DNA of 48,035 bases, taken from contig CALVBO010000009.1 of assembly GCA_944325835.1 (NCBI GenBank), positions 1 through 48,035 of the forward strand, in the 5' to 3' direction. The first letter of the stretch is position 1. Every line of letters starts with the position of its first letter. Of this stretch, positions 1 to 48,035 are shown piece after piece. Source of the stretch: Candidatus Gastranaerophilales bacterium (GTDB lineage: Bacteria; Cyanobacteriota; Vampirovibrionia; Gastranaerophilales; Gastranaerophilaceae). Below the pieces are notes generated by a model. The model worked only from the letters and a program-made list of their open reading frames with translations. It did no database searches and was not told the DNA's origin. Made by a program: the position numbers and the translations under genes.

Positions 1-2
1 GA

Positions 3-1070
3 CTCGCGAAAAACGGCACCGCGAAAAGCGTGGTTTTCGCTTTGTGCCTCCGCTCGCTCGCGCAATTCGGAATGACACCGCCTGAGGCTGTTCTATACTT
101 GGCCGGCAGGCTGTCGGTCAAGAAATGTGCATTTACAATGGCGGAGATATTATTATCCCTCACGATAATCGGTGTGGTTGCGGCGATAACGCTTCCGTCA
201 CTCACCGGCAACATAAATGAGCGGACATGGAATACGCAACGAAAAGCCCTATATGCGCGTTTTAGTCAGGCAATCGCTCTTATGCCTGCGTTGAACGGTT
301 ACGGAACTCTAAAAGAAGAAACTGACAGTGCAGGATCAACATCAATTGAAGATACCGCCGCAGAAACCTTTATAACCAATGGGCTTTCAAAGGTTCTTAA
401 AATTAACAATATTTGCGATTACCAGCATTTAGAAGATTGTGGTATAGCAAGTCAGATAACTAATCTGGCCGGCAGTATCATTTCGCCGTTTCCGGCTAAA
501 ATGTCCGACTTTAACAGTGAATTGCTAAGCGCAAATGCCTCGATTTATGTCGGTTCTGATTATTCTCACCTTGATACCAGAACTGCTGCCTTTGAAACCC
601 AGAACGGAGAAAGTATTGTTGTTTTTTACAACCCAAACTGTACTGCAAATATGAATTTGGCGGCTGCTTATTATACTCAGACAGTTATGTGCGCAAATTT
701 TGTATATGATTTAAACGGAAATAAAGGCCCTAATACTGTCGGTAAAGATATCGGATTTATGAGTGCTCTTTATGCTACGGATTCGAATGTTGTTGCTCCA
801 TATCCGCACATCGGCGATACTTTGACAGGCGTTAACCAGATTGACGGCGGTAAAGCTTGTAATAATCTGGATAATGAGTATAGACTTCCAAATAAAGATG
901 AACTGGCTTCAATTTTTTATAATAAAAATCTTATTGGAATAAGTTCAAGCGGCTATTGGTCCTCAAGCGTTGCAGATATTGAAAAGGCCTGGCGTTTGAG
1001 TATGGATGCAGGTTATATTATCCCCAGAGATAAGACTGAAAACTATAATATCAGATGCGTAAAACGTTAA
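3..1070 (+). CDS. Prepilin-like protein, locus A (5' end outside window)
   Basis: This is a type IV prepilin/pseudopilin-like surface protein. The prepilin segment starts at the Phe codon at 132 (FTMAEILLSLTIIGVVAA), with the conserved Glu at +5 and Ala rather than Gly at -1. A conserved post-helix block (NINERTWNTQ), a middle block (FVYDLNGNKGPNTVGKD) and a C-terminal domain follow. The C-terminal domain has YRLPN..ELAS, GYWSSSV and a terminal IRCVKR, resembling DUF1566/Lcl C-type-lectin-like domains. The frame is open back to the window edge, so the true start is missing; GTG at 30 is the first internal candidate. By analogy with loci C, D and E, a leader with a G tract probably lies to the left. 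The last 45 residues align with the DGR target domain (AW, G, P, RCV conserved) but the DNA does not match the template repeat, so it is a paralogue and not a current target. Confidence 0.8.
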   Translation, partial: LAKNGTAKSVVFALCLRSLAQFGMTPPEAVLYLAGRLSVKKCAFTMAEILLSLTIIGVVAAITLPSLTGNINERTWNTQRKALYARFSQAIALMPALNGYGTLKEETDSAGSTSIEDTAAETFITNGLSKVLKINNICDYQHLEDCGIASQITNLAGSIISPFPAKMSDFNSELLSANASIYVGSDYSHLDTRTAAFETQNGESIVVFYNPNCTANMNLAAAYYTQTVMCANFVYDLNGNKGPNTVGKDIGFMSALYATDSNVVAPYPHIGDTLTGVNQIDGGKACNNLDNEYRLPNKDELASIFYNKNLIGISSSGYWSSSVADIEKAWRLSMDAGYIIPRDKTENYNIRCVKR

Positions 1071-1077
1071 TATTTCA

Positions 1078-1099
1078 GGCAGAGATTTTCTCTGCCTTT
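1078..1099 (+). terminator. Rho-independent terminator after prepilin A
   Basis: GGCAGAGA and TCTCTGCC pair around a three-base loop and are followed by a short T-rich stretch, directly after the stop of locus A. Confidence 0.7.
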
Positions 1100-1183
1100 G
1101 CTATTTTGTAAAGAATGTTATGTTCATGTGTCCTTTTTTTGTTATTTATAGTATTATTGTGTTATAGAAAGAGGTGAATTATC

Positions 1184-1519
1184 ATGAATAGTGTTATAAT
1201 AGTCGGCAGAGTCGGACAGGATGCTGAAATTAAATATTTTGAATCCGGTAAGTCAAGAGCAACTTTTTCTGTTGCTGTTAACCGCTGGGATGCAAAGACT
1301 AAGTCAGAAGTCGCTGATTGGTATAACGTTGATGTTTGGGACAAACTGGCTGAATTCGCAGGTGAATATATTAAAAAAGGTTCTATGGTAATCGTTGACG
1401 GCTCTATTCAAAACAGCCGCTGGACTGATAAGGCTACCGGCGAAGAACGTGAAAGATTTTTAATTAATGCAAACAATATCCGGTTTGCTGGCGGGAAAAG
1501 AGAAGCTGAAGCATTATGA
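1184..1519 (+). CDS. ssb: Single-stranded DNA-binding protein
   Basis: This OB-fold protein coats single-stranded DNA during replication, repair and recombination. It starts MNSVIIVGRVGQDAEI and carries RATFSVAVNRW and ADWYNVDVWDKLAE, the usual SSB core order. It is 111 residues and ends soon after the OB fold (FAGGKREAEAL). It lacks the long glycine-rich linker and the acidic tail ending in Pro-Phe that recruits partner proteins in typical bacterial SSBs. The start ATG follows a good ribosome-binding site (AGAGGTG, 1170-1176). Its last four bases overlap the next start (ATGA at 1516), so the kinase downstream is probably translationally coupled. It could be a secondary SSB, since a second full-length ssb elsewhere cannot be excluded. 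Confidence 0.9.
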   Translation: MNSVIIVGRVGQDAEIKYFESGKSRATFSVAVNRWDAKTKSEVADWYNVDVWDKLAEFAGEYIKKGSMVIVDGSIQNSRWTDKATGEERERFLINANNIRFAGGKREAEAL

Positions 1520-2820
1520 TAATCTCTTCTAATGTAGTTGCAATCATTGCCGATGATTTAACAGGCGCAAATGATTCCGCTTTGCAATTCTATTTGCAGG
1601 GCGCTAATACTCAAATTTTATTATCAGGCAGCGCAGAAATTGAAAATTGTTCTGCAACCCAAACCTGGGCTGTTACAACAGAAACACGTAATGTTTTGCC
1701 GGAAGTCGCGTTTGAAAAAGTTAAATCAGTTACCAGAATGCTGATTGATAAACTCAGTCCGGATTATTTTTTCAAAAAAATTGATTCCACTATCCGCGGC
1801 AATATCGCGGTTGAAACCTTGACTATTCTCAATGAGCTGGAATGGGATGCGGCAGTCGTTGTTCCGGCGTTTCCTGATGAACAAAGAATTACTGTGGGCG
1901 GTTATCACCTTTTGAGGAGTATGCCTATTGAACGTACGGAAATCTCGCACGACCCGAAAGCTCCTATTTGTGAATCGCATTTGCCAACGCTTTTTGCCTG
2001 CCAGCTTCAGGAAGAATACCGCCACCTGATAGGGCATGTTGAACTCAAAACTATTATGAAAGGTGCAGGCCCTATCCTTGTACGGATGAATGAACTTATT
2101 AACGAAGGCAAAAAGTTTATTATCATGGACGCGGTTTCTAACACCGATATTGAACAGATTTCGCTCGCTATCAAAAAAATTGATAAACAAATCCTTCCGA
2201 CCGGAACGGCAGCTTTTGCAAAAGCTCTTGCTAAATTATGGTTTGGCATGAGCGGCGAAAATGAAATTATTCAGCAAAAAATTATTCCACAACTTCCGAA
2301 ATGTATTATCTCCGGCAGCGCAACTCCAATTTGTGCTATGCAAATTGCTGAATTGAAATCATCAAAATATTTTGATAAGTTCGCTGAATATAATCTTAAA
2401 TTTGAAGATATTAATTCCGGTATTAATGACACAATGGTTATGGATATTGTCTGCAACCTTTCTCAAGGGAAAAATGTTCTTGTGCATACAACCGGATTGG
2501 AAGATATTCTGGGAAGTGGTGGCGACCAGAATGACGAAAACGATGAAAATATAAGTTTCCCGTCGTTGATTACGGATTATCTTTCAACACTTGCATGCCG
2601 GATTAAAGAGCAGATTGAAACGATTTTTGTGCTAATTGGCGGTGAAACGGCGTATAAGGCTTGTGAATGTATGGGGGCAACCCGCCTGCAGCTTATTGAT
2701 AAAGTTACCGGCCCGATTCCGCTCTGTCTGGACTACAACGGTCAATGGGTAGTGACAAAATCCGGAAATCTCGGTAATGCACAAACTATGGTTGAGGTTT
2801 TAAAATATTTTGACAAATAA
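1516..2820 (+). CDS. DUF1537 four-carbon acid sugar kinase family protein
   Basis: Members of this family phosphorylate four-carbon sugar acids such as D-threonate, D-erythronate or 3-oxo-tetronate with ATP. The 434-residue protein has the N-terminal signature ADDLTGANDSA, a DSTIRGN segment near residue 90, and the C-terminal nucleotide-binding region with LIGGETAYKAC and TKSGNLGN. Length and domain order fit the family. It overlaps ssb by 4 nt and the following pdxA-type gene by 11 nt. DUF1537 kinases are commonly paired with PdxA-family dehydrogenases in catabolism of these acids, which supports the call. The exact substrate cannot be read from sequence. Confidence 0.85.
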   Translation: MIISSNVVAIIADDLTGANDSALQFYLQGANTQILLSGSAEIENCSATQTWAVTTETRNVLPEVAFEKVKSVTRMLIDKLSPDYFFKKIDSTIRGNIAVETLTILNELEWDAAVVVPAFPDEQRITVGGYHLLRSMPIERTEISHDPKAPICESHLPTLFACQLQEEYRHLIGHVELKTIMKGAGPILVRMNELINEGKKFIIMDAVSNTDIEQISLAIKKIDKQILPTGTAAFAKALAKLWFGMSGENEIIQQKIIPQLPKCIISGSATPICAMQIAELKSSKYFDKFAEYNLKFEDINSGINDTMVMDIVCNLSQGKNVLVHTTGLEDILGSGGDQNDENDENISFPSLITDYLSTLACRIKEQIETIFVLIGGETAYKACECMGATRLQLIDKVTGPIPLCLDYNGQWVVTKSGNLGNAQTMVEVLKYFDK

Positions 2821-3709
2821 AATAGTAATTACAACCGGTGATGTGAACGGCATCGGAACAGAAATTACACTTAAAGCTTTGCGCACTCTGGGCTGCAACA
2901 ATGTAGTGCTTGTATCGAACCGTAAAGTTTTGGATTTCTACGGCGGAGCGGATATGGCCTGTGAACTTGTGGAAATTCCTTATGATGCTGAAATTTCACC
3001 GGGGAAAATTACGCGTGAAAGCGGCGAATTCTCTTTTCGTGCGCTTGAAAAAGCCTGTGAACTTCGTCCTAAAGCAATTGTGACCGCACCTGTTGCAAAA
3101 GATGCTATGCATCTTGCAGGACATCATTTCAACGGACAAACCGAGGTGTTGGAACATTTCCTTGCTCACAACGGACAAAAAGCAGAAATGCTTTTTGTTG
3201 CAGGCAGTTTCAGGGTTCTTCTTCTGACTCGCCACTGCCCGCTGAAAGAAGTAAGTATTTCGGAAAAACTTATTATTGATAAGGTTGAACGGCTGGCTGA
3301 GTCGTTAAAAATCCCGCAGCCGCGTTTTGCTCTTTGTGGCTTGAACCCGCATGCCGGCGAACACGGCGTTTTAGGTCGGGAAGAAGTTGACATAATCATT
3401 CCTGCTGTAGAAAAGCTGCGTGCGCTCGGGGTGGATATTACGTTTCCGCAGCCGTCAGATACTTTGTTTTTAGGCGCGGCAGAAAGCTTGAAAAATGATA
3501 AAAAACTGCCTTATGATTGTTATATCGCGATGTATCATGATCAAGGACTAATACCAATGAAGCTTCTGGCAGGTGAAAAAGCGGTTAATGTCACAATCGG
3601 GTTGGACATTTTGCGAACCTCTCCGAGCCACGGCACTGCTTTTGATATCGCGGGTAAAGGAATTGCTAATTCTAATTCTATGATTGAGGCAATTAAGCTT
3701 GTATCTTGA
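2810..3709 (+). CDS. pdxA: PdxA-family dehydrogenase (4-hydroxythreonine- or 4-phospho-tetronate dehydrogenase)
   Basis: This is an NAD-dependent oxidative decarboxylase of the PdxA family. In vitamin B6 synthesis PdxA acts on 4-phosphohydroxy-L-threonine; the PdxA2 subgroup acts on 4-phospho-D-threonate or erythronate. The 299-residue protein has TTGDVNGIGTEI at the start, the metal-binding segments GHHFNGQTE, LNPHAGE and YHDQGLIPMK, and the closing SPSHGTAFDIAGKG. The start is TTG at 2810, inside the kinase gene. Adjacency to a DUF1537 kinase favours the PdxA2-type role, but a B6 role is not excluded. The stop codon lies inside the -35 box of the locus B promoter. Confidence 0.85.
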   Translation: MTNKIVITTGDVNGIGTEITLKALRTLGCNNVVLVSNRKVLDFYGGADMACELVEIPYDAEISPGKITRESGEFSFRALEKACELRPKAIVTAPVAKDAMHLAGHHFNGQTEVLEHFLAHNGQKAEMLFVAGSFRVLLLTRHCPLKEVSISEKLIIDKVERLAESLKIPQPRFALCGLNPHAGEHGVLGREEVDIIIPAVEKLRALGVDITFPQPSDTLFLGAAESLKNDKKLPYDCYIAMYHDQGLIPMKLLAGEKAVNVTIGLDILRTSPSHGTAFDIAGKGIANSNSMIEAIKLVS

Positions 3710-3734
3710 CTAAAGAGAAAAAATAATACATAAT
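3706..3734 (+). promoter_or_regulatory. Promoter of prepilin locus B
   Basis: TTGACT, 17 bp, CATAAT. The same arrangement (TTGACW-N17-CATAAT) precedes loci C and E. The transcript leader then holds small hairpins at 3742-3756 (TGTCGC/GCGGCA) and 3770-3785 (CCGGG/CCCGG), and an AAAGGA ribosome-binding site at 3788-3793. Confidence 0.7.
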
Positions 3735-3800
3735 GAAAGAGTGTCGCAGAGCGGCATCCGCAATAAGCCCCGGGTGATAGCCCGGAGAAAGGATAGAAAG

Positions 3801-3890
3801 ATGAAAAACCGAAAAGTAAGGATTTTATCAGGGGGGGGGGGGAGCCGCTCAACCGGTAAATCCCGTGCCTTAGACACCATGTCATCCTGA
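3801..3890 (+). CDS. Leader ORF of locus B crossing the G tract
   Basis: ATG at 3801 sits 7 nt after AAAGGA. It reads MKNRKVRILSGGGG and stops at TGA 3888. It matches the leaders of loci C and E in promoter, ribosome-binding site, basic start and G run. With 12 G it does not enter the prepilin frame. With 11 G it would enter that frame but stop at TAG 3871. This locus therefore looks disabled, or it depends on a downstream start. Confidence 0.55.
   Translation: MKNRKVRILSGGGGSRSTGKSRALDTMSS
3831..3842 (+). repeat. Poly-G tract (12 G), locus B
   Basis: A run of twelve G inside the leader ORF, a typical substrate for slipped-strand phase variation. Three equivalent tracts occur in this window, each in the same place relative to a prepilin gene. 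Confidence 0.85.
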
Positions 3891-4013
3891 ACTTGATTCA
3901 GGATCTATCCAGCGTTGTGTTCTACCAGTATCGTTGGACAGATTCCGAAATAAATTCGGAATGACAGTTAAGAATATACCGTCATTGCGAGCGACCGAAG
4001 GGAGCGTGGCAAT
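3884..4013 (+). repeat. REP-like palindromes in leader B
   Basis: Three palindromic units are visible: 3884-3904 (ATCCTGAA/TTCAGGAT around CTTGA), 3942-3962 (ATTCCGAA/TTCGGAAT) and 3984-4013 (ATTGC...GCAAT). Related units recur in the leaders of C and E and near the DGR. Confidence 0.75.
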
Positions 4014-5121
4014 CCATTCAACGTTGGTACTGCGCCTCGCGTTTTCTTGTTCGACTCGCGGAAAATGTGCCTACGTGCTTTCAGCACTCCGCACTCCGCT
4101 CGCTCACGCAAACGCCACCGCTCGCGCTTGCAACCAAGAACGCGGTCTTGCTTGTCGCGCGCTCGACTCTACACAAGGCAAACCTTGTTCCGTGGCTCTG
4201 CTCGGCTTGGCCTTCACCATGGACGAGATACTGTTATCCCTCACGATAATCGGAGTGGTGGCAGCGATAACGCTTCCGTCACTCACGGGAAATATCAACG
4301 AACGCACATGGCAAACTCAAGGGAAAGCTCTATTTTCCCGCATGTCGCAGGCTATTGCTTTAATGCCTTCTTTAAACGGGTACGGAACTCTTACAGCCGG
4401 AACGACTTCTACTTCTGCTATTGATACTGCTGCTGAAACTTTTGTAACTAACGGGCTGGCAAAAGTCTTAAAAATAAATAATATTTGTGACAATGAGCAT
4501 TTACAGGATTGTGGTATTCCTGATTCTTATGTAGCTCAAGGCGGTTCAAAAAGAGATTTTCCTACGACTTTGAGTGAATTGAATTCCAAAATAGTCGGTT
4601 CAAACGGGCTTGCGATTGATGTAAAAGCTGCTGCCTTTGAAACCGCAAACGGTGAAAGTATCGCTGTATTTTATAACCCGCAATGCAGGGCTTATACAGG
4701 TGCTACGAACTATTATGCACAACAATATTTCTGTGTTAATTTTGTCTATGATTTGAACGGTACTAAAGGCCCAAATACTGTTGGTAAAGATATAGGTTAT
4801 ATGACGGCATTTAATCCGTCTGATTCGACTATCAGTTCTCCGGTATTCGGAAAAATACTTGCAGGTGTTAGTTATACGAATAGCAAAGCTGTTGCAGCCT
4901 GCCGTAAACTAGGTAATGAGTATAGGCTTCCTACCCGCGATGAAATGGCGTCTTTATTTTACAATATGAATTTTGTCCTTGGAGATTCTACGGGGTTCTC
5001 TTATCAGTACCAGATTGATAAACAAGTTGGAAATAACACTTTCTGGCGTTTTGGGGGAGATGGTAAAATTTGGCAATACGTGGGTGGTAATGTAGGCGCC
5101 TTATGCGTTAAAACGCGTTAA
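3934..5121 (+). CDS. Prepilin-like protein, locus B
   Basis: This is a paralogue of locus A. The prepilin segment begins at Phe codon 4213 with FTMDEILLSLTIIGVVAA; here Ala-4 of the family is Asp, and the residue at -1 is Ala. The middle block FVYDLNGTKGPNTVGKD and EYRLPTRDEMASLFYN are kept. The C-terminal end differs from the others (NTFWRFGG... ALCVKTR). The longest reading starts at TTG 3934, giving a 93-residue N-terminal region translated from REP-like DNA; ATG 3961 is another start. Neither has a convincing ribosome-binding site, and the upstream leader ORF is separated by TAG at 3871. It could be a silent locus or one that has lost its switchable leader. A hairpin terminator follows the stop. 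Confidence 0.65.
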   Translation: MDRFRNKFGMTVKNIPSLRATEGSVAIHSTLVLRLAFSCSTRGKCAYVLSALRTPLAHANATARACNQERGLACRALDSTQGKPCSVALLGLAFTMDEILLSLTIIGVVAAITLPSLTGNINERTWQTQGKALFSRMSQAIALMPSLNGYGTLTAGTTSTSAIDTAAETFVTNGLAKVLKINNICDNEHLQDCGIPDSYVAQGGSKRDFPTTLSELNSKIVGSNGLAIDVKAAAFETANGESIAVFYNPQCRAYTGATNYYAQQYFCVNFVYDLNGTKGPNTVGKDIGYMTAFNPSDSTISSPVFGKILAGVSYTNSKAVAACRKLGNEYRLPTRDEMASLFYNMNFVLGDSTGFSYQYQIDKQVGNNTFWRFGGDGKIWQYVGGNVGALCVKTR

Positions 5122-5130
5122 TGGTTTTAA

Positions 5131-5153
5131 GGCCGCACATAAGTGCGGTCTTT
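5131..5153 (+). terminator. Terminator after prepilin B
   Basis: GGCCGCAC and GTGCGGTC pair around ATAA, followed by TTTC. Confidence 0.7.
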
Positions 5154-5315
5154 CGCCAGGGGGCTTGCAAAAAATTCAACTTTATGGTATTATTTAATTG
5201 AGAAGTGAAAATTTTTTTGTATTTTTAACATTTACGAGGAGAATATTGAATTTTTTCAATTCAAATGCATTTATTTTAAAGAAGTATTTTATTAATAATT
5301 AAGAGGCTATTTGTT

Positions 5316-6341
5316 ATGTATGTAAACAAATGTATTAAATGCGGTCGAGAATTCGAGACCAAAAACCCTAAGAGAGTTATCTGTCCTGAATGCTTATACC
5401 CTGACAAAAGTATGATGTTAAACAGTGATTCTCATTCTTCTACATCTACCCAATCTTATTCGACTGAAGGCTCTGATAACAGACCGCAGGAAGAAGCTCC
5501 AAGATTTTACAGCGCCGGCGGAAATGACGATCAGCCGAGATATTCCAGACCGCAGCGTCAGTACGATAACAGAAACAACCGTAGTAACTACGGACAAAGA
5601 CCGCAGGGAAATAACAGATATCCTAACAATCGCGGCGGATATAATCAACGCCCGCAGCAAAATAATCGTTATCAAAATAACCGGTTCAATAACCAGAAAC
5701 CTAATCGTTTCCCGAATAAACGTCCGGCTCAAAACAGAAAAGCGCCTAAGCAACTCCTTGTAAGTAAAGATCAACTGGCGCAAATTGAACTTCTTTACAA
5801 AATGATGATGCCGCTTCCAAACCCTGATGCGCATGAAGTTATTGCGGAAAAAATCGGATTGGAACCAAGAAAAGTCTTTTTCGGTATTAACTTAATCAGG
5901 CAAAAAATGATGCTTCCGAAATTGCCGTTCCCGAAACGTAAACTGGCAATTTCTCCGGATCAGTTATTCGCTATTAAAAACCTGTATACATTATTGCTGC
6001 CGCTTCCGCCTATAGGTTGCCACAAAATTATTGCGGCTCAGTTGAAAATGGATGAATGGCGTGTTCACGTTGGTATCGGTTTAATCAGAGCACAAATGGG
6101 CTTGCCGAGGTGGAATGAAGACAGAACCGATATTCCGGAAGTTTTACTTGAAAAAACGCGTCTTTCCAATGAAGCAAAAGCTAAAAAAGAAGCTGAAAAA
6201 CAGGCAAAAGCAGCCCAGTCTGCTCCAAAAACTGAAGAAAAAACAGAAGAGCCTGTTGCGGAAGAACCTGCTGCAGTCGCGGCTGATGCTGAAGTAAAAG
6301 AAAAACCAAAAAGAGGCAGAAAGCCAAAAACTAATGAGTAA
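5316..6341 (+). CDS. Zinc-ribbon protein with low-complexity linker and two repeated helical units
   Basis: I do not recognise a named family. Residues 1-30 form a zinc-ribbon (CIKCGREF...VICPECLYP). Residues about 40-145 are low-complexity, rich in Asn, Arg, Gln and Gly. Residues about 150-270 contain two copies of a roughly 65-residue unit: SKDQLAQIELLYKMMMPLP..INLIRQKMMLP, then SPDQLFAIKNLYTLLLPLP..IGLIRAQMGLP. The C-terminus is an Ala/Lys/Glu tail ending in a basic KPKRGRKPK stretch. Basic tail, zinc-ribbon and helical repeats suggest nucleic-acid binding, which is inference. It overlaps rimM by 8 nt, in the place where many genomes have rpsP and a KH protein, so a ribosome- or RNA-related role is plausible. 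Confidence 0.75.
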   Translation: MYVNKCIKCGREFETKNPKRVICPECLYPDKSMMLNSDSHSSTSTQSYSTEGSDNRPQEEAPRFYSAGGNDDQPRYSRPQRQYDNRNNRSNYGQRPQGNNRYPNNRGGYNQRPQQNNRYQNNRFNNQKPNRFPNKRPAQNRKAPKQLLVSKDQLAQIELLYKMMMPLPNPDAHEVIAEKIGLEPRKVFFGINLIRQKMMLPKLPFPKRKLAISPDQLFAIKNLYTLLLPLPPIGCHKIIAAQLKMDEWRVHVGIGLIRAQMGLPRWNEDRTDIPEVLLEKTRLSNEAKAKKEAEKQAKAAQSAPKTEEKTEEPVAEEPAAVAADAEVKEKPKRGRKPKTNE

Positions 6342-6846
6342 GCTGGTTTCTGTCGGAAAAATTCTTAATTTTCACGGTATTCAGGGTGAAGCAAAAGTTG
6401 GCTTTTCTCGTAATCAGGAAGAATTTTTTCTGGGTCTGAAAAAGGTTTTTATCAAAAAGGATAATGATTATTTACCTTTTGAGATAAATTCTATTCGTTT
6501 GCATAAAAATTTTGCTCTGGTAAAGTTTAAGGGGATAACGTCTATTAATGAGCTTCTTGAATTCAAGGGGTGTTTACTCTTTGTTGAGGAAGAAGTTATC
6601 CGTGAAACGCTTGAAGAAGATGAGTTTTTGATTGACGAACTTGTCGGGCTGAATGTTTGCGATATGACAGGAAAGGATGTAGGATTTATCGTCGGCGTTT
6701 CTAATAACGGCGCAACGGATTTGCTCTCTGTAAGGACAAAATCCGGTAAAGTTTCGCTTGTTCCGTTTGTAAAAGCTATCGTTCCGGAAGTGGATATTAA
6801 AGCTAAAAAGGTCGTTGTAAATAATATCGAAGGACTTTTGGACTAA
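6334..6846 (+). CDS. rimM: 16S rRNA processing protein RimM
   Basis: This 30S maturation factor works on the 16S head domain through ribosomal protein S19. The 170 residues show the N-terminal RimM barrel (VGKILNFHGIQGEAKVG) and the C-terminal PRC-barrel (ELVGLNVCDMTGKDVGFI, then VSLVPFVKAIVPEVD). Length is normal. The start ATG lies inside the upstream zinc-ribbon gene, and the stop overlaps the trmD start (TAATG), so the three genes form one translationally coupled unit. rimM-trmD adjacency is widely conserved. Confidence 0.95.
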   Translation: MSKLVSVGKILNFHGIQGEAKVGFSRNQEEFFLGLKKVFIKKDNDYLPFEINSIRLHKNFALVKFKGITSINELLEFKGCLLFVEEEVIRETLEEDEFLIDELVGLNVCDMTGKDVGFIVGVSNNGATDLLSVRTKSGKVSLVPFVKAIVPEVDIKAKKVVVNNIEGLLD

Positions 6847-7538
6847 TGCGTTTTGATGTTTTGACACTGTTTCCGGAAATTATTGAGGCTTATTGTAATG
6901 TGAGTATTATGAAGCGGGCGCGTGAAAGTGCTGTATTTTCAGTCAATACTGTCAATCCGCGTGATTTTACGCTTGATAAACACAAAAAAGTTGATGATAC
7001 CCCCTATGGCGGCGGTGCTGGAATGGTTTTGATGCCGCAGCCTTATGTTGATGCGTATGAAAGTCTTGAACGGGTTGAAAATTCAATTACAATAATGCTC
7101 ACCCCGCAGGGAAAACCTTTGACGGATTCAGTGGTTAATGATTTGGCTAAATTCAATCAGATTGTTATGCTTTGCGGGCATTATGAAGGGTTTGACGAAC
7201 GGATAAGAGAAATTATAAAACCGGTTGAAATTTCTGTCGGGGATTTTGTCTTGACGGGCGGTGAGCTTCCGGCATTGTGCCTTATTGATGCTGTCAGCCG
7301 GAAAATTGAGGGAACATTAGGCAAAATTGAATCTGCGGATTATGATACTTTTTCAAACGGATTGATTGAGTATCCGCAATATACCAAACCGCGGGTATAC
7401 CGCGGATTAGAGGTGCCGGAAGTGCTTTTAAACGGGAATCATAAACTTATTGAAGAGTTCCGGCTTGCAGAAAGTTTAAAACGTACGAAAGTAAAACGTC
7501 CGGATTTATACGAAAAATATATGAACACTGTTAAATAG
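6846..7538 (+). CDS. trmD: tRNA (guanine-N1-)-methyltransferase TrmD
   Basis: TrmD methylates G37 of tRNAs using S-adenosylmethionine and prevents +1 frameshifting. The 230-residue protein has the family motifs MRFDVLTLFPE, TPYGGGAGMV, LTPQGKPL, CGHYEGFDERI and GDFVLTGGELPAL of the SPOUT knot. It is last in the zinc-ribbon/rimM/trmD unit. Its 3' end overlaps the end of convergent recO by 8 nt. Confidence 0.97.
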   Translation: MRFDVLTLFPEIIEAYCNVSIMKRARESAVFSVNTVNPRDFTLDKHKKVDDTPYGGGAGMVLMPQPYVDAYESLERVENSITIMLTPQGKPLTDSVVNDLAKFNQIVMLCGHYEGFDERIREIIKPVEISVGDFVLTGGELPALCLIDAVSRKIEGTLGKIESADYDTFSNGLIEYPQYTKPRVYRGLEVPEVLLNGNHKLIEEFRLAESLKRTKVKRPDLYEKYMNTVK

Positions 7539-8295
7539 CAGCCAGAATTTCGGTCGTTCTGATTTTTTTTGCCGAGTGGTGTTCTATACATTTTTTCAGT
7601 AAATTAAAACAGACTTCGCAAACTTTTTCTGTTGCTTTTGTTTCGTAATCTGTTACCGCGTCAAAATCCGCGTCTACAAGATAGTTTAAAAATTCTCTTA
7701 TTTTATTGTGGAGTATTAGTTTTCCGCGAGGATCATTTATGCAGTTCTGGCAGATTATTCCGCCTTCATTGATTAAAAAGTATGCGTTCGTTTCAATCTT
7801 GCAGCCGCATTTCAGGCAGGTTTTAAATTCCGGAGAAAACCCTGAAATGTGCATCATTTTTAGCTGAAATTTTAGAACCGTCAGCAGAATATCTTTTTTC
7901 TCCGGCGCGTCTGCAATTGTTTTTAGCGCATTATAAAGGGTGTCATAAATTTCTCCTGCGCACGGGTCATTTTCAACACCAAAATTATTAACCACTTCTG
8001 TCAGGTACATTGAATAGAAAATTTTGTCTAAATCTTTTCTTGTATTTCCGAACGCATTGACGGTTTCCGCCTGAGAAACCACATCCATGTTCCGGCCTTT
8101 TGCAAGAAGAAGGGTATTTGCAATAAAGGCTTCCATTCTGGCGCCAAGAGAACTTTTAGGCTTTTTAATACCTTTTGCAACCGCTCTTATAATTCCTTTA
8201 TCTTTTGAATACATAACGACAATTTTATCCGATTCTTTCAGCGGATAGGATTTAAGATTAATTGCCTGTGTTGTATATGTTTGTTTAGTTGTCAC
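7531..8295 (-). CDS. recO: DNA repair protein RecO
   Basis: RecO helps load RecA onto SSB-coated DNA in the RecFOR pathway. The protein begins VTTKQTYTTQAINLKSYPL, typical of the N-terminal OB fold. It continues with VMYSKDKGIIRAVAKGIKK and a cysteine cluster (CLKCGC ... GGIICQNC) of the zinc-binding region. I choose GTG at 8295, giving 254 residues, because the family start matches there and the GTGACAACTAA overlap couples it to pilT. A longer reading to 8361 would run deep into pilT and adds residues unlike RecO. Confidence 0.9.
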   Translation of the reverse strand: MTTKQTYTTQAINLKSYPLKESDKIVVMYSKDKGIIRAVAKGIKKPKSSLGARMEAFIANTLLLAKGRNMDVVSQAETVNAFGNTRKDLDKIFYSMYLTEVVNNFGVENDPCAGEIYDTLYNALKTIADAPEKKDILLTVLKFQLKMMHISGFSPEFKTCLKCGCKIETNAYFLINEGGIICQNCINDPRGKLILHNKIREFLNYLVDADFDAVTDYETKATEKVCEVCFNLLKKCIEHHSAKKIRTTEILAAI

Positions 8296-9424
8296 GTGCG
8301 ACTCCGTGGTACATTCCGCGAAGTATTTGTTGAAGTTCATTTTTATTATCTGAATATTCAACGGCTGTTTCTGCGGAAATTACTCCAGCTCTGTAGAGTT
8401 GATAAAGTGAAGTATTCATTGTAATCATTCTGTTGAAAGAGCCTGATTTTACAAGTGAATAAATTTGCTCAACCTCTTCTTTTACGATTAAATCCTGAAT
8501 AGTAGAGGTTACAACGAGGAGTTCGCAGGCCGGCCGCCTTGAATTTCCGTCTATTGTAGGAACGAGTTTTTGAGCCAGTGTTGCACGCAGGGTGGAAGCG
8601 AGCTGCTGACGCAGGAATTGGCGCTGATCAGGTTCAAACATGTTAACTATACGGTTAATTGTTTGAACAGCATCATTTGTGTGCAGGGTTGAGAAAACAA
8701 GGTGGCCGGTTTCAGCGGCTTTGAGTGCAGCGTTGAGTGTTTCCATATCCCGGATTTCACCGATAAATATAATATCAGGGTCTTGACGAAGTGCATACTT
8801 AACACCGCTTGAAAAACTTTCGGTATCAAATTCTACCTGACGTTGGGAAATGACGCATTTTTTGTTAGAAAATACAAATTCCACAGGGTCTTCAATAGAA
8901 ATAATATGTTTTTGTTGTGTCTGATTGATATAATCAATAAGTGAGGCTAAGGTTGTGGATTTACCCGAGCCTGTAGGCCCTGTAACGAGAACCAGCCCGT
9001 TGTTGAATTCTGTAAAGCTTTCGATTGCGGGCGGCAGGTATAAATCTGCAATTTTTAGCGGTTCAAGAGGAATAATTCTTATTACCATACCTTTTTTGTA
9101 CATTCTGCTGCAGACGTTTATACGAAATCTTGAAACCTTTGGAATTTCATAGCAAAAGTCAAAGTCGTTTGAGGTTTCAAGTTTGTTTAAAAACTGTTTT
9201 GGAACGCTTTGTACCGGCAGTATTTGTTTAACAGAATCTATGATAATATCTTCTGTTATAATAGGGTAATTGGTTGCAACTTCTATTTTCCCGTTTTTGC
9301 GGTATATAGGATGTTCCTCGGCAATGAGGTGAACATCTGAGGCTCCGAATTTTACCATTTCTTCAAGGCATTCGTTTATTTCAAATGAATCGTGTTGTGA
9401 AAGTTCGTATATGCTCTCTGTCAA
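8285..9424 (-). CDS. pilT: Type IV pilus retraction ATPase PilT
   Basis: PilT is the cytoplasmic hexameric ATPase that depolymerises type IV pili and drives twitching. The 379-residue protein has Walker A (TGPTGSGKSTTLASL), the Asp box (IISIEDPVEF), Walker B (DPDIIFIGEIRDMETLNAAL) and the His box (GHLVFSTLHTNDA). The start is TTG at 9424 with AGGAG nine bases upstream. No pilB, pilC, pilM-Q or pilD is in the window. Its presence supports a working pilus system that the prepilin-like loci could feed into. A PilU-type paralogue is an alternative. Confidence 0.93.
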   Translation of the reverse strand: MTESIYELSQHDSFEINECLEEMVKFGASDVHLIAEEHPIYRKNGKIEVATNYPIITEDIIIDSVKQILPVQSVPKQFLNKLETSNDFDFCYEIPKVSRFRINVCSRMYKKGMVIRIIPLEPLKIADLYLPPAIESFTEFNNGLVLVTGPTGSGKSTTLASLIDYINQTQQKHIISIEDPVEFVFSNKKCVISQRQVEFDTESFSSGVKYALRQDPDIIFIGEIRDMETLNAALKAAETGHLVFSTLHTNDAVQTINRIVNMFEPDQRQFLRQQLASTLRATLAQKLVPTIDGNSRRPACELLVVTSTIQDLIVKEEVEQIYSLVKSGSFNRMITMNTSLYQLYRAGVISAETAVEYSDNKNELQQILRGMYHGVARDN

Positions 9425-9528
9425 TTCCGTAATCTCCTGTTATTAATCTATGTGCTTTAATTATATATTTTTTTGTACTTACGGGCAAATTTTTAACAAT
9501 ATATTAATAAACTACTCTAAAAGATGTG

Positions 9529-9557
9529 TTGAATTTCTTAATTAAAAAGGTTAAAAT
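9529..9557 (+). promoter_or_regulatory. Promoter placing the start codon at about +1
   Basis: TTGAAT, 17 bp, TAAAAT. The -10 box ends 6 bp before the ATG at 9564 and there is no ribosome-binding site, so the transcript may be leaderless. Confidence 0.45.
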
Positions 9558-9563
9558 ATAAGT

Positions 9564-10397
9564 ATGAGAGTGTGGGTATTAATTTTATTTATGCTGGTTT
9601 TGACCCCGTCAGCTTTCGCAAAGGAAAGCAAAAATCCTGACGGATATATTCCTAAAGTTTTTATTTATGAAATTCCGGACGAGGATGAGGAAGGAAATTC
9701 TGCTGTAAATGAAATAGGTTCTACGGAATTGAATACCAATACTGAGGTTAAACCGGCTGTTTTAAAAACCGAAATTCAGTATTTTGACAATCTTGATGTC
9801 GTCAGCCTTGATAAAACGGAAAATTCTAAAACTATTAATATTTCTAAACCGCAAAAAATTTCAGCGACTTCGCTCAAGGATTATAATAAAAAACTTGAAG
9901 CTAATAAGGCTGCAAGAGTTTCTAATAAAGTTGTTCAGGCCGCTTACAGGGGTAATGAAGAAAATTGGATTTCCGGAAATTATAAGGGGATTGAGGAAAA
10001 ATACGGGAATTTTTCTTTTGGCACAAATTATTCATCCGAAGTGTCCTCACTTTCCAGTCTGGAATATTCCTCAGGACTTTTTACAAAATATCAGAGAAAG
10101 AATTTCTCACTTAACACCAGATATCATAAAGATCAGGTCGCAACTTATGGTTTGACAACAAATTATATATCTTTTGAACCTGAATGGCGTTTAAATAGTT
10201 CGCTGGCAATCAGGCATGTTCTGGAAGCGGATATTACCAGAAATCGTAAATCCGCGCAGTTGATATTGATGTTGACACCTTTTGCTTATAAAGGAAATGA
10301 CAGGTTTAATCTGCAATTCGGAGCCGGCCAGACTTATGATGATACAAACGCTCTTATGAAAACTAAGTTTGAATTCTCCACTAAGCTGGAATTGTAA
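9564..10397 (+). CDS. Exported protein of unknown function
   Basis: I do not recognise a family. Residues 1-19 are a clear signal peptide (VLILFMLVLTPSAFA, cleavage after AFA). A Glu/Asp/Asn-rich region follows to about residue 115. The last 140 residues alternate polar and hydrophobic residues with many aromatics (FSFGTNYSSEVSSLSSLEYS, then FNLQFGAGQTYDD) and end in a short strand, KFEFSTKLEL. This is reminiscent of an outer-membrane beta-barrel, though the usual terminal aromatic is absent. It lies between divergent pilT and a cell-division-type gene. Confidence 0.75.
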   Translation: MRVWVLILFMLVLTPSAFAKESKNPDGYIPKVFIYEIPDEDEEGNSAVNEIGSTELNTNTEVKPAVLKTEIQYFDNLDVVSLDKTENSKTINISKPQKISATSLKDYNKKLEANKAARVSNKVVQAAYRGNEENWISGNYKGIEEKYGNFSFGTNYSSEVSSLSSLEYSSGLFTKYQRKNFSLNTRYHKDQVATYGLTTNYISFEPEWRLNSSLAIRHVLEADITRNRKSAQLILMLTPFAYKGNDRFNLQFGAGQTYDDTNALMKTKFEFSTKLEL

Positions 10398-10460
10398 ATT
10401 TATTAAAATATTTTTGTATATTCTGCATATTTTGTTTATAATGCTGGTAAGAGGTGTTTT

Positions 10461-10841
10461 GTGGTGGATAAGCAGAAAAAAGTTTTTAATAAGATAAAAA
10501 AAGCATCTAAAAAAGATAGCTCTCAGCCGAAAGAAAAAATTTATTATTCCGGATTAACGATTTTTTTACTTTTTGCGCTTATTCAGGTGGGCTGGAGTGT
10601 GTTAATGAATTTTTCAAAAGCGGTGGCGTTTAACGGTAAAATTTCTGATCTGGAACATTTAAAAACGCTTTCCGCAGCAAGAAATGAACAGCTTAAAAGT
10701 GAAATAAAAGCTTATTCACAGATTTCTAAACTTGAAGGTATTGCACGTAATTCATTAAAAATGGCAAGCGAGGATGAGGTTTTAATCCTTATTAATGAAC
10801 AGCAGCCGGCCGAGAAAACGGATACGAAGTCTAAAAAGTAA
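10461..10841 (+). CDS. Septum formation initiator family protein (FtsB/DivIC-like)
   Basis: Small bitopic proteins of this family bridge FtsL and FtsQ/DivIB in the divisome. The 126-residue protein has a basic cytoplasmic N-terminus, one membrane segment (residues about 31-50, GLTIFLLFALIQVGWSVLM), a short coiled coil, and the family end LEGIARNSLKMASEDEVLIL. The start is GTG at 10461 or 10464, after AAGAGGTG. A -10-like TATAAT lies at about 10436. It is followed closely by the TPR gene. Confidence 0.7.
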   Translation: MVDKQKKVFNKIKKASKKDSSQPKEKIYYSGLTIFLLFALIQVGWSVLMNFSKAVAFNGKISDLEHLKTLSAARNEQLKSEIKAYSQISKLEGIARNSLKMASEDEVLILINEQQPAEKTDTKSKK

Positions 10842-10856
10842 TTTTGAGGGATATTG

Positions 10857-12434
10857 ATGATCGAAAAGGAAGTTGATGAGCTGAAATTAAATCTGGATAA
10901 GGCTTTGGAACACCGTGAAAAAGCCGAATATAAGCTTGCAATTGAAGCTTTATATAAGGCTCTTGACGTTGAGAGCGATAATATTGTTGTCCTCACCCAG
11001 CTTGCGGAAATTTATGCGCTTATGAACGATATTGAACGCTCTATCCGCTACTATAAAGATATCCTCGAAATTGATGAAAATAACGAAACTGCGCTTTCTG
11101 CGCTTTATAATAAATATTTTTCAATAGGGAAATATAAGGATGCTCTTGAATATGCTCAAACTCTGGTGAAATTGTCCCCGTGTGATAAAAATTATTCAAG
11201 GCTTATTGCGGTATATGACAAATTCGCTGATGTTGCTGCCCTTAAAACTCTTGTGCAAGAAAACAGACTGTCATCAGATGCTCTTTTGAAAATCGCCGCA
11301 GCTTATGTTAATCATGCCTTTGTTGATGAGGCGCTTAAACTTCTTGAACATATTGAACCATGTGAAGAAAAAAGTGCGCTTCAGGCTCTTATTTATTTTA
11401 ATAAAAATGATCTTGTTGCAGCACGCGAGATTGTTATGCCGTTAAAGATTGAAACAGTTGATGTTTTGAATTTAAAAGGCTTATTTTATATTGAGGATAT
11501 GAAATTCCTTGAGGCGATAAAATGTTTTTCTAAAGCGGTTTCACTGGAGCCTGCAGAGCCTAAATTTTATTTTAATCTGGCAAATGCATATTTCTATAAC
11601 GGCTGGATGGAAGAGGCTGTTAAAGCTTACAGAAAAGCTATTGAACTCGATGTTACAAATGTAGACTACCGTTACGCTCTTGCTAATTTGTATTTTGAGA
11701 TTAAGGATTATGAGCAGGCACGCTTTGAGGTTACAAGTATTTTTCACATTGAGCCGGAGCATTATGACACTAAAGTTTTAAATGCTCTTTTGAAATATGC
11801 AGGTAAGGATTATCTGGGCGCTAAGGCTGATTTAGAAGAGGCGTTGAAGCTTAAGCCGGATGATACATACGTTCTGACCTCTCTTGCAAGAGTTTTAATT
11901 GATTTAAATCTTTACGATAAGGCAGAGGATTTGATACTGAACGTTATTGCCCGTGATTCTGAAAATCCAAAATCTCTGTGTGTTCTTGCAGATTTATTTG
12001 CACGGCAGAAAAAGTTTTCGGATTCGCTTGAACTTGTCGATAAAATTTTGTGTAATAGCAAATTTTATATGCCGGCCTATGCCGTTGGTATGAAGGCCGC
12101 TTTTGACTCGGATAATTTGGATTTAGCTAAAAAATATGCTCAGGATGCGCTTTCGGTTGAGATTAATTTTGCTCCTGCTTATTATTATCTTGCTTTAATC
12201 AGTAAAAAACATTTTGATATTGAAGAAGCAATTGAATGTCTGAAGCGCGCTATTATGCATGATTTGACAAATCCTGAGTATTATGCGGAAATGGCAAGAA
12301 CCTATATGGAAGATGATGATATTAAATCCGCTCTGGAATATGCGAACGAAGCGATTACAATTGACAGCTCTTCTGCCGAATATATGATGTTGTATTCAGA
12401 TTTAGCAGCAAAGAACAGAAAATTTGCCAATTAA
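10857..12434 (+). CDS. TPR repeat protein
   Basis: This roughly 525-residue protein is built almost entirely of tetratricopeptide repeats. Repeats are visible from residue 20 (AEYKLAIEALYKALDVESDN), through EAIKCFSKAVSLEPAEPKFY and EAVKAYRKAIELDVTNVDY, to EAIECLKRAIMHDLTNPEYY near the end. There is no signal peptide, so it is likely a cytoplasmic scaffold. ATG at 10857 after GAGGG is preferred over the adjacent TTG at 10854. It follows the FtsB/DivIC-like gene by 15 nt. Its partner cannot be inferred. A second, different TPR protein is at 46024. Confidence 0.85.
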   Translation: MIEKEVDELKLNLDKALEHREKAEYKLAIEALYKALDVESDNIVVLTQLAEIYALMNDIERSIRYYKDILEIDENNETALSALYNKYFSIGKYKDALEYAQTLVKLSPCDKNYSRLIAVYDKFADVAALKTLVQENRLSSDALLKIAAAYVNHAFVDEALKLLEHIEPCEEKSALQALIYFNKNDLVAAREIVMPLKIETVDVLNLKGLFYIEDMKFLEAIKCFSKAVSLEPAEPKFYFNLANAYFYNGWMEEAVKAYRKAIELDVTNVDYRYALANLYFEIKDYEQARFEVTSIFHIEPEHYDTKVLNALLKYAGKDYLGAKADLEEALKLKPDDTYVLTSLARVLIDLNLYDKAEDLILNVIARDSENPKSLCVLADLFARQKKFSDSLELVDKILCNSKFYMPAYAVGMKAAFDSDNLDLAKKYAQDALSVEINFAPAYYYLALISKKHFDIEEAIECLKRAIMHDLTNPEYYAEMARTYMEDDDIKSALEYANEAITIDSSSAEYMMLYSDLAAKNRKFAN

Positions 12435-12487
12435 AAAATATGTATTATACTATTTACTATAGATGTAGTAAATCGAAAGAGAGAGTT

Positions 12488-13165
12488 ATGAGGAAGATTA
12501 CAAACCTGTTAAGCGTATCATTATTAATTTTTACCCTTGCCGGAGCTGCATACGCTGCCGAAAAAAACGCAATTTACAATAAAAAATATCCGGCGAAATA
12601 TACTGAAGAATATGTTTCAGACATTAAGCCGATGTATAAGAAGGTTTCTAAAGATGAAATTATCTACGTTGCGCTGGATATGTTGAAAGGTACAAACGGC
12701 GAATTCTCAAGAAAGGCAATTCTGGGGAACAATCTGACGGGTAAGCCTGTAAAAATTGAGTTTAAGGACCTTGGCGAAATCGGGCATGAATATTCAAATT
12801 TTGACGCGCTGGGCTGGAAAAAAGGGGACAGACTCTACATATTTATAAACCAGAAACATAGAACCGCGCCTCCCGGAGCGCTTGCGGCACTTCTCTCGCA
12901 CGAAGCTCTGCATCAGGATGAGTTTAACTCGTTAGCGGAAGAAACTTATGCCTGGACAATGGAAGCTTCCGTCTGGTGCGAAATTTTAAGAGTTTTTCCG
13001 GAAAGCGCGGATGACAGCCACAATTCACTTGTTGCAAGAGAGAATACTTTGAAAAAATTATTTGAGCGCGGCAAATATTCGGATAAATATATTAAGAAAA
13101 CTGTCTGGTCGAATGACGGATACAAAAATCTTCCGACAACATCTCCGGGGTTTGAGGATTTGTAA
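12488..13165 (+). CDS. Exported protein with HExxH motif (putative metalloprotease-like)
   Basis: Residues 1-21 form a signal peptide (LLSVSLLIFTLAGAAYA). The mature part contains LLSHEALHQDEFNS, an HExxH zinc-site pattern, followed by EETYAWTMEASVWCE where a third ligand could lie. At 225 residues it is small for a metalloprotease and I cannot assign a family. The motif in a helix after a hydrophobic stretch (GALAALLSHEALH) is consistent with a gluzincin- or DUF-type peptidase. ATG at 12488 is chosen over upstream starts because the signal peptide begins there. Confidence 0.75.
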   Translation: MRKITNLLSVSLLIFTLAGAAYAAEKNAIYNKKYPAKYTEEYVSDIKPMYKKVSKDEIIYVALDMLKGTNGEFSRKAILGNNLTGKPVKIEFKDLGEIGHEYSNFDALGWKKGDRLYIFINQKHRTAPPGALAALLSHEALHQDEFNSLAEETYAWTMEASVWCEILRVFPESADDSHNSLVARENTLKKLFERGKYSDKYIKKTVWSNDGYKNLPTTSPGFEDL

Positions 13166-13182
13166 AGCTTGCGCGGGGCGGA

Positions 13183-13773
13183 CTATCTGAGTTTGCGGGC
13201 AAGTGAAAGTCCGGCTGGCAGCGGCAGCACTACATTTTCATAATCCGGATGAGCATTTATCGCATCAATAAACGGCTGAACTTTTTCCTGATGTGAAAGC
13301 ACATTGTCGCATGTGTAAATCCCGCCTTTTACAAGGTGCGGGTGGATAAGTTTAAAATACTCAATGGATTCGCGTTTATTTGCATCGACAAATACAAAGT
13401 CAAACATTGCCTCCTGCGGTAAATCTCTTAAAACATCACAGGCAGAGCCGATAATTGGCGTTACAATGTCCATAGTTCCGCATTTTGTAAAGTTTTCGAT
13501 TGCGATATTCTGGCGCTTCGGGTAGTATTCAATTGTTGTAAGGTGTCCGCCTGTAACTTTCAGGGCTTTTGAGAGCCAGAGTCCGGAATAACCGTTTGAA
13601 GTTCCAACTTCAAGAACATTTTTTGCACCTTGTTCAATTATTGAAATGTATAAGAATTCTGCTGTCGCGCGTGAGATATTCCAGAAATCACGCTGGGTCT
13701 TTTCTAGTTCCAGCATTGTTTCGCGGGTAATATCATCAAATTTATTAATCATTGTATCTTTATTTATTATCAT
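13183..13773 (-). CDS. SAM-dependent O-methyltransferase
   Basis: This class I methyltransferase of the catechol/caffeoyl-CoA O-methyltransferase type has 196 residues. Motif I is VLEVGTSNGYSGLWL, motif II is GGHLTTIEYYP, and the metal/substrate region is FDFVFVDANK followed by HPHLVKGGIYTCDNVL. The substrate is unknown. The start region overlaps the end of the upstream beta-propeller gene by 14 nt, so they are probably one transcript. Confidence 0.85.
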   Translation of the reverse strand: MIINKDTMINKFDDITRETMLELEKTQRDFWNISRATAEFLYISIIEQGAKNVLEVGTSNGYSGLWLSKALKVTGGHLTTIEYYPKRQNIAIENFTKCGTMDIVTPIIGSACDVLRDLPQEAMFDFVFVDANKRESIEYFKLIHPHLVKGGIYTCDNVLSHQEKVQPFIDAINAHPDYENVVLPLPAGLSLARKLR

Positions 13774-15193
13774 TGAATTTCCTGATTACTTTACCCATAA
13801 CAAGATTTGCCACAGGCTCGTCTATTTTCTCCGTTGAGATTAATTTATTTGTATTCAAATCAATTATATGAAACACTGCATTTGCCGAATCTGTCACTAA
13901 AAGCAGCGGTTCATCTTTAATCTTATAAAATTTATTCGGAAAGCCGTTTTCAGTCGGAAGCGCAATGTCTCCGATAAAATCGTCGGTTTCGGTATTCAAT
14001 ATCTGAATATGGTTTAAGCCCGCAGAAAGAATATAAAGATTATTGTTATAAACATACATATCAACAGGCTTTTCATCGGTGTCGTATTCGCCGGTTAGGT
14101 TCATCTCTGCATAATCAATAATTGCAATGCGGTTTTTAGTCCGGCTTGTGACGTAAATTTTGCCTTCACTGTATGCAATTTTGGAAACATTCGGAAATAC
14201 GCCGATGTCTTTCAAAAGGTAATTGTTGTCAAGTTCCACGCCCCAGAGTGTTTTGGTTTGTTTGTCATAGTAAAAAAGCTTTGTTCCGTCGTCTGATACC
14301 ACTAATTTTTCGCACATTCCGTTGATAAGAATTTGCTGGGTCGGGGTCATTTTCAAAAGATCAATGACATAGATACAATGCCCCTCAGAACTTGTTACAT
14401 AAGCTTTATCGCCGTTGATAATAATTTCATCAGGTGTTGTCTTTAGCGGAATTTCTTTTATAATCACATCGTCATAGAGCGAAATAACAATCAAAGCTCT
14501 TTTGCTGTATGTACTGACAAGAAGATACCTGTCATCATATAGCGCCATTTTGTTTGGAGTAGTTTTCTGGTGGTAATAGTAATAGCCTTTTTTATTGCTT
14601 GAAGAAACCACTTTTATATTTTTTGAAATCGGAGAGGTCATATAAAAGACACTGTTTTTAAATGCCGGATGATTAAAGTACATTTTGGTATAATCGGTAC
14701 CGGCGTTTGTGTTTACTCTGAAATCGTCGATTTCAGGAGAATAGCTTTCAAGGCTTCCTTTTATATTGCCAAGTCCGTCCGGAATCGTAAGCCTGCGCGG
14801 GAGCAAAAGATCCTGCGGGAATATGCCTGATTTAATTTCTGTCGGGTATGTTGTCTGGTTAACCAGTGTCGGGTGTCCGTCTTTATCTTTTAGAACCTTT
14901 AAAAGCACAAAGTCGTTATTAAAAATAACCGCATCCGGCAGTTTAGCGAAATCTTTATTTGCCGGAATTGTTGCTTTTACATCGAGCTTTTCGACATCAA
15001 TATCGAATTTTGCCGGAATAACAGGCAGATAAACCGTGTTGTCAGGAAGAATTACTGCCCCGTCAAATCGAAAGTAGGTATCTTTGAAAAAGTTTTTTAC
15101 GTAATCCTGTACATTTTGCGGAACCTGCTGTGCAAGAACCGTGTTAAATGAACATAATAATAGGATTAACGTAAGAAATGCCTTTTTCATCAT
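13760..15193 (-). CDS. Exported beta-propeller (YVTN-like) protein
   Basis: The 477-residue protein has a signal peptide (AFLTLILLLCSFNTVLA). After about 180 residues of unique N-terminal sequence there are repeated blade-like units: DRYLLVSTYSKRALIVISLY, GDKAYVTSSEGHCIYVIDL, GKIYVTSRTKNRIAIIDY, NNLYILSAGLNHIQILN. This is the YVTN/NHL-type propeller pattern, usually periplasmic or surface-exposed. Function is unknown. Its start meets the dnaJ stop (shared base 15193), suggesting cotranscription with grpE-dnaJ. Confidence 0.8.
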   Translation of the reverse strand: MMKKAFLTLILLLCSFNTVLAQQVPQNVQDYVKNFFKDTYFRFDGAVILPDNTVYLPVIPAKFDIDVEKLDVKATIPANKDFAKLPDAVIFNNDFVLLKVLKDKDGHPTLVNQTTYPTEIKSGIFPQDLLLPRRLTIPDGLGNIKGSLESYSPEIDDFRVNTNAGTDYTKMYFNHPAFKNSVFYMTSPISKNIKVVSSSNKKGYYYYHQKTTPNKMALYDDRYLLVSTYSKRALIVISLYDDVIIKEIPLKTTPDEIIINGDKAYVTSSEGHCIYVIDLLKMTPTQQILINGMCEKLVVSDDGTKLFYYDKQTKTLWGVELDNNYLLKDIGVFPNVSKIAYSEGKIYVTSRTKNRIAIIDYAEMNLTGEYDTDEKPVDMYVYNNNLYILSAGLNHIQILNTETDDFIGDIALPTENGFPNKFYKIKDEPLLLVTDSANAVFHIIDLNTNKLISTEKIDEPVANLVMGKVIRKFNDNK

Positions 15194-16314
15194 TAATGGA
15201 ATACTCCTTTAACTTTTTCCAGAATGTTTCCCTGAGCTTTTTTACCGGTGTTTAGTTCGTAAAGTTTTCTGTATAACTGGCGTTCTTCTTCGGAGACAGC
15301 AGACGGTATAACCACATTAACGATTAAAATCTGATCGCCCCGTTGTGTCGGACGCGAAAGTACCGGCACCCCTGCACCTTTAATTTTTATTGTGTTACCG
15401 TTCTGGCATCCGGCAGGAATTTTTACGGCAGCTTCGCCGTCAAGTGTTTTTACCAGAATTTCGTCACCGAGAACCGCCTGAGCCGGAGAAATTTCCAGTT
15501 TTGAGAATACATTAATCCCGTCACGTTTAAAGTATTCTGAGGACTTAACGTGGATTACTACGAATAAATCCCCTGCCGGCCCGCCGTTAGTTCCGGCATC
15601 ACCTTCGCCTGAAACACGGATTTTAGACATATTGTCAACACCGGCCGGAATTTTTATATCAATACTTTTTTCTTTTTCGATTTTTCCGGCGCCGTGACAA
15701 GCTTTGCAAGGCTTGGAAATTTTTTGACCTGTGCCGTGGCAGTCAGGGCACGTGCTGATTTGGGAGAATGCGCCGAGCGGGGTTCTCATTACCTGCTGAA
15801 CCTGACCTGTACCGTGACAGGTCGGGCAGGTTTCAGGTTTAGAACCTTTTTCAGCACCGGTTCCGCCGCATTCAGGGCAAACTTCAAGGTGGTCAAATTT
15901 GATATTCTTTTTTAACCCGAAAACAGCTTCTTCAAAGGATAGTTCAATGTCAAGCCTTAAATCATCACCGGGCTGCGGTGCGTTCGGGTCGCGTCTGGAA
16001 CTGAAACCAAATCCGAAACCGCCCATAAAGGAGTTTAATATATCGTTCAAGTCGCCAAAACCGGCCTCAAACGGGCCGCCGGTATTGAAGCCGGCATTTT
16101 TTAATCCGTCCTCGCCGTAGCGATCGTAAGTTGCTCTTTTATTATCGTCAATTAGAGTTTCGTAAACTTTACCGAGTTCCTTAAATCTTTCTTCAGCATC
16201 GGGAGCTTTGTTCACGTCCGGGTGCAGCGTGCGGGCTTTTTTGCGGAACGCCGCTTTTATTTCATCTTTGCCTGCGTTTTTGGATACTCCCAGTATTTCA
16301 TAGTAATCTGTCAT
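15193..16314 (-). CDS. dnaJ: Chaperone protein DnaJ
   Basis: DnaJ is the Hsp40 co-chaperone that delivers substrates to DnaK and stimulates its ATPase. It has the J domain (DYYEILGVSKNAG, HPD in RTLHPDVNK), a Gly/Phe region (GFGDLNDILNSFMGGFGFGF) and four zinc motifs (CPECGGTG, CPTCHGTG, CPDCHGTG, CKACHGAG). Two C-terminal substrate domains follow. I choose ATG 16314, giving 373 residues, because the J domain starts there after GGGAAAC; an upstream in-frame start at 16341 would add nine unrelated residues. It follows grpE. No dnaK is in the window. Confidence 0.96.
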   Translation of the reverse strand: MTDYYEILGVSKNAGKDEIKAAFRKKARTLHPDVNKAPDAEERFKELGKVYETLIDDNKRATYDRYGEDGLKNAGFNTGGPFEAGFGDLNDILNSFMGGFGFGFSSRRDPNAPQPGDDLRLDIELSFEEAVFGLKKNIKFDHLEVCPECGGTGAEKGSKPETCPTCHGTGQVQQVMRTPLGAFSQISTCPDCHGTGQKISKPCKACHGAGKIEKEKSIDIKIPAGVDNMSKIRVSGEGDAGTNGGPAGDLFVVIHVKSSEYFKRDGINVFSKLEISPAQAVLGDEILVKTLDGEAAVKIPAGCQNGNTIKIKGAGVPVLSRPTQRGDQILIVNVVIPSAVSEEERQLYRKLYELNTGKKAQGNILEKVKGVFH

Positions 16315-16360
16315 TGTTTCCCTATACTTCTTCTGTGTCAATCTTCAATTGTACTTTAAT

Positions 16361-16936
16361 TTATCCTTGTGTTGCAACGTTTACCAGCGCCGGACGGAGA
16401 ACTTTATCCCCTAATTTGTATCCTTTTTGCAGTTCATTCAGGATTGTGTGTTCCGGAACATCGTTGTTTGGTGTTTGCATTACGGCATCGTGGAAATTCG
16501 GGTCAAAAGTTTTGCCTTCCGTTTCAATCGGTTCCAGCCCGAGTTTTTCAAGTGTTTCAATAACCTGTTTGTGAACAAGATTGAAACTGTCTTTTACAGT
16601 CTGGCAATCTTCAACCTTTTCAAGCGCTTTTGCGCCGCGTTCAAAGTTGTCTAAGACTTCAATCATTTTTTTGAGAGCGTTTTCGCTGCCGTATTTAAGC
16701 AGGCTTTCACGTTCCTGAGCCTGACGTTTTCTGTAGTTGTCAAAATCAGCTGCAAGTCTTATATACTGCTGGTTCAATTCCTCAAGTTTTTTCTTTAAGT
16801 CATCAACTTCGCTGCTGTTTTGTTCTGCAGCTGGAGCGGTTTGTTCTTCATCTGAAGAAGGAGCTTCACCGGCAAATAAATTATCTTTATTTTCTTCGTC
16901 AAAAAGGTTTTCTTCGTGTTTCTTATGATGTTTCAT
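16361..16936 (-). CDS. grpE: GrpE nucleotide exchange factor
   Basis: GrpE is the exchange factor for DnaK. The 191-residue protein has an acidic disordered N-terminus, a long helix (ELNQQYIRLAADFDNYRKR) and the conserved C-terminal wing motif (PEHTILNELQKGYKLGDKVL, ending LRPALVNVA). It is the first gene of a grpE-dnaJ operon with a promoter at 16971-16998. No CIRCE inverted repeat is visible upstream, so HrcA control is not evident. Confidence 0.95.
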   Translation of the reverse strand: MKHHKKHEENLFDEENKDNLFAGEAPSSDEEQTAPAAEQNSSEVDDLKKKLEELNQQYIRLAADFDNYRKRQAQERESLLKYGSENALKKMIEVLDNFERGAKALEKVEDCQTVKDSFNLVHKQVIETLEKLGLEPIETEGKTFDPNFHDAVMQTPNNDVPEHTILNELQKGYKLGDKVLRPALVNVATQG

Positions 16937-16970
16937 TTCTCCTACCTCTTATTACGTATTCAATACTACT

Positions 16971-16998
16971 ATTATAAATTATAAAGATAAATTCTCAA
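16971..16998 (-). promoter_or_regulatory. Promoter for grpE-dnaJ
   Basis: On the minus strand TTGAGA, 16 bp, TATAAT; a second TATAAT lies just upstream within the spacer. Confidence 0.45.
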
Positions 16999-17032
16999 GG
17001 TAAATTTATTATTTCTTAACTATTCTAAAGAG

Positions 17033-17169
17033 GTAATAGGTAAATAGGTGAATAAGGCAATAAGTCGTAATGGCCAAATGGAAAGAAAAAAAGAGGAGTC
17101 CTATTGCCGTAATGCCATATTGACCTATTGCTGCCTTATGACTAAGTAGGTTGGGCTTGCAAGCCCAAC
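17033..17169. repeat. Imperfect inverted repeat and 20-bp palindrome in the grpE-tolC gap
   Basis: The 315-bp gap 16937-17251 has no gene. AATAGGT/AAGGCAATA-type blocks at 17033-17085 recur inverted at 17099-17139 (CCTATTGCC...TGCCTTAT), like a decayed small mobile repeat. A perfect palindrome GTTGGGCTTGCAAGCCCAAC is at 17150-17169. A 31-bp dispersed repeat follows at 17198-17228. Confidence 0.5.
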
Positions 17170-17197
17170 GCTGCAAAAAGCCGGCGGTCGAGCAAGA

Positions 17198-17228
17198 AGC
17201 GAGGCGGTGCGACGGAGAACTGCTTTAT
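17198..17228 (+). repeat. Dispersed repeat, copy 1
   Basis: The segment beginning AGCGAGGCGGTGCG recurs at 41161-41191 with one A/G difference over 31 bases. It may be part of a longer, degenerate repeat family. Confidence 0.6.
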
Positions 17229-17251
17229 CGTTTATTAAGGCTGAAATATTA

Positions 17252-18691
17252 TCATTCGGTTAAGTTTAAGATCTCTTCGTTATCCGGATTGATATTTTTA
17301 CCGATAGCTTTTTCTACCTGTGCGCGGGCGGAATTGTACTGGTAAAGCGCATCATAGTAGTTCAACTGTGCGGTCTGATAGATAATCTGTGCGTCTTTTA
17401 ATTCAATCGGGCTTGCTTCTCCGACTTTGTAACGTCCGTAGGAAAGTTCATAGTTTTCTTTGGTTTGTTTTACCTGCAAAAGCGCTACAGGTACGGAGTT
17501 TTTCTTTTCCTGAAGCAAAAGATATGCGTTTCTTATTTCAAGGTAAATGTCATTTTGAAGTTTTTTCGCTGCGGCTAGCTGTCTGTCGTATAGGTATCTG
17601 GCTTCTTCAATTTCGTTTTTAATAAGCATACCGTTTATTGTCGGGAAAGTCAGGTATGCACCGAAATTGTAACCGTAGTTAGAGGTGAAATGTTTACCGC
17701 CGATTGCATATTGACCTTCTGCCGTAATTGTCGGGAAGTATGATTTTTTAACAAGTTTCATCGTTTGCTTTGCGGTTTCAACGTTAATTTCAGCCTGACG
17801 GAGTTCGGGGCGGGCATCTCTTGCAATGTCTATCAGCTCTTCAAACGTCAGGTCAAACGGGGTAAACATCAAAGAGTCTTTTGGTTCGTATTTTTCCATA
17901 AAAGGTACGCCCATTACGTTATTTAAACGCGCAATTGCAAGATTTACGGCGTTTTCTGCGCGGATAAGACTTAATTTTGCATCAGAAAGGTTCGCTTCTG
18001 CAATCGTGACATCAACTTTCGGGTTCAGCCCGATTTCGTAGAAAGATTTAGCCTGATTGTAAAACAGTTCAAATTTTTTGACCGTATCAAGCGCAACTGC
18101 TTTCTGCTGGTTAGCATAGAGAAGATTGTAATATGCGTCTTTGGTCTGATAAATTACGTTATTAATTGTTGAGGCAACGGTTTGTTTTGCATTTTCAAAT
18201 TCCAATCTTCTGATTGTAGCCTGATTTTGCGTTACGCCAAAGTCATAGAGCATTTGCTGGAGTGTAATTTGACCGAGAATAAAGTAGTTGAAGGTCAGGT
18301 TTCTGCCCAGTGCATCTGACAATTGGAGTTGTTTTATTCTTGTATAGCCTGTCTGCCAGCTGAATTTAGGAAAATAGTTTGACCAGACCTGTCTTATTCT
18401 TGTGTCAGACGCTAGTGAATCGTGGAATGCCATATTGATATCCGGATTGTTGCCGAGCGCAAGCTCAATACAGTTCATCAGGGTTAAATCAACTGTTTTT
18501 TCAATTCCGCTTTCTATAACAAGCTGCCCGTCTTTGTTCTGGGTAATATTTTCATAAGGCATAACATCAGATGCGTTTGGAAATTCTGCCGGATCCAGCT
18601 CATTCCAGAAATCATCATCCTCTTGAGCAAAAGCCAGAGGCGAGGCTATAAGTGTTAATATTATATTTAAAATTAAGAGTTTCTTCTTCAT
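17252..18691 (-). CDS. TolC-like outer-membrane efflux protein
   Basis: This is the outer-membrane channel of a tripartite efflux pump. The 479-residue protein has a signal peptide (ILNIILTLIASPLAFA) and the duplicated helical pattern of the OEP family. NCIELALGNNPDINMAFHD opens the first half, and ELIDIARDARPELRQAEINVETAKQ opens the second. It overlaps the RND gene upstream by 4 nt and is last in the operon. Confidence 0.92.
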   Translation of the reverse strand: MKKKLLILNIILTLIASPLAFAQEDDDFWNELDPAEFPNASDVMPYENITQNKDGQLVIESGIEKTVDLTLMNCIELALGNNPDINMAFHDSLASDTRIRQVWSNYFPKFSWQTGYTRIKQLQLSDALGRNLTFNYFILGQITLQQMLYDFGVTQNQATIRRLEFENAKQTVASTINNVIYQTKDAYYNLLYANQQKAVALDTVKKFELFYNQAKSFYEIGLNPKVDVTIAEANLSDAKLSLIRAENAVNLAIARLNNVMGVPFMEKYEPKDSLMFTPFDLTFEELIDIARDARPELRQAEINVETAKQTMKLVKKSYFPTITAEGQYAIGGKHFTSNYGYNFGAYLTFPTINGMLIKNEIEEARYLYDRQLAAAKKLQNDIYLEIRNAYLLLQEKKNSVPVALLQVKQTKENYELSYGRYKVGEASPIELKDAQIIYQTAQLNYYDALYQYNSARAQVEKAIGKNINPDNEEILNLTE

Positions 18692-21600
18692 TTTATTTTA
18701 CGTTCCTTTTTGGCTCTTATAAATCTTGCGACATTTACTTTCATTTCTTCAATCATAACGTAGAATGCCGGAACAAGGAAGGTTCCGATGAAGGCAACCG
18801 CCATCATTCCGCCAAAGACTGTCATACCAACGGAGTGCCTGCTTGCTGCGCCTGCGCCGGTCGCCGTGACAAGCGGAACAAGACCTAAGATGAAGGCAAT
18901 GTTTGTCATCATAACAGCTCTGAAACGCAGATATGCCGCCTGAACCGCTGCTTCTTTTATTCCTAGTCCTTGTTGTTCGTGTGCGTCTTTTGCAAATTCA
19001 ATAATCAAAATCGCCTGCTTTGTACTCAAACCGATTAACATAACCAGACCGATTTGGGCGTAAATATCCAGTGCACCGCCGAATTTTGACTGAATTGCAA
19101 TGAAGGCAAGTGCTCCGACCATCGCAATCGGTGAGATAAGCATTACTGCAACAGGCAGCATCCAGCTTTCATATAGCCCTACAAGGAATAAATATACGAA
19201 AACAAGTGACATCGCAAGGATAGCGCCGATTTGTCCGCTGGAATCTTTTTCCTGTAGTGAGCTTCCTGACCACTCATAACCGATATCGCGCGGCAGAATT
19301 TTATCGGCAATTTCTTCAAATTTTGCCATTGCTTCGCCGGAACTTTTTCCGGCTTTAACGCTTGCGTTAACCGTGACGGCTTCGTACATGTTGAAACGGG
19401 TTAAACTGTAAGGCCCTGTCACGTTTTTGTATTTGATAACGGCGTTTAGCGGAACCATTTTGCCCTGATTATTTTTGACGTATATTTTGTCAATATCAGA
19501 CGGCTTTTCCCTGAACGTGGCATCTGCCTGTAAATATACACGGTAAACACGGCCGAACTTGTTGAAGTCATTTACGTAAGATTTACCGAAATATCCGGCG
19601 AGGGCGGAATAAATACTTGAAATCGGTACACCCTGCGAAAGAGCCTTTTCTTCGTCAATAAGCATCATCAATTGCGGCAGGTTTGCGGTAAATGAAGTAT
19701 ACACCATTGAATATTCCGGTTCCTGCATTGCCGCAGCAATAAATTTAATTGCCTCTTCATATAATTCCTGGGGAGAACGCTCTGCCTTGTCCAGAATTTG
19801 AAATTCCAGACCGCCGAACATACCCAGACCCGAAATAGAAGGCGGCGGGAAGGACGCTATAATCGCGGACGGATAATTCGCAAACATTCTGTTTATCTGG
19901 TTCAGAATGCTTTCCATTGAAAGTTCTTTTTTCTTCCGGTATTTAAAATCTTCAAGTTCGGTGACAATAAATGCAGTGTTTTCACCGTTCATACCTACAA
20001 GTACAATTGTTCCTTCAACCCCCGGGAGTGAACGTATTTTTTTATCAATAGCATCTGCAACTTCACTGGTTCTTGAAGCCGAAGAACCTTCCGGTAATTG
20101 GATTTGAGAGAAAATTGTTCCCTTATCCTCCGTCGGGATAAAGCCTGACGGTACGTATAAGAAAAATACTACGATTAATGCCAGAAGCCCCGCGTAAATT
20201 CCGAGCGTCAGAGGAATATTATTGATAAATTTCTTTGCTATATCAAGATATTTTTCACGTACATTGTTAAACCATACGTTGAATTTTTCAATGAACGCGA
20301 AGTCAGCTTTTTCGCTGTTTGAATCCAGAATCATTGCACACAGCGCGGGAGCCAGCGTTAATGCAACAATGGTTGAAAGACCGATTGAACTTGCAATACA
20401 CAGCGCAAATTGTCGGAACATCTGTCCCGTAATGCCGGCCATAAATGAAACCGGAACAAATACTGCCATTAATACAAGTGAGGTTGCAACAACAGGGCTG
20501 AAAACTTCTTTCATTGTTATTTCGGTAGCTTCTTTCGGTGATTTGCCGTCCTGAATGTGGCGCTGGGTGTTTTCAAGTACAACAATCGCGTCATCTACAA
20601 CCAGCCCGACGGCAAGTACCAGTGCAAACAAAATGAGCAGGTTTATTGAAAACCCGAACATATTCATAAAAATAAATACGCCGATTAGTGAAACCGGAAT
20701 CGCACAAAACGGAATTAAAGCAGCCCGCTTACTCCCTAAAAACAGATAAGTTACGATACCTACAAGGATTACGGCAAGAGCAATTGCACTGATAACCTCT
20801 TTGATTGATTCCCGTACAAATTCTGTTTCATCGTATTGAATATGGTATTCAATCCCCTGCGGCAGACTTTTTCCGAGTTCTGCCATTCTTTTCTTAACCT
20901 TGTTTGCCAGATCAATTGCGTTTGCCTCAGGAAGCTTGTTAACCGCAATAATCGCAGAATTGTCGCCATTTATTCTGGAAAAATAGGAGTAACTTTCCGC
21001 ACCCAGTTCAACTCTGGCAACATCCCTGAGTCTAACATTTGAACCGTCAGATTTTGATTTTATGATGATATTTTCAAAATCTTCAACTGTCGAGAGTCTT
21101 CCCTTTGTTCTCAGGGTTAATTTTACAAGCTGCTTGTTGACCATTGGTTCAACCCCGAGGTCACCGGCAGGCGACTGCGTATTTTGATACTGGATCGCGT
21201 TTGAAACTTCTTCAACCGTAATTCCCAGATTGGCCATTTTATTTGCATCAAGCCAGATTCTCATGGAATAACTTGAAGAACCAAATACGGAAATATCCCC
21301 AACCCCCTTGATACGTGCAAGTTCGTCTTTTAAATAGATAGAAGCATAGTTTGCAATATATAAGTTATCGTAGGTGCCTGTTGGGGAATTAACCGCAATC
21401 ATCATAAACCCCGGACCGCCGGTGGATTTTTTAACCGAAAGCCCGTATCGTTTTACTTCCTCCGGAAGCCTTGGAGTTACAAGCTGTAACTGGTTCTGGA
21501 CGTTTACAACCGCCATGTCAGGATCAGAACCTACTTCAAAATAAAGCGTTAATTTATACTGTCCGTTTTGCGATGTTGAGGACATATAAATCATGTCTTC

Positions 21601-21828
21601 AACCCCGTTCAGCTGGGCTTCAACAGGGGCTGCAATCGTGGATTCTATAACATCAGAACTCGCTCCGGCATAGTTAGCGGTTACAACAACCTGCGGCGGT
21701 GTTATTGAAGGATATTCTTCTAACGGCAGAACATTTACCATTAACAACCCCGCCAGAATGATTACCAGCGAAATTACTATTGCTAATTTCGGTCGTCGTA
21801 TAAATAAATTTCCTTTATCTTCTGCCAT
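18688..21828 (-). CDS. RND efflux transporter (AcrB/HAE1 family)
   Basis: This is a proton-driven inner-membrane pump exporting hydrophobic or amphiphilic compounds. At 1046 residues it is full length. The N-terminal helix is FIRRPKLAIVISLVIILAGL. The transmembrane proton-relay residues are present: the Asp-Asp pair in GLVVDDAIVVLENTQ and the Lys in GLSTKQAILIIEFAKD. Porter-domain motifs such as GPGFMMIAV and PLEEYPSITPPQV are typical of HAE1 proteins. It is flanked by its adaptor (1-bp overlap) and channel (4-bp overlap). Confidence 0.96.
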   Translation of the reverse strand: MAEDKGNLFIRRPKLAIVISLVIILAGLLMVNVLPLEEYPSITPPQVVVTANYAGASSDVIESTIAAPVEAQLNGVEDMIYMSSTSQNGQYKLTLYFEVGSDPDMAVVNVQNQLQLVTPRLPEEVKRYGLSVKKSTGGPGFMMIAVNSPTGTYDNLYIANYASIYLKDELARIKGVGDISVFGSSSYSMRIWLDANKMANLGITVEEVSNAIQYQNTQSPAGDLGVEPMVNKQLVKLTLRTKGRLSTVEDFENIIIKSKSDGSNVRLRDVARVELGAESYSYFSRINGDNSAIIAVNKLPEANAIDLANKVKKRMAELGKSLPQGIEYHIQYDETEFVRESIKEVISAIALAVILVGIVTYLFLGSKRAALIPFCAIPVSLIGVFIFMNMFGFSINLLILFALVLAVGLVVDDAIVVLENTQRHIQDGKSPKEATEITMKEVFSPVVATSLVLMAVFVPVSFMAGITGQMFRQFALCIASSIGLSTIVALTLAPALCAMILDSNSEKADFAFIEKFNVWFNNVREKYLDIAKKFINNIPLTLGIYAGLLALIVVFFLYVPSGFIPTEDKGTIFSQIQLPEGSSASRTSEVADAIDKKIRSLPGVEGTIVLVGMNGENTAFIVTELEDFKYRKKKELSMESILNQINRMFANYPSAIIASFPPPSISGLGMFGGLEFQILDKAERSPQELYEEAIKFIAAAMQEPEYSMVYTSFTANLPQLMMLIDEEKALSQGVPISSIYSALAGYFGKSYVNDFNKFGRVYRVYLQADATFREKPSDIDKIYVKNNQGKMVPLNAVIKYKNVTGPYSLTRFNMYEAVTVNASVKAGKSSGEAMAKFEEIADKILPRDIGYEWSGSSLQEKDSSGQIGAILAMSLVFVYLFLVGLYESWMLPVAVMLISPIAMVGALAFIAIQSKFGGALDIYAQIGLVMLIGLSTKQAILIIEFAKDAHEQQGLGIKEAAVQAAYLRFRAVMMTNIAFILGLVPLVTATGAGAASRHSVGMTVFGGMMAVAFIGTFLVPAFYVMIEEMKVNVARFIRAKKERKIK

Positions 21829-23018
21829 TATTTATTTCCTTTTTTCTTGTTCTTTTTATCTGTGTTGTGTTCTTCCAGAGAAACCATTTTAGCCTTTTCT
21901 TCAGGAGTGATTTCCTGAACAGGAGAACCCGGAACAACTTTTTGTAAACCGTCTACAACAATTCTGTCACCGGCTTTTACGCCTTCTTTTACAACCCACT
22001 TATCGCCGGTCTGGATGCCGGTTTTTATGTAGGTAAGGTTTGCAATGTTATTTTCATCAACGGTGTAAACGTATTTGCCCGCCTGATTTTCCTGAATTGC
22101 AACCTGCGGAACTACAGGGGCTTTGATTTTGTTATTAGAATATAGTTTTACGTTAACAAATTCGCCGTGAAGCAGTATGTTTTTAGGGTTCGCAAATGTC
22201 GCACGCATTGTGACTGTGCCGGTTGTTTCATCTACTTTGTTGTCGTGGAAATCCTGAACACCGTCAAGCTCGTATTTTACACCGCTTGAGAAATATAGTT
22301 CAACTTTACGGTTTTTGTTATTGTCCTTATCTGTCTGCATCAATGTTGCGAAATCGCCTGTATCCATAGGGAAAGTTACGTAAATCGGATCCATACTGTT
22401 AATGGTCGTGAGCGGGCCGGATGAAGGCGTTACGTAGTTTCCGAGTGTAACTTTGATAATCCCGACTCTGCCGTCAACAGGAGCTTTGACGTCTGTATAG
22501 CTGAGAATTCTACGGGTATCGTGGTTAGAGGCTTTAGCAGATGCCAGCTGCGCAACAAGAGAATCCCTGTTTGAGAGCATTTCATCGTATTGGGCTTTTG
22601 AAATATAATCGTTTTTGACAAGCTCCTGCGCACGTTTCAGCTGCTTTTCCGCATAAGTCAGACGGGCTTCTATATTTTTAACATTGGCCTGTGCAACTTC
22701 TGCGGCATTGCTGAATTCTTCCGGTTCAATTTTGAAAAGATTTTGACCCGCTTTTACAAAGTCGCCTTCTTTAAAATAGCTTTCGCGTAAATAGCCGGAA
22801 ATCCGCGCCAGTACGTTTACCTGATATTTAGACGTAACGCGCCCCGGAGCTTCATAAGTCCAGATAATCTCTTCTTCTCCGACAGGTTCAATGATAACCT
22901 GCGGCGCCTGTTTCCCCCTGTTACCGCTGTTTTTACCTGTTATAGCTCTATATGCCCAAATTCCGGCAAACAAAAGGATTAATGCCAGAATTATTATATA
23001 TATATTCTTTTTACTCAT
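21828..23018 (-). CDS. RND periplasmic adaptor (AcrA/MexA family)
   Basis: This membrane-fusion protein joins the RND pump to its channel. The 396-residue protein has an N-terminal membrane anchor (IIILALILLFAGIWAYRAI) with no lipobox Cys. A biotinyl-lipoyl half-motif follows (VNVLARISGYLRESYFKEG), then a helical hairpin rich in Ala/Gln/Arg, the second lipoyl half (TDVKAPVDGRVG) and a beta-barrel domain. It ends in a Lys-rich tail. It is first in the three-gene operon; promoter at 23038-23066. Confidence 0.94.
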   Translation of the reverse strand: MSKKNIYIIILALILLFAGIWAYRAITGKNSGNRGKQAPQVIIEPVGEEEIIWTYEAPGRVTSKYQVNVLARISGYLRESYFKEGDFVKAGQNLFKIEPEEFSNAAEVAQANVKNIEARLTYAEKQLKRAQELVKNDYISKAQYDEMLSNRDSLVAQLASAKASNHDTRRILSYTDVKAPVDGRVGIIKVTLGNYVTPSSGPLTTINSMDPIYVTFPMDTGDFATLMQTDKDNNKNRKVELYFSSGVKYELDGVQDFHDNKVDETTGTVTMRATFANPKNILLHGEFVNVKLYSNNKIKAPVVPQVAIQENQAGKYVYTVDENNIANLTYIKTGIQTGDKWVVKEGVKAGDRIVVDGLQKVVPGSPVQEITPEEKAKMVSLEEHNTDKKNKKKGNK

Positions 23019-23037
23019 TACACTCTCCCTTATAATG

Positions 23038-23066
23038 ATAATATCCCTTATAAATTTTTATAACAA
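23038..23066 (-). promoter_or_regulatory. Promoter of the efflux operon
   Basis: Minus strand TTGTTA, 17 bp, TATTAT, divergent from the panD promoter that begins 8 bp away. Confidence 0.4.
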
Positions 23067-23073
23067 AGTCATT

Positions 23074-23102
23074 TTGACATGTCAATGTGTTTGATTTAGA
23101 AT
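23074..23102 (+). promoter_or_regulatory. Promoter of panD
   Basis: TTGACA, 17 bp, TAGAAT. The -35 box lies in the palindrome TTGACATGTCAA (23074-23085). Confidence 0.55.
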
Positions 23103-23120
23103 TTAGCCAGTGAGGGAATT

Positions 23121-23471
23121 ATGTTTAGAGAATTTTTAGAATCAAAAATACACAGAGCAACAGTAACCGATGCAAACCTTAATTATGTCGGTTCAATAAC
23201 AATAGATGAAGAACTTATGAACGCAGCAAAAATGCGTGAGTGGCAGAAGGTTGAAATTCTTGATGTTAATAACGGCGAACGCTTTCAAACGTATATTATA
23301 AAAGGCAAAGCCGGCAGCGGCGTAATTTGTCTTAACGGCGCGGCCGCAAGAAAAGTTCAAAAAGGTGATAAAGTTATTATTGTAACCTATGCGATTTTAA
23401 GCGAAGCGGAAATCGAAACCCACAAACCGCATATCGTAATAGTTGATGATAATAATAAGATAATTAAGTAA
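23121..23471 (+). CDS. panD: Aspartate 1-decarboxylase PanD
   Basis: PanD converts L-aspartate to beta-alanine for pantothenate and coenzyme A. It is a pyruvoyl enzyme made by self-cleavage at Gly24-Ser25, visible in [27 protein letters not shown] precedes it, and [16 protein letters not shown] lies near the C-terminus. At 116 residues it is the usual size. It has its own promoter and a strong terminator, so it is monocistronic. Confidence 0.96.
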
Positions 23472-23475
23472 ATAG

Positions 23476-23497
23476 GGCGGGTGCACCCGCCTTTTTT
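23476..23497 (+). terminator. Terminator after panD
   Basis: A perfect GGCGGGTGCACCCGCC hairpin followed by TTTTTT. The locus C promoter begins four bases later. Confidence 0.85.
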
Positions 23498-23500
23498 ATA

Positions 23501-23529
23501 TTGACATTGTGCAAAATATAGTACATAAT
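23501..23529 (+). promoter_or_regulatory. Promoter of prepilin locus C
   Basis: TTGACA, 17 bp, CATAAT, as at B and E. The leader RNA starts with a TGCCGC-AGA-GCGGCA hairpin (23537-23551), conserved with locus B, and has AAAGGA at 23581-23586. Confidence 0.75.
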
Positions 23530-23593
23530 GAAAGAGTGCCGCAGAGCGGCATCGATAATAAGACAAAGGCGAGAAGCCGGAAAGGATAGAAAT

Positions 23594-23668
23594 ATGAAAA
23601 AACAGAGGAATGTATTAAAATGTACGGGGGGGGGGGGCGCGTGCCTTACCCGCCCAATTAGGTATTGA
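23594..23668 (+). CDS. Leader ORF of locus C crossing the G tract
   Basis: ATG 23594 is 7 nt after AAAGGA and reads MKKQRNVLKCTGGGG, stopping at TGA 23666 with 12 G. With 11 G it would run on without a stop for 80 codons into the prepilin segment at Phe codon 23877. As assembled the locus is out of phase. Confidence 0.65.
   Translation: MKKQRNVLKCTGGGGACLTRPIRY
23626..23637 (+). repeat. Poly-G tract (12 G), locus C
   Basis: Twelve G within the leader ORF. Deletion of one G or insertion of two joins the leader to the prepilin frame. Confidence 0.85.
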
Positions 23669-23681
23669 GGACACCACAACG

Positions 23682-23822
23682 TCATTGCGAGCCGACGAAT
23701 GTCGGCGTGGCAATCCAGTCAAAAACGCCGCGCCCCCATGTCATTCCGAACTTGTTTCGGAATCTGTCCCACGTTACGAGCTGGTATCCAACGTTGGCCA
23801 GACCCTGAATCAAGTTCAGGGT
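23682..23822 (+). repeat. REP-like palindromes in leader C
   Basis: An ATTGC...GCAAT unit begins near 23682. A perfect ATTCCGAA/TTCGGAAT hairpin is at 23743-23763 and an ACCCTGAA/TTCAGGGT hairpin at 23802-23822. All lie between the G tract and the prepilin segment and keep the prepilin frame open. Confidence 0.75.
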
Positions 23823-24552
23823 GACAAAAATATGCAATGTGTCTGTAAGAGTCTACCGTCATTGCGAGCGGTCGGTTTTACGATGGCGGAGATACTCTTA
23901 TCACTCACGATAATCGGCGTTGTGGCGGCGATAACGCTTCCGTCACTAACAGGCAACATTAACGAACGCACATGGAACACGCAGCGCAAAGCGCTTTATG
24001 CAAGGTTTAGTCAGGCAATAGCTCTTATGCCCGCTTTGAACGGTTACGGAACTCTCACAGAAGATAGCTCTTCCGGTGCAAGTGACGCTGTTGATACTGC
24101 CGCTGAAACTTTTGTAACCAGCGGACTTTCAAAAGTAATGAAGATTAATAACATCTGCGATAATGAACATCTTGAAGATTGTGGTATCGTTTCTAAAGTC
24201 ATTGCGCTGGACGGTACTGTTGCTTATTCTTCATTACCTGAGAATATGAACGTATATAATGATACATTTAATTATGTTTCTGTATTGACACCAGTTGTGG
24301 CCGGATTTGAAACCGCTAATGGAGAGAGTGTTGCAGTGTACTATAATCCAAAATGTTCCGTTGAAAGAATCGCTTCTAAAAAATCTCTAGATAGTGGTGA
24401 TATTTAAGATACTTGTAAAATCAACCGGTAATGACCATTGGTCTGCAACGATTGAAACTTCAAATAATGTCTGGATAGCGGGCTTTTCATACGGCTTTAG
24501 TGGAATATATGAACGCTCCAGTGGCGGCAATGTAAGGTGTGTTAAACGTTAA
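23685..24552 (+). pseudogene. Decayed prepilin-like gene, locus C
   Basis: The prepilin segment (FTMAEILLSLTIIGVVAA from 23877) and the following block are intact up to YYNPKC, then the frame ends at TAA 24405. In another frame, 24391-24552 encodes the C-terminal remnant (GNDHWSATIETSNNVWIAGF ... NVRCVKR) of the lectin-like domain. The middle block with FVYDLNG and YRLP motifs is missing, so an internal deletion plus a frame change has occurred. The frame is open from the G tract, so an N-terminal fragment could be made if the tract switches. A terminator remains downstream. Confidence 0.75.
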
Positions 24553-24568
24553 ACGATAGATTTATTGT

Positions 24569-24598
24569 GCCGCAGATTATGTGCCTGCGGCTTTATTA
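24569..24598 (+). terminator. Terminator after locus C
   Basis: GCCGCAG and CTGCGGC pair around nine bases, followed by TTTATT. Confidence 0.65.
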
Positions 24599-24671
24599 AA
24601 ATTTTTTAACATTAATCCCTATAACTTTTATTTTGCGTTATAATCGTAATAGCAGTTAAAGGAGTTTAGGG

Positions 24672-27600
24672 ATGAAATTACTTTTAAAAATTCTGGGGAT
24701 TACGTTTGGGGTTATTTTAATCGGATTATATCTGGCATTTTTATTTTTGCTGCCAAGATATGATATCAACCGGTTTAAACCCGAAGTTCAAAAGATTGTT
24801 CAGGAACAGGCAAGACTCGGTATTAATTTTGAAAACGCTAAAATTATCACAACACCGCTGCTGGGTGTGGGCGTTAAGGCGGATGATATTTCCGTAACGC
24901 TGCCTGACGGCTCTATACTGTTTAGTGCTGACGGATTTAAAGGAAGAATTGCGCTTCCAAGTCTGCTCCTTTTGACTGTTAAAGTTTCCTGCGCGGAAGT
25001 ATATTCTCCCTATGTAAACCTCGAAATCGTTAATAATAAGGCGTTCAAAATTGTACAGGTTATCGAAGATATTTTAAATGCAAAAGAAGTTGTTCTTGAA
25101 GAAGCTGAACAGACTGTTGAAACTAAGTCAAACTCTTTTGCCTTCAATCCTGCCTGGATTAGAATTAAAGTTCCTTGTGTTAAACTCACTGACTACAAGG
25201 TTTTAATTAATGATCTGAAGTCTAAACACTATTTGACCCTTAAAGGTGAAGAATTAAGACTTGCATATCTTAACGGTAAAGTCTTTAAACTAAAAACTTA
25301 TGCGGAATTTTTCTCTGATGAAAATAAAAATATCACCGCAAATCTGGATATAAACACGTTTATTCCGCCGGCAGTCCAGCTGGATGAGGAAGATGATGAG
25401 GCGCAGCGCCTTGAAATTCCGTTTATTAATCCGGTTTCAATGTATAGAAACTATGACCTGAAGGCTGCCGTTGATACAAAAATTCGTCTGCGCCAGCGCG
25501 CAAATAGTATTGTTTCTTACGGATATTTTAATATTGATAATGCGACATTGAAATTATCACAGTATCAGCTGCCAGAGAGTTATTTCCACATGAAAACACG
25601 CGGCTTCCAGGCGGATATTGATTCAAATTTGAACTTCCTGAATAAACAGAATATTACACTCTTAGGTAAGTTGAACTACAGCAGAAACCCTAAAATTGAT
25701 ATGAGTGTTAAAACAAATGAGATCTATTTTAATGATGTAGTCCTTTTGACTAAAGCTCTGCTTGATTCTCTGCATATTCAAAACGATCTTGATAAGGTTG
25801 CGATGAATGGTTTTGTTAAAGCTGATACTTATATAAAAACCAACTTTAAAAAGCTGGTTTCTAACGGTGAAATTGAGATAAAAAACGGCGCTTTGACTAT
25901 CAAAGGGGTCGGCAGGGTTATATCTGATCTTAAAGCGTTAATTTTTCTTGACAATAACATTATGGAGATAAAGGATACTTCATTAAAACTTGCGGGTGCG
26001 AAAGTTTCAGCGCGCGGTAAGATTGATGAAAATTCTGTGGCTGATATTAATATTATTTCGGAAAAAGTTTCTCTGCCTATGTTGTTTAACGCTTTTGCGC
26101 CGGATGATATTAAAAATTCATTTAACTTCAAATCCGGTGACATTAAGCTTACACTTGATTTGAAAGGCAAACTTGATAATGCGGTTGCAGATTTAGGGCT
26201 GGAACTTGCAAGATTAAACCTTGCGGATCGTGCTAGAACTTTTGTTATTACAAACGACAAATTTAGCGCAAACTTCTCCTGTGACAAGAAGGATTTAATC
26301 GGTTCCGTTGATAATTCAAATTTAAAACTCTCTCTGCCGCTTGCAAAATCAAATATTGCACTGCCAAAATTCGCAATGAATATAGCACAGAAAAATGTGA
26401 CTATTCCTGAAAATGCCCTCGTTCTTAACAATAATTCTAAAATAAATTTCAAGGGTGAAATTCAGGATTATACAAAACTGTCAAATATTGATTTGAGCGC
26501 AAACGGTAAAATTCTGGGTACGGATTTGATTAATCTTATCGGTAAACAGTTCGCACCGTTCTTTAATACAAAAGGACAGCCGGAATTAACCGTTACACTT
26601 ACAGGCAACGCAAAGAAACAAACTCTTCAATGCGATATTGATGCAGATAAAGATAATTATTTCACACCGCTTAACATCGCCGCATTGAGAGATAAAATGA
26701 CGGCGCTGCGTTCAACGGTTGACTTTAAAAAGAAAAGAATAAAAATAAAAGATACCGGCATTTATACAAAAAATCTTGTAACGGATGAAAAAGGTAACAC
26801 CTCAACTGTTTACAATGAAGTCGTCGGAATAGACGGTACTATTGTCGGCAGCAATATAAACCTTTTGAAAATAACGATGCCGGAAACATTGAGAATTTCT
26901 ATTCAGGCATTTAAGGATTCAATGGTGGATGTTAAAGGGCATCTTTATGTGTTCGGTGAACTGGCATCACCGCATTTCAGAGGAAATTATGATGTTAAAA
27001 ATTTATCAATTCCTGATTTAATGATGACAATGGAAAATGCGGATCTGGCATTTAAAGGAAAAGAAGTTGTTGCAAAGGTTACAAATCTTCTGGTGAACGG
27101 GTCTGATTTCAGTGTTGATACAACGATGAGTCTGGAGCCGGCATCTGTTATAAATATTACCGGCATGGATGTTGTTTCAAATCTTGTTGACGCTGATAAA
27201 CTTTTGAAGGTTAGTGAAGCGGCAGTGAAATTTGTTCCGAAATCGCCAAAACCGGCTGTAAGTTCAGCACCGGCAGATATTCCGGTAACACTCAGGAATG
27301 GTCATTTTAGCGGTAAAACTTTAAAAAGCGGTGCTATTGTGACCGGTCAAACCGCTACTGATTTTTCGCTTAACAAAAATATTCTTGTACTGAATAATCT
27401 TGGCACGCGTGTTTTTGACGGTTCCGTAAACGGTGATATTTCCATGAACCTGCTTTCTTCACTGATGCAGATTAAGGTTAGCGGTGCAGGCCTTGATGTT
27501 CAAAAAGCGCTTTTGCAGGCTGCTGCAATGGATAATATGCTTTACGGAACGGCGGATTTCACAGCAGATATTTCTCTGCGCGGCATGACTTATGAACAGC

Positions 27601-28529
27601 AGATGAAGTCTTTGAAAGGAAGCGTAGATTTCCATGTCAAAGAAGGGCAATTCGGGCCGTTCGGTAAACTTGAAAACCTGATTATTGCGGAAAACATTCG
27701 TGATTCGGAATTTTTCAAAACGACCCTCGGCAGTGTTCTGGATTCTTTGACAAAAGTTGATACAACTCACTTTATGTCACTTATCGGACACCTTACTTTC
27801 AATAAAGGCATAGCTACGATTGACCCGATAACGTCAGTCGGTGATGCTTTGAGTATGAAAATTTTCGGTGACATGGATTTATTGAAAAATAGCGTTGATA
27901 TGAAAGTTCGTGCACGTCTGACGTCAACTATTGCAAATCTGCTCGGGCCTTTGAATGCTATCAACCCGATAAATCTTATGAATCAGGCCGGCGGTATGAA
28001 TGTCTTTACGGCAAAAGCTTTCGCTCTCTTCTGTGAAGCTGTAAGCGAAGACGAAATGAACTCAATCCCTGCTTTTGAAAACGGGTATATTGATTATAAC
28101 TCTACTAAATTCCAGCTTGTTGTACGCGGAGATCTGGCAAAACCGCTTACGTTAATCAAATCGTTCAAATGGCTTGCATTAGCGTCTGAGGTTCAACAGG
28201 CTCAGGAATTTGTTGACACTCTGCCTGTAAATAAAAAAGGTGAAAATTATGTTCTTGATGAAAAATTAATTGAGAAGAAAAAAGAAGAACTTAAAAAAGA
28301 AGCCCAACAGGCAATCGAAGATAAAAAAGAGGAAATCAAAGAGGAACTCAGGGAAACTGCAACAACTAAAATTGAAGAAAAAACGCAGGGCAAGCTCGGT
28401 GACATTCTTCAAAAGGCAAAGGAAACGAAAGAACAAATTGACGCTGTTCAGGAAATTCTGTCCGATCCAAATGTTGAAATGCAGCCTCCTGCAACACCGG
28501 TTCCGGTTCCTCTGCAAAGCCAGCAATAA
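24672..28529 (+). CDS. AsmA-family protein
   Basis: This 1285-residue protein has one N-terminal membrane segment (LLLKILGITFGVILIGLYLA) and then the AsmA opening DINRFKPEVQKIVQEQARL. A very long beta-rich region and an AsmA C-terminal-like part (LKGSVDFHVKEGQFGPFGKL) follow. AsmA/TamB-type proteins span the periplasm and are linked to lipid transport to the outer membrane. The last 100 residues are a charged coiled coil (KKKEELKKEAQQAIEDKKEE), unusual for the family. It starts at ATG 24672 after AAAGGAG. It stands alone, with terminators on both sides. Confidence 0.88.
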   Translation: MKLLLKILGITFGVILIGLYLAFLFLLPRYDINRFKPEVQKIVQEQARLGINFENAKIITTPLLGVGVKADDISVTLPDGSILFSADGFKGRIALPSLLLLTVKVSCAEVYSPYVNLEIVNNKAFKIVQVIEDILNAKEVVLEEAEQTVETKSNSFAFNPAWIRIKVPCVKLTDYKVLINDLKSKHYLTLKGEELRLAYLNGKVFKLKTYAEFFSDENKNITANLDINTFIPPAVQLDEEDDEAQRLEIPFINPVSMYRNYDLKAAVDTKIRLRQRANSIVSYGYFNIDNATLKLSQYQLPESYFHMKTRGFQADIDSNLNFLNKQNITLLGKLNYSRNPKIDMSVKTNEIYFNDVVLLTKALLDSLHIQNDLDKVAMNGFVKADTYIKTNFKKLVSNGEIEIKNGALTIKGVGRVISDLKALIFLDNNIMEIKDTSLKLAGAKVSARGKIDENSVADINIISEKVSLPMLFNAFAPDDIKNSFNFKSGDIKLTLDLKGKLDNAVADLGLELARLNLADRARTFVITNDKFSANFSCDKKDLIGSVDNSNLKLSLPLAKSNIALPKFAMNIAQKNVTIPENALVLNNNSKINFKGEIQDYTKLSNIDLSANGKILGTDLINLIGKQFAPFFNTKGQPELTVTLTGNAKKQTLQCDIDADKDNYFTPLNIAALRDKMTALRSTVDFKKKRIKIKDTGIYTKNLVTDEKGNTSTVYNEVVGIDGTIVGSNINLLKITMPETLRISIQAFKDSMVDVKGHLYVFGELASPHFRGNYDVKNLSIPDLMMTMENADLAFKGKEVVAKVTNLLVNGSDFSVDTTMSLEPASVINITGMDVVSNLVDADKLLKVSEAAVKFVPKSPKPAVSSAPADIPVTLRNGHFSGKTLKSGAIVTGQTATDFSLNKNILVLNNLGTRVFDGSVNGDISMNLLSSLMQIKVSGAGLDVQKALLQAAAMDNMLYGTADFTADISLRGMTYEQQMKSLKGSVDFHVKEGQFGPFGKLENLIIAENIRDSEFFKTTLGSVLDSLTKVDTTHFMSLIGHLTFNKGIATIDPITSVGDALSMKIFGDMDLLKNSVDMKVRARLTSTIANLLGPLNAINPINLMNQAGGMNVFTAKAFALFCEAVSEDEMNSIPAFENGYIDYNSTKFQLVVRGDLAKPLTLIKSFKWLALASEVQQAQEFVDTLPVNKKGENYVLDEKLIEKKKEELKKEAQQAIEDKKEEIKEELRETATTKIEEKTQGKLGDILQKAKETKEQIDAVQEILSDPNVEMQPPATPVPVPLQSQQ

Positions 28530-28534
28530 CAAAG

Positions 28535-28563
28535 AAAAAGCCTCCTGTTTCCGGGGGCTTTTC
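28535..28563 (+). terminator. Terminator after the AsmA-like gene
   Basis: AAAAGCCTCC pairs with GGGGGCTTTT (one bulge), a hairpin with A-rich and T-rich flanks. Confidence 0.7.
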
Positions 28564-28652
28564 CTTTGTAACGATTATTTAATATTGTAGCAAAAAAATA
28601 TTGTTAGGAGTTTTTCTTTTTGAGAGAATAATTTGAAATAGGAATTTAAGAA

Positions 28653-30950
28653 GTGCTTGTTCAGAATTATAATATATCAACATATCCGCAGGTTTCATCT
28701 GCCCGTAAAAAACGAAACAAGGGACAGCTTTCTTTAAATTCCGAAAATAAAAATTTTAAGCAAATAAACAACGAGGGACCTTCAAAAATAAATTCACAGG
28801 ATTTATCATTTGGGGTCTCTCTTTTATCCGTAAAAGTTGACAAAATTAAACCGGTTAAAGCATCTGATATTATTGAGTTTTATAAAAACTCCCCGCTGGG
28901 TAAGATGCCGGCCGCGCTCTGGGAGAGTTTAAACAAGGACGATACTGCGCGAAAATTTATAAAACTTGATTCTAACGGCAATCTTGAATTCCATAAAAAA
29001 TCTATTTTCCGTTTAATCTGGGACGGTGCAACGTATCCGTTTGTTCAGCTTCCGCAGGATGTGCTAAACGGAGCAGTGGAGCTTTTGGGAAACTTTAAAC
29101 CTTTTGAGAACTGGTCAAAAAGAACCTTGAATACCCGATTTTTCAAGGGGATTCGCAGACGCTCAAAACTTGATGCGAAGATTAACTCCTTCCGCGGACT
29201 GGCTGAATTAAGGCAGAAACTCCTTACTGAGGGTAAAAGCGAAGAAGAAATAAAACGTATTCTTTTTGAAAAAAGCACTAAAATGTTTGACCCTAAAACC
29301 GGTAACTACGATACCAAGCATGAACGTGCCCTGAATCGTCTTGTAACCGGTCTGCCGCCTGCAATATTTCTTGCAAACGACGCTTATAACCTGTCGCGTA
29401 TGATGGATGATAACAAAGAACAGGCGGAAAAAGAACGCAAACAACGTTTCAGGCAAGAAGCAAGCCGTATCTTTACAAGCGGCTATTTAACATTGATTAC
29501 GCTCGGCGCACTGCAAAAATATATTAATAATTCTCGTCTTGGCATCATGCTTATGACCGGCTCAACCGTACTTTTTACTGAAATGTTTTCACGTTTGAGC
29601 AACGGAAAATATATTACCCGTTTAACACCTGAGCAGGCAAGAGCTATTAACGCTAAAAAAGCAAGAGAAGAAGCAGAAAAGAATTCTGATAAAAATCCGG
29701 CACTTCAGGACTTACCGGCTTTAGCTTCCAAACCTGCTCAGAAGGAAGATGCTAAAAACTTAACATTTAAAGCAAATAACACGGCTACGGTAAAGGGGCA
29801 AAAACCTCAGCAAAAACCGCTTTTATCTTTTGATACCGTGGTTAAAGCTTCTCTTGGAATTATAGGCGCAGGGCTTATGATTAAAGAAATGCGCAGAATC
29901 CCTGATTTCGATGCGACATTGAAAGAATTTTCCGCAGCTTACAACAAGTTTTATAAAAAATTGACTGTCAATCCTGACTATACAATATCCAAAGCAAAAT
30001 TTGACGAGGTCGTTCAGGTTTTAAGAAAACATAAATTTGACGAGCTGGCAAACCGTTATGAAAAAGCCGGAAAAGAGGCACTTGGTAAAGATGATAACTT
30101 AATCCACCTCGGGGCTAAAGATAAAAAGGTTAAACCGTTAGTTAATTTTGCTCTGGCACCATTCAAGTTCGCATGGAATATCGTAACCTTACCGTATCGG
30201 CTGACTCAGAAAGTTCTGGGAGCAATGATGCCTAAAAAGCCTAAAAAACAGGAACTTCCTCAAGATATAAAATCTCTTGCAATAAGTATAGATAAAATTG
30301 CACAAAAAGCGCTGGATAAAAAACTTCCGCCGGAAAAATTTGAAGCGTTTGTAAGCGATAATATCTTAAAAGGGTTTAATTCAGACAGCATGTCCAATGT
30401 TTCCAACGCGGAACTTTCAAACCTTGCAAAAACTGCCGCAGCTGCCGCTACAATCTGGTTCCTGATGACAGATAACTACAACATGGTTATGCTCAAATCA
30501 AACGGTGAAGATAAAGAAGGTGCTGACACCAAATTTAAAGAACGTTTCGTTCAGGAAGGCTCACGGCTTTTCTATCAAACATTATTGATTGACCTCTTTA
30601 ATTCTACATTCAGAAACCAATACAATTCCTCATTGTTCGGTATGAGCTGGATTTCGCTGACTAATACGACAATTGGTGAATGGCTGACGAGAAAATCTGT
30701 AGGAGTTCCGGTAAAACCTCACACCAGAGATGAGCTGCTTGCGCTTGAAAAAGAAAGAAATGAAGCTACTGGTATTACAAGACGATACTATGACTTTATG
30801 ACCAGATTAACCGGTAAACGTTCAATTGAATCTTATAATGTGAAAAAGGAACATAAACCGGAAACGGTGGCAGAGAAGTCTGCAGCCGTGCAGCCGCCGT
30901 TGAAAACAGAAGATTATATGGAAATGATTAAAAAATCAAGAGAAGCATAG
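28653..30950 (+). CDS. Large protein of unknown function, SFGV-type N-terminus
   Basis: I do not recognise a domain. The 765-residue protein has no signal peptide. A basic, Asn/Ser-rich first 50 residues leads to DLSFGVSLLSVKV, a short motif similar to those in the proteins at 36957 and 39306. Two related units seem to be present: SRIFTSGYLTLITLGALQKY near residue 275 and SRLFYQTLLIDLFNSTFRNQ near 640. Each is followed by a hydrophobic stretch and a LTPEQARA or HTRDELLA helix, suggesting an internal duplication with membrane-associating segments. GTG at 28653 is chosen, with AGGA upstream. I infer a lineage-restricted protein. Confidence 0.7.
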   Translation: MLVQNYNISTYPQVSSARKKRNKGQLSLNSENKNFKQINNEGPSKINSQDLSFGVSLLSVKVDKIKPVKASDIIEFYKNSPLGKMPAALWESLNKDDTARKFIKLDSNGNLEFHKKSIFRLIWDGATYPFVQLPQDVLNGAVELLGNFKPFENWSKRTLNTRFFKGIRRRSKLDAKINSFRGLAELRQKLLTEGKSEEEIKRILFEKSTKMFDPKTGNYDTKHERALNRLVTGLPPAIFLANDAYNLSRMMDDNKEQAEKERKQRFRQEASRIFTSGYLTLITLGALQKYINNSRLGIMLMTGSTVLFTEMFSRLSNGKYITRLTPEQARAINAKKAREEAEKNSDKNPALQDLPALASKPAQKEDAKNLTFKANNTATVKGQKPQQKPLLSFDTVVKASLGIIGAGLMIKEMRRIPDFDATLKEFSAAYNKFYKKLTVNPDYTISKAKFDEVVQVLRKHKFDELANRYEKAGKEALGKDDNLIHLGAKDKKVKPLVNFALAPFKFAWNIVTLPYRLTQKVLGAMMPKKPKKQELPQDIKSLAISIDKIAQKALDKKLPPEKFEAFVSDNILKGFNSDSMSNVSNAELSNLAKTAAAAATIWFLMTDNYNMVMLKSNGEDKEGADTKFKERFVQEGSRLFYQTLLIDLFNSTFRNQYNSSLFGMSWISLTNTTIGEWLTRKSVGVPVKPHTRDELLALEKERNEATGITRRYYDFMTRLTGKRSIESYNVKKEHKPETVAEKSAAVQPPLKTEDYMEMIKKSREA

Positions 30951-31002
30951 CGTGCGACCGCATCACGTGAAATGTAAATTCAATGCTCATAACGTGTTCG
31001 TC

Positions 31003-31032
31003 ATTGCGAGCCGAAGGAAGTCGGCGTGGCAA
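31003..31032 (+). repeat. REP-like palindrome
   Basis: ATTGCGAGCCGA and TCGGCGTGGCAAT are imperfectly complementary around AGGAAG; the same unit occurs in leaders B and C. Confidence 0.65.
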
Positions 31033-31080
31033 TCCGGTCTAGCTATTACGAAATATGTAAAGAAATATGCTTTATAAAAT

Positions 31081-31108
31081 AAAAAGGAGCCTTTAAGGCT
31101 CCTTTTTT
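31081..31108. terminator. Bidirectional terminator between convergent genes
   Basis: AAAAAGGAGCC-TTTAA-GGCTCCTTTTTT has an A run on one side and a T run on the other, serving recA on the minus strand and the gene at 28653 on the plus strand. Confidence 0.85.
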
Positions 31109-32132
31109 ATTTTGCTTCTTCTGCGAGTTTTTCGCGGACTTTTGTTTCAATTTCTGCAAGTAAATCAGGGTTTGCACTTAGAAATTCTTTTGCTTTTTCT
31201 CTGCCCTGACCAAGCTTTTCATCGTTATAGCTGAACCATGCACCTGCTTTGTTGACTATATTAAGATTTACCGCAACATCAAGAATGTTGCCGATTTTGC
31301 AGATACCTTTACCGAAGATAATATCAAATTCTGCGGTTCTGAATGGCGGTGCAACTTTATTTTTAAGAACTTTTACTCTTACATGGTTGCCGATTTCTTC
31401 ACCGTCACCTTTCAAACCTTCTGTTCTTCTGATTTCCATACGAACAGAAGCGTAGTATTTGAGCGCGTTACCGCCGGTTGTTGTTTCCGGATTGCCATAC
31501 ATTACACCTATTTTCATACGCAGCTGGTTGATGAAAATTACGGTTGTATTGGTTTTGCCGATTACACCGGTTAATTTTCTGAGAGCTTTACTCATCAAAC
31601 GAGCTTGCAAGCCCATTTGTTGATCTTCCATAGAACCGTCTATTTCAGCTTTCGGAACAAGTGCTGCAACAGAGTCAACAACTACAACGTCGACAGCGCC
31701 GGAGCGGACAAGTTCTTCTGTGATATCAAGAGCCTGTTCGCCGGTGTCAGGTTGCGAAATCAAAAGGTTATCAATATCAACCCCTAAATTTCTTGCGTAT
31801 TCCGGATCAAGAGCGTGTTCTGCGTCAACGTAAGCTGCAATACCGCCGCGTTTTTGGCATTCTGCAACAATATGTTGTGCAAGAGTTGTTTTACCGGAAC
31901 TTTCAGGCCCGTAGACTTCAATAATTCTGCCGCGCGGAACTCCGCCGATGCCAAGTGCAATATCAAGCGCCAGTGAGCCTGTAGGAATTGCTTCCACATT
32001 TACTGCAGGCTTATCGCCGAGCTTCATAATAGAACCTTTTCCAAAATCTTTTTCGATTTTTTCAATTGCAAGTTTTAATGCTTTATTTCTTTCTTCGCTT
32101 ACTGCGATAGGTTGTTCTTCTTTGACTGCCAT
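31107..32132 (-). CDS. recA: Recombinase RecA
   Basis: RecA is the ATP-dependent strand-exchange protein and SOS co-protease. It is 341 residues. It has Walker [44 protein letters not shown] (Walker B), the L2-region [13 protein letters not shown] and INQLRMKIG. The C-terminal domain ends in an acidic/basic mix without a long acidic tail. It follows the MerR-like gene by three bases. No LexA-type box is obvious upstream. Confidence 0.98.
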
Positions 32133-32135
32133 TTG

Positions 32136-32639
32136 TTACTCCCAAGTATGTTTATCCACTTTTCTGTATAAACCTAATGCAACAGGTTTATAGCAGGAAA
32201 TAGTGTTTTTAAGCTGGTAAATTTCTTTATTCAAATCAATAATTTTTTGTCTTAGAGTTTCGTTATCAGTTTTGCAGCGGATAAGTTCAACGACAACTTC
32301 GTCCATGCCTTCAAGTTTTTCGTCTATAACTTTGGATATTTGTTCCGAAATATTTTTTTCCATGTCTTTAATAGAAACAAGTATGCTTCTTACGGAAGCG
32401 GATTGGGGCATTTTTTCGGCATTGCGAACCATCGGTAGTGAAACTCCTTTTGTATCCTGATGTATTCTTTTTAAATTTCTGACTTCGTCATAAGAAAAAA
32501 ATGTTTGACCCTGGCTATTTTTTTTCGGTCTTATTGATGCTTTTTTACATAAATCAACTATTTCCTGATTGTCGACCCCGAGGATTTTTCTCACATCCTG
32601 CGGTGACAAACTCTTTTCCTTTAACATTGTATCTTGCAT
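32136..32639 (-). CDS. MerR-like HTH protein upstream of recA
   Basis: The 167-residue protein has an N-terminal winged-helix pattern of the MerR type: SPQDVRKILGVDNQEIVDLC, then FFSYDEVRNLKRIHQDTKG. A long coiled coil (SILVSIKDMEKNISEQISKV ... NETLRQKIIDLNKEIYQLKN) follows. There is no obvious metal-binding Cys pattern. ATG 32639 has GGAGAGGA upstream; ATG 32627 is possible. Three bases separate it from recA, so it is cotranscribed and may regulate this operon. That is inference. Confidence 0.75.
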   Translation of the reverse strand: MQDTMLKEKSLSPQDVRKILGVDNQEIVDLCKKASIRPKKNSQGQTFFSYDEVRNLKRIHQDTKGVSLPMVRNAEKMPQSASVRSILVSIKDMEKNISEQISKVIDEKLEGMDEVVVELIRCKTDNETLRQKIIDLNKEIYQLKNTISCYKPVALGLYRKVDKHTWE

Positions 32640-32754
32640 GTTCTATTCCTCTCCACCATGACATTGTAATTTATTATTTTCAAAAATACAAATTATTAAG
32701 CAATCTTGTAACATGTTTTTACAAATAGTGGAATTTTCGTGATACAATGTCACT

Positions 32755-33432
32755 ATGAACAGTGTGGAACAGCAATTAGACAAGCAAAAATCGCAATATA
32801 GAGAGATTTTTCTCAAGTCCGCAGAAGAAATTCAAAAGCGGCTGGAGCAGATTAAGCCGGAAGGCTTTAGTGGAGAACTCCTTGACAGATATGAGCCGGA
32901 CTCTGTCGGACGTCAATGGCAAAAAGATGCCTTAACACTTCTTAATCAGGAAATCTCGCATGAAGTTTACCGGAAATTGCAGGAAATTCTCGCTTACCGT
33001 GAAATGTTTAAATGTTCGGGCTGTGCGACCTGCTGCCGGCTTGCATGCAGTGAGTTTTCACCTGAAGAACTTAAGCAAAAAGCCGCAAACGGAGATAAGT
33101 TTGCGCAGCAGTTCACAAGTATTTTTATTCCTTATGAAAGGATTGAGGACGCGGAAAAGATTTATCCCGAATACATTAAACTTTTGAAGGAAAAAGTGGA
33201 GGAAAAAGTTTATTTTTATCATTGTCCGAAATTGACGGAGGATAACCGGTGTTCGGATTATGAAAATCGTCCGCAGATTTGCCGTGACTTTCCTGATAAT
33301 CCGCTGGCAATTTTGCCTGACAAATGCGGGTATAGAGCGTGGAAAGACGAAATTAATCCGATAGCACTCATGCTTCATTCAATGGTGGAAATAATTGATT
33401 TTTATAAACAAAAACTGCAAGAGGTAATGTAA
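32755..33432 (+). CDS. YkgJ-type cysteine-cluster protein
   Basis: The 225-residue protein has the YkgJ/UPF0153 cysteine pattern: CSGCATCCRLAC near residue 85, then YHCPKL, RCSDYENRPQICRDFP and DKCGYRAW. This family is thought to bind zinc or an iron-sulfur centre; its role is unknown. The first 80 residues are helical and lineage-specific. The stop is two bases before the rlmN start, indicating cotranscription. Confidence 0.85.
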   Translation: MNSVEQQLDKQKSQYREIFLKSAEEIQKRLEQIKPEGFSGELLDRYEPDSVGRQWQKDALTLLNQEISHEVYRKLQEILAYREMFKCSGCATCCRLACSEFSPEELKQKAANGDKFAQQFTSIFIPYERIEDAEKIYPEYIKLLKEKVEEKVYFYHCPKLTEDNRCSDYENRPQICRDFPDNPLAILPDKCGYRAWKDEINPIALMLHSMVEIIDFYKQKLQEVM

Positions 33433-33433
33433 A

Positions 33434-34468
33434 GTGGAAAAGATTATACTTTCCGGTCTGAATTTAGCTGAAATAGAAAAGATTACAGAGGAGTTGAAGG
33501 CGTCAAAATTCCGCGCGCGGCAAATTCATAACTGGATTTACCTTAAGTCAGTTTCTTCTATTGATGAAATGACGGATTTATCAAAATCGTTTCGAGAAGA
33601 ATTGAAGGAAATCGCAGATGTTACGAATGTAAAAATTAAAGTAAAACAGGTGAGTTCTGACGGCACGTTGAAATATCTTCTGGAATATCCTGACGGCGAG
33701 TGTGTGGAAACTGTTCTTATGCGCTTTGACAACCGCGCGAACCTTACAGCCTGCGTAAGTTCGCAAATCGGCTGTGCTGTTAACTGTTCCTTCTGTGCAA
33801 CCGGCAAACGCGGGTTTATCAGAAACCTTACCTATAAAGAAATTATTGAGCAGGTGCTGACTATTCAGCGGGATACAGGATTGAAAGTTACAAATGTTGT
33901 CTTTATGGGACAGGGCGAACCGCTTCTTAACCTTGATAATGTGCTTAAAGCTATGGAAATTTTTAACGACTGTTTTCAAATAGGGGCGCGCCGGATTACG
34001 GTTTCGACAAGCGGTATAATTCCGGGAATTGAACGGCTTGCAAATGAGAAAATGCAATCAACGCTTGCGCTTTCGCTTCACGCGCCTAACCATGACACAC
34101 GGGCAAAGCTTATGCCTATTGAAAACCGTTATAATATCAACGATTTGCACGTAGCTCTTAAAAAATATATAGAAAAAACCGGACGGCGCATTACGATTGA
34201 ATATCTTTTGATAAAAGATATTAATGATACTCTTGAAAGCGTTAAAGAACTTGCACACTATCTCAAAGATATTAAGTGTAATATTAATTTAATTCCATAT
34301 AATCCGACTGCGAAAAACGATTATCAAAAACCGTCAAATAATTCCATAATGCGATTTAAGGCGTTAATGGAACAAACCGGCAAAAAAGTTACGGTGCGGC
34401 TTGAACGCGGTGCGGATATTGACGCAGCCTGCGGGCAGCTGCACGGGCGTGTGGAGGCTGCACAATGA
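33434..34468 (+). CDS. rlmN: 23S rRNA (adenine2503-C2)-methyltransferase RlmN
   Basis: This radical SAM enzyme methylates C2 of A2503 in 23S rRNA and A37 of some tRNAs. The CX3CX2C cluster motif is in [17 protein letters not shown]. The resolving cysteines are in [11 protein letters not shown] and [18 protein letters not shown] and STSGIIPGI are also typical. It is 344 residues from GTG 33434, which follows GAGGTAATG at the end of the previous gene. The stop overlaps the dtd start by 4 nt. Confidence 0.96.
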
Positions 34469-34902
34469 GGGCGCTAATTCAACGTGTAAAAAGGGCGTCT
34501 GTTACAATTGACGGGGAACTTTATTCCTCAATAAATGCCGGCATGTTAGTGCTTTTGGGTGTTACGAAGGAAGATGAAAAGGTGAATGCCGAAAAATTAG
34601 CGCAAAAACTTCTTTCCCTGCGGATTTTTGAGGATGAAAACGGTAAAATGAACCGTTCAATAACGGATGAAGGTCTGGAATTTCTGGTTGTGTCGCAGTT
34701 TACTCTCTGCGGGGACTGCAAAAAAGGCACCCGCCCGAGTTTTGACGGTGCTGCCGCGCCGGATAAAGCCGTTCCGCTTTATGAGTACTTTGTAGAATGT
34801 CTGCGCTCATCGGGATTGAAAGTTGAAACCGGCAAATTTCAGGCTATGATGGATGTTGAACTCGTAAACGACGGCCCCGTGACGTTTATGCTTGACAAGT
34901 AG
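34465..34902 (+). CDS. dtd: D-aminoacyl-tRNA deacylase
   Basis: Dtd removes D-amino acids (and Gly from tRNA-Ala) from tRNA. The 145-residue protein has [17 protein letters not shown], the active-site motif [17 protein letters not shown] and the Gly-cisPro motif [10 protein letters not shown]. It is last in the ykgJ-rlmN-dtd unit and overlaps rlmN by ATGA. Confidence 0.97.
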
Positions 34903-34930
34903 CCTGCCTGGGCTTAACTCAAACAGGCTA
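34900..34930. terminator. Hairpin between convergent dtd and pyrG
   Basis: TAGCCTG and CAGGCTA pair around 17 bases; the T run is weak on both strands. Confidence 0.4.
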
Positions 34931-34941
34931 GAGAAAACTCG

Positions 34942-36546
34942 TTATTTAACTCTTTTTACTGCCGCGTCAATCAAACCCTTAAAGAGCGGGTGCGGATGCT
35001 CCGGACGGGATTTGAATTCAGGGTGGAACTGTGATGCCACAAACCAGTCAAGTTTTGGAAGCTCAACCATTTCCGCAAGCATTCCGTCAGGCGACATGCC
35101 GGAAAAGACAAGTCCGGCATCGGTAAGCTGTTTTATAAATTCATTATTTACTTCGTATCTATGACGGTGGCGTTCGGAGATTAAGTCCGCTTTATATGCT
35201 TTGTGGGCTTTTGTACCTTTTTTGACAACGCAGTCATAAGCGCCCAGACGCATTGTTCCGCCGTATGCCTGAACGTTTTTCTGTTCCAGCATTAAATCAA
35301 TTACAGGATATTGGGCGTTTTCATCAAATTCTTTGGAATTAGCTCCCTTTAGTCCTACAACGTTTCTTGCGTATTCAATTACTGCGCACTGCATACCAAG
35401 GCATAATCCGAGGAATGGAAGGTTATTTGTTCTTGCGTATTTAATTACGTTTAATTTGCCCTCAATACCTCTGACGCCGAAACCGCCCGGAACAACCACA
35501 GCCTGAACATCTGCGAGAAGTTCTTTGCATTTTTCCCAGTCAACACAGTCTTCGGAATTTATCCATTTGATATCAATCGCTGCATCGTTTGCAAACCCTG
35601 CGTGTTTAAGCGATTCTACAACGGAAATATAGGCATCTGAAAGTTTTGTATATTTGCCTGCGATTGCAACTTTGACAGTCTTTTTCGGGCTTTTAATTGT
35701 TTCAACAAGTTTTTCCCACTTATCAAGATTTGCCGGACGTTTTTCGACGCGTAAAAGGTCAAGAATAACGTCTGCCATGCGCTGTTCTTCAAGCGCCAGC
35801 GGTACTTCATAGATGCTTTTCATATCCTTGCATTCAAAAACCGCTTCCTTTGCAAGAGAGCAGAAAAGTGCAAGTTTTTCTTTCTCTGTTTTCGGTATAC
35901 TTCTTGAGGTTCTGCAAACAAGGATTTCCGGCTGAATACCATAACTTCTCAGAACATTGACGCTGTGTTGTGAAGGCTTTGTTTTCAACTCTCCTGATGT
36001 CGGCAGGTATGGAAGCAGGGTGGTATGGATTGAAATAGCATTTCCTATGCCGGTTTCGGTCTTAAACTGTCTGATAGCTTCAATGAAAGGCAAGCTTTCA
36101 ATGTCACCTATGGTGCCGCCGACTTCAATAAGTTGAAAATCCGGTTTAAACTGTTTTGTCGCGCCAATAATACGAGCCTTAATTTCGTTTGTTATATGAG
36201 GGATTACCTGAACCGTTGCGCCTAAATAGTCGCCGCGGCGTTCTTTGTTTATGACAGTTTGATAAACGCTGCCGGATGTTACATTGTTGAATTTACCTAG
36301 GTTAGTATCGGTAAAGCGTTCATAGTGCCCGAGATCAAGGTCAGTTTCAGCGCCGTCATCGGTTACAAATACTTCACCGTGTTGGAAAGGACTCATTGTA
36401 CCGGGGTCAACGTTAATATATGGATCAAATTTCTGGTTAATTACTTTGAATCCTCTTGCGCGTAAAAGCCGTCCTAAGGATGCCGCTATAATCCCTTTAC
36501 CCAGTGAACTTACTACCCCGCCTGTTATAAAAATATATTTTGTCAT
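34942..36546 (-). CDS. pyrG: CTP synthase
   Basis: PyrG aminates UTP to CTP using glutamine. The synthetase domain begins MTKYIFITGGVVSSLGKGI (P loop). The glutaminase domain has the nucleophile Cys in GLCLGMQCAV and the His/Glu of the triad in SQFHPEFKSRP. I choose ATG 36546, giving 534 residues, since the family begins there and GGGG precedes it at good spacing; 36558 adds four residues. A terminator separates it from gatC upstream. Confidence 0.97.
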   Translation of the reverse strand: MTKYIFITGGVVSSLGKGIIAASLGRLLRARGFKVINQKFDPYINVDPGTMSPFQHGEVFVTDDGAETDLDLGHYERFTDTNLGKFNNVTSGSVYQTVINKERRGDYLGATVQVIPHITNEIKARIIGATKQFKPDFQLIEVGGTIGDIESLPFIEAIRQFKTETGIGNAISIHTTLLPYLPTSGELKTKPSQHSVNVLRSYGIQPEILVCRTSRSIPKTEKEKLALFCSLAKEAVFECKDMKSIYEVPLALEEQRMADVILDLLRVEKRPANLDKWEKLVETIKSPKKTVKVAIAGKYTKLSDAYISVVESLKHAGFANDAAIDIKWINSEDCVDWEKCKELLADVQAVVVPGGFGVRGIEGKLNVIKYARTNNLPFLGLCLGMQCAVIEYARNVVGLKGANSKEFDENAQYPVIDLMLEQKNVQAYGGTMRLGAYDCVVKKGTKAHKAYKADLISERHRHRYEVNNEFIKQLTDAGLVFSGMSPDGMLAEMVELPKLDWFVASQFHPEFKSRPEHPHPLFKGLIDAAVKRVK

Positions 36547-36580
36547 ATTACCCCTCATTAAATAAAACTAATTACATACT

Positions 36581-36603
36581 AAAAAGGGGGGCAAGAACCC
36601 CCC
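36581..36603 (-). terminator. Terminator between gatC and pyrG
   Basis: On the minus strand GGGGGG-TTCTTG-CCCCCC followed by TTTTT. Confidence 0.75.
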
Positions 36604-36610
36604 GTTAACT

Positions 36611-36895
36611 TTATCCCCCGATTTTCGGGACTTTGAAGAAGCCGTTTTCCTGTTCCGGCGCGTTCTTCATTAATTCTTCTTTTGTCTGTTCATATACGAC
36701 TTTGTCTTCTCTCATAACGTTTACGAAGTCAACGACCTGAGTCATCGGTTCAATTTTAGAGGTATCGACTTCATTCATCTGGTTAACGTACTGGAGAACA
36801 TCGCCGAGTTGTTTTGTATAAAGTTCTTTTTCCTCGTCGGTTAGTTCCAGACGGGCAAGCTTTGCAACGTGTTCTACATCTTTTATTGTAATCAT
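36611..36895 (-). CDS. gatC: Aspartyl/glutamyl-tRNA amidotransferase subunit C
   Basis: GatC is the small stabilising subunit of GatCAB, which converts Glu-tRNA(Gln) and Asp-tRNA(Asn) to the amides. The 94-residue protein has the family pattern VEHVAKLARLELTDEEKELY, the middle EPMTQVVDF and the C-terminal GFFKVPKI. gatA and gatB are not nearby, a common arrangement. It stands alone with its own terminator. Confidence 0.95.
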   Translation of the reverse strand: MITIKDVEHVAKLARLELTDEEKELYTKQLGDVLQYVNQMNEVDTSKIEPMTQVVDFVNVMREDKVVYEQTKEELMKNAPEQENGFFKVPKIGG

Positions 36896-36956
36896 AAACT
36901 ACTCCCTGTTTTCTTTATGTTACCATGAACATTTAAGAAAAGAATATTATATTAAA

Positions 36957-39302
36957 TTATTTTAATAAGCCGGCGGTGTTTGCGATAACTCTTTTTGAGA
37001 GATTATAGATAGCTTCCAGCTCAGACGGGAATGAACTCATTAAACGAACAAAGTTTTCTGCGTTTGAGGTTACGATAATTGAGCAGTCACCCGGATGTAG
37101 ATATATTAGGGATTTAAAAGCGTGTTCGCTTATCAGATGTTTAAAAAGCGGGTTTATGTTTTCTTTGAGCAGATAGCGTAATGACGGCCCTTCAAAGTTC
37201 ATTATTGCATCGTCGCCCAGCAGGGATTTTATTGCTGCGGCGTAGGCAGGCTTTTGCATGCCGGCAGAAAGAAGTTCAATCATTGCAGGAACGCTTGTAC
37301 CCGGGGACATGCTGTTTCTCGGGTTATATTCCTTTAAAAGTTGTACAAGTTTATGTTTGATGCTTACTTTTTCTTTATTAGATAGCGGGGTGTGTACAGT
37401 TTTGAATAACTCTTGAATTTCTTTGTGAGCGCTTTCGACATCACCTGTTTCAAGAACTTTTTTGTACAGGTTATCGCGAATTCTTAAAATATCAGAGTTC
37501 GCAAATTTTTTGATTTCTTCCGGAGTTGCAAGGTTGTGCCGGTCTGCATATTCAATGAGTGTCAGGCGGCAGGATTCGAGTTCGGCATTATGGTTAATTT
37601 CCATTTCCGCGATTAAATCATCACTAATTTTATATAGTTCTTCGTTTGTATAAAGAACTTTGTTAATTTCCGGAGTTTCGTCTGATTTTTCAAAACAGCA
37701 GCTGATATAAAATTTTTCAGGGTTATCTTTAATGAGTTTTGCCTGTTCGCGCATATAGATATCAAATATTTTGCGCGGAACCATTGTAAAATCGTTTTCA
37801 AATGCTTTGTATGCATATTGTTTAATATCAAACGGGGTTTCTATTTGGTGTCCGTCAATAATGTACTTAAATTTTTGGGGTTCCTGTGCTGTCTGAATTT
37901 CCTGAACGGCGGTTTTAGCTTCTTCTATCGAGTTTTTAAATGTTTCTTCCGCTTGAAGAGATTTTGCCATTTCATCGTATTCAGCTTGAATTCTGGCATG
38001 TTCAAGTTTGGCTTTTTCACGGTCAGGTTTAAATTTTGCGATATCTTCAAGCAGGAGTTTGAAGTAGGAGTTGTTGCCGTCAGCGCCGTAGGCGTCAGTC
38101 AACTGCATAATGCTGTCTGTGATTGCTGCGGAAAATTCGGTTTTTAAATACGGGTTCTGGCGCCAGAATTCTTTGAACGGTGTACTTTCGCGTTTAGTGA
38201 GGTCTTCGCCGGAGATAAGTTTGTCGATAATATTTCCGTCGAGTTTACCCTGTGTATTTCTGCGTGATTCATTGAAATAAATCATTTCTTCCGAGAGGTG
38301 AATTTTTTCTGTTGCAAGCGTCATAATCTGGCTCAGGTACTTTTGAACAAAGGTTAATTCCTCCGGATTTCTGCCTCTTCGTTTAACCTCTTTGAGTGCT
38401 TTTTGAGTATCGCCGTTTGAGTTAACTATTGTGTCGGAGATGTTTTTTACTCTGTCGCGTTTGAAGTTATATTTTCGTGGTTCCGGCTTGTCGGTGCGGG
38501 TTAGCTGGCTGCGTTGACGTATTGCCGCTTTCCCTTCTGCACTGTCGGCGTTTACGAACTCTCCGGTTAGAGTTTTAACGCGTTTCGTACGTTCGTAATC
38601 ATCGCGTGTTGCGATAAATGAGTTCCAGAAAGGAACCTCAGGAAAGCGTATTCCGAGATTGTACATCGTTGAATGTGAAAAATATACGCTTTCATTTTTG
38701 CCGGCGGTCTTTTTTGTTTCATCAGAAACTTTTGCTGCAAGTTCGTAGACTGAATTTATATCTTTTGCGAAATCTTTGTCAATTTCTTTTGCGGTTTTGC
38801 CTTCGAGGTAAATCTTTTTGACTAGGTATGTTGTCAAATCGTCTGTTCCGTCTTTGAATAGCGGTTCTGGAACCTCCTGCATTGCTTTAATTTCTTTAAT
38901 CTTTTTTAAAACTCCGCTTGTTGCATTGTTGTAGTTAGCCGGACGTAGTTTTTGAAATTTTGGTTCATTCGGAAAAAGTTCTTTGATATCGTCTACGGTA
39001 GCGGCTGCTTCCAGTCCGTCAAAAGCCTCCTGCATAATTTGAACCGGTGCGATTTTGCTTCTTTCTTCAAATTTTGCATAGAGATATTTTTTCATGGTTT
39101 CCGGCATGTTATCTCTGTTGAAGTCTTGAGAGTAGAAATCTTCCGGTGAGCGCTTGCCGAAACTTATTTGAATATTGTAATCTTTATAATAAACGGGGTT
39201 ATAAACACCGCGTTGAAGTCCTTGCGGAGTTTTCGCCGCGGTGTTTTTATTATATTGCTGATTGTTGGCGTATTTAATATTGTTTATGGCTGCTATTTTC
39301 AT
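36957..39302 (-). CDS. Large protein of unknown function (tandem pair, second gene)
   Basis: I recognise no domain. The 781-residue protein starts MKIAAINNIKYANNQQYN, then has NIQISFGKRSPEDFYSQDF near residue 47. It has no signal peptide and is mostly charged helices with coiled-coil character around residues 430-470. STPFKEFWRQNPYLKTEFS near residue 375 resembles MKSFWAMNDWARNAHSKNM in the upstream neighbour, so the two are probably paralogues. It starts three bases after the neighbour's stop. Function is unknown; I infer a lineage-restricted protein. Confidence 0.75.
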   Translation of the reverse strand: MKIAAINNIKYANNQQYNKNTAAKTPQGLQRGVYNPVYYKDYNIQISFGKRSPEDFYSQDFNRDNMPETMKKYLYAKFEERSKIAPVQIMQEAFDGLEAAATVDDIKELFPNEPKFQKLRPANYNNATSGVLKKIKEIKAMQEVPEPLFKDGTDDLTTYLVKKIYLEGKTAKEIDKDFAKDINSVYELAAKVSDETKKTAGKNESVYFSHSTMYNLGIRFPEVPFWNSFIATRDDYERTKRVKTLTGEFVNADSAEGKAAIRQRSQLTRTDKPEPRKYNFKRDRVKNISDTIVNSNGDTQKALKEVKRRGRNPEELTFVQKYLSQIMTLATEKIHLSEEMIYFNESRRNTQGKLDGNIIDKLISGEDLTKRESTPFKEFWRQNPYLKTEFSAAITDSIMQLTDAYGADGNNSYFKLLLEDIAKFKPDREKAKLEHARIQAEYDEMAKSLQAEETFKNSIEEAKTAVQEIQTAQEPQKFKYIIDGHQIETPFDIKQYAYKAFENDFTMVPRKIFDIYMREQAKLIKDNPEKFYISCCFEKSDETPEINKVLYTNEELYKISDDLIAEMEINHNAELESCRLTLIEYADRHNLATPEEIKKFANSDILRIRDNLYKKVLETGDVESAHKEIQELFKTVHTPLSNKEKVSIKHKLVQLLKEYNPRNSMSPGTSVPAMIELLSAGMQKPAYAAAIKSLLGDDAIMNFEGPSLRYLLKENINPLFKHLISEHAFKSLIYLHPGDCSIIVTSNAENFVRLMSSFPSELEAIYNLSKRVIANTAGLLK

Positions 39303-39305
39303 AGA

Positions 39306-40952
39306 CTATTCCCTATGTTTCAGACCTTCTGCCTTTACTATCGGATAATCTGTTGTGAGGTTTTCTACAAATTCTCTTTCAAGATCCGGATCAAGTTTGC
39401 GTAAATCAAGTTGTACATTCATAAATGTATTTCTTGATTGATCGATATTCATATCTTTAAATCTGATGACTTTACCGGTTTTTGGGTCGAGTTCATATAT
39501 ATGTGATTGATATTTTTTAGTTAGGAACTCAAGAATTTTTCTTCTTGAACTAATGTTTTGTGGGGTTGCATTTTTAACCATACCCTGAATGCTTTTTACA
39601 AGGGAATACTGATAAAGGCTTGCCAGAATGTCCGCGTTATTTGAGTCATTTATAAAATCACTATAAACATCAAAGAATTTCGGATTATAAAGCGGTCTTT
39701 GGGTTATCGGATCAAAATGGGTTACGAAATCTTCAACTGTAAGAGCCACGCCTTTTCCCTTGGCAAAAGCAATGATGTCTTTAACTAATCCGAGCGGGTA
39801 ATTAAAGAATACCGGCGGATTTTCAAGATCTCTTTTGACGGTTTTCCAGCCGTACTGCATGTTTTTGGAATGAGCGTTTCTTGCCCAATCATTCATAGCC
39901 CAGAAGCTTTTCATTGCAACAGATTGTTTTTGATCCAGTGCAAAAGGGTTGGTTAGGTTTGCAAAATCAAAATTTTTGAAACCGTTGCGCGACATGTGTT
40001 TACTTAGTGCTTTTTTGATATTATCTGCAGATTTGAGATTCCAGGCACGTTTTAAAACTTCTGTGAAAATAAGTTTTTGTTCCGGATGTTTTTCATAAAA
40101 TTCGCGCTGCCGTTGTGAAATATTGTAGCAAGCCTGCGGGTTTTCCTGATAGTAGCGGATTAAGCCTTCGGAAATATGTTTTTTGTGCAGATCAGATAGC
40201 GGCTTACGCGGGATATAAACCGGCTCGCCTTCTGCCTGAGCGGCTTTTCTATCCATGGTTTCCATTCGCTTTTCGGCCATTTCGCGCGTAAGGCGGGTAT
40301 TATACTCTTCATCTGACAACTTTAGATACGCGCCGTAGTGCTGGTCGCGTTTCGGAATATTTAACCTGTTCAACAGGTAGTTAATATCCTTGCCTTCCGT
40401 GTAGGTTTTCAGGTCTGTAAGAGAAAAACCGTCGCCCCAGTAGAGTTTGATTAACTGGACGGAAAGATCTTCATCTTTTGTAAAATAAGAGTTTTCCCCG
40501 TTGACGAGTTTATGCCCGTAGGTTCCGGGTGCGAATTCAATATCTGATGCGCTTTTTACATCATCAAAGAGTTTATCTTCTTTGAATAAAGCTTTTATTT
40601 CTTCAAGCGAAGAGCATTCCTTCAGCTTTCCGAAAATTCTTTTGTGCACGTCAACCAGCTTGAGGTTTTCGGGGTTGCCCGCGTGGATAATAGCCTCTGC
40701 TGCTTCTTTTACTTTTGGCGGGAAGATTGTATCCATTTTGTTGAACTGCGCACCGAGGAACTCAAGGTTTTCAAGCGTTGCCTTGAGGTTGAGGGACGCA
40801 CCGCCGTTAAAGTTTATTAAAAACGCAGCGTTATTAGCCGGTACGGTATTATACTGCTGCTTTACCGTGATTGTTTTTTGTGCGTTGTGTTTCGTGTTTA
40901 CGTAATTAGTATAAGGGTTAAATGTTATATTATTAATAGTGTTTATTCTCAT
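39306..40952 (-). CDS. Large protein of unknown function with NUMOD-like segment (tandem pair, first gene)
   Basis: The 548-residue protein starts MRINTINNITFNPYTNYVN, sharing INNI and an Asn-rich N-terminus with its downstream partner, and has LINFNGGASLN near residue 50. Residues about 255-300 (HKKHISEGLIRYYQENP, then SQRQREFYEKHPEQ) resemble the small helical NUMOD3-type DNA-binding motif seen next to homing-endonuclease domains. No nuclease motif is visible. It has no signal peptide. It could be a DNA-binding or effector-like protein; the evidence is weak. Confidence 0.72.
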   Translation of the reverse strand: MRINTINNITFNPYTNYVNTKHNAQKTITVKQQYNTVPANNAAFLINFNGGASLNLKATLENLEFLGAQFNKMDTIFPPKVKEAAEAIIHAGNPENLKLVDVHKRIFGKLKECSSLEEIKALFKEDKLFDDVKSASDIEFAPGTYGHKLVNGENSYFTKDEDLSVQLIKLYWGDGFSLTDLKTYTEGKDINYLLNRLNIPKRDQHYGAYLKLSDEEYNTRLTREMAEKRMETMDRKAAQAEGEPVYIPRKPLSDLHKKHISEGLIRYYQENPQACYNISQRQREFYEKHPEQKLIFTEVLKRAWNLKSADNIKKALSKHMSRNGFKNFDFANLTNPFALDQKQSVAMKSFWAMNDWARNAHSKNMQYGWKTVKRDLENPPVFFNYPLGLVKDIIAFAKGKGVALTVEDFVTHFDPITQRPLYNPKFFDVYSDFINDSNNADILASLYQYSLVKSIQGMVKNATPQNISSRRKILEFLTKKYQSHIYELDPKTGKVIRFKDMNIDQSRNTFMNVQLDLRKLDPDLEREFVENLTTDYPIVKAEGLKHRE

Positions 40953-41046
40953 AGTGGGAGATATAAAATCCCTGAATAAAAATTTTTGCGCCTATGTGTA
41001 GAAATGTTAAGGGAATTATAATGGTGCTGTCTTTATATTGTCCGAG

Positions 41047-41116
41047 AAAGGCTCGCGATAAGGAACGTGGTGTGAATGAGTTGCAGAGCAACTCCCGCTC
41101 ACGCACGCGAGCCTTT
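41047..41116. repeat. Long inverted repeat with nested hairpin
   Basis: AAAGGCTCGCG (41047-41057) pairs perfectly with CGCGAGCCTTT (41106-41116). Inside is a second perfect hairpin, GAGTTGC-AGA-GCAACTC (41078-41094). It lies in the gene-free stretch 40953-41406 upstream of the DGR target. Confidence 0.7.
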
Positions 41117-41160
41117 AGAGTGGCGTATTAGACAGCGCAGCCGCAAACGGCTCGCAGTTC

Positions 41161-41191
41161 AGCGAGGCGGTGCGGCGGAGAACTGCTTTAT
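41161..41191 (+). repeat. Dispersed repeat, copy 2
   Basis: Matches 17198-17228 over 31 bases with one difference. Confidence 0.6.
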
Positions 41192-41196
41192 TTGTC

Positions 41197-41217
41197 ATGC
41201 TGAACTTGTTTCAGCAT
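41197..41217 (+). repeat. REP-like palindrome upstream of the DGR target
   Basis: ATGCTGAA and TTCAGCAT pair around CTTGT, the same loop as the units in leaders C and E. Confidence 0.7.
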
Positions 41218-41341
41218 CTGTCCAGCGACGCGAGCTATCGGTAACGTTGGACAGATCCCGAATCGAGTTCGTGATGACTGTAATTTGACGCTTACATCAT
41301 AAATGATTGTAACATTTTGTAAACGTATTTTTAATTTTCTA

Positions 41342-41370
41342 TTGCCTACGTATACAACAAGATTTATAAT
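41342..41370 (+). promoter_or_regulatory. Promoter of the DGR target, locus D
   Basis: TTGCCT, 17 bp, TATAAT, followed by AAAGGAG at 41390-41396 before ATG 41407. Its -35 differs from TTGACW at B, C and E, and its leader lacks their 5' hairpin. Confidence 0.7.
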
Positions 41371-41406
41371 TATTGTATGAGTTAATCAGAAAGGAGTTAT
41401 ACTGGA

Positions 41407-41487
41407 ATGTACATGAAAAACGAAAAAGCTGAAAACCCTTGTAGTATGGGGATTTCGACCCGGGGGGGGGGGGGGGCGACCGACTGA
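41407..41487 (+). CDS. Leader ORF of the DGR target crossing the G tract
   Basis: ATG 41407, and in frame ATG 41413 (MKNEKAENPCSMGISTR), follow AAAGGAG and lead into 15 G, stopping at TGA 41485. With 14 G the frame would continue RPTEQPNWLISKWLGKF, then KPAAA and the prepilin segment at Phe codon 41543. This gives a prepilin leader of about 43 residues from ATG 41413. Confidence 0.7.
   Translation: MYMKNEKAENPCSMGISTRGGGGATD
41462..41476 (+). repeat. Poly-G tract (15 G), DGR target
   Basis: The longest G run in the window, directly between the start codon and the prepilin coding frame. Loss of one G or gain of two would fuse them. Confidence 0.88.
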
Positions 41488-41548
41488 ACAGCCCAACTGG
41501 CTAATATCCAAGTGGCTAGGTAAATTTAAGCCTGCAGCAGCGTTTACT

Positions 41549-42529
41549 ATGGCAGAAATACTTTTGTCATTAACTATTATTGGCGTTGTTGCGGCTATCA
41601 CATTGCCTTCATTGACAGGTAATATCAACGAGCGTACATGGAATACGCAGCGTAAAGCTCTTTATGCTCGTTTTTCTCAAGCGCTTTCTTTGATGCCAAA
41701 CCTGAATGGCTACGGTACATTACATGCAGCCGGCACTTCTACGGATGAAGACGGAAGTGTAACTTCTGTAGATGCTGAGGATGACGCTGCTATGGCATTT
41801 TTGACAGAAGGACTTACAAAAGTATTAAAAACTACTAACCTGTGCGACTATGATGCGTTGGAAGATTGCGGTATCCCGGATACTATCACTGCGATGAACG
41901 GGGATGTTTTAAGTAATTTTACAACCAGTTACAATACATTGGTAGCTTTCAACAGTATGTTTGACGGCACCTATAACGCGTCTAATGCTGACGGTACTAC
42001 AACTTCATATACGTACAGCCAATTAGATACCAAAGCCGCAGCGTTTGAAACTGCAAACGGCGAATCAATTCTTGTTTACTACAACCCGAATTGTGTCGCA
42101 GATATGCAGGAAACAGGCTGGCATTACACTCAGCCAAAAATGTGCGCAAACTTTGTGTACGACTTAAATGGTAACAAAGGCCCAAACACAGTCGGTAAAG
42201 ATATCGGCTTTATTACGGCGTTGTATCCGTCAGATCCGGTTGTTGTAGCACCGCTGCCAATGGCTTCAAATGCAGGCTCTTCTGCACAGACAGAAGCCGG
42301 AGCACTTTGTAAAAAACAAGACAGCGAAGCTAGGCTGCCAAATCGCGATGAACTGTCAGCCATGTTCTATAATAGAACTCTCCTAGGTATTGCGTCCGGT
42401 GGCTTTTGGTCTGGCTCTGTCATTTCTTCTGGAGAGTCTGGCACAGCATGGAACCAGAATTTCAATACGGGCTACCGCCGCCCGGGCACGCGGTCCAGTA
42501 GCCTCAATGTGCGGTGCGTCAGGAGATAA
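41549..42529 (+). CDS. DGR target: prepilin-like adhesin with variable C-terminal domain, locus D
   Basis: This is the prepilin-like paralogue with all blocks intact. Phe at codon 41543 is +1 and the Met at 41549 is +3, so FTMAEILLSLTIIGVVAA forms the N-terminal helix with Glu at +5. NINERTWNTQ follows, then AFETANGESILVYYNPNC, NFVYDLNGNKGPNTVGKD, ARLPNRDEL, and the C-terminal GFWSGS...NVRCVRR. The last domain has the RLP...W...RCV pattern of DUF1566/Lcl-type C-type-lectin-like folds, the classical DGR target fold. Variable codons give residues 285 (G), 309 (Y), 311 (R), 313 (G), 317 (S) and 319 (L), numbering from 41549. All six are AAC/AAT (Asn) in the template. Expression needs the upstream G tract to shift by one, unless translation starts internally. 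A pilus-associated display protein is the likely role. Confidence 0.9.
   Translation: MAEILLSLTIIGVVAAITLPSLTGNINERTWNTQRKALYARFSQALSLMPNLNGYGTLHAAGTSTDEDGSVTSVDAEDDAAMAFLTEGLTKVLKTTNLCDYDALEDCGIPDTITAMNGDVLSNFTTSYNTLVAFNSMFDGTYNASNADGTTTSYTYSQLDTKAAAFETANGESILVYYNPNCVADMQETGWHYTQPKMCANFVYDLNGNKGPNTVGKDIGFITALYPSDPVVVAPLPMASNAGSSAQTEAGALCKKQDSEARLPNRDELSAMFYNRTLLGIASGGFWSGSVISSGESGTAWNQNFNTGYRRPGTRSSSLNVRCVRR
42392..42529 (+). repeat. DGR variable repeat (VR)
   Basis: Aligned with the template repeat at 44514-44651 (offset 2122) over 138 bases without gaps. It differs at 42401, 42402, 42473, 42479, 42480, 42485, 42486, 42498, 42503 and 42504; every one is A in the template. The stretch 42403-42472 is identical. 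The GC-rich end (GTGCGGTGCGTCAGG, 42509-42523) fits an initiation-of-mutagenic-homing site. Just beyond it one non-A difference (42524) turns the template TGA into AGA. Confidence 0.95.
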
Positions 42530-42750
42530 GTTATTTAGTCATTCCGCGTTTTTCGAAACCGAAAGAGCTATTAACAAATCTCACATCGAATTTCCAAAAC
42601 CTGACCTAAATATTTAAAATTACAATTTTTAATTATTTAATAAGCGTTAAACCTCACGTTAAATACCAATCTATAATTTAATTATAAGGCTAAAACGCCC
42701 GTAGGTCAAGGAAATACGGTAAAAATACGCCAAACGAATGATATCGAAAT

Positions 42751-42779
42751 TTGACAACAAAATATGATTAGCACATATC
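42751..42779 (+). promoter_or_regulatory. Promoter of candidate small RNA
   Basis: TTGACA, 17 bp, CATATC, in the gene-free stretch after the DGR target. Confidence 0.45.
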
Positions 42780-42785
42780 CGGAAA

Positions 42786-42870
42786 CTTTGTAAATACAAA
42801 GTTCAAGGACGGGTTAATCCAGGTTAAACGCAAAAATCCGTCGTTTACCGGCGGATTTTTGCGAAAATTT
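42786..42870 (+). ncRNA. Candidate small RNA downstream of the DGR target
   Basis: The predicted start is about 42786. Near the 5' end is an AACTTTG-TAAATA-CAAAGTT hairpin (42784-42803). It ends at a strong terminator, CGCAAAAATCCG (42829-42840) pairing with CGGATTTTTGCG (42852-42863), then AAAATTTTT. No ORF or strong ribosome-binding site was seen. No family is recognised. Confidence 0.4.
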
Positions 42871-42911
42871 TTACAGGTAAAATTTATTTGTCCGTATATT
42901 GGCATATTGTC

Positions 42912-43105
42912 ATCCCGAATTTATTTCGGGATCTGTCCAACGATACCGGTAGTATGCACCACTGGTCAGATCCTGAATCTGTCTTGGATTTGCTCCACGC
43001 TCGCAGGATTTCGCCTAAGGAGCTTTGCTCCAAGCGGCTCAATCTGCTCGCTATCCGGCTTTCTCTTCGTTCAGCCGTACGCAAATCCGCAAGTTCAGGA
43101 TGACA
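42912..43105 (+). repeat. REP-like repeat cluster between DGR target and avd
   Basis: A perfect ATCCCGAA/TTCGGGAT hairpin lies at 42912-42932, followed by repeat-derived sequence ending in AAGTTCAGGATGACAG. I see no gene in 42530-43580. Besides this cluster it holds the small-RNA candidate and two terminator-like hairpins; 43105-43230 and 43275-43430 show nothing I can name. Confidence 0.55.
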
Positions 43106-43231
43106 GATTGAGAATAACGCTATATTGTGGAACAAAAAACTTTGCTTGTACGGTTTATACACCGTTGTCCAATTTACTTGCGGTATTTTCCAGGTTATAC
43201 AGTAATTGTAAATTCGGATTTAGTATAAACC

Positions 43232-43271
43232 AAGACTCGTGTATTAAATCCAACTTGCGCGAGTCTTTTCT
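43232..43271 (+). terminator. Terminator-like hairpin
   Basis: AAGACTCGTG (43232-43241) pairs with CGCGAGTCTT (43258-43267), followed by TTCTTC. No clear gene feeds it. Confidence 0.4.
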
Positions 43272-43431
43272 TCAACTTTGCCAGTACTTGCGGTACCGGC
43301 ATACAAAAATTTTTTTTTCGTGTGAACAAAAACAACAACAATTTCTATCCTTTCAGTTGAATTTAGACACACGTAAACCGGACTTAATCTTTAATATACC
43401 CGATATACTTAACGGCTAAGTTCGGTCTGCA

Positions 43432-43462
43432 TCTGCGGAAGAGTTCTCTTCCGCAGAGCCTT
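43432..43462 (+). terminator. Terminator-like hairpin
   Basis: TCTGCGGAAGAG and CTCTTCCGCAGA form a 12-bp stem, followed by GCCTTTATTAT. Confidence 0.6.
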
Positions 43463-43492
43463 TATTATGCAATGGCGTTCTGTTTTCATCAC

Positions 43493-43521
43493 TTGACAAA
43501 CTTATATAAATAGTTGATAAT
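43493..43521 (+). promoter_or_regulatory. Promoter of antisense RNA
   Basis: TTGACA, 17 bp, GATAAT; close to consensus. Confidence 0.65.
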
Positions 43522-43527
43522 AACAAT

Positions 43528-43645
43528 ATAGGGAAGAGCCCTTAAAGCTTAATCTCTAGTTTAAGGACTCTCTTCATGCCCTATAACAAAGTTAAAATGA
43601 ATTTAAGGACTGCTATAACTGCAATTATAGCAGTCTTTATTTGTT
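43528..43645 (+). ncRNA. Candidate antitoxin antisense RNA
   Basis: It begins with a hairpin at 43533-43575 (GAAGAGCCCTTAAA pairing with TTTAAGGACTCTCTTC, one bulge). It ends with GACTGCTATAA-CTGCAA-TTATAGCAGTC (43608-43635) and a T-rich tail. It overlaps most of the small ORF on the opposite strand, so it could pair with the 3' part of that mRNA as in type I systems. A 32-codon ORF (ATG 43576) on this strand has no ribosome-binding site. Confidence 0.5.
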
Positions 43646-43655
43646 CCTTTGTCAT
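43581..43655 (-). CDS. Small hydrophobic peptide, candidate type I toxin
   Basis: The 24-residue peptide starts MTKEQIKTAIIAV and ends LKFILTLL. It is one predicted membrane helix with a short charged start and one internal Lys, resembling small toxins of type I toxin-antitoxin systems. The ribosome-binding site is unusually strong: AGGAGGTGAGGAA directly before the ATG. Its own near-consensus promoter lies at 43734-43762, giving a leader of about 70 bases. The overlapping plus-strand RNA with its own promoter is the presumed antitoxin. No homologue could be searched; a small membrane protein without toxicity is the alternative. Confidence 0.55.
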   Translation of the reverse strand: MTKEQIKTAIIAVIAVLKFILTLL

Positions 43656-43733
43656 TTCCTCACCTCCTCTCTGACCGATTTCTTCATATAATCGTGTGTG
43701 TCAGCGGAAGTGGAAGGCACTTACCCTGTCGGT

Positions 43734-43762
43734 ATTATAGGTTAATGTTTTATATTAGTCAA
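43734..43762 (-). promoter_or_regulatory. Promoter of the candidate toxin
   Basis: Minus strand TTGACT, 17 bp, TATAAT. Confidence 0.65.
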
Positions 43763-43807
43763 CGGGCTGATTTTTTAGCAAAAACTATAACAAAAATTAA
43801 CATTCGG

Positions 43808-43836
43808 CTGACAAATCAAATTCGGCGTGTTATATT
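43808..43836 (+). promoter_or_regulatory. Promoter of avd-TR-RT
   Basis: CTGACA, 17 bp, TATATT; AGGAGAG follows just before the avd ATG. Probably drives avd, the template RNA and the reverse transcriptase. Confidence 0.5.
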
Positions 43837-43872
43837 ACATCTGTAATTAGTTTTCCAGGAGAGTTAGAAAGT

Positions 43873-44241
43873 ATGGCACGGTATGAACATCTGCCTATTT
43901 ATAAAACTACGTACGATTTGTTTATAGATGTATTGCAGGTGACTAAAACCTTCCCTAAGGATTACAGATATACTTTAGGGGAACACTTTCACCACTCTGC
44001 TATTAAACTACTTAAGCAGGTGTATATAACTAATACAGCAAAAGACAAGGCGGAATCTTTGAAGCTTTTACTGTGTTATATACAGGAATTGGGCGTTCTT
44101 ATTCGAGCTGCTCACGACCTTAAAATACTGGGTGATAACCGATTTTTTGCGTTGATTCAAAAACGTGACAGTTTGGAAAAACAGTCAACAGGTTGGTTAA
44201 AATCTTTTGAAAATACGGCCAGAGTCTGCTCTTCAGTGTGA
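43873..44241 (+). CDS. avd: Avd-like DGR accessory protein (four-helix bundle)
   Basis: Avd is a basic four-helix-bundle protein that binds the DGR reverse transcriptase and template RNA and is required for mutagenic homing. The 122-residue protein has the family layout: YEHLPIYKTTYDLFIDVLQV, TFPKDYRYTLGEHFHHSAIK, LLCYIQELGVLIRAAHDLKI, and a last helix RDSLEKQSTGWLKSFEN. This pattern is shared with the 23S-intervening-sequence four-helix family. Position immediately upstream of a template repeat and reverse transcriptase makes Avd the best reading. ATG 43873 follows AGGAGAG. Confidence 0.88.
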   Translation: MARYEHLPIYKTTYDLFIDVLQVTKTFPKDYRYTLGEHFHHSAIKLLKQVYITNTAKDKAESLKLLLCYIQELGVLIRAAHDLKILGDNRFFALIQKRDSLEKQSTGWLKSFENTARVCSSV

Positions 44242-44513
44242 GAGCAGAGCGTGCTATTTTATCTCGTCGGCAGCGGTTGGCGGGGTCAACCGCCTCTTAT
44301 AACTGGTTGGACGTTAAAAAGTAACGATTAATCTTTTATTGTGAGGAGGTTTCGTGCCAACAGAAGTCAGGAGCCCCGGCTCTTGAGTCGGCATTATGAA
44401 TGGATTTTGCAAAAACGCATTGCACCTGCCCGTGACCGGGGATGACGGAAACGGGGTTCAGGTAAAAATGCGGTAAGTATTCGTTTATCTTGTCGATTTT
44501 TGTCTGCCTCCAA

Positions 44514-44651
44514 GCGTCCGGTAACTTTTGGTCTGGCTCTGTCATTTCTTCTGGAGAGTCTGGCACAGCATGGAACCAGAATTTCAATACGGGCAACCGC
44601 AACCCGAACACGCGGTCCAATAGCAACAATGTGCGGTGCGTCAGGTGATAA
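44514..44651 (+). repeat. DGR template repeat (TR)
   Basis: This is the unmutated copy of the VR, between avd and the reverse transcriptase as in classical DGRs. It holds about 34 A; ten are changed in the VR. Read in the VR frame it encodes G-N-F-W and N-R-N-P-N, with AAC/AAT codons at every variable site; A-to-N changes there cannot create stop codons. It continues to TGA, so it is not itself a gene end. Upstream 44242-44513 has GC-rich hairpins (44278-44297; GAGCCCCGGCTC near 44372) that may structure the template RNA. Confidence 0.95.
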
Positions 44652-44708
44652 AACAGGAGATTTTAACTTTCTTTTTTGACTGCCTTCAACCCGGGTGGAT
44701 ATCTGGAA

Positions 44709-45914
44709 ATGGCAAAAGACAAGCATAAAAAACGTAGATTCAAAAACGTTAATTTCAAGTTGGATTTTACAATAGAGGACCTTTATAAGGCTTACTACGA
44801 GTGCAGAAAGCGCAAACGTTCTTCACTTTCCGCTATGGAATTTGAATTTGACCTGGAGTCTAATATGATGAAGCTTTATGATGAGCTGAAGTCCGGTGAG
44901 TATAAAATCGGCGTCAGCATTTGTTTTGTCGTGCTCAAACCCAAGCCGCGTGAAGTTTGGGCTGCCTCTTTCAGGGATAGAATTGTTCACCACCTTGTGT
45001 ATAATGCGATTAAGGACAGATTTTACGCGACCTTTATAAAGGATACTTTCAGCTGTATCCCCGGCAGAGGTACGCTGAACGCTGCCAAAAAAGTCGCTAA
45101 ATACGCCAAGGCTGTTACGCACGATTACACAAAAAAAGCTTATTACCTCAAGGCAGACTTGAAGAATTTTTTTGTTTCAATTGATAAAAATATTCTCTAT
45201 GAGTTGCTTATCAAACGGATTCCGGAACCGTGGCTGAGGGAATTGATACGGCAGATTGTCTATCATAACCCGAAGGATAATGTTATTGTTCAGTCGCCGC
45301 AGTGGAAATTTAACCTGCTTCCGTCCTACAAAAGCCTGTGGAACTGTCCGGCTGACAAGGGACTGCCAATCGGAAATCTTACAAGCCAGTTCTTTAGTAA
45401 TGTTTATCTCGATATGCTTGATCAGTTTGTTAAGCACGAGTTGAAATGCAAGTATTACTGCCGCTATGTAGATGATTTCGTAATTATGGATGAGTCGCCC
45501 GAAAGACTTAATTACTGCTATGACCGAATCGCGGATTTTATTTCGCAAAACCTGCTTATTGTCCTGCACAAAGATAAAAAGACGGTTAACCTCGTTTCTA
45601 ACGGAATTGATTTCGTGGGATATGTCGCAAAACCAAATCGCTTCTATCTGCGCCAAAGAACGTTAAGGGATATTTTCCGCCTTGTAAGGCGCTACGAAAA
45701 CGGTGTTTACGATATCGGAGAAAATGTTCTTGAGTGGCTTGCGTCCGTCTTTAACAGCTATGTCGGAATGCTTCGGGCTACAAACGGATACAAACTCCGA
45801 AAACGTATCTGCCAGACAATTACGTACCCGTTTTACTATCCGGCAAAAGATTTTACCTGCGTCCGGCAGGCGTTTATTCTTAAAAGACTCTGGGACTACG
45901 CAGGTGTAGCTTGA
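44709..45914 (+). CDS. DGR reverse transcriptase
   Basis: This error-prone reverse transcriptase copies the template RNA with adenine misincorporation and feeds the cDNA into the VR. From ATG 44709 it has 401 residues. The fingers and palm motifs are in order: PRE-VWAASFRDRIVHHLVY, YYLKADLKNFFVSID, the DGR-type motif GLPIGNLTSQFFSNVYLD (218-235), the catalytic CRYVDDFVIMDE (Tyr253-Val-Asp-Asp256), LLIVLHKDKK and IDFVGYVAKP. There is no endonuclease or maturase domain, which separates it from group II introns. A TTG start at 44676 would add 11 residues, but it abuts the TR and lacks a ribosome-binding site. Confidence 0.96.
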   Translation: MAKDKHKKRRFKNVNFKLDFTIEDLYKAYYECRKRKRSSLSAMEFEFDLESNMMKLYDELKSGEYKIGVSICFVVLKPKPREVWAASFRDRIVHHLVYNAIKDRFYATFIKDTFSCIPGRGTLNAAKKVAKYAKAVTHDYTKKAYYLKADLKNFFVSIDKNILYELLIKRIPEPWLRELIRQIVYHNPKDNVIVQSPQWKFNLLPSYKSLWNCPADKGLPIGNLTSQFFSNVYLDMLDQFVKHELKCKYYCRYVDDFVIMDESPERLNYCYDRIADFISQNLLIVLHKDKKTVNLVSNGIDFVGYVAKPNRFYLRQRTLRDIFRLVRRYENGVYDIGENVLEWLASVFNSYVGMLRATNGYKLRKRICQTITYPFYYPAKDFTCVRQAFILKRLWDYAGVA

Positions 45915-45967
45915 TGCGGGGCGGCCGTCATTCTAAAGTCGGGCGGTTTCGATTGTTGGTTTACAAT

Positions 45968-45996
45968 TTGCCTTTTTTCCCTGCTTTTTGTAAAAT
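45968..45996 (+). promoter_or_regulatory. Promoter of the TPR gene
   Basis: TTGCCT, 17 bp, TAAAAT, 28 bp before the ATG. Confidence 0.5.
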
Positions 45997-46023
45997 AATA
46001 TTATATAGCATGCAGGATTTTAG

Positions 46024-47616
46024 ATGAACACAACTCAACAACTGGAAAAGAAAATTAATAAATCTTACAGATCAGGAAACGTAAAAAAAGCCATTGAACT
46101 TTGCCAGACGGGCTTGAAAGACGACCCGACTAACGCGGATTTACATATTCGGCTCGGCGATCTTTATCTTGCTTGGCATATTGATATTTCTAACTCCTGT
46201 CAGTATATTGACGATGCAATTACGGAATACCAGATTGCGCTGGAATCTTATCTTGACTCTGCACTGGTATATTTTAAGATAGGACAGGCGCTTTTCTATA
46301 AAGGCGAGCTGGATAAATCTGTAAACTACCTTAATACAGCGCTTTCTAAAGATGATAAGCAGCCTAAAGCTTACTATATTCTGGCGCAGATTTATGCTAA
46401 AAAAGCAAGATTTCAGGAGGCAATCGACTACACGCTTAAAGCTATAAAATGCGCACCGTTTAAGGCTTCTTCTGCTAGGTACCTCCTTGCAAGTCTGTAT
46501 GAGCTTTCCTCTTACAAGGCACTTTTGAGAAGATGTCTGGCTAAATGGGAATATGTCCTTGCTGTTTTAACGTTTCCGTTTGATGATATGGCGCTTGGAT
46601 ATGTTTCAAAAGTCATTGCGAATATGAAATTCTTTCCGGCTCTTTTTAGGGCATATATGAATATTCAGCGCCAAAAGTATGATGAGGCTCTGGAAATCTA
46701 TTTGAAAATTATTGATCAGGCTCCGGGCTTTACGCCTCTTTATTGCCTTCTGGGTGATGTTTATCTGGCACTTGGAAGATTTGAGGACGCTATTACCGAG
46801 TACAAAATGGCTATCTGGCTCGATACCCTGAATATTCCGGCTTACAAACACCTTTGTCAGGCCTATGAAGAACAGGGCGATTTCGACAGCGCCGTTGATA
46901 CGTATAACAAAATTTTGAAAATTACGCCTAATCTGCCTGAGGTTCACGCAAATCTCGCAAATATTTTATACGTAAAAGGCGACATTAAAGGCGCAATTTC
47001 CCACTTCCAAACTGCGGTTACGTTAAATCCGCGCAAAAACTGGACAAGTGTTGTTAATCAGACTCTCGGGTTTGTTTTTCAGGAGTCGACCAATGACCTT
47101 GACGCCGCAATAAGCTCTTATCAGAGCGCTTATCTTTTAACGCCGGAAGATATTGACGTTTATATCAATCTTGGAAGTGCTTTTTATGACAAAGAAGATA
47201 TTGATAACGCTCTTGCCGTATACAGAAACGCTCTGGAACTGGATCCTACAAATGCCAGAATTCACTGTAATTTAGGCTTTCTGCACTGGGGCAGGGGTGA
47301 TCTGGATGAAGCCGTTACGGAATACGAACTTGCCATAAAATATGACCCGAATTATGACATTGCCTATAACAACCTTGGCGTAATCAATCTGGATGATTTA
47401 GGACGTGTTGCACGGGCAATTGAACTTTTCAGAAAATCCGTGGAATGTAATCCGAACTATGCGCTTGCGCATTTTAATCTTGCACGTGCCGTAACAATTA
47501 CGGGTGATAAGATTGAAGCTGCAAAGCTTTACCAAATTGCGCAGGATGTGAATAACGTTACAAACGAGATGGATCCACAGGAAATTACGGATAAGATTAA
47601 TGAGTTGTTCGCATAG
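46024..47616 (+). CDS. TPR repeat protein
   Basis: The 530-residue protein is composed of tetratricopeptide repeats from residue 15 (YRSGNVKKAIELCQTGLKDD) to the end, for example DALAVYRNALELDPTNARIH preceded by DIDN, and ELAIKYDPNYDIAYNNLG. The spacing of the canonical W/L-G-Y-A-F-A-P positions is clear. A less regular stretch at about residues 150-215 (LRRCLAKWEYVLAVLTFPFD) may be an insertion or a membrane-associating hairpin. There is no signal peptide. It lies between the DGR reverse transcriptase and prepilin locus E with its own promoter; a link to pili is possible but unproved. Confidence 0.88.
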   Translation: MNTTQQLEKKINKSYRSGNVKKAIELCQTGLKDDPTNADLHIRLGDLYLAWHIDISNSCQYIDDAITEYQIALESYLDSALVYFKIGQALFYKGELDKSVNYLNTALSKDDKQPKAYYILAQIYAKKARFQEAIDYTLKAIKCAPFKASSARYLLASLYELSSYKALLRRCLAKWEYVLAVLTFPFDDMALGYVSKVIANMKFFPALFRAYMNIQRQKYDEALEIYLKIIDQAPGFTPLYCLLGDVYLALGRFEDAITEYKMAIWLDTLNIPAYKHLCQAYEEQGDFDSAVDTYNKILKITPNLPEVHANLANILYVKGDIKGAISHFQTAVTLNPRKNWTSVVNQTLGFVFQESTNDLDAAISSYQSAYLLTPEDIDVYINLGSAFYDKEDIDNALAVYRNALELDPTNARIHCNLGFLHWGRGDLDEAVTEYELAIKYDPNYDIAYNNLGVINLDDLGRVARAIELFRKSVECNPNYALAHFNLARAVTITGDKIEAAKLYQIAQDVNNVTNEMDPQEITDKINELFA

Positions 47617-47618
47617 TC

Positions 47619-47647
47619 TTGACTACAAGTAAAACATGATACATAAT
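47619..47647 (+). promoter_or_regulatory. Promoter of prepilin locus E
   Basis: TTGACT, 17 bp, CATAAT, the same as loci B and C. Confidence 0.75.
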
Positions 47648-47708
47648 AATAAATGAAGAAAGGATAGCAGGCTGAGCCTGTACTGCAAAAAGAAAGGATG
47701 GAAAATTT

Positions 47709-48035
47709 ATGAGAAATCGAAGTGTAATGATCTATGCAGGGGGGGGGGGGGAGCCCTGAGCCGGCCACTGAGTGGCATCCACAATGCGACCCGGGCAAGA
47801 AATTAACGAAAGAAGTTTTGGTTCCGAGCGACTGGACCGCGAAAAATCCATATTGTCACCCTGAACTTGATTCAGGGTCTGTCCCATGTTGCGAGCTACC
47901 GGTATCGTCTGACAGATTCCGAAACAAGTTCGGAATGACACCGGCTGAGCCGATTCTATGTTTGGACAGCGGGCTGTCGGTCAAGAAATGTGGTTTTACG
48001 ATGGCCGAAATATTACTGTCATTAACGATAATCGG
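47709..48035 (+). CDS. Prepilin-like gene, locus E, phase-variable leader (3' end outside window)
   Basis: ATG 47709 lies 10 nt after AAAGGA and reads MRNRSVMIYAGGGG, stopping at TGA 47757 with 13 G. With 12 G the frame is open for 81 codons through SPEPATEWHPQCDPGKK and repeat-derived sequence to the prepilin segment at Phe codon 47995 (GFTMAEILLSLTII), where the window ends. Gly at -1 fits prepilin peptidase. The stretch SGLSVKKCGFTM matches GRLSVKKCAFTM of locus A, so A and E are closely related in their leaders. The C-terminal domain is not visible. Confidence 0.7.
47739..47751 (+). repeat. Poly-G tract (13 G), locus E
   Basis: Thirteen G in the leader ORF; loss of one G brings the start into the prepilin frame. 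Confidence 0.85.
47858..47936 (+). repeat. Paired REP-like palindromes in leader E
   Basis: ACCCTGAA/TTCAGGGT (47858-47878) and ATTCCGAA/TTCGGAAT (47916-47936) stand in opposite orientation about 40 bases apart, like a paired REP element. Similar pairs are at 3884-3962 and 23743-23822. Confidence 0.7.

Follow-up and report, generated by a model that had tools for sequence, protein, structure and literature searches.

In the DGR of phage BPP-1, a hairpin/cruciform lies in the target immediately downstream of the variable repeat (VR) and is built, in the part of Guo et al. 2011 that treats it (PMC3240598), from a GC-rich stem of 7-10 bp and a 4-nt loop. Outside the model phages, little is described in the open literature that we searched on how transcription of DGR target and template is separated or regulated. 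Here we analysed a window of 48,035 nucleotides, which is contig C9 of a 1.95-Mb Gastranaerophilales genome (G000), with a focus on an RNA element downstream of a DGR target that we term E1 (42745-42866, + strand). Judged from its sequence, E1 is a real, clade-limited folded RNA element whose 3' part is an intrinsic terminator, and it is ordinary in kind.

Set against the part of the BPP-1 report that describes the hairpin/cruciform (PMC3240598), E1 shares with it an inverted repeat downstream of a VR, but lies too far from the VR, has another stem and loop, and is not kept with the DGR. Like intrinsic terminators of the two-way A-tract/U-tract kind, it has A and U tracts on either side of a stem with a GC core; unlike them, it carries a long, imperfect and conserved hairpin next to the terminator. 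Its size, 5' hairpin, single-stranded middle and terminator recall a bacterial small regulatory RNA (sRNA), from which it is set apart by the lack of a convincing promoter in this genome, of a partner among the DGR segments searched, and of any occurrence beyond three genomes. As a separate observation, the DGRs of genomes G043 and G022 (L079 7968-8020 and L081 294-340) contain a GC-rich inverted repeat, GCGCGATTTT/AAAATCGCGC, seen by eye ~25-35 bp past the VR, which is perhaps a local version of the BPP-1 hairpin.

The target gene belongs to a standard DGR

The neighbourhood is a standard DGR, with a reverse transcriptase (RT), Avd, a template repeat (TR) and a VR with mismatches at TR adenines, all encoded on the + strand. 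The target (41549-42529) is prepilin-like and has an Lcl_C-like C-terminus that scores below the Pfam cut-off. Its VR (42392-42529) matches the TR (44514-44651) at 92%, and 10 of the 11 mismatches fall at TR adenines. The avd gene (43873-44241) reaches 47.5 bits with the Pfam bAvd model (cut-off 40) and 47.1 bits with the NCBIfam Avd model, below that model's cut-off of 80, and the RT gene (44706-45914) matches RVT_1 at 3.3e-16. A DGR RT was found in all seven genomes of the genus. A record titled Fusobacterium sp. (NALB_7963_5; L088) carries this Gastranaerophilales DGR as well and is probably misnamed.

E1 joins an imperfect hairpin to an intrinsic terminator

A preliminary description of this site had proposed a separate RNA of about 85 nt, delimited by promoter-like boxes with 17-bp spacing, a 5' hairpin and a 12-bp terminator stem followed by T residues, without an ORF and 220 bp after the VR. 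Hairpin, position and absence of an ORF are borne out: an apical hairpin (P4) is present at 42784-42803, the TTGACA box lies 222 bp past the VR end at 42529, and neither strand of 42700-42880 contains an ORF of 8-60 codons with an upstream Shine-Dalgarno-like word. The terminator was placed correctly (42829-42863), but its stem has 15 pairs and the T run comes only past AAAA. The terminator scan gives 8 G-C pairs and a loop of 5, then AAAATTTTTA, i.e., a GC-rich stem-loop followed by a U run. As the U-tract lies mostly within the stem, this terminator is of the two-way A-tract/U-tract kind and readable on both strands. In 40900-46100 the scan lists 10 terminator-like sites, compared with 5.1 in shuffles. 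This one heads the list and is the first on the + strand past the VR, with no other between VR and E1.

The stretch 42780-42875 folds at -31.9 kcal/mol, compared with -17.25 (sd 2.83) for shuffles, none of 200 being as good. This excess is mostly owed to the terminator, since 42745-42828 without it has a z-score of only -2.44 (4 of 200 shuffles as good). From the VR to 42755 no RNA structure was found. Folding of 42745-42866, or of the three-sequence alignment of G000 with its relatives G004 and G001, predicts two further helices that enclose the apical hairpin. In P1, UUUGAC (42750-42755) would pair with GUUAAA (42823-42828), and in P2, 42766-42774 would pair with 42812-42819. The A-rich internal loop between their 5' strands (42756-42765) is invariant and faces invariant bases, a feature that a plain terminator does not explain. 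P1 and P2 are themselves invariant in all three genomes and thus show no covariation; across E1, 1 of 41 pairs covaries, which 160 of 500 shuffles equal with these three sequences. The apical hairpin keeps its pairing in spite of sequence drift, with one U-A to C-G replacement. P1 is part of the minimum free energy fold of G000 but missing from its centroid, and it is also missing from a G001 fold made without the last base of the arm. Shuffling the 5' block only gave folds matching E1 in 86 of 2000 cases for G000 and 9 of 2000 for G001, and shuffling the 3' block only did so in 254 and 21 of 2000, respectively. With invariant strands, covariation within the range of shuffles, P1 absent from the centroid and these block-shuffle counts, the predicted P1/P2 helix is likely, not proven. 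Rfam (release 15) yielded no match in the window at the gathering threshold and nothing credible at E values up to 5, where the one sub-threshold match had 24 bits against a threshold of 100.

The apparent -35 box fits one arm of a predicted helix

The proposed promoter corresponds to TTGACA-17-CATATC at 42751-42779. Its '-35' (42751-42756) is perfect in all three E1 genomes, while the '-10' of G000 and G004, CATATC, matches at 3 of 6 positions. The resulting 9 of 12 is at chance level in both genomes, and the pair is not listed by the promoter scan. When the + strand of 42530-42790 was dinucleotide-shuffled, 690 of 1000 shuffles contained at least as good a pair; for 42745-42790 alone, 133 of 1000 did. 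G001 has TTGACA-17-CATAAT at the same place, a match of 11 of 12 that 7 of 1000 shuffles equal; the step between this state and that of G000 is a single base, an A in the '-10'. Thus, of the boxes described earlier the first stands and the pair is at chance level in G000, so that the promoter of a separate RNA is unsupported there, with a candidate one in G001.

If P1 and P2 pair as predicted, the '-35' forms the 5' strand of P1, and that of P2 falls within the supposed spacer. The longest run identical between G000 and G001 in 42530-43872, 31 nt at 42746-42776, covers '-35' and spacer and breaks inside the '-10'; another invariant block, on the far side of the hairpin, is a potential pairing partner for it. 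The coding region also has identical runs of 26-30 bases, but is three times longer. In the folding model, the '-35' block is better accounted for as an arm of an RNA helix. The case calls for caution, as a -35 hexamer, even a perfect one, may belong to such a helix.

Conservation and spread of E1

E1 is found at the same position in G004 (97%) and G001 (86%), and thus, with G000, in three of the seven genus genomes. The two hairpins are kept in these close relatives, which argues that the RNA element is real. The conservation asked of them does not extend to the DGRs of the other four genomes (G002, G003, G005 and G006), which keep the DGR and lack E1. In G003, G005 and G006 the homology that starts at the VR ends at 42752; in G002 it is lost already at 42548. 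In all four, the sequence runs straight into another hairpin/terminator region, at that distance the terminator of E3 (described below) or, in G002, another hairpin, so that some terminator lies between target and avd in all seven genomes. Between G000 and G001, E1 is 87.4% identical overall, compared with 77.6% for the adjoining non-coding stretch upstream. By block, identity amounts to 92.3% at 42745-42783, 60.9% in the apical part (42784-42806), 95.5% at 42807-42828 and 94.1% in the terminator.

The exact 16-nt core of E1 occurs in three of 383 genomes sampled from the order. A covariance model of E1 (R1) matched 21 of 383 family genomes at E <= 0.05, with three full matches (132-157 bits) in the three E1 carriers and 18 matches of 24-35 bits. 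Alignments of five of the 18 were inspected; four are essentially the terminator and one also aligns a different hairpin, so the weak matches inspected are mostly two-way terminators. As the R1 search was run with strict filters, it may miss weak relatives. A DNA search of the family with E1 gave hits in 23 of 146 genomes at E <= 0.01, those in the 20 genomes outside the three carriers spanning 19-50 bases. Full-length E1 was not found outside the genus by the covariance and exact-core searches (383 genomes each), and the idea that its hairpins might recur near other DGRs is not upheld by the former. In its own genome, the window is the only full-length place; the next forward match has 80% over 40 nt, in what reads as coding sequence. 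Exact patterns run against IMG/VR and searches of phage DNA gave no E1 match. Missing at four DGRs of the genus and without a full-length match beyond it, E1 is not a general DGR part, and a single gain in one clade appears to be the simplest history.

E1 as a possible folded end of the target message

Since no + strand terminator-like site precedes that of E1 past the target, and E1 has no good promoter of its own here, it is most simply accounted for as the folded 3' end of the DGR target mRNA together with its terminator, insulating or stabilising; we give this reading an even chance. RNA polymerase would exit the target gene, transcribe a ~220 nt unstructured leader and then the E1 stem and terminator, and stop. 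E1 would protect the message end and would prevent transcription of the target from reading into the avd-TR-RT operon, which lies 1 kb downstream. We infer all three elements of this reading, namely the extension of the target mRNA to E1, its 3' end at that site, and a benefit from insulation or stability. In its favour, some terminator lies between target and avd throughout the genus, few 5'-block shuffles fold as well, the invariant blocks are the two mutually pairing arms, and the apical hairpin drifts with pairing kept. The sample of three sequences, the weak covariation, the 254 of 2000 3'-block shuffles in G000, the absence of P1 from some of the folds and the promoter score of G001 speak against it.

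That score, 11 of 12, is the reason why we keep a stand-alone sRNA of ~80-90 nt in consideration, doubtful as it is. Such an RNA would use a sigma-70-type promoter at 42751-42779, the 5' hairpin, the conserved single-stranded GGGUUAAUCCAGGUUAAA as a seed and the terminator at 42829-42863. The perfect -35 of all three genomes, the missing ORF and the conserved 42807-42828, which between hairpin and terminator would suit a seed, agree with it. CATATC in G000 and G004 does not, 9-of-12 pairs being expected by chance; moreover, conservation spans the spacer and stops at the -10, the reverse of an opposite-strand promoter nearby, where the hexamers are fixed and the spacer is free. Duplexes of E1 with eight DGR segments (target 5' end, prepilin start, target coding sequence, VR, antisense VR, TR, avd start and RT start) did not beat shuffles, with z-scores of -1.0 to 1.2 in a crude test that used mononucleotide shuffles and no accessibility term. 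There is thus no support for E1 acting on the DGR through base pairing, be it on the target mRNA or template RNA, as once suggested, or on the VR. The same null result, together with the narrow spread and the lack of an Rfam family, weighs on the unlikely reading of E1 as a regulatory 3'-UTR RNA, cut from the target mRNA as a released 3'-UTR-derived sRNA or acting within it on stability, in favour of which stands the invariant A-rich loop opposite invariant bases.

Two further readings are less probable still. Chance hairpins, without function beyond or even including termination, would agree with the low covariation; we consider them improbable, given that E1 is more conserved than the adjoining stretch and folds better than 200 of 200 shuffles. 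A DNA-level DGR element like the BPP-1 hairpin/cruciform appears very improbable indeed, for although E1 is a stem-loop downstream of a VR, its stems start 221 bp away (P1 at 42750), and four DGR-bearing genomes of the genus do without it.

A predicted promoter on the opposite strand faces the VR

A predicted promoter on the - strand, TTGACC-17-TATAAT at 42681-42709, points into the VR, antisense to the target. Its hexamers are kept in all seven genus genomes (TTGATT in G002), and the invariant columns comprise 6 of 6 in the -10, 4 of 6 in the -35 and 5 of 17 in the spacer, compared with 77 of 240 in the whole stretch. Of 300 shuffles per genome, 0-3 reached its best score in six genomes; in G002 37 did, so that this genome taken by itself is not beyond chance by score. 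Lying 129-190 bp beyond the VR across the genus, it would start an RNA antisense to the target 3' end and the VR. Being conserved and directed at the VR, it would open transcription-coupled control of DGR homing to testing.

We rejected this promoter as a general DGR feature. Of 49 RT loci, 12 had a VR that could be placed locally (10 by an A-bias filter, G001 and G003 by other evidence), seven of them from the genus and five from elsewhere; among the latter, four are at chance and G022 has 10 of 12 (35 of 300 shuffles).

Other elements between target and RT

Two more elements lie on the + strand of the interval. E2 (43141-43273), a second hairpin/terminator-like element with a structure drawn by eye only, occurs in the same three genomes as E1. 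E3 (43319-43467) is an older structured RNA with a terminator and covarying helices; five genus genomes have it at their DGR locus, and a sixth has it in part. In the five sequences, 15 cells are changed on both sides of a pair, compared with 6.5 in shuffles, none of 500 being as high. The covariance model R2 detects E3 in six of seven genus genomes (G005 partially, 50.8 bits), with two weak matches of 27-28 bits elsewhere in the family. With its covariation and its presence in most of the genus, E3 is, like the opposite-strand promoter, a better target than E1 in the same kilobase, and the greater interest lies in the whole locus, not in E1 itself. The target-avd interval might even be a riboregulatory hub of the DGR, in which a genus-wide promoter would drive antisense RNA through the VR, structured sense RNAs (E3 in most of the genus, E1 and E2 added in one clade) would end or buffer the target message, and transcription of the VR on both strands would tune target expression or the access of mutagenic cDNA; we regard this as distinctly unlikely.

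The conserved E3 loop AUCCUUUC resembles an anti-Shine-Dalgarno sequence. By eye, 7 bases are complementary to the target Shine-Dalgarno GAAAGGA; as no significant duplex of E3 with the target 5' end was obtained, we do not claim this pairing.

To the right of E3 lies a cassette that resembles type I toxin-antitoxin systems (43493-43762). A - strand promoter (43762-43734) and the Shine-Dalgarno sequence GGAGG precede a hydrophobic ORF of 24 aa (43655-43581), and a + strand promoter (43493-43521) with a terminator (43604-43639) predicts an overlapping antisense RNA. The 24-aa peptide has no NCBIfam match; its counterpart from a paralogue at G000:C3:104627-104845 is also 24 aa long and shows two differences.

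Poly-G tracts and the target reading frame

A run of 15 G (41462-41476) lies between an upstream ATG of the target (41407, Shine-Dalgarno GAAAGGAG) and the prepilin frame. Tracts of 11, 14 or 17 G leave a frame of 372-374 aa open, and the 15 G of this genome lead to a stop at 26 aa; the tract counts 12 G in G004 and 11 G in G001. From these tract lengths, the DGR target seems to be not only hypermutable but also subject to phase variation by slippage. The window holds three other runs of at least 8 G, at 3831-3842, 23626-23637 and 47739-47751 (12, 12 and 13 G). All three sit shortly past an ATG with a GAAAGGAT-like Shine-Dalgarno sequence, and target-like sequence is found near at least two of them, possibly marking a phase-variable prepilin-like family.
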